From Thermoplasmata archaeon (GTDB lineage: Archaea > Thermoplasmatota > Thermoplasmata > Thermoplasmatales > Thermoplasmataceae): a stretch of 48,357 nt of DNA. Below are positions 1 through 48,357 of the stretch, piece after piece; the first letter of the stretch is position 1, and each line of letters opens with the position of its first letter. The position numbers and the translations under genes were made by a program. The stretch is taken from positions 1 to 48,357 of the forward strand of contig JAKAAT010000006.1 in NCBI GenBank assembly GCA_021802205.1, written 5' to 3'. A model generated the notes under the pieces. That model was not told the origin of the DNA and did no database searches. It worked only from the letters and a program-made list of their open reading frames with translations.

Positions 1-43
1 TAGAAGCGGGAAGCCACATGCGTTAGCTTGGGGAGGAAGTCAC
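1..43 (+). mobile_element. right end of an IS200/IS605-type (tnpB/orfB) element, remnant at window edge
   Basis: The first 43 bases look like the 3-prime end of an IS605-group element. A short open frame ends with residues EAGSHMR and a stop at 24-26, as expected of a TnpB C-terminus. A small hairpin (AAGC at 11-14 pairing with GCTT at 26-29) is followed by GGGGAGGAAGTCAC ending at 43, a pattern typical of these right ends. The element body would lie left of the window. A similar motif in opposite orientation sits at 48337-48357. The family call rests on motif memory, not alignment. Confidence 0.5.
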
Positions 44-390
44 TCAACCACCTCCTGTATATTATATGTGCCAGTATTAGCAGGGATATCATAACAATTA
101 TGAAGAATTCCAGCCTGCTTACTCCATCTGTAAATCTCCACCCAGTATATGCCCTGATGCACATCCATCAGCCATTCTTGCACCGAGCAGCATAAGGAAC
201 GAACCAGAAAATGCACCGGCTGCCATTTTTATCTGGCTGTTCCCGAATCTTTTTTCTCATGAAGGAGGTATCACATTGTTAAATAACTGAAATCTCCTCG
301 TAAAGAATATGGATGCCAGGAATGCACCGAATAGTTTGCCTATATCACTGAAAGGGTCCCCTCCTATGGTATGTATAACCAGCGTGCATT
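44..390 (-). pseudogene. degraded YeeE/YedE-family sulfur transport membrane protein
   Basis: On the minus strand, three successive frames read like pieces of one YeeE/YedE (sulf_transp) half-domain. The first, from about 385 down to 265, contains [20 protein letters not shown]. The second, about 262 down to 125, contains the family signature [16 protein letters not shown] (compare the usual GARLAGGCTSGHGISG). The third, about 135 down to 44, is a hydrophobic helix ending in HIIYRRWL. In-frame stops separate them, so at least two frameshifts are needed and the N-terminus is missing. It directly abuts the insertion-sequence end at 43, which suggests disruption or decay linked to transposition. 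Such proteins import thiosulfate or related sulfur compounds. No intact copy is in the window. Confidence 0.7.
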
Positions 391-441
391 AGCATTGAAT
401 TTTGTATAAAAATTAATATATAGAGTATAAATAAACACACT

Positions 442-633
442 ATGGATAGACTCGTCGTAGCAGATTACGCTATAGGTGCTGTAGCTGTTATACTTGTAAT
501 TTATAGCGCAGTTTCAAATATTTTCTTTCCATTCAAATATTTCACTTACTATGCTGCACTGCCGACACTTATAATTCTGATACCTCTTTATCTTTTGCAC
601 AGGCATATATATAAATTAAGAAACTCTCATTGA
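442..633 (+). CDS. small two-helix membrane protein, unknown function
   Basis: A 63-residue protein with two hydrophobic segments (about residues 8-29 and 38-54) and a short basic C-terminal tail. I do not recognise the family. An AT-rich TATA-like element (about 412-423) lies some 25 bases before the ATG, so it would be a leaderless transcript, in keeping with the surrounding genes. It sits between the YedE pseudogene and a convergent MFS transporter gene. A real gene is likely but not certain, because hydrophobic short frames can arise by chance in AT-rich DNA. Confidence 0.5.
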   Translation: MDRLVVADYAIGAVAVILVIYSAVSNIFFPFKYFTYYAALPTLIILIPLYLLHRHIYKLRNSH

Positions 634-655
634 AATAATTAAAAAAAATATTTTT

Positions 656-1933
656 TCATGATACCCGTTTTTCAAATTCTGGATGCTCGGCTATAGTGCT
701 CTTTGTCATGTGTTTTGTAAATACGACTAAAAGTAGTGCCAAAATTGTCGGTATTATTACCGTTATTATAGCCCCTTCCTTGAATTGTGACAATGTTGGG
801 TATTTTGATAGGAATACTGCATAAAGTGGGCCACCTATCATAGTTCCGACGTTAAAGATAAAGAACAGGAATCCTGAAATTGATCCAACTATTCTATCCT
901 CAACAGAATCCTGTCCTAGGGCAACTAGGAGATCAACATAAACTCCCCATCCTGAACCGAAAATAAAAGTGGCAATGATTAAACCAAAATATGACGTAAA
1001 CAGGAAAAACATTCCTGCAGAACCTATTGCAATCAGCAAGGATGTTATTATAACCATATATTTCCTTCCTATCCTGTCTGCAATAAATCCTATTGGGAAT
1101 GCCATAATAAATCCTCCGGCACCAGCCATAGATGCTATTATTGCAGCATTTCCGGTGGATATTGATAATCCAGTTTCAAGATAATCAGAAAAATAACCCA
1201 AATATCCTGCAAATAATGCTATCCCGAAAAAGAAAATAGAAACTGATAAAAGAATTATATTTCTATTAAATACATTTTTCAGCTTTACCTTGGTAGTCTG
1301 TTTTTCCTTTTTAAAGGTAATTGGAATTATTAGAATTACAAGTATAAGTATTATAACAGCAAGAGCACCGGATATTTCAAAGGGTAGCCTGAATGCAGGA
1401 AGAAAAGGTGCTATAAGATACGGACTTGCAAACAGTCCAACGGAGAAGAATGTTGCCCATACAGAAACCGCCTTCCCACGGGTTTCATAAAATATATCCC
1501 CCAGCAAAGCGACACCTGCAGGTTGGAAGATACCAACACCTACTCCAACTCCCAGTCTGGCTATGAAAAGTTCTGGAGTCGTGGTTACGAAACCAGTCAT
1601 TATAGTAAAAGCTGAAAATATTACAACTGAAAGTATTACTGTATTTTTTACAGAATACCTGTCAAACAGGTATCCCCCAACAAGGCTAAATATTGCTATT
1701 CCTATTGCGTATCCAGTTAATATGAGACCGATTGAAAGATATACCGGTCCAGTAAGTGATGGAACAATATATGATGAACCGAAAGAATATATCTCTCCAT
1801 CGAATCCTTCTAAAAATGCTGGAAGTCCTGCAACAATAGCTATTAAAATGAATCTTTTAAGACTCTCACCAGCCGCCTGTCTGACTGTTTCTTTTTTTTG
1901 AAAACCTAATTTAAATATACTATCCATAAGCAT
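656..1933 (-). CDS. MFS transporter (12 TM), substrate unknown
   Basis: Major facilitator superfamily permease of about 425 residues, with two sets of six hydrophobic helices and a central basic loop (ITFKKEKQTTKVKLK). The MFS signature between TM2 and TM3 appears as GGYLFDRYSVKN, and its second-half echo as GFIADRIGRKYM. The frame can be extended to a TTG at 1948, but ATG at 1933 (or 1927) is preferred because a TATA box (TATATTTATA on the minus strand, about 1951-1960) lies 22-28 bases upstream. An acidic residue in TM1 (FLEGFDGE) is typical of proton-coupled members. It is one of three MFS genes in the first 9 kb. The substrate cannot be told from sequence. Confidence 0.88.
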   Translation of the reverse strand: MLMDSIFKLGFQKKETVRQAAGESLKRFILIAIVAGLPAFLEGFDGEIYSFGSSYIVPSLTGPVYLSIGLILTGYAIGIAIFSLVGGYLFDRYSVKNTVILSVVIFSAFTIMTGFVTTTPELFIARLGVGVGVGIFQPAGVALLGDIFYETRGKAVSVWATFFSVGLFASPYLIAPFLPAFRLPFEISGALAVIILILVILIIPITFKKEKQTTKVKLKNVFNRNIILLSVSIFFFGIALFAGYLGYFSDYLETGLSISTGNAAIIASMAGAGGFIMAFPIGFIADRIGRKYMVIITSLLIAIGSAGMFFLFTSYFGLIIATFIFGSGWGVYVDLLVALGQDSVEDRIVGSISGFLFFIFNVGTMIGGPLYAVFLSKYPTLSQFKEGAIITVIIPTILALLLVVFTKHMTKSTIAEHPEFEKRVS

Positions 1934-2088
1934 GACAATATCTATCAATATATAAATATATTCTGAAAATATTCGAAATTGTGTTATGTAATTGCCTAAA
2001 ATTAGACATTTTTAATTGACGTAAAACATAAGTGCAATTTAACTAATATATCTGTACATAAATCATTTATTATATTACTGTATGGGAA

Positions 2089-2454
2089 TTACAATATTAA
2101 CAAAAACCCTCCAATTATGTCAAGTACAGGGCCTATAACAAATCCTCCACCCATGAATAATATGATAAATCCTAGAATTATTATTATGATACCATTGACC
2201 AGTTTATCCTTTCTGTGTGTTCCCTTGGCCATGGAGTATATAATATAAGCCAGTATTATCCAGATTATAGGAAATATAGCCATAACTATGGAGCTTCCTA
2301 TTACCACGAAGCCCGCTGGATTAAAAAACATGAGCTGTGCGGCACCTGCAAGCCCCGATATGAATAAAAGAAGCAATACCAAAATCCCTGAAATCATGGT
2401 AATAACAGATCCGAGTGTTGTTATGAGATACCTTATTCTAGCATTAGATGCCAT
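2089..2454 (-). CDS. small integral membrane protein, four predicted helices
   Basis: A 121-residue, very hydrophobic protein with about four membrane segments (residues 10-35, 45-75, 85-103, 104-121) separated by a short basic loop (AKGTHRKDKL). I recognise no catalytic or ligand motif. The N-terminus MASNARIRY is basic, which favours a cytoplasmic N-terminus. A TATA-like stretch (about 2472-2484, minus strand) sits 20-25 bases before the ATG, consistent with a leaderless monocistronic transcript. It is probably a lineage-specific membrane protein. Confidence 0.65.
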   Translation of the reverse strand: MASNARIRYLITTLGSVITMISGILVLLLLFISGLAGAAQLMFFNPAGFVVIGSSIVMAIFPIIWIILAYIIYSMAKGTHRKDKLVNGIIIIILGFIILFMGGGFVIGPVLDIIGGFLLIL

Positions 2455-2532
2455 CCTGCTATATAAGAATAGTTCTATAAAAATATTTGTTATTTCCAGA
2501 ATATAAATTAACTTATATAAAAAGGAAATAAA

Positions 2533-3366
2533 TCATCTCTGACGCATCATCTTCCACAGATCATCTGGGAGTTTTTCCATCATATTAAAAAAACTGGCCC
2601 CGTATAATGACTGCCCGCCATCTGCTGTAATAACATCTCCATTTATATAAGATGCCAGATCAGATATGAGGAATGCCCCTATGTTTGCCACTTCTTCCTT
2701 GGTACCAAGCCTTCTTTCCGGATTTCCATCTATAATTTCCTTTTCATACTCTTCTCCTGGTAAGAGTCTGGACCAGGCACCCTCTGTCCTGAACGCACCA
2801 GGTGCAATTGCAACAGTCCTTATTCCATAATGACCCCATTCTGCGGCAAGTGACCTTGTTAATGCAAGAACACCTGCCTTTGCTATGGCTGAGGGGACAA
2901 CATAGCCAGATCCCGTCCACGCATAGGTTGCAACTATGCTGAGTATGGTGCCCTTTATGGAATTTTTAATCCAGCGCTTTCCCATTTCCAGTGAGGCATA
3001 CGAACTGCCATTGAGAACTATCCCTATTACAGTATCAAATGCCTTGGGGCTTAGGTCCTCTGTTTTACTGATAAAATTCCCTGCGGCATTGTTTACAAGT
3101 ACGTTTATACTTCCGGTTTTTTTCTCTATAGCATCAATGGCACTTTTTAATTCTTCAGGATTTCTCACATCGCATTTTTCCGCCTCAATATGATACCCCA
3201 TTTTACTGAAGTGATTTTTTGCCCCTATCAGGTGTTCCTCATGTCTGCTCACTATGGATACCGTGGCTCCAAGTTTCAGAAAAGTTTCTGCCATCTGCTT
3301 TCCAAGTCCGGTGCCGCCACCGGTTATAAGAATATTTTTTCCATTTAACAGGTTATCGCTGAACAT
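2533..3366 (-). CDS. SDR-family oxidoreductase, 2,4-dienoyl-CoA reductase-like
   Basis: Short-chain dehydrogenase/reductase of 277 residues. The N-terminal nucleotide-binding motif TGGGTGLG is at residues 15-22, and NNAAGNF follows the fourth beta strand. In place of the classical YxxxK, this protein has Y-V-V-P-S-A-I-A-K, where Ser stands at the usual Tyr position. That substitution is characteristic of the 2,4-dienoyl-CoA reductase (DECR/FadH-like SDR) branch, which handles unsaturated fatty acyl-CoAs with NADPH. The frame extends to 3411, but ATG at 3366 is preferred because TTTTATATG on the minus strand (centre about 3391) lies 25 bases upstream. An acyl-CoA dehydrogenase lies nearby on the same strand, supporting a role in fatty-acid oxidation. 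Confidence 0.85.
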   Translation of the reverse strand: MFSDNLLNGKNILITGGGTGLGKQMAETFLKLGATVSIVSRHEEHLIGAKNHFSKMGYHIEAEKCDVRNPEELKSAIDAIEKKTGSINVLVNNAAGNFISKTEDLSPKAFDTVIGIVLNGSSYASLEMGKRWIKNSIKGTILSIVATYAWTGSGYVVPSAIAKAGVLALTRSLAAEWGHYGIRTVAIAPGAFRTEGAWSRLLPGEEYEKEIIDGNPERRLGTKEEVANIGAFLISDLASYINGDVITADGGQSLYGASFFNMMEKLPDDLWKMMRQR

Positions 3367-3497
3367 ATATGTGTATACCCGTTTTACATATAAAACCCTA
3401 CTTAAAGGCATATTATCTATTGTGAACTCTGGACATAAGGAGAGCGTAATGATGCATAAATAGGTATTAGATTTATAAAATTATCAATAGAATTAAC

Positions 3498-3716
3498 TTA
3501 ATCATTTATTTTTATAACTTTTTTCCTGGACTTTGAACCCCTGACAATTTCTATTCTCTGATAATCAACTTTGAAATATTTTGAAAGCTGATTAATAATA
3601 TCCCTGTTTGCCCTGTTATTTTCAAAAGGTTCCATTGTATAAACATCAAACCATTCCGCTCCGGAATTTATTTTAGATTTCCCTCTGTGGACATGTATGT
3701 TGATATAGGACACCAT
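3498..3716 (-). CDS. DUF167 / YggU family protein
   Basis: A 72-residue protein fitting the DUF167 (UPF0235, YggU) fold: an N-terminal strand INIHVHRGKSK, a central ENNRANRDIINQLSKYF corresponding to the family GKANxxLIxxLA helix, and the C-terminal IEIVRGSKSRKKVIKI strand with the conserved G-x-x-S-R-x-K. The biochemical role of the family is not established. The length is slightly short of the usual 80-100 residues but all three conserved blocks are present, so it appears complete. It is transcribed alone, between two fatty-acid metabolism genes. Confidence 0.8.
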   Translation of the reverse strand: MVSYINIHVHRGKSKINSGAEWFDVYTMEPFENNRANRDIINQLSKYFKVDYQRIEIVRGSKSRKKVIKIND

Positions 3717-3835
3717 TAATCTATATTTGTTGTACTGTCTTTAATTTTATCTCAATTATCATAAAAAATATTGTTCAAGGTATGTGGATCTGGCAACATC
3801 GTACTGCCGATTTTAATATATACAATTAAATATTA

Positions 3836-4993
3836 TTATTTCAACATGGAACGTGAGATTATCATTTTCATTATGTTCAACGCACCCTCCGCACCAACCA
3901 GATATGAAAATATTCCCCTGGCACTTCTCTCTATGCCGGAGTCCTTTGTATAGCTATAAGCTCCGAACCACATCATTACCTTTTTTACAGTATCCATGGC
4001 AATCTGCGGGGATGTAAGTTTTGACATTGAACTATATATATAAAAGTCAGGGTCATTCATATCTGCCATGTACGCTGATTTATAATTGAGCAGGCATGCC
4101 ATTTCAATTTCTGTCTTCAGATCTGCAGCCTCGAAGGCTATTGCCTCGAAATCACCTAGCTTCTTTCCGAATGCATCTCTCTCTTTTATGTATTTTATAC
4201 CTTCATCAAGCATCCGAAGAGATAAACCATTACATGCCGCTGCTACCATAATTCTTGCATGGTTGAATCCGTCCATGGAATAATAAAATCCCTCATTGAT
4301 TTTGCCTATGATATTTTCCTGCGGGACTTCTACATCATTATATTTGATTCCACATGTAGATATACCCATCCTTCCCATATTCTGAAGTTTGGTGATTTCC
4401 ATACCCTTTGTATCAGCAGGAATATAGACCATGGTTATTCCCTTATGCCCCATGCTTTTGTCTGTTTTAACCAGTGTCAGATGCCCTCCACCGTTCTTTC
4501 TGGCCTCCATGGCACCGCTTATGTACAATTTCTCACCGTTGATAATCACTTTTCCATCTCTTAGTTCACCGGTGGTGGTTATGTTTGCCACATCGCTCCC
4601 ACCGGATGGCTCAGTTGATGCAATTCCTATGAATTTATTCCCATTTGCAATATCAGGCAGCAGTTTCTCCTTTAATTCTTCCTTACCGTATTTCTGGAGC
4701 ACGTAAGCCCACGATGTGTTCAGAAGATAATAAACAGAGGTTGCCATACTCGTATCGACTTTTGCAATTTCCTCTGCTATGATAACAGAATCCATAAAAG
4801 ATAGGCCAGGTCCCCCATATTTCTGGTTAATAAATGGGGATATAATTCCATTTTCGCCTGCTTTTTTAAAAAAAGTCTCCGGAATTTCTCCATTATCATC
4901 TATAGACCTGACAAAAGGCTTTAAATTTTTCTCCAAAAACTTTGCAGTATTCTCTCTTAATAGTTCCTGTTCATCGCTGAATGAAAAGTCCAT
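3836..4993 (-). CDS. acyl-CoA dehydrogenase
   Basis: Flavoprotein of 385 residues with the three-part acyl-CoA dehydrogenase fold: N-terminal helical region, beta domain (IASTEPSGGSDVANITT, the FAD/substrate signature, about residues 130-146) and C-terminal helical domain. The likely catalytic base is Glu369 in AEGALNIMK, aligned with the EGT-type Glu of medium-chain enzymes. It would oxidise acyl-CoA to trans-2-enoyl-CoA and pass electrons through ETF to the quinone oxidoreductase encoded by fixC/fixX at 10188-11719. A TATA-like element lies about 27 bases before the ATG, within an 82-base divergent promoter region shared with the MFS gene at 5076. Confidence 0.92.
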   Translation of the reverse strand: MDFSFSDEQELLRENTAKFLEKNLKPFVRSIDDNGEIPETFFKKAGENGIISPFINQKYGGPGLSFMDSVIIAEEIAKVDTSMATSVYYLLNTSWAYVLQKYGKEELKEKLLPDIANGNKFIGIASTEPSGGSDVANITTTGELRDGKVIINGEKLYISGAMEARKNGGGHLTLVKTDKSMGHKGITMVYIPADTKGMEITKLQNMGRMGISTCGIKYNDVEVPQENIIGKINEGFYYSMDGFNHARIMVAAACNGLSLRMLDEGIKYIKERDAFGKKLGDFEAIAFEAADLKTEIEMACLLNYKSAYMADMNDPDFYIYSSMSKLTSPQIAMDTVKKVMMWFGAYSYTKDSGIERSARGIFSYLVGAEGALNIMKMIISRSMLK

Positions 4994-5075
4994 GATATTT
5001 TATTATTCGCCACTTATTAAATATATCTGAAAGACATAAATTATATTTAAACTGTATAAACTTTTATGTACATGA
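4994..5075. promoter_or_regulatory. divergent promoter region, acyl-CoA dehydrogenase / MFS
   Basis: This 82-base gap separates two divergent ATGs. On the minus strand, an AGATATATTTAA-type TATA box centred near 5020 lies about 27 bases before the dehydrogenase start. On the plus strand, TTATATTTAA (5041-5050) is about 30 bases before ATG 5076, and GTATAA (5054-5059) is an alternative for the in-frame ATG at 5091. Shared control of a lipid gene and a transporter is possible but not shown. Confidence 0.5.
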
Positions 5076-6284
5076 ATGTCATTCACTATCATGGATAATT
5101 TGAAAAAACTCTTACCGTACTGGTTTTTTGTTTTTACAATAGGCTTCGGGTGGTTTATTTTGGCGCCTGTCATACCGGAACTAATCGCACATCTGTCCGC
5201 AACTCTGTCGGAAATAGTGCTTATACTCTCTGTATATGGGTACACAATGGCTATCATTGGCCTTATAGCCGGAGTTCTCTCTGCCAAATTTACAGTAAAG
5301 TCCTCAATATATCTTGCCATGCTATTCTCCATAGCCGGGTTATTCATACGTATATTTGCCACAGACTATACTGAATTCCTAATTTTATCAATTATTGCAG
5401 CCAGCGCCTATCCATTTTCCCTTGCCCCTGTAGGGAGCATTGCCGAATCAATGGATAGAAAAAAATCTGCCACAATCACGGGATTAAGCATAGGTTCCCT
5501 GTTTCTCGGTATGTCTTCAGGTGCACTTCTGGGTCCTTATATATATCTTGCCTTTTCACTTACAGGAATCATGGCATTTCCTGCTATATTGACAATAATA
5601 GCATCCCTATGGCTTTTCGTATACCTGCCACAGTATCCGAAGAAATACCGTGGGAAATCCCTGAAAGGATCATTTAAGCCCGGGATGATAAAAAACTGGT
5701 ACATAGGACTTTCAATGGCTTCAATATCAATACTCTTCGGTGATATAGCGGCCACCGCACTGGGATTCCATTTTACCGGGACATTCCTGTTGAAATTATC
5801 AGGTGTCATGGGTGGTGTTGAGTTCCTGGGCTCAGCAATGGGTGCACTAATATTGCCGTTCATTTTAGAACGCTACCACATGATCAGATCAGGTACAGTT
5901 ATGACCGGGCTGGTGTCATTCATATTTGCCGGCATTCTATTATATTCCCTAGTTTATACAAATATAGCCAGCATGATAACCGCATCGTTCTTTATATTCG
6001 GATTTTTTGGCAACGCTTTCTGGGTACTGGCCCTTAATTCCATAATAAACTATGTGGATGACCCTGCCAGAGCAGGTTTTGCAACATCCATGTACAGTGT
6101 TGCCACCAATGTTGGGGTGGCAATTATCCCGGTGGTGCTAAGTGGTTACTTTATCAGCATAACCAGTTCTATCTATGGAATAATACCTGCAGTTGCCATA
6201 GTCCTCGTAGCTTTCATTATATCGCCTACCCTTTTGGCCGGAAAATCAACAAATGTAAAAGAGGTATCAGCGGAAGCTGAATAA
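5076..6284 (+). CDS. MFS transporter, second of three
   Basis: A 402-residue major facilitator permease with about 12 hydrophobic segments. The N-terminal half begins with a conserved aromatic-rich helix (YWFFVFTIGFGWFILAPVIP), a form common among nitrate/nitrite-type and CynX-type MFS proteins. The loop between TM2 and TM3 has GVLSAKFTVK and the middle of the protein has a basic loop (PKKYRGKSLKG). No substrate-specific motif is recognised. The start is uncertain: ATG 5076 or ATG 5091 (MDNLKKLLPYW). The C-terminal tail is short and acidic. It is followed 51 bases later by a phosphoribosyltransferase gene on the same strand, which raises the possibility of nucleobase or cyanate/nitrate transport, but that is only a guess. 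Confidence 0.85.
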   Translation: MSFTIMDNLKKLLPYWFFVFTIGFGWFILAPVIPELIAHLSATLSEIVLILSVYGYTMAIIGLIAGVLSAKFTVKSSIYLAMLFSIAGLFIRIFATDYTEFLILSIIAASAYPFSLAPVGSIAESMDRKKSATITGLSIGSLFLGMSSGALLGPYIYLAFSLTGIMAFPAILTIIASLWLFVYLPQYPKKYRGKSLKGSFKPGMIKNWYIGLSMASISILFGDIAATALGFHFTGTFLLKLSGVMGGVEFLGSAMGALILPFILERYHMIRSGTVMTGLVSFIFAGILLYSLVYTNIASMITASFFIFGFFGNAFWVLALNSIINYVDDPARAGFATSMYSVATNVGVAIIPVVLSGYFISITSSIYGIIPAVAIVLVAFIISPTLLAGKSTNVKEVSAEAE

Positions 6285-6335
6285 TATGCATTAAAGAACA
6301 TTAAAATAACAATATCCACTTATCCATAGATAAGA

Positions 6336-6983
6336 ATGGAATTCAAAGCTACATATGTTTCATGGAAGGACATAGAGGAATGGACAAGAGGAATAATGAA
6401 GATGATAATTGCAGATAACTATAACCCAGACATTATAGTTGGTATTGCTAGAGGTGGATTGGTGCCGGCAAGAATGGTGGCTGATTATCTTTTCAAGAAA
6501 GACCTCCTTTCAATTAAAACCGAACACTGGGGAGTTACCGCCACAATGGATGGAAAAGCCATTCTCAAGGAAAAATTGAATTATGATGTATCCGGGAAAA
6601 AAGTGCTGATAGTTGATGACATAACCGATACAGGCGAAAGCATGAGGCTTTCCCACAACTATATAAAATCCCTGAATCCTGATGAATTGAAAACCACATC
6701 TATGCTTTATGTGAACGGTTCAAGTTATACTCCTGATTATTACGGTAAAGGTCTTTCCAAGGAAGAATGGGCATGGTTCGTCTTTCCATGGAACGTTTAT
6801 GAAGATACATATAATCTTGCAAAGAAGTTTATGGACGCCCCTATTGATGTTAACAGTTTAACGGGGAAGTTACGGGAAAATTATAACTTAAACGTGGATG
6901 ATGTTAATATAAGGGAAGTATTGGAAGATATAACCAGCCTGAAAATGTTGAAGAAACACGGAGAAAAATTTTCTCTTGCGTAA
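6336..6983 (+). CDS. type I phosphoribosyltransferase (purine-type, COG2236-like)
   Basis: A 215-residue PRTase. The PRPP-binding motif VLIVDDITDTGES is at residues 90-102, the PPi loop GIARGGLVPA at 36-45, and an aromatic-rich hood region (EEWAWFVFPWNVYED) follows. This architecture matches archaeal hypoxanthine/xanthine-guanine-type phosphoribosyltransferases, which salvage nucleobases to nucleoside monophosphates using PRPP. The exact base is not determinable by eye. The C-terminal 40 residues (VNSLTGKLRENYNL onward) form an extra helical tail. It starts 51 bases after the MFS stop, and CCATAGATAAGAATG lies at its start, so it may be cotranscribed with the transporter. Confidence 0.88.
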   Translation: MEFKATYVSWKDIEEWTRGIMKMIIADNYNPDIIVGIARGGLVPARMVADYLFKKDLLSIKTEHWGVTATMDGKAILKEKLNYDVSGKKVLIVDDITDTGESMRLSHNYIKSLNPDELKTTSMLYVNGSSYTPDYYGKGLSKEEWAWFVFPWNVYEDTYNLAKKFMDAPIDVNSLTGKLRENYNLNVDDVNIREVLEDITSLKMLKKHGEKFSLA

Positions 6984-7146
6984 AACGGTATGATTTTCCC
7001 CATAAAGTTATAATTATAAAATTGACAGTATGTATCCTACTGGATGCAACTAAAATGAAGTTGATAAATGGCAGGTAAATGAAGGTAAAATATGAAGTAA
7101 CAATATCAAAGTAAATAAAATTATTATTATTTATAAACAAATTTTT

Positions 7147-8565
7147 TTATTCCTCTGTAGATGGTATTGAATGTTCTACAGGTTTACTTTGCTCTATATC
7201 CCTATCATCAATTTCCGGTGTCAGCCTTGTGCCCTTTGTTTCCGGTCCAATATATTGACCTATACCCACTATTACAGCTCCGATCATCAAAAGTACCGCC
7301 GTTGAAAACCATATATTTGTGGGAGTATCTATTGATGAAAATAAATACTGATGCATCAATGGCACATATATGGAAAACCAGCCACCTATAAATATTCCAG
7401 AAGAATAGCCAAAGCCGACTCCAGAGGATCTCATGGACGTTTTAAATCTCTCTGACAGGTATACAGGAACTATGCCCCATGGTGCCTGTGTTACAAATCC
7501 CACCGTTAATACAGATATATACGTTAACATGACATTTCCTGTCTCTGCACCATAAAATATTCCGTAAAATGCCGGAACCGCAAGTATCAATGTCAGTACG
7601 GCCCAGATTAATAGCAATCTTCTCCTTCCCACCTTCTGGGAAAGCGCGCCGAAGAATATTGCGCCTATGAATGCAGAAACAAGAGAATACGTATATATTG
7701 TTGTTGCACTTCCAAATGATAGAATGCTCGGCTTTGATTCAAGTATTGTGGGAACAAAGGCAAATAATGAATATGCAAAGAAAAACATACCGGTCATAAA
7801 TATCATAACCTGAAAGAAATCCTTTCTATGCTCTTTCCTGAAAAGATCTGTGAGTGGTGTTTTTCTTATTTTTTTCTCTTTTTTAAGATTATTAAATGCC
7901 GGTGTATCATTCATTGTTAATCTTACAACTAATGCTATGAAAACCGGTATCAACGTTGTTAAAAATAAATATCTCCAAGCATATGCCTTTATTGCTGCCA
8001 AACCAAAATAGCCAGTAAATATTGCAACAATTGCTGCAGCTAACAATGCACCAAACGAAAATCCTCCCTGCACTACACCGCTTATCAATCCCCTGAACTT
8101 CAGCGGTGTCCACTCCATCACGAAAGGATGGCCTGCAGCATACTCACCACCAGCAAAGGTTCCAACTCCCATTCTTATTAAAACAAACAAAACAAATGCA
8201 AATATACCTACACTTGCAAAAGTCGGCAATGCCGAGGTTAATGTACTCACAATTCCAAGCCCCAGTATTGTTATAATTAGGTCCTTTTTCCTGCCTATCT
8301 TATCGCCCATGTTACCAAAAATTGCCGATCCCAGTGGCCTGAAGATAATTGTCAACGAATATGCAAATATTATCGTAAATGTTCCCAGTAACGCAGTCGA
8401 TGGTGGTAGCAAAACATAGGCCAGTATTGGTGCAGTTGTTAATATCATTGTTAAATCAAACGCATCAAGCAAAAATCCAAAAAACTGCGATGTTGTTGCC
8501 TTTGCAGATTCAGCCCCAAAATGTTCGACTCTACCTGTCAGTGCCTGTTTTTCATTAACGTCCAT
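7147..8565 (-). CDS. MFS transporter, metabolite:H+ symporter (MHS)-like
   Basis: A 472-residue MFS protein with 12 predicted helices. The N-terminal half carries [22 protein letters not shown], the classic RPLG...GxxxDxxGRR/K signature of the MHS family (osmolyte, dicarboxylate and aromatic-acid symporters). The conserved [14 protein letters not shown] segment in TM4-5 also fits the sugar/carboxylate-proton symporters. A basic central loop ([14 protein letters not shown]) divides the halves. The hydrophilic tail of about 40 residues ends with EHSIPSTEE. Substrate is likely a small organic acid or similar, but this is inferred. It stands alone, with its own AT-rich promoter in the divergent region ending at 8790. 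Confidence 0.88.
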
Positions 8566-8790
8566 AGGAATGCATATAATTGTTATATTTAAATATATCT
8601 ATAATCATATATAACCATTCCACACAGCATAATCTTTTTATATGAATTATAGTAACTATTTTTGAAATATTTATATAGTAGATGTTAACACATAGAAATT
8701 TAATACTAAGCAGAATAGATTTTTCGCGTTTATCTGCTCCTTATGATTTCTATAAACAAAATTTATTTAACCAGATTATAATATATAAAT
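8566..8790. promoter_or_regulatory. 225-base divergent intergenic region
   Basis: The region holds promoters for the MHS transporter (minus) and the Cas4-like protein (plus). On the minus strand ATATTTAAATATAAC near 8586-8598 lies 25-30 bases from the transporter ATG. On the plus strand TTATTTAACCAGATTATAATATAT (8761-8785) precedes ATG 8791. The middle (about 8600-8740) is AT-rich with no ORF, repeat or RNA structure that I can recognise. Confidence 0.45.
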
Positions 8791-10185
8791 ATGTCATTTT
8801 TACAGGATATAAAATCATCAATTATAAGTGAGGAGGATGATACCTATATTTCTAAAATACTGGAAGATAGAATCAAAATAAAAAGCTTTACAGTTCCTGA
8901 TTATCTATATGTAACTGATTTGATAAACCCGGTGCACTCATATTTTTCTAGGAAATATCCGGATATTGCCATACCCGAAAGCCTGAATTCAAGAATGAAG
9001 TACGGGGAAGAAGTGCACTTTCTGGCCAGGCAATGGTTTGAACGTATACCTGGATTTTCCGGTTCTGAAATTATTCTTACTGCAACACAGATAGGTTTGA
9101 ATGTTGTTGGCAGGGCGGATTTCATGATTTATGATTCTATTGTAGAATTTAAAACTAAAAATGTTGACAGAGTAAACATTGAAAATTTATACAGTATTTA
9201 CCGTTCGGATCTGGAGCAGTTGCTTTTCTATGCAGCAATGAATAGAAATTTTACGCAGGATAATTTCCTTGTATTTTTTACTGAAGGCAAATTCCACGTT
9301 TACCGTATATCCATTAAAGACCTTGGTGCAATAGAAAATGAAATGGTATTCAGATTTTCACTAATAAAAAGAGGAATAGAGAACGGAGATATAAGTGATT
9401 TTCCCAGATGTTCATACTTCGGATATGGGTGCCAGTTTTCCGAGGCTGGTGTTTGTATGTGTCATTCATTGCGGCCGGTAGAATCCTCATGGGCAAGAAA
9501 TGTGGCAACCATTGTTGAGGATAATGAAATGGAATCTCTTCTTTCATCGATATATACAGGGGATGTAGTGAATTTAGACCTGAGATTTTATGATCTTATC
9601 TACCCGAGAAAGTATTACCATAAAATCATCGGAGATTCCAGGAATTCGGATACCGGTGCATCTATACCCTCCTCATACTATGAAAAAAACAATGTTAAAT
9701 TCTTTATGATAGATTCCATAAATGGATCGGCACTCAGTGCAAGCGGGAGTGAAATTTCTGAAATAAATAAGATTTCAACGCTTCCCCTTTACGGGGACGA
9801 CAAGTATATTATTAAAAATATGTATGATGAAAATTCTATAGTCCCCTATCTACTCAAAATTAACAATTCTGTATATCCCGGTAGATTACCTGATACATAC
9901 TACTCTGAACTGGCAATAATGTGTGCAAGGAGAAATAGGAGGGAGGGAGTTTTAATAATAGTGTACCCGAGGCTTGGCAATATTGTCGTTGCAAGAGATA
10001 TTTATTTTGACACAGATAAAATTATAAACATTTGCAATAGAACTATTTCGGAAATAAGAGAGGCAGTTGCAACCCGAAATCCAGACAATCTAGACCTTTG
10101 CCCAGAATTCGCAATAAAATCCTGCGATTTTTCACTGTGCAGCTGTAAAAAAGAAATAATAAAGGGACGCGAAAAGAATCAGTAA
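8791..10185 (+). CDS. Cas4/RecB-like PD-(D/E)XK nuclease with two Cys clusters; apparent internal duplication
   Basis: A 464-residue protein. The N-terminal half has the complete RecB/Cas4 nuclease motif set: G72-x3-H76, GRAD with D110, E119-F-K121, and Q143-x3-Y147. These are followed by Cys207, 214, 222 and 224, positioned like the C-terminal Fe-S cysteines of Cas4. The C-terminal half repeats this order in degraded form: GDD at 335-337, IVPYLLK at 350-356 (the E of ExK replaced by P), SELAIMCAR at 372-380, then Cys437, 445, 450 and 452. Both Cys sets end in C-x-C. I infer one active nuclease domain and one inactive copy with two metal clusters. No cas gene or repeat array is nearby, so a repair or host-defence nuclease is more likely than CRISPR adaptation. 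Confidence 0.65.
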   Translation: MSFLQDIKSSIISEEDDTYISKILEDRIKIKSFTVPDYLYVTDLINPVHSYFSRKYPDIAIPESLNSRMKYGEEVHFLARQWFERIPGFSGSEIILTATQIGLNVVGRADFMIYDSIVEFKTKNVDRVNIENLYSIYRSDLEQLLFYAAMNRNFTQDNFLVFFTEGKFHVYRISIKDLGAIENEMVFRFSLIKRGIENGDISDFPRCSYFGYGCQFSEAGVCMCHSLRPVESSWARNVATIVEDNEMESLLSSIYTGDVVNLDLRFYDLIYPRKYYHKIIGDSRNSDTGASIPSSYYEKNNVKFFMIDSINGSALSASGSEISEINKISTLPLYGDDKYIIKNMYDENSIVPYLLKINNSVYPGRLPDTYYSELAIMCARRNRREGVLIIVYPRLGNIVVARDIYFDTDKIINICNRTISEIREAVATRNPDNLDLCPEFAIKSCDFSLCSCKKEIIKGREKNQ

Positions 10186-10187
10186 GG

Positions 10188-10457
10188 TTATCCGTAGATA
10201 TAGCTTACCCCCTTTTCAGGGTATTTAAAGTCAAGCGCGCCGAACGGACATGCATAGAGTGCAGCACCACATTCCAGACATCTTTCATAATGAACTATTA
10301 TTCCATTCTCCTTATCATCTTCATATGTGCCTGCCGGGCATACTTTTATGCATGGTTTATCTATACATTTCTTGCATATATCTGTATTTACAGTTATATG
10401 GCTTGTATTACCAACCTCATTTTTATTCAATCCTAACCTTTTAATTAGCTCCATCAT
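10188..10457 (-). CDS. fixX: FixX-like ferredoxin partner of ETF:quinone oxidoreductase
   Basis: An 89-residue ferredoxin-like protein matching FixX: CIKVCPAGTYEDD, then RCLECG, and the C-terminal YPEKGVSYIYG tail typical of the family. Cys28, 31, 36 and 40 form a full first cluster motif. The second motif has Cys60, 63 and 70 but Ala66 stands where a third Cys of CxxCxxCxxxCP would be. It overlaps fixC by four bases (ATGA), so the two are translationally coupled. A strong AAGGTGAT lies just upstream, which suits the second ATG (10454) as well as the first. It should carry electrons between the FAD of FixC and the membrane quinone. Confidence 0.9.
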   Translation of the reverse strand: MMELIKRLGLNKNEVGNTSHITVNTDICKKCIDKPCIKVCPAGTYEDDKENGIIVHYERCLECGAALYACPFGALDFKYPEKGVSYIYG

Positions 10458-11719
10458 ATCACCTTTAACATATCTTCTATAAGTGTATAATATCCGATGC
10501 CGTTCTTTTTAACCTCATCACGCATAACATCTTTTATGTTCTCTCTGGGATTATCCGTAACAGAAAACATTCTTTCCATTATACCAGCCATCATTTTTGG
10601 ATAGGCATCAAAAGTTCTTTCATTGCCAAACAGCGTTGATATCCTTGAGGCGGCCTTCATATCCTTCAGTATGAAGCTATCCTCCAGCATCTGTTCATAG
10701 ATGAATGTGTCCCTATAATCACCGGAATCGAATATTTTTTTAGCCGCCTCACCTGCCAGCCTGCCCGATTCTATTGCATTATCCATACCACGAATGGTAA
10801 ATCCATCATTGATCAGGAATCCAGCAGCATCACCGGTAACCATTAAATTGTCCGCATATCTGGGAGGAAGGCTGTCAAACCGGTAAAATGGTATTAAATG
10901 TGCAGAATATTCAAGTAGTTTTCCTTCTATTCCGAGTTTTTCCCTGAAATCCTCTATTAACTCAAAGGCCTTCTCCTTATGCTTTTCAAGTGAGTCCAGC
11001 TTCAGTGTGAGTCCTATGGATGTAGTTTCTTTATTTGTGTATGAGAAACCACCGCCTTTTATATCCCCAGAAAGCCCGAGAATGGTTCTTGCCTCACCGT
11101 AAGTATTTTCAGTTTTTTTGTCTATAATTTCCTTTACACCTACCATGAACTGTCTCGGCATAAAATCCGGGTTATTTTCAAGTTTTTCAACGGGCTGCAT
11201 TGAAAACTGTTTTTCCTTTACAAGTCCAAGATATCTGGATGCAAAGGCTGCTGCTCCATCGCTTTCTATTAGGAGCGGTGTTCTTATATCCCCCCTATCG
11301 CTTCTTAAAACCAGGCCACCATCCTCCCGGTCAATTCCGCTGACTAATGTGGAATATGATACTGGAACGCCCATATTTTCTGCTTCCGATGCAAACCAGG
11401 TATCAAATTTTGATCTGAGTATGGAATAACTGTTCTCTGTCTCTTTATTTTCAAACGAAAAACTTATTTTCTTCTCTTCTGTGTAAATTTCAAACGTTTC
11501 TTTCTTTATGGGAAGTTCCAGAGGAGCATCCCTGAATCTATTTCCCAGTAGCTTTTCAAGAGAATGAATATACATCCTGCCACCGGAAACATTTTTTGAT
11601 CCGGAACGTTCACCACGCTCCAGAACTATAACTGAAAGCCCCTTATTAGCAGCAGTAATTGCTGCTGAAATTCCGGCGAGGCCTCCGCCCATTATTGCAA
11701 CATCAACATCATAGTCCAT
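10454..11719 (-). CDS. fixC: FixC-like electron transfer flavoprotein:quinone oxidoreductase
   Basis: A 421-residue FAD protein of the geranylgeranyl reductase / FixC superfamily. The dinucleotide-binding motif GGGLAG is at residues 11-16, the second FAD signature VTGDAAGFLINDG near residue 285, and RGMDNAIESGRLAGEAAK follows as in ETF-QO proteins. With FixX it forms the electron exit for ETF reduced by acyl-CoA dehydrogenases; the ETF subunits FixA/FixB are not in this window. A TATA-like TTAAATATATTG (minus strand, centre about 11740) lies about 21 bases before the ATG, so fixCX is probably a leaderless two-gene operon. A geranylgeranyl reductase is a less likely alternative because of the adjacent fixX. 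Confidence 0.9.
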   Translation of the reverse strand: MDYDVDVAIMGGGLAGISAAITAANKGLSVIVLERGERSGSKNVSGGRMYIHSLEKLLGNRFRDAPLELPIKKETFEIYTEEKKISFSFENKETENSYSILRSKFDTWFASEAENMGVPVSYSTLVSGIDREDGGLVLRSDRGDIRTPLLIESDGAAAFASRYLGLVKEKQFSMQPVEKLENNPDFMPRQFMVGVKEIIDKKTENTYGEARTILGLSGDIKGGGFSYTNKETTSIGLTLKLDSLEKHKEKAFELIEDFREKLGIEGKLLEYSAHLIPFYRFDSLPPRYADNLMVTGDAAGFLINDGFTIRGMDNAIESGRLAGEAAKKIFDSGDYRDTFIYEQMLEDSFILKDMKAASRISTLFGNERTFDAYPKMMAGIMERMFSVTDNPRENIKDVMRDEVKKNGIGYYTLIEDMLKVI

Positions 11720-11820
11720 TGTAACATATAATCAATATATTTAATAATTTTTTGCCTGAGTAGTTAACCTTTATTTCATAATTTGCCTTAAGTAAATTAC
11801 AGATTCTCTGTATTATAATA

Positions 11821-12438
11821 TTAACCTGTAATAAGTGATTTCCACACATCCTTCTCCGTTTTTTTCCTCCTTTTGAGATAGCCCACCCAGTAATCGTTTA
11901 TAAACTTTACAGGAACAGTGCCGTTGTAAACCCTGTACGAGCTATCCCTGGCATACATATATTCAATATCATGCAGTATTATATCCTTGATAGTCGTTTC
12001 CTTCATAATATAATAGCCGTTATTCTCCCTGTCGTTGAGTATATAGAGAAGTTTCTTCCTGTTCCTGTTGAAGTCTATATATTTCAGTATTTCATTTCTT
12101 GTTTCCCGTGAAAGCTGGGTACCTATATCCATATCCCTGTGAATCATATCATACAGACTTGCTTTTCCTATCTTCCGTTCATCAAGTGTGAGTTTCATTA
12201 TTTCAAACATGCCATCACTGGAGCTCACAATTTTTATGTATCTATAATCCTTATTTCCCATTCTTATTTTTAAATCTATATCGCTATCGCGGTAAACCTT
12301 TATTACTGATATACGTTCAGGAAATGCATCGAATAGGTTTATTACCATGGCATACACAGGTTTGTCATAATCGTCAATGCCATTAAAATTTTTTTTCAGT
12401 TTTTTGATATTGCCTGCCTTAAAAACTTCGGCTCTCAT
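11821..12438 (-). CDS. protein of unknown function, 205 aa
   Basis: I do not recognise the family. The protein is soluble, basic and rich in aromatic residues, without membrane helices, cysteines or a clear nucleotide motif. It has a central helical region (LSRETRNEILKYIDFNR) and a lysine/arginine-rich C-terminus (YLKRRKKTEKDVW), which could bind nucleic acid, but this is conjecture. TATA-like CATATAAATATAT (centre about 12463) lies 25 bases before the ATG, so it is expressed as a leaderless single gene. Codon use resembles its neighbours, which argues for a real gene. Confidence 0.6.
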   Translation of the reverse strand: MRAEVFKAGNIKKLKKNFNGIDDYDKPVYAMVINLFDAFPERISVIKVYRDSDIDLKIRMGNKDYRYIKIVSSSDGMFEIMKLTLDERKIGKASLYDMIHRDMDIGTQLSRETRNEILKYIDFNRNRKKLLYILNDRENNGYYIMKETTIKDIILHDIEYMYARDSSYRVYNGTVPVKFINDYWVGYLKRRKKTEKDVWKSLITG

Positions 12439-12567
12439 CGATTATTGTAATGCAATCAACATATAAATATATAACATATAAATCATGTGAAAATCAAAAA
12501 TCGAGTATTCAAGAATATACCATAAAAATGGTATTGTCCATATAAATTAATTTTATTTTCTATAAAC

Positions 12568-13320
12568 TTATCCGAAATATCCCAGGTCCTCCTTTGAGTT
12601 CTTGTTCTGGGCTTCCTGCCTCATTTTTTCTGTTATGTCCTCAAGTTGTTTGGTCTTTTCATCAATGTCGCTGAGGTTAATCTTTGTCTTCAAAACTCTG
12701 GAAAGAACCATTATTATTGCTCTGGCACTCTTTGGGTCCGCAAAATATCCCGATGTTTCCCCCATGAAGCATGCACCGGGTACTGAAAACATTTCAGTTC
12801 CAAGGCCGAGTATGAGTCCTGCAGATCCTACTATCCCGCCACTGGGCTCTCCTGAAGGAAAAACAACGCCGTTTTTTTCCAGTGGTTTTATAAGTTTTTT
12901 ATCACTGACGGCACCCAGCACGCGAGGGTTTTCAACTATTTTTCCAACACTGTAGCCGCCAAGTGTGTAAACCCTGTAGACATCATATTTTTTTAATAAT
13001 TCCAGTATGGCATATGAAAGTTCATACTGCCCTTCCTGCGTTGTCCCCTGGAAATCCCCCGTAAGGAATATGAGATCATTCTTCTTACCTGTTTTTTTAT
13101 AATAAATAGACACTCTTACTAGATGGATCACATTGTCATAAATAAATACCTGCGGGGGAAGGAATTCTGAATATATATCTGCTATTTTTTCCATCTTAAG
13201 TTTATCTATGAAATAATCCGCCGTAATTTTACCCACGTTGCCTATGCCCGGAAGTCCCCCCACAAATATAGGTGATTTCAACTCAGGTTCTTCATAGGTT
13301 TTAATCATTATTTTTTCCAC
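12568..13320 (-). CDS. PAC2-family (proteasome assembly chaperone-like, COG2047) protein
   Basis: A 250-residue protein of the archaeal PAC2/DUF75 family: FVGGLPGIGNVGKITADYFI at residues 19-38, LTGDFQGTTQEGQYELS in the middle, TLGGYSVGK, and the GLILGLG / PGACFMGETSGYF block near residues 168-192. Eukaryotic relatives assist 20S proteasome assembly; the archaeal function is not settled. The C-terminal 40 residues are a charged helix. The gene starts 20 bases inside nop10 and ends the conserved operon rpl44e-rps27e-eif2a-nop10-PAC2. Confidence 0.9.
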   Translation of the reverse strand: MEKIMIKTYEEPELKSPIFVGGLPGIGNVGKITADYFIDKLKMEKIADIYSEFLPPQVFIYDNVIHLVRVSIYYKKTGKKNDLIFLTGDFQGTTQEGQYELSYAILELLKKYDVYRVYTLGGYSVGKIVENPRVLGAVSDKKLIKPLEKNGVVFPSGEPSGGIVGSAGLILGLGTEMFSVPGACFMGETSGYFADPKSARAIIMVLSRVLKTKINLSDIDEKTKQLEDITEKMRQEAQNKNSKEDLGYFG

Positions 13321-13480
13321 TGTTATCCTCCTCTAATAATTTTATTCTGTATTGTTGGAACTTATCCGATGGTGAATATTTCATGGGTATTGCCATTACA
13401 GTTTTTTCACCGCATACCGGGCATATGTTCTTCATTGTATATAAATTGCAATGTGGGCATTTGCGTATAAGTGTTTTCAT
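13301..13480 (-). CDS. nop10: H/ACA ribonucleoprotein protein Nop10
   Basis: A 59-residue gene that is too short for usual length cut-offs. It encodes MKTLIRKCPHC, then YTMKNICPVCG and a YSPSDKFQQYR segment, the Nop10 pattern (KCPxCxxYTLKxxCPxCG ... SPxDxYxxYR). Cys8, 11, 20 and 23 make the zinc ribbon. Nop10 is a core subunit of the H/ACA guide-RNA pseudouridine synthase with Cbf5, L7Ae and Gar1. The ATG overlaps the eIF2-alpha stop by four bases (ATGA), and its 3-prime end overlaps the PAC2 start by 20 bases, so all three are translationally coupled. This order is widely conserved in archaea. Confidence 0.95.
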   Translation of the reverse strand: MKTLIRKCPHCNLYTMKNICPVCGEKTVMAIPMKYSPSDKFQQYRIKLLEEDNSGKNND

Positions 13481-14238
13481 TGCTCATCCCTGATAAAACT
13501 ATAGGATATGCCATTCTTTTTGCATCTGGTGGAAACTGTTTCAAGAACGTTCTTCAATATTTCTTCAGCAGATTTATAATCCTCGCCTACTACAGAAATC
13601 CTGTATCTGGGAGAACCGGCATATGTAATTTCCACATTACCATCATCGTTTATATCAAGTGCATCCCTGATCAGTTCCACACCATTCGGTGCAAGTGAAT
13701 ACATATCTATTTCACCTCCTATTTTCACCATGGGTATGGATATATTCTCCCTTGAAACCTTAATAAAAACATCTTTCCACGGTTCTTCTGTGTTTTCCAT
13801 AAAATCTTTGGCAGACGCTGCCTCAAAAAAGGCATCATAAACACTTCCGTATTCCGATATGAGGTAATCTTCTATATTTTTTAATTTACTATTATCATTT
13901 ATATTTGCTTCCTTTGCCACTATCTCAAGCAGTTTATAGGATTTCTGATCGTTTTTCCATTCCTCTATTTTTTCTCTCTTCTGGTGCTCATTCACTCTTT
14001 TCAGGGAAAGGTCAACATGTCTTCTGTTTGGGTCTACATTTAATACCTTGCAAACGGTTCGCTGATTAACCCTTACAAAATCCTTAATATGCTTTATCCA
14101 ACCTGTAGCCACCTCGGCTATGTGTATAAATCCTGACACTCCTGGATACTCATCCAGCTGGACAATGGCTCCGTAGTTCTGAACCTCCTTTACCGTAACA
14201 ACTACAAGATCCCCAACTTCTGGCATTTCCTTGGACAT
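13477..14238 (-). CDS. eif2a: translation initiation factor aIF2 subunit alpha
   Basis: A 253-residue aIF2-alpha. The N-terminal S1 domain (about residues 10-85) includes VTVKEVQNYGAIVQLDEYPG and GFIHIAEVATGWIKHIKDFV, followed by the RTVCKVLNVDPNRRHVDLSLKRV strand pattern. A helical middle domain follows, then a C-terminal alpha/beta domain (ENISIPMVKIGGEI ... YAGSPRYRISV). It is one of three subunits of the factor that brings initiator tRNA to the ribosome. It starts 7 bases after the S27e stop and ends overlapping nop10 by four bases. Confidence 0.97.
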   Translation of the reverse strand: MSKEMPEVGDLVVVTVKEVQNYGAIVQLDEYPGVSGFIHIAEVATGWIKHIKDFVRVNQRTVCKVLNVDPNRRHVDLSLKRVNEHQKREKIEEWKNDQKSYKLLEIVAKEANINDNSKLKNIEDYLISEYGSVYDAFFEAASAKDFMENTEEPWKDVFIKVSRENISIPMVKIGGEIDMYSLAPNGVELIRDALDINDDGNVEITYAGSPRYRISVVGEDYKSAEEILKNVLETVSTRCKKNGISYSFIRDEQ

Positions 14239-14245
14239 AATATAC

Positions 14246-14452
14246 CTATAATTTTACCTTTTCAACAAGGTCTCCAGATGTTTCAAGGGTAGATCCTGTC
14301 GGTCTGGCTATTGTGGCTCCGCAGATATTGCATACAACAATCGAAGATATCTTTGAATACACAATCTGCTCATTGCCACAGCTCTTGCATTTTATTTTCA
14401 GGAAGTTATTCCCGGTATCCTTTAATTTTTTGAATTCATCTACCATATTCAC
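14246..14452 (-). CDS. rps27e: ribosomal protein S27e (eS27)
   Basis: A 68-residue small-subunit protein with a zinc ribbon: [14 protein letters not shown] followed by [16 protein letters not shown]. Both CxxC pairs are intact (Cys21/24 and Cys36/39), and the C-terminal TGGxA-like tail is replaced by a simple acidic and hydrophobic end. Its start overlaps the L44e stop by four bases (ATG/TGA pattern), and 7 bases separate it from eif2a. Confidence 0.95.
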
Positions 14453-14730
14453 GCCTCCACTATTTCGAATTTCTTAGCTCTCTGTGTCGGAGGGGTTATT
14501 GATTTCTTGCATACCGTGCATTTCAATTTGAGGGCAATTCTCTTTGTGGGTTTTTCCCTGCCCTCGTATCTAGGTCTCGGGAAACCACCGTATCCGGAGG
14601 TGACTCTTCTGAATCTCCTCTGGCCGGCTCTCAATTCACTGGCTTTCCTCTTACGAACCCTCTCAACATCATGTACTGTATGTTTTTTGCAATATGGACA
14701 GTAAGTTTTTATTTGTTTTGGCATTTTCAT
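14449..14730 (-). CDS. rpl44e: ribosomal protein L44e (eL42)
   Basis: A 93-residue large-subunit protein with the conserved start [18 protein letters not shown], the basic [17 protein letters not shown] segment, the GYGGFPRPR linker and the C-terminal [10 protein letters not shown] zinc half. Four cysteines (two CxxC) bind zinc. It begins the five-gene operon with rps27e, eif2a, nop10 and PAC2. A TATA box on the minus strand (ATTATATACG, centre about 14766) puts the transcript start about 10 bases before the ATG. Confidence 0.97.
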
Positions 14731-14839
14731 AATATCAAACCTTAAACTATATTTTTTTCTCGTATATAATGTTTATAGCATTACGCAGGGAAAGGAAAAA
14801 TTAACAAATCTTAAATATAAATTTAACCTATAAAATTGA
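14731..14839. promoter_or_regulatory. divergent promoter region, rpl44e operon / 105-aa gene
   Basis: Two TATA boxes face outwards. ATTATATACG (minus strand, 14761-14770) serves rpl44e with a leader of about 10 bases. TTAAATATAA (plus strand, 14811-14820) lies 24 bases before ATG 14840 and fits a leaderless transcript. The central bases (GCATTACGCAGGGAAAGG) are comparatively GC-rich. Confidence 0.55.
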
Positions 14840-15157
14840 ATGTCCAATTACAAATACAAAAAATACGGTGCCAGGGTAAATAAAAATTACAAGGAGAATA
14901 ATGGGGAAAAAGCCGTCAAGAAACTTGATATGCGAAGGGAAGATGAATTTAACTATATGCTGGGAACACTTCTGAAAGAACTACCAGATAGTGTAAGGGG
15001 GGCTGTCAGAGGGAGCATATATTCTATAACGTCCAAAAAAGGCATAAAAGATGCCAAGGATTACATAATTAAAAAGAAAAACGATGGCACGATAAATGAA
15101 AAAATGGAAAAGAACCTGATAGACCTTATATATTCATACAGCAAATACAGGAATTGA
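14840..15157 (+). CDS. small basic protein of unknown function, 105 aa
   Basis: I recognise no family. The protein is soluble, highly charged and lysine/arginine-rich, with an N-terminal tail rich in Lys, Tyr and Asn (residues 1-25) and a mostly helical remainder (FNYMLGTLLKELPDSVRGAVRGSI at about 37-60). It has no cysteine. The position, divergent from a ribosomal operon and 60 bases before ileS on the same strand, suggests a role in translation or RNA binding, but this is inference. It has a leaderless promoter with TATA at 14811-14820. Confidence 0.6.
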   Translation: MSNYKYKKYGARVNKNYKENNGEKAVKKLDMRREDEFNYMLGTLLKELPDSVRGAVRGSIYSITSKKGIKDAKDYIIKKKNDGTINEKMEKNLIDLIYSYSKYRN

Positions 15158-15217
15158 TTTTTTTAGCATCTGTGTATTTATAAAAAATAATAAATACATT
15201 TTATTACTAATCGGGTA

Positions 15218-18200
15218 ATGACTCAGAATTTTTACCAGAATATAGATGTAAATAGAGGATTAATTGATATCGAAAACGAGATCAGAAAATACTGGGAAGA
15301 TAATAAAATCATTGAAAACATACTTCATAAGGACCGTGGACTTAAGAGATACACATTTCTGGAGGGACCACCTACAGCCAACGGGAGACCGCATGTAGGG
15401 CATCTCATGACTAGAACTGTAAAAGATACAGTAATGAGATATAAATACATGTCAGGCTATGACATAGGCAGAAGAACGGGCGGATGGGACTGCCATGGTT
15501 TGCCTGTGGAACTGGAAGCCGAAAAGCATTTTGGGTTCAATACAAAGAAGGAGATAGAAAATTTTGGCATTGAGAAGTTTAATGAATACTGCCGTAACAG
15601 TGTCTTTACATATATAGACGAATGGAACCGGATTGACAGTGAAATAGGATACTGGATAGATGAAAAGGATTCCTACGTTACTCTGAGAAATGATTATATG
15701 GAAAGCGAGTGGTATGCCCTTAAGAAACTCTTCGATGATGGTATGCTTGTAAAGGACTATAAAATTGTGCCTTACTGCCCGAGATGCGGTACTTCATTGA
15801 GCTCCCATGAGGTTGCACAGGGTTATAAGGAGACAGATGATACATCCGTTTATGTAAAATTCAGGGTAAAGGGAACCAGAAACAGATATTTACTCGCATG
15901 GACAACAACCCCCTGGACACTTCCCTCAAATGAGCTTCTAGTTGTAAACAAGTATTTCGAGTATTCACTGGTATCATCAGAGGGAAATGAATATTATCTG
16001 CTTTCTGATATGGTAAATTCCCTATTCAAGGACCCAAAGATAATCAAGAGGGTGAAAGGATCCGAACTTGATGGTACCGAGTACGAACAGCTCATGCCAT
16101 TTTTAAAAGTTGGCAAAAACGCACTTAAGGTTGTTACAGGGGATTTTGTAACTGCGGAGGATGGAACAGGAATAGTCCACGCAGCACCTGCATTTGGTGC
16201 TGATGATTTTGATATAGCTAAAAAATACAGGATAGAGCTTGTAAACCCTGTGGATACAGAGGGAAAATTTGATTCCAGTGTTCCATGGAAGGGAAAATTT
16301 GTTATGGATGCCAATCCTGAAATCATCGGTTATCTCAAAGAAAATAAACTTCTGTTCAAAAGCCAGAAAATAAAACATACATATCCATTCTGTTACAGAT
16401 GCTCCACAAAACTCTTGTACTATCCACTGGATGCATGGTTTATAAGGGTATCAACCATAAGGGATTTGCTCAAAAATAATAATGAAAAAGTAAACTGGTT
16501 CCCGGAATATCTGAAATATGGTAGATTCGGAAACTTTCTTGATGATGCCAAGGATTGGGCATTGAGCAGGAATAGGTACTGGGGAACACCGCTACCGCTG
16601 TGGAAGTGTACTAAAGGGCATTACCTTGCCATAGGAAGCAGGGAAGATCTTCAGAAATATGGTGGAAACATACCGGATGATCTCCACAGGCCTTTTATAG
16701 ACAATGTAAAGCTTAGGTGCCCGGAATGCTCTGAAGCCATGACCAGGGAGCCATATGTTATAGATACATGGTTTGATTCCGGAAGCGCCACATATGCTGC
16801 AATGCATTACCCTTTCAATAAAAAATTTGATACGGAAAGCATACCCGTTGATTTTATAACAGAGGCCATAGATCAGACCAGAGGCTGGTTCTACACGCTT
16901 CATGTAATAGCATCACTCCTATTCGGAAGAAATGCCTATAAAAATGTCATGTCTATGAGCTTTATACTGGATGAACACGGGCAGAAGATGAGCAAGAGCA
17001 AGGGCAATTTTGTAACGGCAAATGACTTTATAGCCATGTACGGTGCAGATCCTGCAAGGCTATTTTTCTATACAGGCGCACCTTGGAATTCAAAATCAAT
17101 AGATAAAAAGCTTATCAATGACACCAGCAGAAAGGTATTCGGCACTCTATCAAATGTTTATTCGTTTTTTGCATCGAACGCCAATCTTGATGGATTTGTG
17201 TTTGAAAAGCTCGAAGCTCCAGAGAACCTCTTGGATAAATGGATACTTTCGAGACTCAATTCTACCATTGAAAATGTCAGGAAGAATATGGATGAATTTG
17301 ATATGCACATAGCATTGAGAAATATCATGGATTTAATCAACGATTTTTCAAATTATTATCTGAGGCTTTCAAGAAAAAGATTCTGGGAGGGAGAACTGGA
17401 TAGCAGTAAAAGAAAAGCATACGAAACTCTTTATCATACCCTAATAAATATAATAAAGATGCTTGCTCCGCTGTCACCATTTTATACTGACTATCTGTAT
17501 CTAAAACTTTCTGGTCCAGAAAGATCGGTGCATTCAGAAAAATATCCCGAACCGGACAGTTATTACATAAATTCAGATCTGGAAAAGGAATTCAAATATG
17601 CAATATCTGTAATGGAGCTTTCCAGAAGAGCAAGACAGGAATCCAATATCAAGGGAAGGCAGGTTGTTAGCGAGGTATTAATCTACAGTGACATTAACAT
17701 CGAGCAATCCATAATTGATATTATATCTCCTGAACTTAATGCACAGACTATAAGATTTATAAAGTCAGAGGAAAAGCCTGTAAAGGTAACAATAAAGCCC
17801 GTATTCTCAAAGGTTGCACCTATATTAAGGGGCACTACCAATGCTTTTACAGAATACCTGGCAAAAAACAGTATATACACGCAATTAAAAACAACGGGAA
17901 AAATAGTATACGAAGGACATGAATTTACATCTGAATACCTGGATGTGCACGAAGACCCTCTTGAAATATACGCATATGCCGGTGATGAAAAAACTGGCAT
18001 ATCTGTATATATAAACAGGCAGATAGATGAAGATCTTATGCTTGCGGGATTCGCAAGGGAAATTATAAGGAGAATTCAGATAATGAGGAAGGATATGAAT
18101 CTTGAATATTCGCAGAATATAGTCACCGAAATAAATGCATCGGGGGACATAGGAAAGTCTATAGAGAAATTCAGGGACCTGATACAGAATGAAACTCTCA

Positions 18201-18292
18201 GCATAGAAATAAAAATCTCCAAGACTTCCGATGGAAAAATCTGGGATATTTCAGGAGAAAATGTGGGAATCTCCATAAAGCCGGTCAGTTGA
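15218..18292 (+). CDS. ileS: isoleucyl-tRNA synthetase
   Basis: Class I synthetase of 1024 residues, the usual length for archaeal IleRS. The HIGH-type motif HVGH is at residues 59-62 and KMSKS at 590-594. The CP1 editing domain contains the TTPWTLPSNE block (about residues 229-238) and GTGIVHAAPAFGADD. DQTRGWFYTLH and the WDCHGLPVE motif near residue 90 identify isoleucine specificity over valine. The C-terminal region carries the tRNA anticodon-binding helices and an extra alpha/beta tail. A TATA-like AT-rich stretch lies before ATG 15218. It converges on trmG10 with an 8-base overlap. Confidence 0.98.
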   Translation: MTQNFYQNIDVNRGLIDIENEIRKYWEDNKIIENILHKDRGLKRYTFLEGPPTANGRPHVGHLMTRTVKDTVMRYKYMSGYDIGRRTGGWDCHGLPVELEAEKHFGFNTKKEIENFGIEKFNEYCRNSVFTYIDEWNRIDSEIGYWIDEKDSYVTLRNDYMESEWYALKKLFDDGMLVKDYKIVPYCPRCGTSLSSHEVAQGYKETDDTSVYVKFRVKGTRNRYLLAWTTTPWTLPSNELLVVNKYFEYSLVSSEGNEYYLLSDMVNSLFKDPKIIKRVKGSELDGTEYEQLMPFLKVGKNALKVVTGDFVTAEDGTGIVHAAPAFGADDFDIAKKYRIELVNPVDTEGKFDSSVPWKGKFVMDANPEIIGYLKENKLLFKSQKIKHTYPFCYRCSTKLLYYPLDAWFIRVSTIRDLLKNNNEKVNWFPEYLKYGRFGNFLDDAKDWALSRNRYWGTPLPLWKCTKGHYLAIGSREDLQKYGGNIPDDLHRPFIDNVKLRCPECSEAMTREPYVIDTWFDSGSATYAAMHYPFNKKFDTESIPVDFITEAIDQTRGWFYTLHVIASLLFGRNAYKNVMSMSFILDEHGQKMSKSKGNFVTANDFIAMYGADPARLFFYTGAPWNSKSIDKKLINDTSRKVFGTLSNVYSFFASNANLDGFVFEKLEAPENLLDKWILSRLNSTIENVRKNMDEFDMHIALRNIMDLINDFSNYYLRLSRKRFWEGELDSSKRKAYETLYHTLINIIKMLAPLSPFYTDYLYLKLSGPERSVHSEKYPEPDSYYINSDLEKEFKYAISVMELSRRARQESNIKGRQVVSEVLIYSDINIEQSIIDIISPELNAQTIRFIKSEEKPVKVTIKPVFSKVAPILRGTTNAFTEYLAKNSIYTQLKTTGKIVYEGHEFTSEYLDVHEDPLEIYAYAGDEKTGISVYINRQIDEDLMLAGFAREIIRRIQIMRKDMNLEYSQNIVTEINASGDIGKSIEKFRDLIQNETLSIEIKISKTSDGKIWDISGENVGISIKPVS

Positions 18293-19256
18293 TGCGCTTT
18301 ATTACAACAAACTGCCTTATCAGGGATTTGTGCTGGTATACAGGCACTATATTTTCTACTGTAAAATAATTTTTTGAATATTCTAGGAATTCAACATTAT
18401 TTATTATAATGGAGCACATATGTTCGCTCTTCAAAAGTTCATAAAATTTTTTGAATGATTCTTTGTAAAGTTCGATAATATCATGGTTATCTATTCCCGA
18501 GCTTCTTCCATATGGCATATCTGTAACTATTGCATCCACAGGAAATTCAAGATTAAGTTCAGATATGTCCTTATTATAAACAGTGTAATCCTCGATTTTG
18601 AAATATTTAAAATTGAGCTTTGTCCCCATTACCATGTTAAGGGAGGAATCATTGCCTATTATTTTTCTGCCGAGCATGGCAGCCTCTATAAGTATTCCAC
18701 CAGTACCACAAAACGGATCAAGTACGGTATTTCCCTCTTTAGTGCCTGAAGTATTTACAAGATATCTTGCGTATTTCGGATGAAGTGATACAGGTGAGAA
18801 AAATGGTCTCATTGGAGCCCGCCTCTCCTCGAAGGATTTTTTATTTCTTTCATAAACTACCATGCAGAGGTACCATTTGTCTATCAGTACTGCCCTGATT
18901 CTGAAATCGGGATTTTTAAAAGATACTCTTCCTGTAGCCCCGATATTTTTTCCTACTTCTGATTCCATAATCTCTGATTCTGATTTTCCTGCCCCTATTA
19001 CTCTTACATAAAATGTTCCTGCCGGTATCTTACTTCCTGATAATTTTCTGTAATCAGAATTTTCATCAATAACAATTGAAATAAAATTTATAAAGGCAGA
19101 ACTCTTTAAATTATCCGGAATACCTTCAATAAGTACAAATTTTTGCTGGAATTCAATTATATCAAAGTTATGGTATGTTTCCTGTATATATTTTATTTCT
19201 GTAGCGGTAATTTCAATGTTTTCACCGGATATTTCTAGAACATACTTACTGCTCAT
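18285..19256 (-). CDS. trmG10: tRNA (guanine10-N2)-dimethyltransferase, Trm-G10 type
   Basis: SAM-dependent RNA methyltransferase of 323 residues. The N-terminal part (about residues 1-135) resembles the THUMP/ferredoxin-like RNA-binding region of archaeal Trm-G10/Trm11 proteins. The catalytic part has motif I DPFCGTGG at 180-187 and motif IV DMPYG at 246-250 (D/N-P-P-Y class for exocyclic amino groups). The frame extends to ATG 19274 (MPRKKK), but ATG 19256 (MSSKYVLEISGEN) matches family starts better. The start lies inside the end of rpoL, so the two genes are coupled. The methylated base G10 is inferred from family, not tested. Confidence 0.88.
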   Translation of the reverse strand: MSSKYVLEISGENIEITATEIKYIQETYHNFDIIEFQQKFVLIEGIPDNLKSSAFINFISIVIDENSDYRKLSGSKIPAGTFYVRVIGAGKSESEIMESEVGKNIGATGRVSFKNPDFRIRAVLIDKWYLCMVVYERNKKSFEERRAPMRPFFSPVSLHPKYARYLVNTSGTKEGNTVLDPFCGTGGILIEAAMLGRKIIGNDSSLNMVMGTKLNFKYFKIEDYTVYNKDISELNLEFPVDAIVTDMPYGRSSGIDNHDIIELYKESFKKFYELLKSEHMCSIIINNVEFLEYSKNYFTVENIVPVYQHKSLIRQFVVIKRIN

Positions 19257-19560
19257 TTTTTTCTTTCTTGGCATCTACTTTTTCAAGTTCTTTTTCCAGG
19301 TCTGAGTAAAGTGTTTCATAAACTTTATTCATTCTTTTTATTGTTCTTTTAATTGCGGCCTGTGGTTTCCCGGTACTTACCTTTACATATATCTGGGGAT
19401 TATCTATTTCCGGATGTTTAATATAATAATAGGAATCAACTACCTTATCATCCTTTAATATTTCTTCGGCCAGTGGCCTTAGGAGTGTATTATCATAATT
19501 TATCATTTCCAGTTTGATTGAATCCTTATCCTTTGAAATAATATTAAATTTGGAATCCAT
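19246..19560 (-). CDS. rpoL: DNA-directed RNA polymerase subunit L
   Basis: A 104-residue Rpb11/RpoL homologue. The signature DNTLLRPLAEEIL is near residue 24, followed by V-V-D-S-Y-Y-Y-IKHPEIDNPQIYV, the conserved HP motif of the subunit. RpoL pairs with RpoD in the assembly platform of RNA polymerase. A charged C-terminal tail (KELEKVDAKKEKNEQ) extends slightly beyond the usual length. TATATATTTA (minus strand, about 19581-19590) lies 26 bases before the ATG, so it is leaderless. Its stop codon lies within the start of trmG10. Confidence 0.94.
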   Translation of the reverse strand: MDSKFNIISKDKDSIKLEMINYDNTLLRPLAEEILKDDKVVDSYYYIKHPEIDNPQIYVKVSTGKPQAAIKRTIKRMNKVYETLYSDLEKELEKVDAKKEKNEQ

Positions 19561-19745
19561 ACAGCGTTATTTTAAATTAGTATATATTTATTATTATCAG
19601 AATAGTTTCAGTTTATCTCTGAAAATAAAATCAATACCGATTTATATGCATATGGCTACTGATAAAACATAAAGAAAGATATTTAAATATTAAAGTATTA
19701 TATGGTAAAGAAAGGATATTTAATCCTGATTAAAGGTGAAAGAAA
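19561..19745. promoter_or_regulatory. divergent promoter region, rpoL / EF-1A
   Basis: A minus-strand TATA (19581-19590) is 26 bases from the rpoL ATG. On the plus strand GATATTTAAATATTAA (centre about 19685) predicts a start near 19711 and a leader of about 35 bases with the ribosome binding site AAAGGTGAAA at 19732-19741, five bases before ATG 19746. EF-1A is one of the few genes here with a clear leader and Shine-Dalgarno sequence. Confidence 0.65.
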
Positions 19746-21026
19746 ATGGCAGAATTACCACATCTGAATTTAGTTATAATAGGGCATGTCGATCATGGAA
19801 AATCTACCTTCGTAGGTAGACTATTGTTTGAGCACGGAGAAATTCCACAGCACATAATTGACGAGTACAAGAAGGAATCAGAAGAGAAGGGAAAGGCAAC
19901 ATTCGAATTTGCCTGGGTTATGGACCGGTTCAAGGAAGAGAGAGAAAGAGGAGTTACTATCGATCTTACACACAGAAAATTCGAGACTGACAAGTACTAC
20001 TTTACAATTATCGATGCTCCCGGTCACAGGGACTTTGTTAAAAATATGATAACAGGAACAAGTCAGGCAGATGCTGCAGTTCTCGTAGTCTCAGCCAGAG
20101 AGGGAGAGGGAGTTATGGCCCAGACAAGAGAACACGCTTTCCTTGCAAGAACACTTGGTGTACCCCAGTTAATTGTAGCAATAAACAAAATGGACTCAAC
20201 CCAGCCGGCATTCAGCGAAAAGAGATTCAATGAAGTAAAGGAACAGGTTACAAAACTTCTTGCACCCATAGGATACAAGGATGTACCTATCATACCCATG
20301 AGCGGTTATAAGGGAGACAATATAATGAAGGCAAGTGCGAACCTTTCATGGTGGAAGGGTCCAACAATAATGGAAGCACTTAACAACCTTAAGGTTCCAC
20401 CGAAACCAACAGACAAACCTCTCAGGATACCTGTTGAGGATGTATACTCTATTACCGGAATAGGTACAGTGCCTGTTGGAAGAGTCGAAACCGGAGTCAT
20501 AAAAGTAAATGACAAGGTAACATTCATGCCTGCAAACAAGTCCGGTGAAGTTAAATCAATAGAGGAGCACCACACCACAATGCCCAAGGCAGAGCCAGGT
20601 GACAACATAGGATTCAACGTAAGAGGAATAGCAAAGAACGATCTGAAGAGGGGAGATGTTTGCGGACCAGCTTCTGCACCACCTACCGTTGTAAAATCAT
20701 TTACAGCTCAGATAGTAGTGCTTCAGCATCCCAGTGTTATCGCTGCAGGATACAAACCGGTCTTCCACGTTCATACAGCACAGATAGCTTGCAGATTTGA
20801 TGAAATTCTCAGGACCATAAATCCCAAGGATGGAACAACCCTTAAGGACAAGCCCGATTTCATAAAGGCTGGAGATATAGCAGTAGTGAAAGTTATACCT
20901 GACAAACCCCTTGTTATAGAAAAGGTCTCTGAATTCCCACAGCTGGGAAGATTTGCAATCAGGGATATGGGCATGACCGTCGCAGCCGGTCAGTGCATAG
21001 ACCTTGAAAAGGCAACAGTAGTGTGA
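19746..21026 (+). CDS. tuf: translation elongation factor EF-1 alpha
   Basis: A 426-residue GTPase that delivers aminoacyl-tRNA to the ribosome. G1 GHVDHGKST is at residues 13-21, followed by the switch II G3 motif DAPGH, G4 NKMD, and the C-terminal barrels with [13 protein letters not shown] and [17 protein letters not shown]. It is full length with no irregularity. S10 follows after six bases, a common archaeal pairing. The strong Shine-Dalgarno site and promoter in 19561-19745 suit a highly expressed gene. Confidence 0.98.
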
Positions 21027-21032
21027 TGATAT

Positions 21033-21344
21033 ATGGCATATAAAGCAAGAATTTCACTGAGTGGCACTGAAAACAAAATAGTTGACGTTGTTTGCGATGA
21101 AATCAAATCAATAGCAAAGAGGACAGGGGTTGAAATACATGGACCTGTTCCACTGCCTACAAAAAAACTCAAAGTTCCTGTGAGAAAGAGCCCTGATGGC
21201 GAAGGCTCTCCAACATGGGATCGCTGGGAAATGAGAGTACATAAACGCCTGATGGACGTGGATGCTGACGAAAGAACATTGAGGCAATTGATGAGGATAT
21301 CCATACCTGATGGTGTAAGAATAGAAATACAGATAAAAAGTTAA
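21033..21344 (+). CDS. rps10: ribosomal protein S10 (uS10)
   Basis: A 103-residue small-subunit protein. It has the archaeal S10 blocks [50 protein letters not shown] split over residues 34-65, and the C-terminal [18 protein letters not shown]. It follows EF-1A by six bases and is surely cotranscribed. S10 helps form the small-subunit head near the tRNA exit site and is paired with EF-1A in many archaea. Confidence 0.97.
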
Positions 21345-21428
21345 ATTATTTTAGCTTTTAAATAAATTTTAACAATAATTAAATAATGATTTTTAATACA
21401 GGATTATAGAATTTAAACGGTGTTATTA

Positions 21429-23627
21429 ATGGGGCGAAAAGAAGAGAATGTTGCAAAGGCAATGAAATTAGTTGAACATCCAGAGTTAATAAGGAATATT
21501 GATATAGCGGCTCACATAGACCATGGGAAAACCACACTAAGTGATAATCTTATTGCCGGTGCCGGAATGATGAGCGAGGAGCTCGCAGGAAAACAATTGC
21601 TTCTGGATTATGATGAACAGGAACAGGCAAGGGGAATAACAATAAATGCTGCAAATGCGTCCATGGTTCATGAAGTTGAAGGAAAAGAGTACCTTATTAA
21701 CCTTATAGATACTCCGGGGCATGTTGATTTCGGGGGAGATGTTACCAGGGCCATGAGGGCTGTTGATGGTACAGTTATTGTTGTCGATTCCGTTGAGGGT
21801 GTAATGCCCCAGACAGAAACTGTGGTAAGGCAGGCCTTAAGGGAGAGAGTTAAACCAGTCCTGTTCATTAACAAGGTAGATAGATTGATTAACGAATTAA
21901 AACTCAATGGCGATGAAATGCAAAAACGTTTCATAAAAGTCATTACCGATGTAAACAAATTAATAACAAAATATGCTCCAAAGGAATTTGCAAATGACTG
22001 GCTCGTCAATGTAAAAAACGGCACAGTTGCCTTCGGATCTGCATACCATAACTGGGCACTTTCTGTTCCTGCCATGGGCTTATTCAAAGTCACCTTCAAA
22101 GATATAGTGGATTTAGTCTCAGCAGGTAAGCAAAAAGAGCTTGCCAAAAAGGCACCACTTCATAAGGTAGTTCTAGATATGGTAATAAAAAATCTTCCAA
22201 ATCCAGCAGTTGCACAGAAATACAGAATTCCTCAGATATGGCATGGCGATCTTAACAGCGAGATCGGGAAGGCCATGGAAATGTGCGACGACAATGGTCC
22301 AGTTACCATGATGATAACCAAAATTCTTATAGATCCACATGCAGGAGAAATAGCTGTTGGACGAGTTTTCTCTGGAATAATCAGAAAGGGAAGTGAATTA
22401 TACGTTACAGGGGCGGGCAAATCCAAGGTTCAGTTATTATCAATGATGGTGGGCCCTGATAGGATATCAATTGATGAAATAGCCGCAGGTAATATTGCTG
22501 CTGTTGTTGGACTCAAGGGCGCAATCGCCGGTTCAACAGTATCATCAAGTCAGGAAATGGAGGATTTTGAACCCATGTCTCATTATTCAGATCCAGTGGT
22601 TACACTCGCCATCGAGGCAAAGCATACTGCCGATCTTCCCAAGCTTATAGATGTTTTGAGATCCGTTTCCAAGGCAGATCCTTCAATACAGGTTGATATT
22701 AATCAGGAAACGGGAGAACATCTTATATCTGGTATGGGAGAGTTACATCTGGAAATTACAATGTACAGGATAAAAAATGATTACCATGTTGAGGTTGTAA
22801 CCTCAGCACCACTGGTTGTATACCGTGAAACCGTTGATAAAACCGGAGGCCCATTCGAGGGTAAATCTCCCAATAAGCATAATAGATTCTATTTCAAGGT
22901 AGAACCACTTCCAGAAGGCGTTGTGCTGGCTATTCTTGATGGTAAAATACCAGACGGGTCAAAAATAAAGGATAAAAAGGCGGTTGCAGCAATACTCGAA
23001 GAAGCAGGCCTCGATCATAACGAGGCAAGAAGTCTGGTGTCGGTGCACGGAATCAATGTAATGTTAGATATGACAAAGGGAATACAGTATCTGGATGAAA
23101 CCATGGAGCTGCTCATAGAATCATTCAATGAATCTCTGGACAAAGGGCCACTGGCAAATGAAAAAGTATACGGAGTGAAGGTAAGTTTAATGGATGCCAA
23201 ACTTCACGAGGATAGCATTCACAGGGGTCCGGCACAGGTTATACCTGCTGGCAGGAACTCAATATACGGTGCAATGTGCCAGGCAGGGAGGGTTCTCATG
23301 GAGCCCATGCAGAAGGTTTACATAAGTGTTCCACAGGAACTAATGGGGCCAGTCACCAGTGAGCTCCAGCAGAGGCGTGGTGTTGTTGAGGATATGCAGC
23401 AGAACGGTGATGAAATTACCGTTATAGCAAATGCACCTGTATCCGGTATGATCGGCTTTGCATCCGCAATAAGAAGCGCCACAGGTGGAAAGGCCATATG
23501 GAGTTCTGAGAATTCTGGATACCAGCGTGTACCTTACGAACTTCAGGCCGGCATAGTTGCAAAAATAAGGGAAAGGAAAGGACTCAAGCCGGAGCCTTAC
23601 GACGAGACCTACTACTCCTCTCTTTAA
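21429..23627 (+). CDS. fusA: translation elongation factor EF-2
   Basis: A 732-residue translocase GTPase. G1 AHIDHGKTT is about residues 27-35, DTPGHVDFGGDV the switch II, NKVDRL the G4 motif, and the C-terminal domain IV has IHRGPAQVIPAGRNS with His598, the expected diphthamide site. The frame extends upstream to GTG 21420, but ATG 21429 (MGRKEENV) is the standard start. Dph2 of the diphthamide pathway lies at 36119-37123 in the same window. It follows S10 after 84 bases and probably has its own promoter (TTATAGAATTTA near 21403-21414). Confidence 0.97.
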   Translation: MGRKEENVAKAMKLVEHPELIRNIDIAAHIDHGKTTLSDNLIAGAGMMSEELAGKQLLLDYDEQEQARGITINAANASMVHEVEGKEYLINLIDTPGHVDFGGDVTRAMRAVDGTVIVVDSVEGVMPQTETVVRQALRERVKPVLFINKVDRLINELKLNGDEMQKRFIKVITDVNKLITKYAPKEFANDWLVNVKNGTVAFGSAYHNWALSVPAMGLFKVTFKDIVDLVSAGKQKELAKKAPLHKVVLDMVIKNLPNPAVAQKYRIPQIWHGDLNSEIGKAMEMCDDNGPVTMMITKILIDPHAGEIAVGRVFSGIIRKGSELYVTGAGKSKVQLLSMMVGPDRISIDEIAAGNIAAVVGLKGAIAGSTVSSSQEMEDFEPMSHYSDPVVTLAIEAKHTADLPKLIDVLRSVSKADPSIQVDINQETGEHLISGMGELHLEITMYRIKNDYHVEVVTSAPLVVYRETVDKTGGPFEGKSPNKHNRFYFKVEPLPEGVVLAILDGKIPDGSKIKDKKAVAAILEEAGLDHNEARSLVSVHGINVMLDMTKGIQYLDETMELLIESFNESLDKGPLANEKVYGVKVSLMDAKLHEDSIHRGPAQVIPAGRNSIYGAMCQAGRVLMEPMQKVYISVPQELMGPVTSELQQRRGVVEDMQQNGDEITVIANAPVSGMIGFASAIRSATGGKAIWSSENSGYQRVPYELQAGIVAKIRERKGLKPEPYDETYYSSL

Positions 23628-23676
23628 CCAAATTTATTTTGCATAATATTTTATTTTTTAATGTATTACATTTTTT

Positions 23677-24693
23677 ATGAAATCTGTATGTCTAAACGGG
23701 CATCCCAGAATTAAATATGAATTAAGATGCACCATTTGTAAGGAACCTTTTGAATTAATTCCGGATAAAAAGTTCACGGATAATCTGGAACTTAATTTTG
23801 ATTATATTACCAAAAAAGTAACTCTCGGAGAAGTTTTTACCCCCATAGAGGATCTGAACAGCAGTTTAGCACTCAAACTGGATTATTTTTCTCCCACCTA
23901 TTCATATAAGGATAGAGGTACTAAAAACCTTATATCATATATAAAAACCAATGAAAAGGAATTCCATGTAACTTCCATTAACGAGGATTCATCGGGCAAT
24001 GCAGGCGCTTCTGTGGCAGCATATGGAGCACGCGCAGGCTATAATGTAAATATATATGTTCCAGCAAATGCAAATGAAAATAAGTTAAAGCAGATAAGCA
24101 GTTACGGTGCCAATATTATAAAGGTTGATGGAACAAGAGATAACGTACAGGAAACTGCCGAAAAATCTCCAGGATTTTATGCTTCACACATACTCAATCC
24201 AGAATTCCGTGATGGAATCAGAACACTTGCATATGAAATATTTCTCCAGTCATCAACGATGCCGGACAATATATTCGTGCCGGTTTCAGCAGGAACTCTG
24301 TTATCCGGACTTTATAGTGGTTTATCCCATCTTTACAGTTCCGGTGAGATTGACAGAATTCCTAAAATTATCGGGGTGCAACCGGAAAATATTTCACCAC
24401 TATGCTCCAGGGTAAATGAATTAAAGTATAACCCTGATAACAATCTCTCATCGATTGCCGATGCACTTGTTGCTAAACGTCCTTTACTGATGAAGTTAAT
24501 GATGAGAATAATGAGAGATGGAAACAGCTGTGTATCAGTATCAGAAAATGAAATCATCGAGGCCAGAAAAGATCTGGCTCTTAAAGGTTTTTACGTAGAA
24601 TACAGCTCTGCCACGGTTTATGCCGCATATAAGAAAGCCCATTATACTGGAAGGTCTATACTGGTACTTACAGGAAACGGGTTAAAAAATTAA
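23677..24693 (+). CDS. thrC: threonine synthase (PLP-dependent)
   Basis: A 338-residue pyridoxal-phosphate enzyme that converts O-phosphohomoserine to threonine. The PLP lysine is Lys78 in SYKDRGT. The phosphate-binding loop DSSGNAGASVAAYGARAG and the later NIFVPVSAGTLLSGL block are typical. The N-terminus has Cys5, His9, Cys18 and Cys21, a zinc-ribbon-like cap seen in some archaeal threonine synthases. It converges on the OsmC gene with a 4-base overlap. A TATA-like TTTTATTTTTTA (23649-23660) lies about 25 bases before the ATG and may also end EF-2 transcription. Confidence 0.88.
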   Translation: MKSVCLNGHPRIKYELRCTICKEPFELIPDKKFTDNLELNFDYITKKVTLGEVFTPIEDLNSSLALKLDYFSPTYSYKDRGTKNLISYIKTNEKEFHVTSINEDSSGNAGASVAAYGARAGYNVNIYVPANANENKLKQISSYGANIIKVDGTRDNVQETAEKSPGFYASHILNPEFRDGIRTLAYEIFLQSSTMPDNIFVPVSAGTLLSGLYSGLSHLYSSGEIDRIPKIIGVQPENISPLCSRVNELKYNPDNNLSSIADALVAKRPLLMKLMMRIMRDGNSCVSVSENEIIEARKDLALKGFYVEYSSATVYAAYKKAHYTGRSILVLTGNGLKN

Positions 24694-25106
24694 CGGTAAT
24701 CCTTGCCGTTTATGGTATAATAATAGGACACCGGTATTCCCGCATTCTTTACAGTAAGGGACACTGAACAGTACTTTTCCAGCGAAAGGTTTATGGCTTT
24801 TTTCACAGAATCAGGATCCACATTTCCCTGGAAGATGTAATGTATTTCCCCATATTTTAACATCTTCGGGTCAGTATCTCTTTTTTCTGCACTAACTTCA
24901 CATCTATAATTTTCCACATCCTTCCTCATCTTTTTGAGTATATTCAATACATCATCGCTGCTACATGCGCCCATGGCAAGCATTAAAAGTTCTGTTGGTG
25001 AATGGTATTCATCGTTTCCAACGACAGAATTTTTTATTTTCACGTCATATTTGCCATCGTCTGAAATAAATCCTATATCCTTATCAAACTTAAATGACAC
25101 TTTCAT
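24690..25106 (-). CDS. OsmC-family peroxidase / redox protein
   Basis: A 138-residue OsmC-like protein. The first conserved cysteine is Cys48 in LAMGACSSDD, the second Cys113 in KYCSVSLTVK; together they form the thiol pair used to reduce organic hydroperoxides. SPTELLMLAMGAC is the family signature. The start at ATG 25106 has TATA-like ATTTTATATAG (minus strand, about 25125-25136) about 25 bases upstream, so it is leaderless and separate from the regulator gene 39 bases away. Expected substrates are small organic peroxides. Confidence 0.92.
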   Translation of the reverse strand: MKVSFKFDKDIGFISDDGKYDVKIKNSVVGNDEYHSPTELLMLAMGACSSDDVLNILKKMRKDVENYRCEVSAEKRDTDPKMLKYGEIHYIFQGNVDPDSVKKAINLSLEKYCSVSLTVKNAGIPVSYYYTINGKDYR

Positions 25107-25145
25107 ATTATGTAGTATGTAATATCTATATAAAATGTTTAAGAA

Positions 25146-25727
25146 TTACAATGAGATGAACTTCCCTATAATACTTTCTACCATTTCCTCGGGGAGACCG
25201 GTTTCATTGGCCACCTCTGAGAAATCGAGTTTTTCAAGGTACTCATAAATTACCTTTCTGTAAAACCCGTCGTATTCTGAAGCCTTTTCACGTAGTTTTT
25301 CAATTATTAAGTCCTTCTTTCCCACCAGTTCGCTTCTCTTTCTATCTATGCTTTCTATTTCATCATTTATTGATTTAAGTGTACCAATCAGACTCAGTGA
25401 AGTTCCATTAATATCCTCTTCAGGATAGTTTATTTCACTTTTCTTTATTCCCATAAAATTTCTGGAATAGTCTATTGTTATCGTTGAAAACCCCATTGAT
25501 TTATACACTTTCCTAGGGGGACCAATTGTGGATGGTATGCTTCCACTGGTTGATATAAATCCAAGTTTTTCAAGAATATCAAGCTGTTTGTTTATAGCCT
25601 GCTGTGAAACCCCTATCATCTTGCTTAATTCAAGGGCATACGAATCATAATTTGCCAGTGTTTTTAACATCTCTCTTCTGGTATTATTCTCCAGCGCCAT
25701 TAAAATATTCCATAATTCATCATCCAT
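25146..25727 (-). CDS. HTH transcriptional regulator, ArsR/winged-helix type
   Basis: A 193-residue DNA-binding protein. The N-terminal winged helix (residues 1-80) includes NTRREMLKTLANYDSYALELSKMIGVSQQAINKQLDILEKLGFI, an ArsR/Phr-like arrangement. A coiled-coil helical middle (about residues 115-150) suggests a dimer, and the C-terminus forms a short helical hairpin. It is the second gene of an operon after hsp20, separated by 30 bases. Phr of Pyrococcus represses hsp20, so this protein is a good candidate for autoregulated heat-shock repressor acting on the palindrome at 26311-26333. That role is inferred. Confidence 0.78.
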   Translation of the reverse strand: MDDELWNILMALENNTRREMLKTLANYDSYALELSKMIGVSQQAINKQLDILEKLGFISTSGSIPSTIGPPRKVYKSMGFSTITIDYSRNFMGIKKSEINYPEEDINGTSLSLIGTLKSINDEIESIDRKRSELVGKKDLIIEKLREKASEYDGFYRKVIYEYLEKLDFSEVANETGLPEEMVESIIGKFISL

Positions 25728-25757
25728 AAAAACACCAGAAAAAATAAAAATAGATTT

Positions 25758-26294
25758 TTAATCTATCTTAACTGCCTTTCCACTACCTTTGCCGTTCAAT
25801 TTTTTAATGGTTATATCAAGGACGCCGTTAGTAAATTTTGCTATTACACTATCAATGTTCACTCCAGTGTTAAATTCTATGTTTTTATAGTATTTCCTGG
25901 GTCCTTTATCGACCTTTAGTTCTATATTGTTTTCATTTACAACCAAGTCTATATCCTTTTTGTCCACTCCGGGTAATTCATATGTTATGTAAACGTTTTC
26001 CTTGTCTTCATTAAGGTCTGTAAGTGGCTCTCTGTAACCTTCCTGTGTTTCGTTTTTCTGACCTATAGCATTCCTCGGTACGTTTCCGAATTCTTGGAAA
26101 ACCGGCTTTCCGTCAGGCCCAACCTTATAACTGAATCCATAGACATAAGGACCCATTATCTTACTATTTGTATCATCCTTCATTATGGATTCCCAGAATC
26201 TGGCAATTTCCTTGTTAATTTTTCTCATATCAAGCCCAAACTCGTCATACATGTCGTTAAATATATCATCCCAATCATCATCTCTTCTTCCATT
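25758..26294 (-). CDS. hsp20: small heat shock protein, Hsp20/alpha-crystallin
   Basis: A 178-residue Hsp20 chaperone. The alpha-crystallin domain spans about residues 85-178 (VYITYELPGVDKKDIDLVVNENN ... NTGVNIDSVIAKFTNGVLDITI), and ends with a C-terminal KLNGKGSG tail where the usual IXI motif is only weak. The N-terminal 60 residues are acidic and aromatic. The frame extends to 26318 but ATG 26294 is chosen because AAGGTGAT sits five bases upstream. The leader carries the palindromic operator at 26311-26333. It protects unfolded proteins against aggregation under heat or acid stress. Confidence 0.93.
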   Translation of the reverse strand, partial: NGRRDDDWDDIFNDMYDEFGLDMRKINKEIARFWESIMKDDTNSKIMGPYVYGFSYKVGPDGKPVFQEFGNVPRNAIGQKNETQEGYREPLTDLNEDKENVYITYELPGVDKKDIDLVVNENNIELKVDKGPRKYYKNIEFNTGVNIDSVIAKFTNGVLDITIKKLNGKGSGKAVKID

Positions 26295-26310
26295 CATTAT
26301 TATCACCTTA

Positions 26311-26333
26311 GTTAACAACCATTAGTTGTTAAC
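26311..26333. promoter_or_regulatory. perfect palindromic operator in the hsp20 leader
   Basis: GTTAACAAC (26311-26319) and GTTGTTAAC (26325-26333) are exact inverted repeats around a five-base spacer CATTA. The site covers the predicted transcription start of hsp20, since the TATA box is at 26350-26360. Binding of a dimeric repressor here would block initiation. The candidate binder is the HTH regulator encoded next in the same operon. Confidence 0.75.
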
Positions 26334-26349
26334 TGTATATTACTAACTC

Positions 26350-26360
26350 ATATATAAATA
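26350..26360 (-). promoter_or_regulatory. hsp20: TATA box of the hsp20-regulator operon
   Basis: On the minus strand this reads TATTTATATA. Transcription is expected about 25 bases downstream, near 26331, which puts the start at the edge of the palindrome and gives a leader of about 37 bases with AAGGTGAT before ATG 26294. Confidence 0.6.
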
Positions 26361-26382
26361 TTTATTTTATCTAAAAGAAATA

Positions 26383-26398
26383 TATAACTATAGTTATA
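26383..26398. repeat. second perfect palindrome upstream of the hsp20 promoter
   Basis: TATAACTA followed directly by TAGTTATA is an exact 16-base palindrome. It sits about 25 bases upstream of the TATA box and 16 bases beyond the dCMP deaminase stop. It could be a second regulator site or a terminator stem, but AT-rich palindromes also occur by chance. Confidence 0.4.
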
Positions 26399-26414
26399 AA
26401 ATAAACCAAAAAAA

Positions 26415-26933
26415 TTAATCTTCTCCAACTTTGTGTATGTATCGGACGCCAATCATGGATTCTACTTCACTATCAGATAGATTGAACTTTCTGATTTTTA
26501 TATCACTCTCTAGCAACATCAATTCAGCAAGATCATCAGGATAACCTTCAGCAAATATAATTTCATCAATATGTGAATTCATAATCATTTTAGAACACAC
26601 CACACAGGGATGGGTTGTAACGTATATCTTCGATCCTTTAATTGATGAACCATTAACGGCTGCCTGTATTATGGCATTCTGTTCTGCATGCAATCCCCTG
26701 CAAAGTTCATGCCTTTCACCGGATGGTACACTCAGCTCATCCCTTATGCATCCAACTATATCACAATTAACTGTGTGAGCTGGTGGTCCATTATATCCAG
26801 TTGCCAGTACATTGTTATCCCTGACAATAACAGCCCCAACCTTCCTTCTTGTACAGTTAGAACGGGATGCAGCAAGGTATGCCATACGCATGAAATACTC
26901 ATCCCATGATGGGCGCTTTAAATTTTCTTCCAT
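26415..26933 (-). CDS. dCMP / cytidylate-type deaminase (ComE-like)
   Basis: A 172-residue zinc deaminase of the ComEB/dCMP deaminase group. The catalytic motif HAE is at 82-84 and PCxxC at 109-113 (HPCVVCSKM). NCTRRKVGAVIVRDN and the Y-N-G-P-P motif are typical. An insert with further cysteines (Cys57, Cys62, Cys78) could hold a structural zinc as in ComEB. The frame extends to 26975, but ATG 26933 has TATA-like ATATTTATATG (minus strand, centre about 26960) 26 bases upstream. It would supply dUMP for thymidylate synthesis. Confidence 0.9.
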   Translation of the reverse strand: MEENLKRPSWDEYFMRMAYLAASRSNCTRRKVGAVIVRDNNVLATGYNGPPAHTVNCDIVGCIRDELSVPSGERHELCRGLHAEQNAIIQAAVNGSSIKGSKIYVTTHPCVVCSKMIMNSHIDEIIFAEGYPDDLAELMLLESDIKIRKFNLSDSEVESMIGVRYIHKVGED

Positions 26934-27046
26934 ATTGTATAAATAGATAATAAGCATATAAATATTATTTATCATTATGAATTACAGCTGTTATAAATAA
27001 TCAGCATGACAATTATATTTATTTATGGAGTTGCATTATATGTAGA

Positions 27047-29725
27047 ATGGTACAGGGAGAATTTGATCTGGACTTTTTCAAGGATAATAGGTTTATAAGA
27101 AAACAGTGTTCAGTCTGTTCATCATATTTCTGGACTTCTGATCCAGAGAAAAGGACATGTGGAGACCCTGCATGCGAAAGTTATTCATTTATAGGAAATT
27201 CTCCTGTTAAACAGAAATATTCTATAAATGACATGCGGGAAGAATTTCTAAATTTTTTCAAAAATGATAATATGAAGCACAAAATTCTTGATTTTTACCC
27301 TGTTGTACCACGGTGGCGTGAGGATGTTTTACTGGTAAATGCCTCAATTTACGATTTCCAACCACAGGTTACATCAGGGATGGTTCCACCCCCAGGAAAT
27401 CCTATTGCAATGTCACAGCCCAGTATAAGGATGCTCGACCTGGATCTTGTAGGAAAAACAGGAAGACATTTAACATCTTTCGAAATGCTATGCCATGATG
27501 CATTTAATTATGAGGATAAGTACATTTACTGGAAAAATGAGACAGTTGAATACTCATATAGATTTTTAACCGAAAAACTCGGCATCGATGGAACAATAAT
27601 AACATATAAGGAAAAACCTTGGTTTGGAGGTGGCAATGCAGGCAATGCTGTGGAAGTCTTTGTCCGTGGACTTGAGGTGGCTACACTGGTTTTCATGGAT
27701 CTGAAAGAGGATCCAGATGGAGATATAACCCTGGACGGTACTAAATATTCCCCGATGCCACTGAAAATCGTCGATACAGGGTATGGCCTTGAAAGACTTG
27801 TATGGCTCTCAACTGGAACCCCCACAGTATACGAATCAATTTTCCCGGAAACTATAGAATATATATTGGAAAATTCTTCTGTTAGCCGTATTGATAATAA
27901 CATAATCCAGAAAATATCAGAATTATCGGCTGAAATAGAGCCATATAGAGAGTCTGAACTCCTGAAACAGCTTAATCCATATATGGAGGAAAAGAATTTG
28001 TCCATGGGCAGTGACTTTCTTGAGGGGTTGAAAAAGTTAAGGGCATTATATTCCCTTGCTGATCATACCAAAACCCTGCTTCTGATGTTTTCCGATTATG
28101 TGATCCCATCAAACGTAAAGGTTGGTTACCTGGCAAGAATGCTTATAAGGAGATCCCTGAAATTTATTGAGGAAACCGGATTTACAAAGGATTTCATGGA
28201 ATTAATGGATTTTCAGCACAATGTGTTTTCAAAAATTATCAAAAATTATGATAGGGAATTCATATCAGATATCATATCCATAGAGAAAGAAAAGTACAGT
28301 GAAATAACAAAGAATGCGGAAACAAAGGTGAAAAAATACATAAAATCAGGAAAGTTAAATCTGGAAGATGCCATAACACTCTATGAATCAGAGGGCATCA
28401 ATGAGGGTCTCATCATGGATTCTTATAGAAAGATTTCCGGGAATAATATAGAACTTCCTGATAATTTTCAGGAAATAGTTATTGCACGGCATGAAAAGAA
28501 AACCGAGAAAAAGAAACCGAATGATAAGTATCCGCCTATCCATACCAGACCGCTTTATTACGACAATACGGAAATTGTTGAATTTACTGCTATTACTCTG
28601 TATTCTGATGATAGAATGATAATACCCAATCAGACTGCTTTTTATCCTGAGGGAGGAGGTCAGCCATATGACCTTGGCTATTTTATAGCAAATGGTAAAA
28701 AGGTGAACGTAACAAATGTCCAGAAGTATGGAGATTCGATAGTGCATTTCCTGGATGGAAACATATCCAAGGATTCCAGGATAAAGGGTGTAATTGATTA
28801 TGCTAGAAGAAGGCAGCTCATGATACACCATTCTGCAACCCATCTTCTTCTGGGAATAATGAGAAAATATTTCGGGGACCATATATGGCAGAGTGGGGTC
28901 AAAAAAGATGTTGACGAATCAAGAATTGATGTAACACATTACAGAAAAATTACCCTGGAAGATATAAAAAATATAGAAAATATGTGCCTTGAAGCTATAG
29001 AACAAAATAGAAAAATTACAGTAGCCAACATAAGCTGGAACCCTGCAATAGAGCAATATGGTTTCAGACTATTTGAGGGCGGCGTCCCGGTTTCTTCGAA
29101 AATAAGGGTCGTTACAATTGACGGAATAGACTCAGAGGGCTGTGGTGGCACGCATCTGAAAAACACCGGTGAAATCGGCTTTATTAAAATAATGAGGGTG
29201 GAAACTGTACAGGAGGGAATACAGAGAATTATATTTTCTGCTGGACCTGCTGCCCTGAGATATGTGCAGATTCTTCATGATACGGTAATAAAAGAGCAGG
29301 AATACATGAAGGTGGATTTAAAGGATGTATATAATCACTCAGTGGAAATTTTTCACGAAAATCTTGAAAATATTAAACTAATAGATCGTTATAGAAAGGA
29401 AAAGATAGAGAGTATAATAAATGGGAGCTCACTTACGGTAGGGAATGCTATAAGGTTATATAACATAAATTTAGATAACGATGGATTTAACTTTTTCATA
29501 AAAGATATTTTCAGTAAAAATATAAAGTGCGTGATAATTAACCATGGAAACAAAATTACGGGAATAGGCATTGAACCCATCGTAGAAAAGCTGGTATCAT
29601 CTCTTCTAAAACATGGAATATCACTGGAAGAAAAGACAAGGAATAAAAAACTTTACAGCGCCGTATCAGATCATGAAATAAGTGAAAAGTTAATAAAGGA
29701 GATTTTAGTAGATGCTATAGTATGA
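27047..29725 (+). CDS. alaS: alanyl-tRNA synthetase, archaeal type
   Basis: Class II synthetase of 892 residues. The N-terminal Cys-rich segment (QCSVCSSYFWTSDPEKRTCG, residues 20-39) is typical of archaeal AlaRS. The catalytic core contains MVPPPGNPIAMSQPSIRMLDL and the class II motif 3 region GYGLERLVWLSTGTPT. The editing domain has HHSATHLLLGIM and the CGGTHL motif (SEGCGGTHLKNTGEIG), followed by the C-Ala-type tail. It is full length. A four-base overlap (ATGA) couples it to the membrane protein gene downstream. Confidence 0.97.
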   Translation: MVQGEFDLDFFKDNRFIRKQCSVCSSYFWTSDPEKRTCGDPACESYSFIGNSPVKQKYSINDMREEFLNFFKNDNMKHKILDFYPVVPRWREDVLLVNASIYDFQPQVTSGMVPPPGNPIAMSQPSIRMLDLDLVGKTGRHLTSFEMLCHDAFNYEDKYIYWKNETVEYSYRFLTEKLGIDGTIITYKEKPWFGGGNAGNAVEVFVRGLEVATLVFMDLKEDPDGDITLDGTKYSPMPLKIVDTGYGLERLVWLSTGTPTVYESIFPETIEYILENSSVSRIDNNIIQKISELSAEIEPYRESELLKQLNPYMEEKNLSMGSDFLEGLKKLRALYSLADHTKTLLLMFSDYVIPSNVKVGYLARMLIRRSLKFIEETGFTKDFMELMDFQHNVFSKIIKNYDREFISDIISIEKEKYSEITKNAETKVKKYIKSGKLNLEDAITLYESEGINEGLIMDSYRKISGNNIELPDNFQEIVIARHEKKTEKKKPNDKYPPIHTRPLYYDNTEIVEFTAITLYSDDRMIIPNQTAFYPEGGGQPYDLGYFIANGKKVNVTNVQKYGDSIVHFLDGNISKDSRIKGVIDYARRRQLMIHHSATHLLLGIMRKYFGDHIWQSGVKKDVDESRIDVTHYRKITLEDIKNIENMCLEAIEQNRKITVANISWNPAIEQYGFRLFEGGVPVSSKIRVVTIDGIDSEGCGGTHLKNTGEIGFIKIMRVETVQEGIQRIIFSAGPAALRYVQILHDTVIKEQEYMKVDLKDVYNHSVEIFHENLENIKLIDRYRKEKIESIINGSSLTVGNAIRLYNINLDNDGFNFFIKDIFSKNIKCVIINHGNKITGIGIEPIVEKLVSSLLKHGISLEEKTRNKKLYSAVSDHEISEKLIKEILVDAIV

Positions 29726-31476
29726 AAGATTCTCAGATCATAGAAGAAATAGTTAAAAAATATTACGGCTTCTCGGATGTTGAGAATACCAGGTATTCCA
29801 TGATATTCCATATAGAAGGTGCCGGAAACGAAAAAACATTTGTCTCTCTTCTGGACGATTTAGATAAGATAGGATTTACTGCATTCACAAATGATTTTCC
29901 GGACAACCAGATCATTGTTATAAATAATACAAATCTTGGAAGGGAGAGAACTGGAATAAAAACCCTGATGTTTCTGATTTCCATAATAACTCTTGTATAT
30001 ACCGGATATATTTATTCATCGAATTATTATTCTATTGGTTCATTGCGCACAGGTATTTTTTATGGAGTACTTGTCTATGCCTTCCCTGTCATGGGGATAC
30101 TTTTAATCAGGGAGGCTGGTAAATATATATCTCTGAGGAAAAATCACATAAAATATAGATTCCCAATTTTTGTCCCTGCCCCCGGGCTGGGAATCCTGGG
30201 AACAATAAATTCCAATAAAAGCCAGTTCCGTGAATCTAAATCCATGGTGAGGGCTGGCACCGTTTCACTTTTATCCGGCTTTATTGTATCAATTTTACTT
30301 ATAATGGTAGGATCATACACATCAACCATTATACAGTACAGTGCCGCTGTAAGTTCTCCTGTATCAGCTCTGAACTTTCCGGTAATTTATCCAGTTATAC
30401 TGGAACATTTTATCCCTGCTTCACTGGTACCACCGCCACTTGCACTGGCAGGATATACGGGCCTTATAACAACAGCATTAAATGCGATGCCTATCGGGTT
30501 TCTCGATGGGGGTATAGTTTTTTCAGGTATCCTAGGAAGGCGCTTCAAATACGTATCATACCTGGCAACGATCCTGCTTCTTCTGGCGTCTATTCTGTAT
30601 CCTTACATACTTATTCTTGTCGTTCTATTATTTATCCTCGGCATCAGGGGAGCTCTTCCACTGAATAATCTGGTGAAACCCGGTCATTACATTAAATATC
30701 TTGCAATAATTGTAATACTTATAATACTGCTCGGATTTGCACCGCTGCCACTCCATAATCTCAATAATAGCAGTGTTGCCATTTCAGATACATGTTATGT
30801 TATGGATAAACAAGACCCGGCAAATGTTACCGTAAATATAACCGTAAATGAAAAGGGGGTTAATGTTATCCCAGTTTTCACTGTGCATCCAGGTAAATTC
30901 AAAATTGAAGGGCATAAAAGGGAAAATAGTACTACAGTGCTATATATGCTTGATCTTATAACATACAAATTAAATTATTCCGGGCTTCGCCCTTTCAACA
31001 TCACTGTAAATACTGGCACACACATATTCCGTAGAATGGTAAAAGTGTTTTTTGTGAATCCAATGAAAAATATAGGTGTAAACAATTCAACAAATCCCTT
31101 TAATCTAAATGCTTCTCAGGATAAGCCATTCAATTTGACCCTGTACAATAATGGCAGCAATCAGATGATTGTGAATATAACTTCAATTTCCAGCAATATG
31201 AAGGTTTATGCAATTATACAAAAAAATCCAATGAGTAGCCTCTCTATGGCATCAACTATGAATATTACTATTACTATTCCTGCTCATAGCAATGAATCAA
31301 TAGAAGTTGAGGCACAGACACCGGGAATATGGCAATTAATTATATATGAATCAAATAACCCGATTCCTTTGATGATAACTATACACATATTGCCAACAAA
31401 ATCTCCTCCAGTTATAAATCCTCTGGACAATAGCACATTGACTCCACTTCTGAATCCTTTCAATATTACTGTTTAA
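29722..31476 (+). CDS. S2P (M50)-like membrane protein lacking the HExxH zinc motif, with large exported domain
   Basis: A 584-residue protein. An N-terminal soluble region (about residues 1-75) is followed by about eight hydrophobic segments in a site-2-protease layout, PIFVPAPGLGILGTINS (about 148-164) and the C-terminal LDGG motif at 261-264 (MPIGFLDGG). Where S2P proteins have HExxH, this one reads R130-E-A-G-K134, so both zinc-binding histidines are missing and the protease is predicted inactive. Residues from about 340 to the end form a beta-rich, predicted extracytoplasmic domain with many N-x-S/T sites. The start codon overlaps the alaS stop by four bases. It may be a membrane scaffold or pseudo-protease. 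Confidence 0.7.
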   Translation: MKDSQIIEEIVKKYYGFSDVENTRYSMIFHIEGAGNEKTFVSLLDDLDKIGFTAFTNDFPDNQIIVINNTNLGRERTGIKTLMFLISIITLVYTGYIYSSNYYSIGSLRTGIFYGVLVYAFPVMGILLIREAGKYISLRKNHIKYRFPIFVPAPGLGILGTINSNKSQFRESKSMVRAGTVSLLSGFIVSILLIMVGSYTSTIIQYSAAVSSPVSALNFPVIYPVILEHFIPASLVPPPLALAGYTGLITTALNAMPIGFLDGGIVFSGILGRRFKYVSYLATILLLLASILYPYILILVVLLFILGIRGALPLNNLVKPGHYIKYLAIIVILIILLGFAPLPLHNLNNSSVAISDTCYVMDKQDPANVTVNITVNEKGVNVIPVFTVHPGKFKIEGHKRENSTTVLYMLDLITYKLNYSGLRPFNITVNTGTHIFRRMVKVFFVNPMKNIGVNNSTNPFNLNASQDKPFNLTLYNNGSNQMIVNITSISSNMKVYAIIQKNPMSSLSMASTMNITITIPAHSNESIEVEAQTPGIWQLIIYESNNPIPLMITIHILPTKSPPVINPLDNSTLTPLLNPFNITV

Positions 31477-31533
31477 TCCGGAGAACACAATCCGGTGACC
31501 TATGTATTACTAAAAGAATTATTCCATATAATT

Positions 31534-32643
31534 TCAGGCTTTTTCCATTCTATTTATTATTTCTGAGGAAAATTCAGAACATTTCATCGGAGTTACGCCC
31601 TTATTTCCAGTCAGGTCTCCAGGAATCTTATTATCAAGAAATGCCGCCGAAATAGCTTTCTCGATTATACTGGCTGCAGATTCCCAGCCTACATGCTTCA
31701 ACATGGCGCACCCTGAAAGAATAAATGAAAGAGGGTCAGCTACATCATATCCAGCTTCAAGCGGCGAAGAGGATAGTACAGCCTCGAAAAGGGCACATTC
31801 ATCTCCTACGCTCGCACCGTATTCAACGTTAATGGCACCTGTAAGAAAATCAAGTACAAATCTGCTCAGGGCAGTATCCATGAGCACTATATCCAGACTT
31901 TCCGGTTCAGTTAAAAGTTTTTTCATAAACATCCTCGTCTTAATCATTTCATAGTCTATCCCATCTTGCCTGCCTAGCTCATCATAGCACCACTGTCCGA
32001 ATTCTGGATTATCACTATTATCTATAACTGTTATTTTCCTGCAGTTGTGTTTTTTATAGTAATTTACTGCCTGTTTTATGATTTTAACTATTCTGAACCT
32101 GCTCTGGCTGACCATATATATTCCAGAATCGGCTGTTATATTCATATCATAATTATCTGAGAGGAACTTTATCAGGTCATCGGTGCTATCTGAGGAATGA
32201 TAAAATATATGATTGTTACTAAACGAGCTTCTTATTACAGTAATATTTACATTATCAAACGTTTTAATTAAAACGTGCATTCCTGGTATGTACTTCACCA
32301 TTCTTAAATTGGCGTAAAGTCCCAGGCGTTTCCTTAGTATTGTATTTATATCTCTGTTATCAGGCATGAGATTCAGGGTTGATTTCATAACCACACACAT
32401 TTTCTGCATTTCAGTAATGGATTCGTCAGGTATGTATGTCCCGAATTTTTCATATGCGTCGTTGCCTATCAATACCTTCCGCCATTCTATGGATTTGGTA
32501 CCTCCATAGGCAAGTTCGATCGCACTGTTTACCACATCAATCATAACTTTTGTTATTTCAGGCCCTATGCCGTCACCTTCTATATATCCTACAGTAAGCA
32601 TATCGGGAATAACCATGCCGGAATCGTTAAATTTTATATACAT
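31534..32643 (-). CDS. isocitrate dehydrogenase-like protein with degraded active site
   Basis: A 369-residue member of the isocitrate/isopropylmalate dehydrogenase family. It keeps YIEGDGIGPEI (residues 20-30), LYANLRMV, GDECALFEAV (280-289), MLKHVGW and KCSEF. Compared with E. coli Icd, key residues are changed: substrate Ser113 is Asp98, catalytic Lys230 is Asp208, metal ligands Asp283 and Asp307 are Thr236 and Arg261, while Asp311 is kept (Asp265). The coding frame is intact, so selection has probably preserved the fold but not normal catalysis. The start at ATG 32643 has a TATA box (centre about 32669) 26 bases upstream. It is divergent from aspartase. Confidence 0.75.
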   Translation of the reverse strand: MYIKFNDSGMVIPDMLTVGYIEGDGIGPEITKVMIDVVNSAIELAYGGTKSIEWRKVLIGNDAYEKFGTYIPDESITEMQKMCVVMKSTLNLMPDNRDINTILRKRLGLYANLRMVKYIPGMHVLIKTFDNVNITVIRSSFSNNHIFYHSSDSTDDLIKFLSDNYDMNITADSGIYMVSQSRFRIVKIIKQAVNYYKKHNCRKITVIDNSDNPEFGQWCYDELGRQDGIDYEMIKTRMFMKKLLTEPESLDIVLMDTALSRFVLDFLTGAINVEYGASVGDECALFEAVLSSSPLEAGYDVADPLSFILSGCAMLKHVGWESAASIIEKAISAAFLDNKIPGDLTGNKGVTPMKCSEFSSEIINRMEKA

Positions 32644-32733
32644 TGAGTCCACCATGCATAATTGCATATAATTTTTTTTCATATTATAATGTCACGATTA
32701 AAATATTTTTATACCAATCTAACATTATTAAGT
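32644..32733. promoter_or_regulatory. divergent promoter region, IDH-like / aspartase
   Basis: The 90-base gap holds two back-to-back TATA boxes. AATTATATGC on the minus strand (centre about 32669) lies 26 bases before ATG 32643. AATATTTTTATACC on the plus strand (centre about 32710) lies 24 bases before ATG 32734. Both transcripts are predicted leaderless. The tight arrangement allows joint control of the two genes. Confidence 0.65.
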
Positions 32734-34101
32734 ATGAGAACTGAAAAAGATGTAATAGGTGAGGTAAAGATTGAAGATAGTATTTATTATGGAATAAATA
32801 CCCTGAGAGCAAAGAATAATTTTAACATATCAGGAATAAAATCAAGAGATCATGACCATATAAAGGCCATGGCAACTGTAAAAAAGGGAGCCGCATATGC
32901 CAATTTTGTCAGTGGAAAATTAAGCAAGGAATTATATGAAAGTATAAGTAGGGCATGTGAAAGGCTGATTTCCGGGGAATTTGATGATCAATTTGTTGTT
33001 GATGTTTTTCAGGCTGGTGCAGGCACATCTTTCAATATGAATACAAATGAAATACTTGCAAACCTTGTACTGGAATCACTAAATCATAAAAAGGGTGAAT
33101 ACAAATATGTCCATCCCAACGATGTAATCAATATGAGCCAGTCAACCAATGATATTTACCCTACAATGATGCGTGTGAGCATTATGTTGAAATCACTTAA
33201 ATTGATCGAAAACACAGAGGCGCTTGTAAAGTCATTGAAATCCAAACATAAAGAATTTGAAAAAATTTACAAAACCGGCAGAACACACCTTCAGGATGCG
33301 GTTCGTGTAACGCTTGGTGATGAATTCAATGCATGGGCTTTTGCTGTGGCTCGGGATTTGAAAGAATTCGAAACTGCATTGGATTACATACTGGAATTAA
33401 ATATAGGTGGTACGGCCGTTGGTAATGGTGCTAATACCCCCGAAAATTATAAGGAAAATGCTGTGAAAAAAATATCAGAGGAAACCGGATTTAACTTCAG
33501 ACCCGGTGAAAATCTCATGGGTATCATGCAGTTTATGACAGATTTTTCAAGGGTAATGAATGCTATGTCCAATATGGCTCTGGATTTAAGCAAGATTTCC
33601 GACGATCTCAGGCTCCTGTATTCTGGTCCGGGTGCAGGACTTCATGAAATTGTTTTACCTGCAGTTCAGCAGGGTTCTTCCATCATGCCGGGAAAAATAA
33701 ATCCATCCATAGCCGAGGCAATGAATATGATATGCCATTCGATTACAGGGTCACAGCAGGCAGTAAATCTATCAGTCAAGGCGGGCCAGCTTGAACTCAA
33801 CGTTATGATGCCACACATAGATTATGAAATATCTAAATCCCTGGAGAGGCTTGCAAACGGAGTTAAAATGCTTGATGAAGAAGCTATACAGGGTATTACA
33901 CCGGATCGCAACAAAATAAAGGAAAATATTGAAAGAAGTTTTGGCTCAGCAGCTCTTCTTAACCCATATCTGGGATACGATACAATGGCAAAAATAGTTG
34001 AAGAATCCCTGGAAACTGGAAAAAGCATAAAGGACCTTGTACTGGCAACAGGGAAAATAGATGAAAAGAAATATAATGAGATATTTAATTTCCTCAATTA
34101 A
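32734..34101 (+). CDS. aspA: aspartate ammonia-lyase
   Basis: A 455-residue member of the aspartase/fumarase superfamily. The N-terminus has RTEKDVIGEVKI and YYGINTLRAKNNF, the aspartase form (fumarases have a different R-x-x-x-N-F context). The catalytic flexible loop GSSIMPGKINP is at residues 314-324. The later blocks AGQLELNVMMP and NPYLGYD are AspA-like. It would convert aspartate to fumarate and ammonia. The frame extends to 32662, but ATG 32734 has a TATA box at the right distance. A fumarase activity cannot be excluded from sequence alone. Confidence 0.87.
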   Translation: MRTEKDVIGEVKIEDSIYYGINTLRAKNNFNISGIKSRDHDHIKAMATVKKGAAYANFVSGKLSKELYESISRACERLISGEFDDQFVVDVFQAGAGTSFNMNTNEILANLVLESLNHKKGEYKYVHPNDVINMSQSTNDIYPTMMRVSIMLKSLKLIENTEALVKSLKSKHKEFEKIYKTGRTHLQDAVRVTLGDEFNAWAFAVARDLKEFETALDYILELNIGGTAVGNGANTPENYKENAVKKISEETGFNFRPGENLMGIMQFMTDFSRVMNAMSNMALDLSKISDDLRLLYSGPGAGLHEIVLPAVQQGSSIMPGKINPSIAEAMNMICHSITGSQQAVNLSVKAGQLELNVMMPHIDYEISKSLERLANGVKMLDEEAIQGITPDRNKIKENIERSFGSAALLNPYLGYDTMAKIVEESLETGKSIKDLVLATGKIDEKKYNEIFNFLN

Positions 34102-34213
34102 AATCATAATTAACAATTAATATTTTTATAAAGTATCCGGTCACTGTATTTTATTATACCATTCATTTAAACATAAAAAATGAGAGTTTTAAAGTTATAA
34201 TTACACATTAAAC

Positions 34214-34753
34214 CTATATCCCTACCCACGGGTCTTTTTTGAATGCCTTGGATACAACCATTGTATCGTATTTTACAATACCGTCCTTTCTGGCCAGGCT
34301 GTCCTCGAATTCCTGAATGGTTTCAAGATTCAAAAAAAGGCCCTGTAATAAAAGCTGGTTCTGTCCTCTTCTCCTATATAACGAAAGTATGTTTGGATTG
34401 GCGGAAAGCGATTCTGCAATGGAATCTAGTTTGTCCCCTTCCGTATCTATTCTTATGCACACCTTTATGCTATTCTCTATGACGTGCAGGTCAACTAATG
34501 CGGAAAATCCTGTTATGATCTTCCTTCTCACTAGCTCGTTTATCCTTCTCCTCACTGTTGCCTCACTGGTATTCAGCATCTTTGCTATCTCAGCGTTTGA
34601 CATTCTGGCGTTATATCTAAGGAAACACATAATCTCCTTATCTAGATCATCAAAAGGTAAAATTGATGGGTCTATATGTCCCCATCTAACGGAAAGGTCA
34701 CATTCATAATTCTTGCTGTCATCTGTTTTCTTTGAATTATTTTCTTCAGTCAT
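34214..34753 (-). CDS. Lrp/AsnC-family transcriptional regulator
   Basis: A 179-residue Lrp-type regulator. After a 35-residue polar N-terminal extension, the HTH (about residues 36-82) reads LDKEIMCFLRYNARMSNAEIAKMLNTSEATVRRRINELVRRKII. The C-terminal ligand/oligomerisation RAM-like domain follows and ends in SKAFKKDPWVGI. The extension beyond normal Lrp (about 150 residues) has no recognised fold. It lies convergent to aspartase, so an amino-acid-responsive role on the neighbouring genes is plausible. TATA-like GCTATATATTGC (minus strand, about 34771-34781) is 23 bases before ATG 34753. Confidence 0.9.
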   Translation of the reverse strand: MTEENNSKKTDDSKNYECDLSVRWGHIDPSILPFDDLDKEIMCFLRYNARMSNAEIAKMLNTSEATVRRRINELVRRKIITGFSALVDLHVIENSIKVCIRIDTEGDKLDSIAESLSANPNILSLYRRRGQNQLLLQGLFLNLETIQEFEDSLARKDGIVKYDTMVVSKAFKKDPWVGI

Positions 34754-34934
34754 AAAATTATATTTTAAAGCAATATATAGCTTTTTTCACATTTTATTTA
34801 AAATATATAATTGATTAATATCGAAATTCTATATTAATATGACTATAACTGAATTTTGCCCCCACATTCAAAAAAAATATATAAAAAAATTATGTATAAA
34901 AATTGTTATTAACGTAATTGTAATTAAAAAACAT

Positions 34935-36137
34935 ATGAAAATTTACTTTGAATCATACGGATGCACTTTACAAAAGTCAGAATCATCATTATATTTAAAT
35001 AAACTGCTTCAGGATAAAAACAACCAGATGGTAGAAAAGCCAGAGGATGCAGATTTAAGCATCATAGGAACATGTGTTGTAATAAAGCATACAGAGGATA
35101 AAATGGTAAAACGTATCTCGTCCCTTTCCAGGAATCCAGGTAAAGTGAAGGTGTTAGGATGCCTTGCTACTGTTAATGGGAATACCATAGAATCAGAAAA
35201 TGTAGAGATATTAAAACCCCGTGAATTTAGGAGTTTTTATGAAGGAGCACTGGATAACATAGAAATTAAATCAGATATATATGATGGGATACCAATAAAT
35301 CAGGGCTGTACAGGAAGTTGCAATTTCTGTATATCCCATATAGCTAGGGGGAAACTGCTTTCAAGGCCAGTGGATAAAGTAGTAAATCAGGTAAACATGG
35401 AGCTTGACCGTAATATACGTGAAATCAGGATATCATCACTGGATACAGCTGCATATGGGAAAGATTTGGGTACTGACCTGGCCGATCTTGTAAATAATAT
35501 AGTATCAATTGATCGCAATTTTTATCTCCGTGTTGGCATGCTTGAGCCCAGGAATGCATATGACATACTGGATAAGCTCATCGCTGCGTATAATTCAGAG
35601 AAAGTATTCAAATTTCTTCATATACCTGTGCAGAGTGCTGAAAATTCTGTGTTGACTGCTATGAATCGGGAATATACCATAGAGGAAGCTGAAACAGTAT
35701 TGAGACAGTTTATAGATACATTTCCGGATATGTCAATAGCTACGGATATTATACTGGGGTATTATAACGACTCTAGGGAAGGTTTTGAAAAAACTCTTAA
35801 ATTCCTTGAAAATTATAGCCCAGATATTATCAACGTTACCAGGTTTTCCCCCAGGCCATATACAAAAGATTATAGTAAAATGCCTCTTAACTCCAATCTT
35901 CTCAAAGGATGGTCACGTGAAATAATAGACCTGCACCGTATACAGATAGAGAAAAAACTTGATCACTTTCTTGGCCGGGAGGAAAAGGTTATGGTTACTG
36001 AGGAGGGCAAAAACGGTACTATGGTTGCCAGGGATATCAATTACCGCCCTGTGGTATTAAATAAAAGTTATCAAAAATACACTGACGTTTACTGTAAAAT
36101 TATTGGTCATGGAAACAATTATCTTATTGGAGAATAA
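34935..36137 (+). CDS. radical SAM tRNA methylthiotransferase, MtaB/CDKAL1 type
   Basis: A 400-residue MiaB-family enzyme that inserts a methylthio group into tRNA adenosine derivatives, probably t6A37 to ms2t6A37. The radical SAM cluster CxxxCxxC is Cys125, Cys129 and Cys132 in GCTGSCNFCISH. The N-terminal UPF0004 domain begins MKIYFESYGC (Cys10), and contains GTCVV and GCLATVNG for the auxiliary cluster. A C-terminal TRAM domain follows (VTEEGKNGTM ... VYCKIIGHGNNYLIGE). The frame extends to 34839, but ATG 34935 is the family start. It converges on dph2 with a 19-base overlap. Confidence 0.93.
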   Translation: MKIYFESYGCTLQKSESSLYLNKLLQDKNNQMVEKPEDADLSIIGTCVVIKHTEDKMVKRISSLSRNPGKVKVLGCLATVNGNTIESENVEILKPREFRSFYEGALDNIEIKSDIYDGIPINQGCTGSCNFCISHIARGKLLSRPVDKVVNQVNMELDRNIREIRISSLDTAAYGKDLGTDLADLVNNIVSIDRNFYLRVGMLEPRNAYDILDKLIAAYNSEKVFKFLHIPVQSAENSVLTAMNREYTIEEAETVLRQFIDTFPDMSIATDIILGYYNDSREGFEKTLKFLENYSPDIINVTRFSPRPYTKDYSKMPLNSNLLKGWSREIIDLHRIQIEKKLDHFLGREEKVMVTEEGKNGTMVARDINYRPVVLNKSYQKYTDVYCKIIGHGNNYLIGE

Positions 36138-37123
36138 GAGTCAACGCCGACTATCTCGTCCATTATATACCTGTCGTTGCTTTTAAATCCAAAGAGTTGT
36201 TCGAATTCTATTGGTGTCAGTATTGGTATTCTGAACTTTTCACCATCATCAATGGAAACTCTAGGGCAGCCGGTAAACACAGCAGCATCGCACATCATAT
36301 TCTCTACATCCATCGGATTTATATTGTCTGCAGTCACTATTATTGCTTCCTTTCCCATGTCCTTTACCTTGCTGTAAATGCTGTATGCCAGTTTTTTCCT
36401 GTACTGGCCAATTTTTGTATCAATAATAATGGCAAATTTTTTTGCGTCCAATGCTGGCTCCATCCTCGCATATCTTTTTCGTAGAAATTTATCAATATCG
36501 GGCTGTATATTTCTTATGGATTTCTGATTCAGGTCCAGTATGTAGACAGGTTTATCTGTGGACAGCTGTGCACCGATGCCGTGAAAGAGGCCAGTACTTA
36601 CCAGAAGATACGCGTCAACCCTGTTTGCTATGGAATGTGCCGAGCTGAAGTTGCAGCCAAGAACCTGGCCAGGATATTTTAACCTGCCATCAACGCTGCC
36701 TATTATGACGTTGTATCCTAGTTTATCCAGTTTCTCCTGAACATACTGCATTTCTTTATAATACTGTACAGACGAAAGAAGGCCTATGTCTTTGATTCCA
36801 TCATCCCGGAGCACAGAAAAAACGTTATCATCTAATTCTACAGCCTTGTAATAGTATTCTATAAAAATAACAGGTTTTGTATATTTAATATTTGGAATTT
36901 CAGAATGGCCGAACTGGACGATACAGTCCACATCCCGGTAAACTTCCATATTTCCTATGTCACACGCACCGTAAAATGACTGCGAGCTAATAACAACTTT
37001 AAACTCCTCTGAAAACCTATTGAATAAATTGAACGATTCCGGTTTTAATCCATCCGGAATCTGAAGCAGTATCTTTTCTGCCCCACGGTGCTTTAATTCC
37101 TTTATTGCCTCTTCTATTTCCAT
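36119..37123 (-). CDS. dph2: diphthamide biosynthesis protein Dph2
   Basis: A 334-residue Dph2, a radical SAM-like enzyme that transfers the aminocarboxypropyl group from SAM to the EF-2 histidine. Three cysteines form the unusual [4Fe-4S] cluster: Cys54 (FYGACDIG), Cys157 (VLGCNFSS) and Cys286 (FTGCPRVS). VQFGHSEIPN and the LDLNQ blocks are typical. EF-2 with its target His598 is at 21429-23627. The gene converges on mtaB with a 19-base overlap. The frame is full length for archaea. Confidence 0.93.
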   Translation of the reverse strand: MEIEEAIKELKHRGAEKILLQIPDGLKPESFNLFNRFSEEFKVVISSQSFYGACDIGNMEVYRDVDCIVQFGHSEIPNIKYTKPVIFIEYYYKAVELDDNVFSVLRDDGIKDIGLLSSVQYYKEMQYVQEKLDKLGYNVIIGSVDGRLKYPGQVLGCNFSSAHSIANRVDAYLLVSTGLFHGIGAQLSTDKPVYILDLNQKSIRNIQPDIDKFLRKRYARMEPALDAKKFAIIIDTKIGQYRKKLAYSIYSKVKDMGKEAIIVTADNINPMDVENMMCDAAVFTGCPRVSIDDGEKFRIPILTPIEFEQLFGFKSNDRYIMDEIVGVDSYSPIR

Positions 37124-37148
37124 TCACAGCTTATCGCTATATATCTAT

Positions 37149-38144
37149 TTAAATATTAAGACTGGAGCTATGGCCTCCGAACATTGTAGCATTCGGTGTT
37201 AAATATTTCTTTATGAAGTTTATGGCAACATAGGCATTCCCACCATCTATGGCTATTATCGGATGGACCGGCTCGCCTGGCATTGTTGCCACATCTCCCA
37301 CTGCAAATATTCCATCTATGTTAGTCTGGAATCCATCATTTACAAGTACATTCCTACCATTTTTACTCATTTCTATATTTACGGATTTAAATGTGTTTGC
37401 CTTCCCCACATGCCCTATGGCAACAATCAGTGAATCAATATTTAATTTCTGGGTGCTCTTATCCTGCACATTTGAAATGGATATGCTTCTAACCTTATTA
37501 TCACCTGATATCTCAGTTACCGAGCTGTTCATCATAAGTGATATCTCCTTGTTATTCATTACACTGTCAAGGGTTTTTTCAGCCGCCTTGAACTTTTCGC
37601 TATGGTGAATGACATAGACCTTCTTTGCTGTCCCGGCGAGCTCGCTTGCGTAGTCAAGGGCTGAATCTCCCCCACCGACTATGGCAACCACCTGATTCTT
37701 GAATCTGTTTATATCCTTTACAGTATATTCCACACCGCGACCCTTAAATTCCTCTTCTCCAGAACACCCTATCTTTCTTGGTGTGAAATCGCCTATACCG
37801 GTGCATACAAGCACAGCCTTGCATGTGTATGCCTTTTCACCGTTTACCTCTACGGTAAATTTATCCTTACCAGGTATTATATCAGTCACCTTACTGCTCA
37901 ATTTTATCTCGCCATCAAATAATTTTGCCTGTTCATACATTTTATCCCTTAGCTCCATGGCGTTTATCCTAGGTATACCCTGGACATCATACACCATCTT
38001 TTCCGGATAAAGTTCAGGTATCTGTCCCCCTGTGTAATCAAGGGCTTCCAGTGTTACGCTTTTAATATCTCTGAGACCTGCAAGAAACGTGGCAAACAGT
38101 CCGGTTGGACCTGCTCCTACTATAACAAGATCGTAATCCTCCAT
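37149..38144 (-). CDS. ferredoxin-NADP+ reductase, thioredoxin reductase-like (type 2)
   Basis: A 331-residue flavoprotein of the YumC-type FNR family. The FAD motif GAGPTGL is near residue 10, ELYPEKMVYDVQGIPRI (the FNR2 form of GGQ...YPEK...D) follows, the NADP motif GGGDSALD is near residue 155, and the C-terminus ends with HSSSL as in YumC relatives. There is no redox CxxC, which excludes true thioredoxin reductase. It moves electrons between ferredoxin and NADP. The frame extends to 38189, but ATG 38144 (MEDYDLVIVGAGP) is the family start. The gene follows an MBL hydrolase by 60 bases. Confidence 0.9.
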   Translation of the reverse strand: MEDYDLVIVGAGPTGLFATFLAGLRDIKSVTLEALDYTGGQIPELYPEKMVYDVQGIPRINAMELRDKMYEQAKLFDGEIKLSSKVTDIIPGKDKFTVEVNGEKAYTCKAVLVCTGIGDFTPRKIGCSGEEEFKGRGVEYTVKDINRFKNQVVAIVGGGDSALDYASELAGTAKKVYVIHHSEKFKAAEKTLDSVMNNKEISLMMNSSVTEISGDNKVRSISISNVQDKSTQKLNIDSLIVAIGHVGKANTFKSVNIEMSKNGRNVLVNDGFQTNIDGIFAVGDVATMPGEPVHPIIAIDGGNAYVAINFIKKYLTPNATMFGGHSSSLNI

Positions 38145-38203
38145 GTCACGAATATATATAAACCATACAAAAACTTTGGTATAATCCAATTTGTTTAGAG
38201 GTC

Positions 38204-38953
38204 CTACAGTCTGTAAAGTGTGCTGCCGAAATCCTGTGACGCAGTCTCCATGGATGCATATCTTTTATTTCTGTTGGAAAGATACGCTTTAACCGTTTCC
38301 ATTGCAATATCCGGAGTATTATTTTTTTCACTGAGATGGGTAAGTACGATTCTGGTATTATCCGATGCAGAGGCGTATATGGCTTCCGCTGACTGTTCAT
38401 TTGAAAGATGCCCGTGCTCACTTCTTATCCTCATTTTGAGCATTTCAGTATACGGTCCGGTTCTTAACATTTCCGGATCATGATTGGCCTCAATAGCCAT
38501 TATATCAGATCCCTGCATTGCATCCAGAAGTTCCTGGCTTATTATTCCCAGATCGGAAATCACAGATATTTTTATCCCTCTATTACTTATTATATATACT
38601 ACCGGGTCCACAGCATCATGATTAACGGAAACCGGCATTACCGTAAAGTTTCCTATTGCTACCTCGCCGCGTATACTATATCCCTTCTCGAGGCGCATTT
38701 TTTCAAGAGTTTTACCCCTGGAATATACATCTGTTTGCAATTTCCGTGATACAGCCCGTACCCCGGAAGAATGATCTGAATGCTCATGGCTTATAAACAT
38801 AGATTTTTCCAAGTTCTCTATTCCAAGTTCTGATGTTTTTTCCTGAAATTTCTTGAGGCTGATGCCACAGTCTATTATGATCAGATCATTCTCATCCCAT
38901 ATAATAGTGGAGTTTCCCCTGCTTCCCGAGGATAGCATATAGAAATTAAGCAT
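38204..38953 (-). CDS. metallo-beta-lactamase fold hydrolase, YycJ/WalJ-like
   Basis: A 249-residue MBL-fold protein. The metal motif HxHxDH is H56-E-H58-S-D60-H61, followed by a conserved GxG...N-T and later VSVNHDAVDPV and the EANHD segment. N-terminal SSGSRGNSTII is typical of YycJ-type nucleases, which act on nucleic acid ends or 5-prime flaps in bacteria. The start ATG 38953 (MLNFYM) is chosen over TTG 38968 because TATA-like ATATAC (about 38972-38982) lies about 24 bases upstream. Substrate is not determined here. Confidence 0.85.
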   Translation of the reverse strand: MLNFYMLSSGSRGNSTIIWDENDLIIIDCGISLKKFQEKTSELGIENLEKSMFISHEHSDHSSGVRAVSRKLQTDVYSRGKTLEKMRLEKGYSIRGEVAIGNFTVMPVSVNHDAVDPVVYIISNRGIKISVISDLGIISQELLDAMQGSDIMAIEANHDPEMLRTGPYTEMLKMRIRSEHGHLSNEQSAEAIYASASDNTRIVLTHLSEKNNTPDIAMETVKAYLSNRNKRYASMETASQDFGSTLYRL

Positions 38954-39059
38954 AAGCTGTATATGCAATTACTGTATATTTTTTTATCCAATTTTATTTC
39001 TAATTATTGATTTAATTATATTTATATATTTATATAAAATATACTATAAGGTGACTGAA

Positions 39060-39275
39060 GTGTCAGATTTATCAGGCAATGCAGAAAAGATATACGATTC
39101 ATTAAAGGCCATGGGTGCTGTTTCCGAGGGGAAACTGAAAACAGCGGATGATATAATGAAGAAAGTGTCTCTGGGTAAAGGACTTATAAACGCAGGCCTT
39201 AAAGAATTGATGGATAAAAAAATGGTAAAAAGAGTTGCCAGGCAAAAAAGCGCCGGATATTTTATAGTAAAATAG
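39060..39275 (+). CDS. small winged-helix DNA-binding protein
   Basis: A 71-residue protein starting at GTG 39060 (VSDLSGNAEKIYDSL). The alternative GTG at 39051 is disfavoured because AAGGTGAC ends 5 bases before GTG 39060. The helix pattern IYDSLKAMG...LKTADDIMKKVSLGKGLINAGLKELMDKKMVKRV is a winged helix, and the end GYFIVK is the wing strand. It is well conserved among archaea in form (basic, single domain), and could be a transcription factor or a chromatin protein. TATA-like TTTATATATTTATATA (about 39020-39035) lies upstream. Confidence 0.72.
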   Translation: MSDLSGNAEKIYDSLKAMGAVSEGKLKTADDIMKKVSLGKGLINAGLKELMDKKMVKRVARQKSAGYFIVK

Positions 39276-39377
39276 TCTTCATTTTCCATAGGCGGAATCA
39301 TATTAAATAACCGGCTATTTTATATCAAGTAATTGATAAAACTTATATAGTTACATTTCCTATATTAATCATCAAAC

Positions 39378-40505
39378 ATGACAACTCTGATACTGAATGT
39401 GGACAGGGATAACGATTACGGTATAAAAGCAGGAATAGAGGGACCTGTAACAGGGTATGGTGATTGTTATAATGCTGCATTAAAATTAATTTCAGTGGAT
39501 GCAGAGGATTCGGATGCTAATGCACTTTTCGGGACAATAAAACTTTACGAGGATTTAAAGAGGAAAAATGAACATGTGGAAATCGCACTTATTACCGGTG
39601 ACGATGATGTTGGAGCGAAATCAGATGAAATATTGAGCAAACAGCTGGATGATGTCCTGAGTATGGATCATTATGATGATCTGATACTGGTTTCTGATGG
39701 GGCAGAGGATGATTACATCACACCAATAATTTCATCAAGAATAAGGATAAGATATGTAAAACACATACTGGTGAGGCATAATGAGAATATTGAATCGCTT
39801 TACTATTATATAATAAGAGGAATAAGGGACAAGAAGATAGCCAGAAAATTCACCATACCGGTGGGATTGCTTTTGCTGAGTTACGGTGTATCCCTACTAA
39901 TTTTCACTCTTTACTATATGGTATTAACAAAATCATACATAATAAACCCGGGCACAGGGGCTGTAATGCTGGTAACTATAGTTCTGGGAGCCTATTTCGT
40001 GGGTAAGGCAGTTGAATTAAACCAGCTGATAATAAAACTCATAGTAAATATGAAGGATTACTCTCAGGAGGCAAAAATTTCTATGCTTTCCTATGTAGTT
40101 TCATTCTTTATTGTCGTAATCGGAATTGCATACAGCTACGAATCCACAGTGAAAATGGTCCCTATAATGAATAAAATTCTTTTATTCCTTACTGTCTTTG
40201 TGTGGTGGATATTTGCCTCTTTCGTTTCAAAGGAACTATTCGATGCCTTTGACCTGTATATGGAAGAAAGGCATGGGATGTCAAAGATGTGGTATGGTAT
40301 AGCTTTTTCACTTTCCATGGCGCTTATATTCTATGGTATGATAAATTATATAAGATATATTGTAGGATTTATCGCTTTATCTGTAATGACCGTGTATTTC
40401 AGTTACATCATAGCAGGTATTGTGATTGCACTTTCAGCATCTGCAGTACATAAGTATTTTTCATCAATAAAGAATAAAAGCGGGAATATAATGGAGATAA
40501 AATGA
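39378..40505 (+). CDS. DUF373 membrane protein
   Basis: A 375-residue protein of the archaeal DUF373 family. The N-terminal soluble domain (about residues 1-150) has LNVDRDNDYG, ITGDDDVGAKSD and LVSDGAEDDYI, acidic clusters suggesting a phosphate- or metal-binding site. About six hydrophobic helices follow (residues 157-365). The function is unknown. It is coupled to the MptE-like gene by a four-base overlap, so the pair may work in one pathway. TATA-like CTTATATAGTT (39341-39351) lies about 30 bases before ATG 39378. Confidence 0.85.
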   Translation: MTTLILNVDRDNDYGIKAGIEGPVTGYGDCYNAALKLISVDAEDSDANALFGTIKLYEDLKRKNEHVEIALITGDDDVGAKSDEILSKQLDDVLSMDHYDDLILVSDGAEDDYITPIISSRIRIRYVKHILVRHNENIESLYYYIIRGIRDKKIARKFTIPVGLLLLSYGVSLLIFTLYYMVLTKSYIINPGTGAVMLVTIVLGAYFVGKAVELNQLIIKLIVNMKDYSQEAKISMLSYVVSFFIVVIGIAYSYESTVKMVPIMNKILLFLTVFVWWIFASFVSKELFDAFDLYMEERHGMSKMWYGIAFSLSMALIFYGMINYIRYIVGFIALSVMTVYFSYIIAGIVIALSASAVHKYFSSIKNKSGNIMEIK

Positions 40506-41176
40506 AATTCCAGGAATGGTTTCCATTTTATCTTCAGATCACCGATTCACTTGGGATAAACAGGAGAGATGATTACATATCATCTCTTGCACTCCACAAA
40601 ATAATAAACAATGATGATTCCATAATGAAACCCTACCATGGAAAGAATGCGTTTATAATAGGTAACGGTCCACATTTAAAAGATGCACTGACCACTATAT
40701 CAGGGGGTTATGTCATAGTTGCAGATTCGGCCATAGACACATATATTGATTATTGTGGTGTACCAGATATTATAGTATCTGACATGGATGGTAATATGGA
40801 CACTATACTATATTCATCAAAAAAAGGGGCAATACCCGTATTGCATGCTCACGGGGATAACATGGATAAAATTTTAGACCATGCAAAATACTTCCAGGGT
40901 GCTGTGGCAACAACCCAGAATATCCCCATGATTCATCTTTACAATTTCGGTGGATTCACTGACGGGGATCGTTCAGCTTTTCTGGCAGATCATCTAGGGG
41001 CAAACCATATAACACTTATAGGATTTGATTTTAACAATGTTAATAATAAAAGCTATTACAATAGCAGTTCAGTATTAAAAAAAAGGATAAAGCTGGCGTG
41101 GGCCAGATATCTTCTCACTTACCTTGCGAAATCGAGGGGTCGTAAGTTATCAGAAAGCAGTATTATAGAGATTTAA
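40502..41176 (+). CDS. mptE: 6-hydroxymethylpterin diphosphokinase MptE-like (DUF115)
   Basis: A 224-residue archaeal MptE-type protein. The nucleotide-binding motif GNGPHLKDAL is near residue 53, followed by VADSAID, PDIIVSDMDGN and the conserved HAHGDNMDKI and QNIPMIHLYNFGGFTDGDRSAF blocks. In methanogens MptE makes the pterin diphosphate used for methanopterin. In this non-methanogen it would feed a folate- or methanopterin-like C1 carrier. It overlaps DUF373 by four bases. Confidence 0.87.
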   Translation: MKFQEWFPFYLQITDSLGINRRDDYISSLALHKIINNDDSIMKPYHGKNAFIIGNGPHLKDALTTISGGYVIVADSAIDTYIDYCGVPDIIVSDMDGNMDTILYSSKKGAIPVLHAHGDNMDKILDHAKYFQGAVATTQNIPMIHLYNFGGFTDGDRSAFLADHLGANHITLIGFDFNNVNNKSYYNSSSVLKKRIKLAWARYLLTYLAKSRGRKLSESSIIEI

Positions 41177-41213
41177 AACTAAATCTATGAGGCACTATAC
41201 ATTATTGGGAAAG

Positions 41214-41876
41214 TCACTTTTTAATCAGGGGCATTATTACCCCATCCCTGTATATAACAGGATTCTTATAAAGGTCTACCTGTAATGAACTTTCAATATC
41301 AGCACCCGCTCCCATTATTTTGAGTCTTTTGGATCCGTGGCTCTCTCTGATCTGGTTGCAGTAATCCTGAACATTGACATCATTACCCTCCAGTCTACTT
41401 TTAAGCATACTTGCATATATATAATCCTCATCCGATATACCATCAGGTCTGTTGGAAACTATTATTGATATATTTTCTCTATCTTTCACCCTATTGTATG
41501 TTGCGGAAAAATTAATGAATGATGAAATATAAATATCTCCAGGATATTCAATGATTTTAAACAGAACCTTTATCCCGTTTGTTGATGTAAATAACAGTGT
41601 TTTTCCGGATAAATCACTATTCATTATTACACTTGGTGAATTTCCATAGTTAAATCCCGGAATTCTGATACCGTATCTCTCTCCACTGGTCAGAAAATCC
41701 GGGTTTTTTGATTTCATTTTTCTTGTATCGGTAACTGTTCTTACCGGTATTATTGAGGCTGCTCCCTTGAAAATCATGAGCGGTATTGTTGTTGTAGCTC
41801 TGAAAATATCCACGAGAATTTTTGTTGAATCGTCGAATTTTTTTTCCCTCCTTCCGTCTATAATGTTAACATTCAT
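41214..41876 (-). CDS. comB: ComB-like 2-phosphosulfolactate phosphatase family protein
   Basis: A 220-residue protein with ComB motifs: ILVDIFRATTTIP near residue 21, the segment GERYGIRIPGFNYGNSP, the FTSTNGIKVL loop and DYIYASMLKSRL. ComB removes phosphate from 2-phosphosulfolactate in coenzyme M synthesis. No other CoM gene is in the window and Thermoplasmatales do not make methane, so the true substrate may differ. The gene is convergent with mptE (37-base gap) and divergent from the small ORF before L11. Confidence 0.8.
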   Translation of the reverse strand: MNVNIIDGRREKKFDDSTKILVDIFRATTTIPLMIFKGAASIIPVRTVTDTRKMKSKNPDFLTSGERYGIRIPGFNYGNSPSVIMNSDLSGKTLLFTSTNGIKVLFKIIEYPGDIYISSFINFSATYNRVKDRENISIIVSNRPDGISDEDYIYASMLKSRLEGNDVNVQDYCNQIRESHGSKRLKIMGAGADIESSLQVDLYKNPVIYRDGVIMPLIKK

Positions 41877-41884
41877 CTTTATAG

Positions 41885-41920
41885 GATATCATTTTTATAT
41901 ATCTTACTTTTTATTTTTTC
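41885..41920 (+). promoter_or_regulatory. promoter of the small ORF and L11 operon
   Basis: ATTTTTATAT (41891-41900) resembles a TATA box and lies about 25 bases before ATG 41921. It therefore predicts a leaderless start at the small ORF, with the L11 gene reached by read-through using its own ribosome binding site GAAGGTGT. Confidence 0.5.
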
Positions 41921-42031
41921 ATGGATATGGAATCCGGAATTTATGATTTGAACCCGGATAAAATATCTGAAAGTGCATATGCGAATCTTGATAAAAATAA
42001 TAACAAAAAGAAAATATTAAAAATGAGTTAG
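41921..42031 (+). CDS. 36-residue leaderless small ORF ahead of the L11 operon
   Basis: ATG 41921 to TAG 42031 encodes a 36-residue, soluble, acidic-then-basic peptide (begins MDMESGIYDLNPDK, ends KKKILKMS). It has no membrane segment, so it is not the SecE often found here. Its ATG matches the predicted transcription start, and L11 follows after 28 bases with GAAGGTGT before ATG 42060. It could be a true small protein or a leader peptide for the ribosomal operon. The frame was found by eye. Confidence 0.45.
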   Translation: MDMESGIYDLNPDKISESAYANLDKNNNKKKILKMS

Positions 42032-42059
42032 AAATACGGTATAATTGAAGGTGTAATAA

Positions 42060-42536
42060 ATGGTCGCAGTCAAAACAATGGTTGAGGGTGGAAAAGCAAC
42101 GACGGGTCCACCTTTGGGTCCTGCTCTGGGCCCCCTGGGATTGAACCTGGGTCAGGTTATAAAGGATATAAACGAAAAAACAAAGTCATTTGCTGGAATG
42201 CAGGTTCCAGTAACCGTTAACGTTGTAGACCCGTCTACAAAGAAGTATGAGATTATAATCGGAGTTCCTCCGACATCAGCATTGCTGAAGAAAGAGGCAG
42301 GAATAGAGAAAGGATCAGGCAAAAACAAAGAATCGTATGCAGGAAACCTGACACTGGATCAGGTAAAAAAGGTTGCGGAATCCAAAAAATCCGCCTTACT
42401 TTCATATAATATGAAAGGAGCTGTCCTTGAAGTTCTGGGCACAGCGCTCTCACTGGGAATAACAGTGGATGGAACAAATGCTGCTGAGATCCAGCATAAA
42501 ATCAAGGCCGGCGAAATAGATGTCGGTGAGAATTAA
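42060..42536 (+). CDS. rpl11: ribosomal protein L11 (uL11)
   Basis: A 158-residue L11 with the classical N-terminal VEGGKATTGPPLGPALGPLGLN (split over residues 8-29) and the RNA-binding C-terminal domain including GTALSLGITVDG. L11 and the L10/L12 stalk form the GTPase-associated centre that EF-1A and EF-2 use. ATG 42060 is preceded by GAAGGTGT. The stop overlaps the L1 start by one base (TAATG). Confidence 0.97.
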   Translation: MVAVKTMVEGGKATTGPPLGPALGPLGLNLGQVIKDINEKTKSFAGMQVPVTVNVVDPSTKKYEIIIGVPPTSALLKKEAGIEKGSGKNKESYAGNLTLDQVKKVAESKKSALLSYNMKGAVLEVLGTALSLGITVDGTNAAEIQHKIKAGEIDVGEN

Positions 42537-43180
42537 TGGCAAACAGTATTGTAGAAGATATAAAAAAAATAAAAGAATCAAAAAAACGAAAGTTTGAGGA
42601 AAGTATTGAGATCGGAATAAATCTCAAGGATGTAGATATGGCAGATCCCAAAAACAGGATAAATGAAGAAATTATTTTACCGGCGGGAAGAGGTAAAGAC
42701 ATAAAGGTCGGCATAATTGCCAGTGAGGAAATGCGTCTCAAGGCTAAGAATGCAGATTTTACTTATTCTTTAGAGGACTTGAACAATTTTACTGATGATA
42801 AAAAATCATTCAAGAAAGTGGTTAAGAACATAGATTTCTTTGTTGCTGAATCAACCTTGATGGGAAACATTGGTAAAAATCTCGGTATAATTCTGGGTCC
42901 AAGGGGAAAGATGCCAAAGCCCATGGCGCCCGGTCAGGATCCAACTCCTTTCATAGAAAATTTGAAGAAAAGTGTGAGAGCCAGAAGCAGGGATAAAATT
43001 ACTTTTCATGTTCCTGTGGGCACCAGGTCCATGAGCGACAACGATTTATATACAAATATCAATACTGTCATGAAAAGGGTAATATCCCATCTGGATAAGG
43101 GAAAAGGAAATATAGCCTCTGCCTACATAAAAAGTACCATGGGCAGTGCAGTTGAAATCAATGTAGGTGATATAGAATGA
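42536..43180 (+). CDS. rpl1: ribosomal protein L1 (uL1)
   Basis: A 214-residue L1. It has the domain I start, the [11 protein letters not shown] block near residue 119, and the C-terminal [13 protein letters not shown]1 forms the mobile L1 stalk at the E site, and in methanogens it represses its own operon by binding the messenger. The start overlaps the L11 stop (TAATG) and the end overlaps the P0 start by four bases (ATGA). Confidence 0.97.
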
Positions 43181-44136
43181 GGGAGCCAGCACAGTGGAAG
43201 GTAGATTTGGTAAATTCCATAACAGAGGAAATAAATGAAAGCCCGGTATCTGCCGTAATAAGTATAAAAGGGCTCAGAAATAAAGAGTTCCAAAAAATAA
43301 GGAACGATGTAAGAGGGCAGGTAAAGATACAGGTTTTCCGGGCAAGATTGCTCAGGCTCGCACTTGAGAAATCCAGTAAAAAGGATATAAAAGGTTTAAG
43401 TGAGTATACAAAAGGGCAGGTTGCCTTAATAACCACATCAGAATCGCCAAAAACAGTTTATGATACTCTTGTTTCCAGGAGAACAAAGGCAGCGGCACGT
43501 GGTGGAGAAATAGCTGAGGAGGACATAGTAATAGAACCCAAAGAAACTTCTTTTCCACCCGGTCCAATGATATCAATATTCCAGAAGGCAGGCATACCTG
43601 CCGGAATTGAGAAAGGAAAGATAGTAATTAAAAGCGAGGTTACACTGGTTAAGAAAGGAACTCCCATATCTAAAGATAAGGCGCAGGTTCTCGAGAAGTT
43701 AGAAATACTGCCGGTTACAGTTGGCCTTGATATGATAGCTGCTTACAGTGATGGGTTGATATACACTATTGATGCCCTATCAATAACTTTAGAGCAGATA
43801 GTATCAGATATGGCGGGAGCTTTCCTGAAAGCAAAGGCTCTGGCATTGAAGACTAACTTCCTTGTTCCGGAGATAATTCCAGAATTAATGTCCCGGGCAT
43901 ATCTGGAAGCACAGAGTCTTGCATTTGCTACAAACTTTGTTGATGAAAAGAATATAGATATTTTTATAAGGAAAGCTGTAATAAACGCTACAACTCTAAA
44001 TTCATTAATAAATAAAGATTTAAACAATGAAAACATAGAGAATGAAAACCCTGAAAAGGAAAGCAAGCCAGAGGAAAAGAAAGATGAAGGGTCCGAAGAC
44101 GATGCAGCAGCAGGTCTCGGATCTTTATTTGGATGA
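43177..44136 (+). CDS. rplP0: ribosomal protein L10 / P0 (uL10)
   Basis: A 319-residue P0 stalk base. The N-terminal rRNA-binding part includes [18 protein letters not shown]-like residues 26-45, and the [18 protein letters not shown] block with [18 protein letters not shown] follows. The C-terminal helices that bind L12 dimers are near residues 200-280. The acidic tail ends in GLGSLFG, the same end as L12, which binds translational GTPases. ATGA overlap with L1. Confidence 0.96.
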
Positions 44137-44145
44137 GGTGACAAA

Positions 44146-44451
44146 ATGGAATATATATATGGAGCTTTACTGCTTCACTCAGCAGGAAAAGAAATAGATG
44201 AAGAGAACCTGAAAAAGGTCTTAACCGATGCAGGAGTAAGTGCAGATGATGCAAGGCTCAAATCATTGCTAGAAAGCATGAAGAATGTCAATATAGAAGA
44301 TGTTCTTAAGAGCGCAGCAGCAGCACCTGTAGCCGCAGCACCTGCAAAGGAAGAGAAGAAGGAAGAGAAAAAGAAAGAAGAGAAGAAGGAAGAAAAGAAA
44401 GAAGATTCCGATGCAGACGCAATGGCCGGACTCAGCTCTCTTTTCGGATAA
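44146..44451 (+). CDS. rpl12: ribosomal protein L12 / P1 (archaeal stalk)
   Basis: A 101-residue acidic stalk protein. The N-terminal dimerisation domain begins [17 protein letters not shown], followed by an alanine-rich hinge ([15 protein letters not shown]), a Lys/Glu-rich segment (about residues 69-87) and the GLSSLFG end. GAGGTGAC sits before ATG 44146. L12 dimers on P0 recruit EF-1A and EF-2. It is full length. Confidence 0.97.
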
Positions 44452-44476
44452 AATTATTTTTTTATTTTAGATTTTT
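44452..44476 (+). terminator. T-rich terminator after L12
   Basis: The bases after the L12 stop are AATTATTTTTTTATTTTAG followed by ATTTTT, an oligo-T tract typical of archaeal intrinsic termination. No stem-loop is needed in archaea. The next ORF begins at 44477, so read-through may also express it. Confidence 0.45.
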
Positions 44477-44656
44477 ATGGGTTTTTATAATATTTTGTGG
44501 ATTCTGATAAAATATATTATTCCGTTAGCAATATTAATTTATTCCGTAATTAAGTTTAATCCGTTTCTTATTATGATAGCAGTATTATGGCTTCTTGCAA
44601 CTCTTGTTGTTTCACTTATAAATTTCAGTATAAAAAGTAATTTTGTGAAAGGATAA
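44477..44656 (+). CDS. 59-residue two-helix membrane protein
   Basis: ATG 44477 to TAA 44656 encodes a hydrophobic peptide (MGFYNILWILIKY ... INFSIKSNFVKG) with two membrane segments (about residues 3-23 and 28-50) and a basic tail. It was found by eye because it is below common length cut-offs. It lies right after L12 on the same strand and converges with the peroxiredoxin gene, separated by 7 bases. It has no recognised family, and may be a small membrane protein or a chance frame. Confidence 0.4.
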   Translation: MGFYNILWILIKYIIPLAILIYSVIKFNPFLIMIAVLWLLATLVVSLINFSIKSNFVKG

Positions 44657-44663
44657 ATCTGTT

Positions 44664-45116
44664 TTATTGTATTAATTTCAGGTCTACAATCTTGCCATAG
44701 ACCTCTTTTGCATGTTCTTTTGGACTTACTTTAGGATACACATAAACTATTTTTCCGTCCTTGATTATGTAAGTAACCCTCTTTGCCGTGGCAAGTCCCA
44801 GCACACCGTACTTTTTTACTATATCTTTCGGTTTATCGCTTACCAGTGTAAAGTTAAGATTGAACTTATCCTGGAATTTTTTATGTGATTCGCTGGAATC
44901 CACACTTACTCCCAGAACTTTTATGCCCTTTTCCTTGAAAAGGTCAATATTGTCCCGGAAATTTTTAGCCTCCATGGTACATCCAGGCGTATTATCCCTT
45001 GGGTAAAAGTAAAGCACAACAACATCGTCCCTGAAATCAGAAAGTCTGACTTTATTTCCATCTTGGTCAATAGCCTCAAAATCAGGAGCTGTATCTCCTA
45101 TCTTTAATGTTTCCAT
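44664..45116 (-). CDS. bcp: peroxiredoxin, Bcp/PrxQ type
   Basis: A 150-residue thiol peroxidase. The peroxidatic Cys46 lies in the PxxxTxxC motif (PRDNTPGCTMEA), Arg at the conserved place (KRVTYII) follows. The resolving cysteine of PrxQ (five residues after the peroxidatic one) is replaced by Lys51, so it would act as a 1-Cys enzyme using an external thiol. It removes hydrogen peroxide and alkyl peroxides. TATA-like sequence TATAAATTTTATATGC (minus strand) lies before ATG 45116. Confidence 0.93.
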   Translation of the reverse strand: METLKIGDTAPDFEAIDQDGNKVRLSDFRDDVVVLYFYPRDNTPGCTMEAKNFRDNIDLFKEKGIKVLGVSVDSSESHKKFQDKFNLNFTLVSDKPKDIVKKYGVLGLATAKRVTYIIKDGKIVYVYPKVSPKEHAKEVYGKIVDLKLIQ

Positions 45117-45190
45117 AATAATGCATATAAAATTTATAGATAAGCATTTTGTTATTTGTGTTAATGTAATATTGATTGTTATATTTATCT

Positions 45191-45640
45191 TTATAATTCT
45201 TTCATTATTTTATCATTAAGATAATGCAATATTTTAACCGCCTCTCCCTTTTTAGACGACATAATATTTTTTTCATCGTCATTGGACTCTCCTATTGCTA
45301 TATACAATCCGTCCGTGTTTTTAATGAAAACCATATCGCCTTTTCGGATCTCCGGATCCATTTCTATAATTCCCGGGGCAAACAGATTTGAACCATTCAT
45401 CAAATGTGGAACGGCACCACTATCAACTGTAATTGTATGCGCCCGGACCTTCAGGTAATTTATAAGATACAAAGTGGGTATGCCGTTATAAAATATTGGC
45501 TTACCACCGAAATAATAAATCTCATTTTTTTTGTTGCTGTCAATCTCAATATCTCTCATGGAGGAACCATCTATATTGAATGCCTGCAATTTTTGCATAA
45601 AAATTTTATAATCCTTCTTTGATAATATATGTCTGGACAT
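45191..45640 (-). CDS. PUA-domain RNA-binding protein
   Basis: A 149-residue protein. The C-terminal half (about residues 68-145) is a PUA domain: TITVDSGAVPHLMNGSNLFAPGIIEMD followed by KGDMVFIKNTDGLYIAIGES. The N-terminal half is a pre-PUA-like domain, as in archaeal MCT-1/DENR-like proteins. It likely binds structured RNA, possibly in translation initiation or ribosome recycling. It follows the 454-residue gene by two bases and ends the secE-spt5 operon. Confidence 0.83.
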   Translation of the reverse strand: MSRHILSKKDYKIFMQKLQAFNIDGSSMRDIEIDSNKKNEIYYFGGKPIFYNGIPTLYLINYLKVRAHTITVDSGAVPHLMNGSNLFAPGIIEMDPEIRKGDMVFIKNTDGLYIAIGESNDDEKNIMSSKKGEAVKILHYLNDKIMKEL

Positions 45641-45642
45641 TG

Positions 45643-47007
45643 TCAGATAAGCCCCTTTAATTTTTTAAGCCGTTCATTGACATTTTCATTCTTTATCATT
45701 TCTTCCATATATTCATATATCCTCTTTCCCAAAAGTATCTGATTTTCTGAGAAGAGCCATTCCTCATCGTTGCCGATCGCACGGAGAAAAGCATAATAAA
45801 TAGATTTTTCAATATCATTATGCATATTTTTTCTGCCAAAATTTATTGAATCCGACTTTCCATAGTTAAAATAATCAGTTAAAAGGTCTATCAAATATTT
45901 GGAATTTTCTGACCATGGATCCATGATTTTTGAAGCCAATGATTTTTTGCTGCTCAGTAGTTTGGCATTTTCCATGACCTCCAGCGGGTTTCCTTTCAGC
46001 GATTTAATCTCTGCATCACTTAAATTGTAAAGGATTTTAACTATTTCAGTTTTGTACTGTGGAAACAAGTATTCAAGGATCTTCCTCTGACTGGGTAAAT
46101 CCAGCACGAATCCCTTTGAAGTTATTTTTTCACCTATAAATGGTTTCAATTTTTCATCAAATTCCAGCTTATTCAGAAATTCATCAAGAGTATAGCGCTG
46201 TGAGCCTATCACATAATAATTGTTCTTTATTGCATAATTAATTTTATCCTTTCTAATCCGTGCCAGTAGTTGCTTGGTGGTCAGCCTTTTTTGAATAAAC
46301 TCATTTATTATTTCCTGGTTATCGGGGACGAAATCCATAAAGTCAGATTTTATAATAAATGGCATATCTGGCAGTAACATATGCTTCAACATTATATGCA
46401 CTATATTACCATCAAAATCCTCAAAAACATCAAATGTATGGTCGTATACCTGAACTGTGATTTTATTGCCTGAATTTCCTATGGCAAGATTATTATCGTT
46501 CATGTTATAAGGGACGTTCTCTTCTTTGAGGAGGTCCTCAATGAAATTGATATCAATTTTATTCCTGCATGTAGCTGTAAAATAATTTTTTGTTGAATAA
46601 ACTCTGAGTTTTTTGATTCTTACAACATTTGTAAATGCAAGTAATCTATATATATCATGGTCATAGTTCTGCACTCCTGATATTACTATTTCATCTGCAT
46701 TTCCCCTCTTGCAGTAATTAACAGAACCATAATTTGTCTTTATCATACCCATAACGGGTGCCCTCTCATTTTCAAGAATTTTGTATGTTTCCGATATGCC
46801 AGCTAGAAACTGGTCGGCTGAATTATGATACTTCCCAAAATTTCCAGATTCCTTCATTTTCTCGATTTTTTTCGAATATCCTTTTATGGGGCACATAAAG
46901 CAACTATCGGTGCACTCTGGAAGTAAAACCTCTGGTTTGTCAAAAAAAGTTTTAATGTTTTCAATAAATGCCTTTTCAGACTCCTTTGAATTAGATTTAA
47001 TTATCAT
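45643..47007 (-). CDS. conserved protein of unknown function with N-terminal CxxxCxxC
   Basis: A 454-residue soluble protein. The N-terminus has Cys32, Cys36 and Cys39 in LPECTDSCFMCPIKGY, a C-x3-C-x2-C motif that resembles a radical SAM cluster site but sits in no recognisable TIM barrel. The middle shows mixed alpha/beta segments, and the C-terminal half is mostly helical and charged. The gene is coupled to spt5 by a four-base overlap (ATGA) and to the PUA gene by two bases, so a role with transcription elongation or RNA is likely but unproven. I do not recognise the family. Confidence 0.65.
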   Translation of the reverse strand: MIIKSNSKESEKAFIENIKTFFDKPEVLLPECTDSCFMCPIKGYSKKIEKMKESGNFGKYHNSADQFLAGISETYKILENERAPVMGMIKTNYGSVNYCKRGNADEIVISGVQNYDHDIYRLLAFTNVVRIKKLRVYSTKNYFTATCRNKIDINFIEDLLKEENVPYNMNDNNLAIGNSGNKITVQVYDHTFDVFEDFDGNIVHIMLKHMLLPDMPFIIKSDFMDFVPDNQEIINEFIQKRLTTKQLLARIRKDKINYAIKNNYYVIGSQRYTLDEFLNKLEFDEKLKPFIGEKITSKGFVLDLPSQRKILEYLFPQYKTEIVKILYNLSDAEIKSLKGNPLEVMENAKLLSSKKSLASKIMDPWSENSKYLIDLLTDYFNYGKSDSINFGRKNMHNDIEKSIYYAFLRAIGNDEEWLFSENQILLGKRIYEYMEEMIKNENVNERLKKLKGLI

Positions 47008-47897
47008 GCCTTATCGAGATTTCTTATTGCCTCTGCCTTTACAGTCACTGGTATCGGCACCATGGACTCAATCAGTTGCACTGTAACCTCTTCCTTCGCC
47101 GCATCTATGGCAGTTATCTTTGCCCTCTCACCCTTGAATGGTCCCTCGACTATTTCAATCAACGATCCCATCTCAAGTCCGGTAACAGCCGGCTTCGGAG
47201 TAAGGTACTTTTCAATCTCGGAAATATCTATATCGCCTGTTACAAAACCCTTGAAACCCCTTATAGATTTGGAAAGCACTTCAATTCTGTCCGCATGCAT
47301 GGTTTCAATGAAGAAATATCCTTTGATTTCATAGGGAGACATTATGGCCATAACTTCATTCTCAGCATTCTGATTTCTAATTTTTCTATCCTCTCTATCC
47401 CTCTCAGCATGGTTAGAAAGGTCTATGGCTATATCTAACTCCTTGCCTATGGTGCATTTTGCTATTTTAATTACAGGCACAAGAACAACTTTAAAATCCT
47501 TTTCGTAGCTGTTTATTCCATCCTCTGATTTTATACTCAACGAAGCATCCAGTTCATCTCCCTCATAGCCACCGATAGGTGTGTCTATCTCCAGGCCAAT
47601 GTCCCTGCTTTTATTGCTATCCAGTTCAACCTCATAATTTATTTCTTTTCTCTCCGTTGATAAACTGTATTCATCCTTTAGCTTCAATTTCCACTCTATG
47701 GAAGGATCCTTCAAATGCATTGAAGTAACTATCTTTACATTGAATTTTCTCTTAGATGGCTGTATATTTTTTACAACCACACTCAAGGGTATGATTTTTT
47801 CCCGGTCATCTTTCTCATCTAATTTTTTGATGCGTTTATCACATGCCCCTTTGATAATATCTGATATATTTGATGTTAGCCAATCATATTCAACCAT
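47004..47897 (-). CDS. spt5: transcription elongation factor Spt5 (NusG) with N-terminal extension
   Basis: A 297-residue protein, about twice the usual archaeal Spt5 (about 150). Residues about 145-232 form the NGN domain (EVMAIMSPYEIKGYFFIE ... GFKGFVTGDI), and about 238-297 the KOW domain (EMGSLIEIVEGPFKGERAKI). Residues about 35-140 add a beta-rich, immunoglobulin-like region (VVVKNIQPSKRKFNVKI ... IGLEIDTPIGGYEGDELDA) similar in shape to NEW3/CARDB domains. Spt5 with Spt4 binds the RNA polymerase clamp and aids processivity. The ATG follows the secE stop by 9 bases with GGTGG as ribosome binding site. Confidence 0.88.
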   Translation of the reverse strand: MVEYDWLTSNISDIIKGACDKRIKKLDEKDDREKIIPLSVVVKNIQPSKRKFNVKIVTSMHLKDPSIEWKLKLKDEYSLSTERKEINYEVELDSNKSRDIGLEIDTPIGGYEGDELDASLSIKSEDGINSYEKDFKVVLVPVIKIAKCTIGKELDIAIDLSNHAERDREDRKIRNQNAENEVMAIMSPYEIKGYFFIETMHADRIEVLSKSIRGFKGFVTGDIDISEIEKYLTPKPAVTGLEMGSLIEIVEGPFKGERAKITAIDAAKEEVTVQLIESMVPIPVTVKAEAIRNLDKA

Positions 47898-47906
47898 TCA
47901 TTCCAC

Positions 47907-48125
47907 CTAAAACACTATCTGCATTATATAATATATAATAAACCCTATTAAACCTAAGAGAATAATACCCGATCCTGCTATAAGGACAACTTTTGTGTAT
48001 TCATTACCATTGGGCTTCTTTGCCATTTTCAGGATACGTGCATATTTACCTTTACCGATTCCCTGAAATTTACGTTCTATTTTTTCCTGTTGCTCAACTA
48101 ATCGATCTTCTACACTTTTGTCCAT
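47907..48125 (-). CDS. secE: preprotein translocase subunit SecE / Sec61 gamma
   Basis: A 72-residue single-span protein. The N-terminal amphipathic helix (VEDRLVEQQEKIERKF) and the basic KYARILKMAKKPNGNEYTK segment come before one membrane helix (about residues 46-70), the SecE/Sec61-gamma plan. It clamps SecY in the translocation channel. The frame extends to 48146, but ATG 48125 has a TATA-like TTTTATTTTATG (minus strand, centre about 48150) 25 bases upstream. It starts the operon secE-spt5-unknown-PUA. Confidence 0.9.
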   Translation of the reverse strand: MDKSVEDRLVEQQEKIERKFQGIGKGKYARILKMAKKPNGNEYTKVVLIAGSGIILLGLIGFIIYYIMQIVF

Positions 48126-48146
48126 TAATATAGATAAGATAAACAT

Positions 48147-48357
48147 AAAATAAAATCTTTTCTAAATTATTCTATTTATATGTTACATTTATTTAATAAT
48201 ATTATACCCTGCTATACTATTTACACATTCAGTTTTTGACAAATTGTAGGCTCCCTGGAGGATGGTTAAAGCCATTGCTGATTATTAATTTAAGCTTATA
48301 TCCATAGTTTATCACTTCAGTTGAATGATCTTCTCTGTGACATCCTCCCCTATCTAA
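48147..48357. other. intergenic edge with IS605-type right-end motif
   Basis: No ORF is seen in these 211 bases. Near 48147-48160 the AT-rich stretch belongs to the secE promoter. The last 21 bases (48337-48357) read on the minus strand as TTAGATAGGGGAGGATGTCAC, 18 of 21 identical to bases 23-43 at the other edge. This is the expected right end of an IS200/IS605 element whose body lies right of the window. The bases 48180-48336 hold nothing I can identify. Confidence 0.45.

Follow-up and report, generated by a model that had tools for sequence, protein, structure and literature searches.

A tandem RecB/Cas4-type protein of Thermoplasmatota pairs a predicted active nuclease half with a pseudonuclease half

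Described relatives and the gene

DNA machines repeatedly pair an active with a dead nuclease fold, the two often sitting on separate subunits; the nuclease-like domain of RecC next to RecB, for example, brings active and inactive nuclease folds into one machine. Cas4 proteins, to which the gene reported here is related, keep their catalytic motifs together with four conserved cysteines (PMC5704561, in the part available). The Cas4 protein Sso0001 is a 5'-3' exonuclease on single-stranded DNA with a 4Fe-4S cluster, and the N-terminal cysteine of the cluster is common to Cas4, Csa1 and AddB (PMC3466216, in part). In TTV1, an inactivated Cas4 became a DNA-binding nucleocapsid protein (PMC4625639, in part). 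The steps of archaeal DNA-end processing were called historically unclear by a 2020 review (PMC7690668, in part).

The window, i.e., the whole stretch of 48,357 nucleotides that was analysed, belongs to a Ferroplasma-like genome, the source assembly comprising 1.75 Mb in 105 contigs with a completeness of 84.6% and a contamination of 4.05%. An open reading frame with an ATG start at 8791-10185 (+) encodes a 464-aa tandem PD-(D/E)XK protein. All residues cited in an earlier note on this DNA are in place, namely G72-x3-H76, GRAD (107-110), EFK (119-121), Q143-x3-Y147, Cys207/214/222/224, GDD (335-337), IVPYLLK (350-356), SELAIMCAR (372-380) and Cys437/445/450/452. At E ≤ 1, Pfam assigns the window protein to no nuclease family, and no other Pfam domain was found within its 464 aa. 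Among 25 homologues, 12 match PDDEXK_1 (Pfam, best 9e-8) and 11 match TIGR00372 (cas4; NCBIfam, best 5.5e-6), both at E ≤ 1, with cut-offs absent from the NCBIfam output. By sequence, profile A2 retrieves only two solved relatives at E ≤ 0.1, PDB 4ic1 (6.5e-5) and PDB 4r5q (0.0069). Neither a description of the tandem form nor a report on the activity of any family member was found in the literature searched; the family may appear in the supplements of PMC5704561. A second gene copy in the window's assembly (G000:C60:4557-5936, L015) lies on a contig that is 99.9% identical to another species (G004) across 4392 bases, and is most likely contamination from a co-occurring Ferroplasma rather than a paralogue.

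Conservation was tallied over 70 loci, comprising the window, 12 near relatives, two further loci of the same family (L021 and L024), one locus of family f31 (L095), two DPANN records (L050 and L052) and 52 class-level loci; in other terms, 65 of the 66 class-level carriers plus G001, G003, G013, L050 and L052. The tally omits G290 (L041), which has the same residues by eye, as well as repeat loci of the same records, the contaminant L015, partial matches and further f15 carriers. Sixty-seven of the 70 loci span both halves, and the remaining three are truncated by the end of a contig.

The two halves and their cysteine clusters

The N half (residues 34-235; 8890-9495, +) is a predicted active nuclease domain on the basis of structure prediction and conservation. 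It combines a predicted PD-(D/E)XK fold with a D...ExK...QxxxY active site: D110 of GRAD (9109-9120, +) is Asp in 68/68 rows with a residue at this position (2 gaps), Glu and Lys of the catalytic ExK, E119-F-K121 (9145-9153, +), are kept in 68/68 rows (2 gaps), and both residues of Q143-x3-Y147 (9217-9231, +) in 69/69 rows (1 gap). Judged from these motifs and from the model, the protein is of the PD-(D/E)XK, RecB/Cas4 type.

The C half (residues 236-464; 9496-10182, +) is a pseudonuclease domain and a homologue of the N half, as indicated by profiles and Foldseek. Within it, P352-Y-L-L-K356 (9844-9858, +) and SELAIMCAR (9904-9930, +) are the counterparts of the ExK site and the QxxxY helix, respectively, by hhalign and the 70-locus tally, and hhalign pairs L354-L355-K356 with E119-F-K121. 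The earlier note had observed that the C half lacks the catalytic Glu, and this is borne out across the family: the L354 column holds Glu in 1/70 loci (L095), and L067 has a Glu one position later, beside the Lys. The QxxxY columns hold Gln in 7/70 loci and Tyr in 0/70. The GDD at 335-337, taken in the earlier note as a repeat of GRAD, does not hold up as a conserved motif, since its columns vary among the 70 loci; hhalign instead sets D110 opposite P332, whose column is acidic in 8/70. By residue tally over the 70 loci, an active site is thus absent from the C half. The K356 column is basic throughout, 34 loci having Lys and 36 having Arg. This invariance, together with the E-x-K in the C half of L095, the Glu of L067 and the residual Gln, would favour a continuing part of the C half in catalysis, with its Lys/Arg and metal site completing a composite active site, yet the loss of Glu in 69/70 loci, the rarely acidic Asp column, the complete loss of Tyr and an N half that is complete alone render such a site highly improbable. 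The natural variation of the 70 loci shows what the dead half needs: a basic residue and the Cys cluster, not catalysis.

That the halves are duplicates had been inferred by eye, and profile alignment with controls confirms it. With profiles from 25 homologues, hhalign aligns the N half to the C half over 175 columns with a probability of 99.6% (E 5.3e-24, score 152.7), whereas the scores of reversed profiles are 12.7 and 13.9 and the highest of 100 column shuffles reaches 27.7, ruling out chance self-similarity. An overlapping second set of 13 rows gives 97.1% (E 5.1e-11), and 70-row profiles of both halves give 99.7% (E 1.1e-25). BLASTP of the window sequence against itself yields no significant self-match (E 3.2), and the duplication is therefore not provable from one sequence. 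The two halves have a common motif order, DLxxPxxxY, then PxExK or PxLxK, then LEQLxxY or xxELxxxC, followed in both by two strands, a long helix and the Cys cluster. The opening motif pair, which the earlier note did not mention, consists of D43-L-I-N-P47 (8917-8931, +) at the repeat start of the N half and its counterpart D268-L-I-Y-P272 (9592-9606, +) in the C half. Against the CRISPR Cas4 of 12 relatives, alignment is weak for the N half, at 35.9% (E 3.8e-4; 0.1% with the reversed control), while the C half reaches 4.8%, as compared with 99.7% for half versus half; the halves are thus closer to each other than to Cas4, which fits a duplication inside the family.

An AlphaFold2 model of the full-length protein, built from 13 sequences (pLDDT 81.9, pTM 0.83), has 4ic1 (Cas4 SSO0001) as its best Foldseek match (E 1.2e-5), a modest match with TM-scores of 0.29 by query and 0.62 by target and an rmsd of 10.7; MGME1 and RecE also match at E ≤ 0.001, lambda exonuclease at E 1.3e-3, and Exo5 is among the weaker matches. 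Modelled alone with moderate confidence (pLDDT 70.1, pTM 0.68), the C half again places SSO0001 (4ic1) on top (E 1.1e-3, probability 1.00, TM 0.41/0.44, rmsd 12.5), with MGME1, lambda exonuclease, the Argonaute-associated Cas4 ACE1 and the Pcal_0546 Cas4 as next best matches; Cas4, MGME1 and lambda exonuclease fill ranks 1-8, with probabilities of 0.91-1.00 and E values between 1.1e-3 and 1.7e-2. The C half alone thus matches PD-(D/E)XK nucleases, but no C-half match passes E 0.001 and the TM-scores are low, so that the structure backs the similarity known from the profiles and does not replace it. An unrelated fold of the C half is ruled out by the half-half profile match together with Foldseek on the C half. 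The tandem of an active and an inactive nuclease proposed in the earlier note is accordingly backed by profiles, conservation and structure prediction, the activity of the N half being predicted.

Each half carries its own Cys cluster, and the alignment of 70 loci supports both as conserved four-Cys sites. In cluster 1, C207-x6-C214-x7-C222-x-C224 (9409-9462, +), all four Cys are kept in 69/69 rows with a residue, and the spacing is found in 66/70 loci. In cluster 2, C437-x7-C445-x4-C450-x-C452 (10099-10146, +), C437, C445 and C450 are present in 70/70 loci and C452 in 54/70; of the 16 loci without Cys452, 14 still have at least four tail Cys, some of them far downstream, and C-half tails with at least four Cys amount to 68/70. 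Ten loci without Cys452 follow an alternative plan, C-x4-C-x2-C-x5-C; eight of these group in a single clade (support 1.0), L095 branches elsewhere and L126 is outside the tree sample, pointing to perhaps two events rather than ten. Both clusters probably bind metal, to judge from these patterns, with Fe-S and Zn alike compatible. All four Cys of each cluster lie C-terminal to their domain, and a Cys anywhere at residues 36-60 is found in 1/70 loci (L050, a Pacearchaeota record), three of the 70 being without that region. Because the N-terminal cluster Cys is missing in nearly all family members, the protein is not a Cas4 proper: the label "Cas4-like" used earlier fits the fold and the active site and fails as a family name, with that Cys missing in 69/70 loci.

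Distribution, selection and neighbourhood

Among near genomes, 13/61 carry the gene, including 9/10 of the same genus, its own genome counted. A class search with L013 as query found it in 66/300 genomes, and a phylum search with the A2 profile in 33/389; within family f15, 84/103 genomes are carriers (32/36 of the more complete ones). Ferroplasma acidarmanus Fer1 and Ferroplasmaceae UBA567 are among the named relatives (12 loci out of 82 pattern matches), and two DPANN records carry a family member. The protein is not peculiar to the window, the family being spread over Thermoplasmatota and present in two DPANN records. In a FastTree tree (midpoint root, 68 rows), the nine sequences of the genus group together (support 0.863), and the two DPANN sequences are placed amid Thermoplasmatales sequences at low support values (0.374 to 0.76); the DPANN copies may reflect transfer or deep ancestry. 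A deep-branching f31 member, L095:4150-5445 (+), retains E-x-K in its C half and is a possible intermediate between an active and a dead domain.

Between the window and its three closest relatives, dN/dS is 0.02-0.05 for the N half and 0.035-0.06 for the C half, where dS is computable; for two more relatives, the N half has 0.06-0.07 and the C half no value, because dS is saturated. Values of 0.02-0.07 were thus computable in 7/10 half-comparisons, with dS near saturation, and dN is higher in the dead half in 5/5 comparisons. The sequences clearly indicate purifying selection on both halves where computable.

Frames of 1010-1226 aa raised the candidate of a fusion to a larger protein; the extra stretch in L070/L071 overlaps a conserved opposite-strand gene and is therefore read as spurious. 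As for a single-domain ancestor of the tandem, the phylum search returned, on a contig of G325 (L094:484-2176, -), one 227-aa single-domain Cas4-like protein with a canonical-looking Cys plan, whose gene overlaps a same-strand Rad51-family gene (Pfam Rad51, E 1.6e-30) and adjoins an ORF resembling, by eye, a uracil-DNA glycosylase with an intein; this arrangement suggests a nuclease-recombinase pair.

The gene order in the genus is PRTase, nuclease gene, then convergent ferredoxin-like and FAD-oxidoreductase genes, the oxidoreductase being one that we take to be FixC-like. In the window, the ferredoxin-like and FAD oxidoreductase genes occupy 10188-11719 (-), and an MFS transporter gene (7147-8565, -) lies between PRTase and nuclease; in 6/6 other genus loci compared, the PRTase-nuclease gap is only 34-50 bases. 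A 205-aa protein encoded at 11821-12438 (-) belongs to no Pfam or PADLOC family, and its relatives stand beside the locus in 7/13 compared loci, the window included. The Ferroplasma-like G008 (99% complete) gave no match to the nuclease gene in whole-genome searches. There, the genes lying downstream of the FixC-like one are present, ABC-like genes (by eye) adjoin them and the contig breaks off some 180 bases on, the ferredoxin-like and FAD oxidoreductase genes not being found at the matching place, near the contig end. Because the contig ends near the expected place, the absence of the nuclease gene rests on the whole-genome searches, with an assembly gap possible; given G008 and the patchy distribution, the gene may be dispensable.

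Across 26 loci, of which 20 come from f15 and f30 genomes (Pfam names from L059 only), the repeated neighbours are PRPP synthetase (17), FAD oxidoreductase (16), acyl-CoA dehydrogenase (15) and GNAT (13). The wider window holds translation genes encoding eIF2-alpha, EF-1A-type and EF-2-type proteins and an alanyl-type tRNA synthetase. These, and the presence of DXO and influenza PA endonucleases among the weaker C-half fold matches, might point to a nuclease that acts on RNA, or on some other nucleotide substrate, and whose second half is a pseudo-domain for binding RNA, but the nearest solved relatives are DNA exonucleases and most of the repeated neighbours seen in the other large family have metabolic functions, and we consider this improbable. 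No repair or replication partner was recognised adjoining the gene, and no helicase was found fused to the protein (Pfam, 464 aa) or among the identified neighbours; since no such partner was recognised nearby, the pathway is a guess.

As the earlier note had it, no cas gene lies nearby, none being found among the scanned window proteins and identified neighbours by Pfam or PADLOC. Across 61 genomes, Cas1 is found in 34 (10/13 carriers versus 24/48 non-carriers), Cas4 (PF01930) in 46 and NurA in 38, including 11/13 carriers and not the window's genome; none of these distributions marks a partner of the gene, and a replacement of NurA is ruled out by its co-occurrence in 11/13 carriers. An accessory role in CRISPR spacer acquisition, with the halves replacing the Cas4/Csa1 pair, is very unlikely: cas1 and Cas4 (PF01930) were found neither in the window's assembly (84.6% complete) nor in G007 (96% complete), both carriers, while G008 has Cas1 but no match to the gene and no cas gene is found among the identified neighbours. 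What speaks for it is the Cas4-like fold and active site, the higher share of Cas1 among carriers, and the finding that type I-A adaptation in Sulfolobus islandicus requires each of two paralogous Cas4-like proteins (PMC5704561, in part).

Could the gene instead encode a stand-alone anti-virus or anti-plasmid nuclease, patchily kept by mobile-element pressure? Its patchy presence (13/61 near genomes, 33/389 in the phylum) with apparent absence in G008 of the genus would fit, and some DPANN solo-Cas4 genes adjoin restriction-modification genes (PMC5704561, in part). At E ≤ 1, PADLOC Cas4 models match up to 11/25 members (best 1.5e-6), and DruK matches 2/25. However, among eight window proteins the PRTase alone has a PADLOC match, a weak one (ShosT, E 1.5e-5), and the neighbours are translation and metabolic genes. 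The gene is present in 84/103 f15 genomes and is under strong purifying selection. Pattern scans of viral contigs and tblastn searches of phages and plasmids with the window protein as query found no relative, and an element-borne gene is rejected on these collections, in which distant relatives could be missed. Defence is thus an unlikely, if conceivable, role.

Proposed role and comparison with known systems

Collectively, we favour, somewhat above even confidence, a chromosomal two-copy RecB/Cas4-type nuclease whose predicted active N half and DNA-gripping pseudonuclease half would serve DNA-end or single-stranded DNA processing. At the level of sequence, the alignments demonstrate the tandem architecture and the constraint on both halves. 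In the mechanism that we propose, the N half would act as a Mg/Mn-dependent nuclease on single-stranded DNA or DNA ends, and the C half would grip the DNA, turning its retained basic residue toward the phosphates and fixing path or polarity. A four-Cys metal site may pin each half in the manner of a staple. The role is most likely DNA end or flap processing in ordinary chromosome maintenance, not CRISPR adaptation; of the "repair or defence" suggested earlier, the neighbourhoods and the lack of copies in the collections of phages, plasmids and viruses that were searched point, if indirectly, to maintenance.

More tentatively, with a chance that we put at roughly one in three, the proteins may form an unnamed archaeal family in which the duplication predates the spread through Thermoplasmatota and some DPANN archaea, each domain has its entire metal cluster on the C-terminal flank, and the metal-bearing pseudonuclease steers DNA to the first copy, for DNA-end processing beside NurA. 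If true, this would represent a one-chain counterpart of two-subunit machines. That one gene holds both folds lets the role of a Cys cluster without adjacent catalysis be examined directly; the protein is also a further candidate among the enzymes that process DNA ends in archaea.

RecC and RecB are separate subunits that work with helicases, and are not known to have an internal duplication such as that within the 464-aa protein. The "iron-staple" nucleases AddB, Dna2 and Exo5 likewise join a RecB-type nuclease to a Cys metal site (putative here), whereas here no helicase domain was found, the staple Cys before the domain is absent and the domain is in tandem. The Cas4 and Csa1 pair of type I-A CRISPR also brings two related RecB-type domains together, in a suggested complex (PMC5704561, in part); unlike that pair, the present protein is a single polypeptide, one of its halves is inactive, and no cas genes were found beside it. 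TTV1 TP1 is likewise a Cas4-type domain without catalytic residues in a DNA-binding role (proposed here), yet it is a viral structural protein, encoded by a split gene without fusion to an active copy (PMC4625639, in part). Finally, Cas4 and solo-Cas4 proteins (Sso0001, 4ic1; Pcal_0546, 4r5q) share with our protein the fold, the active-site order and a C-terminal Cys cluster. Cas4 has one nuclease domain and an N-terminal fourth Cys (PMC3466216, in part), whereas here there are two domains, one of them dead, with clusters wholly C-terminal, and the C half departs from the Cas4 rule of kept catalytic motifs (PMC5704561, in part).
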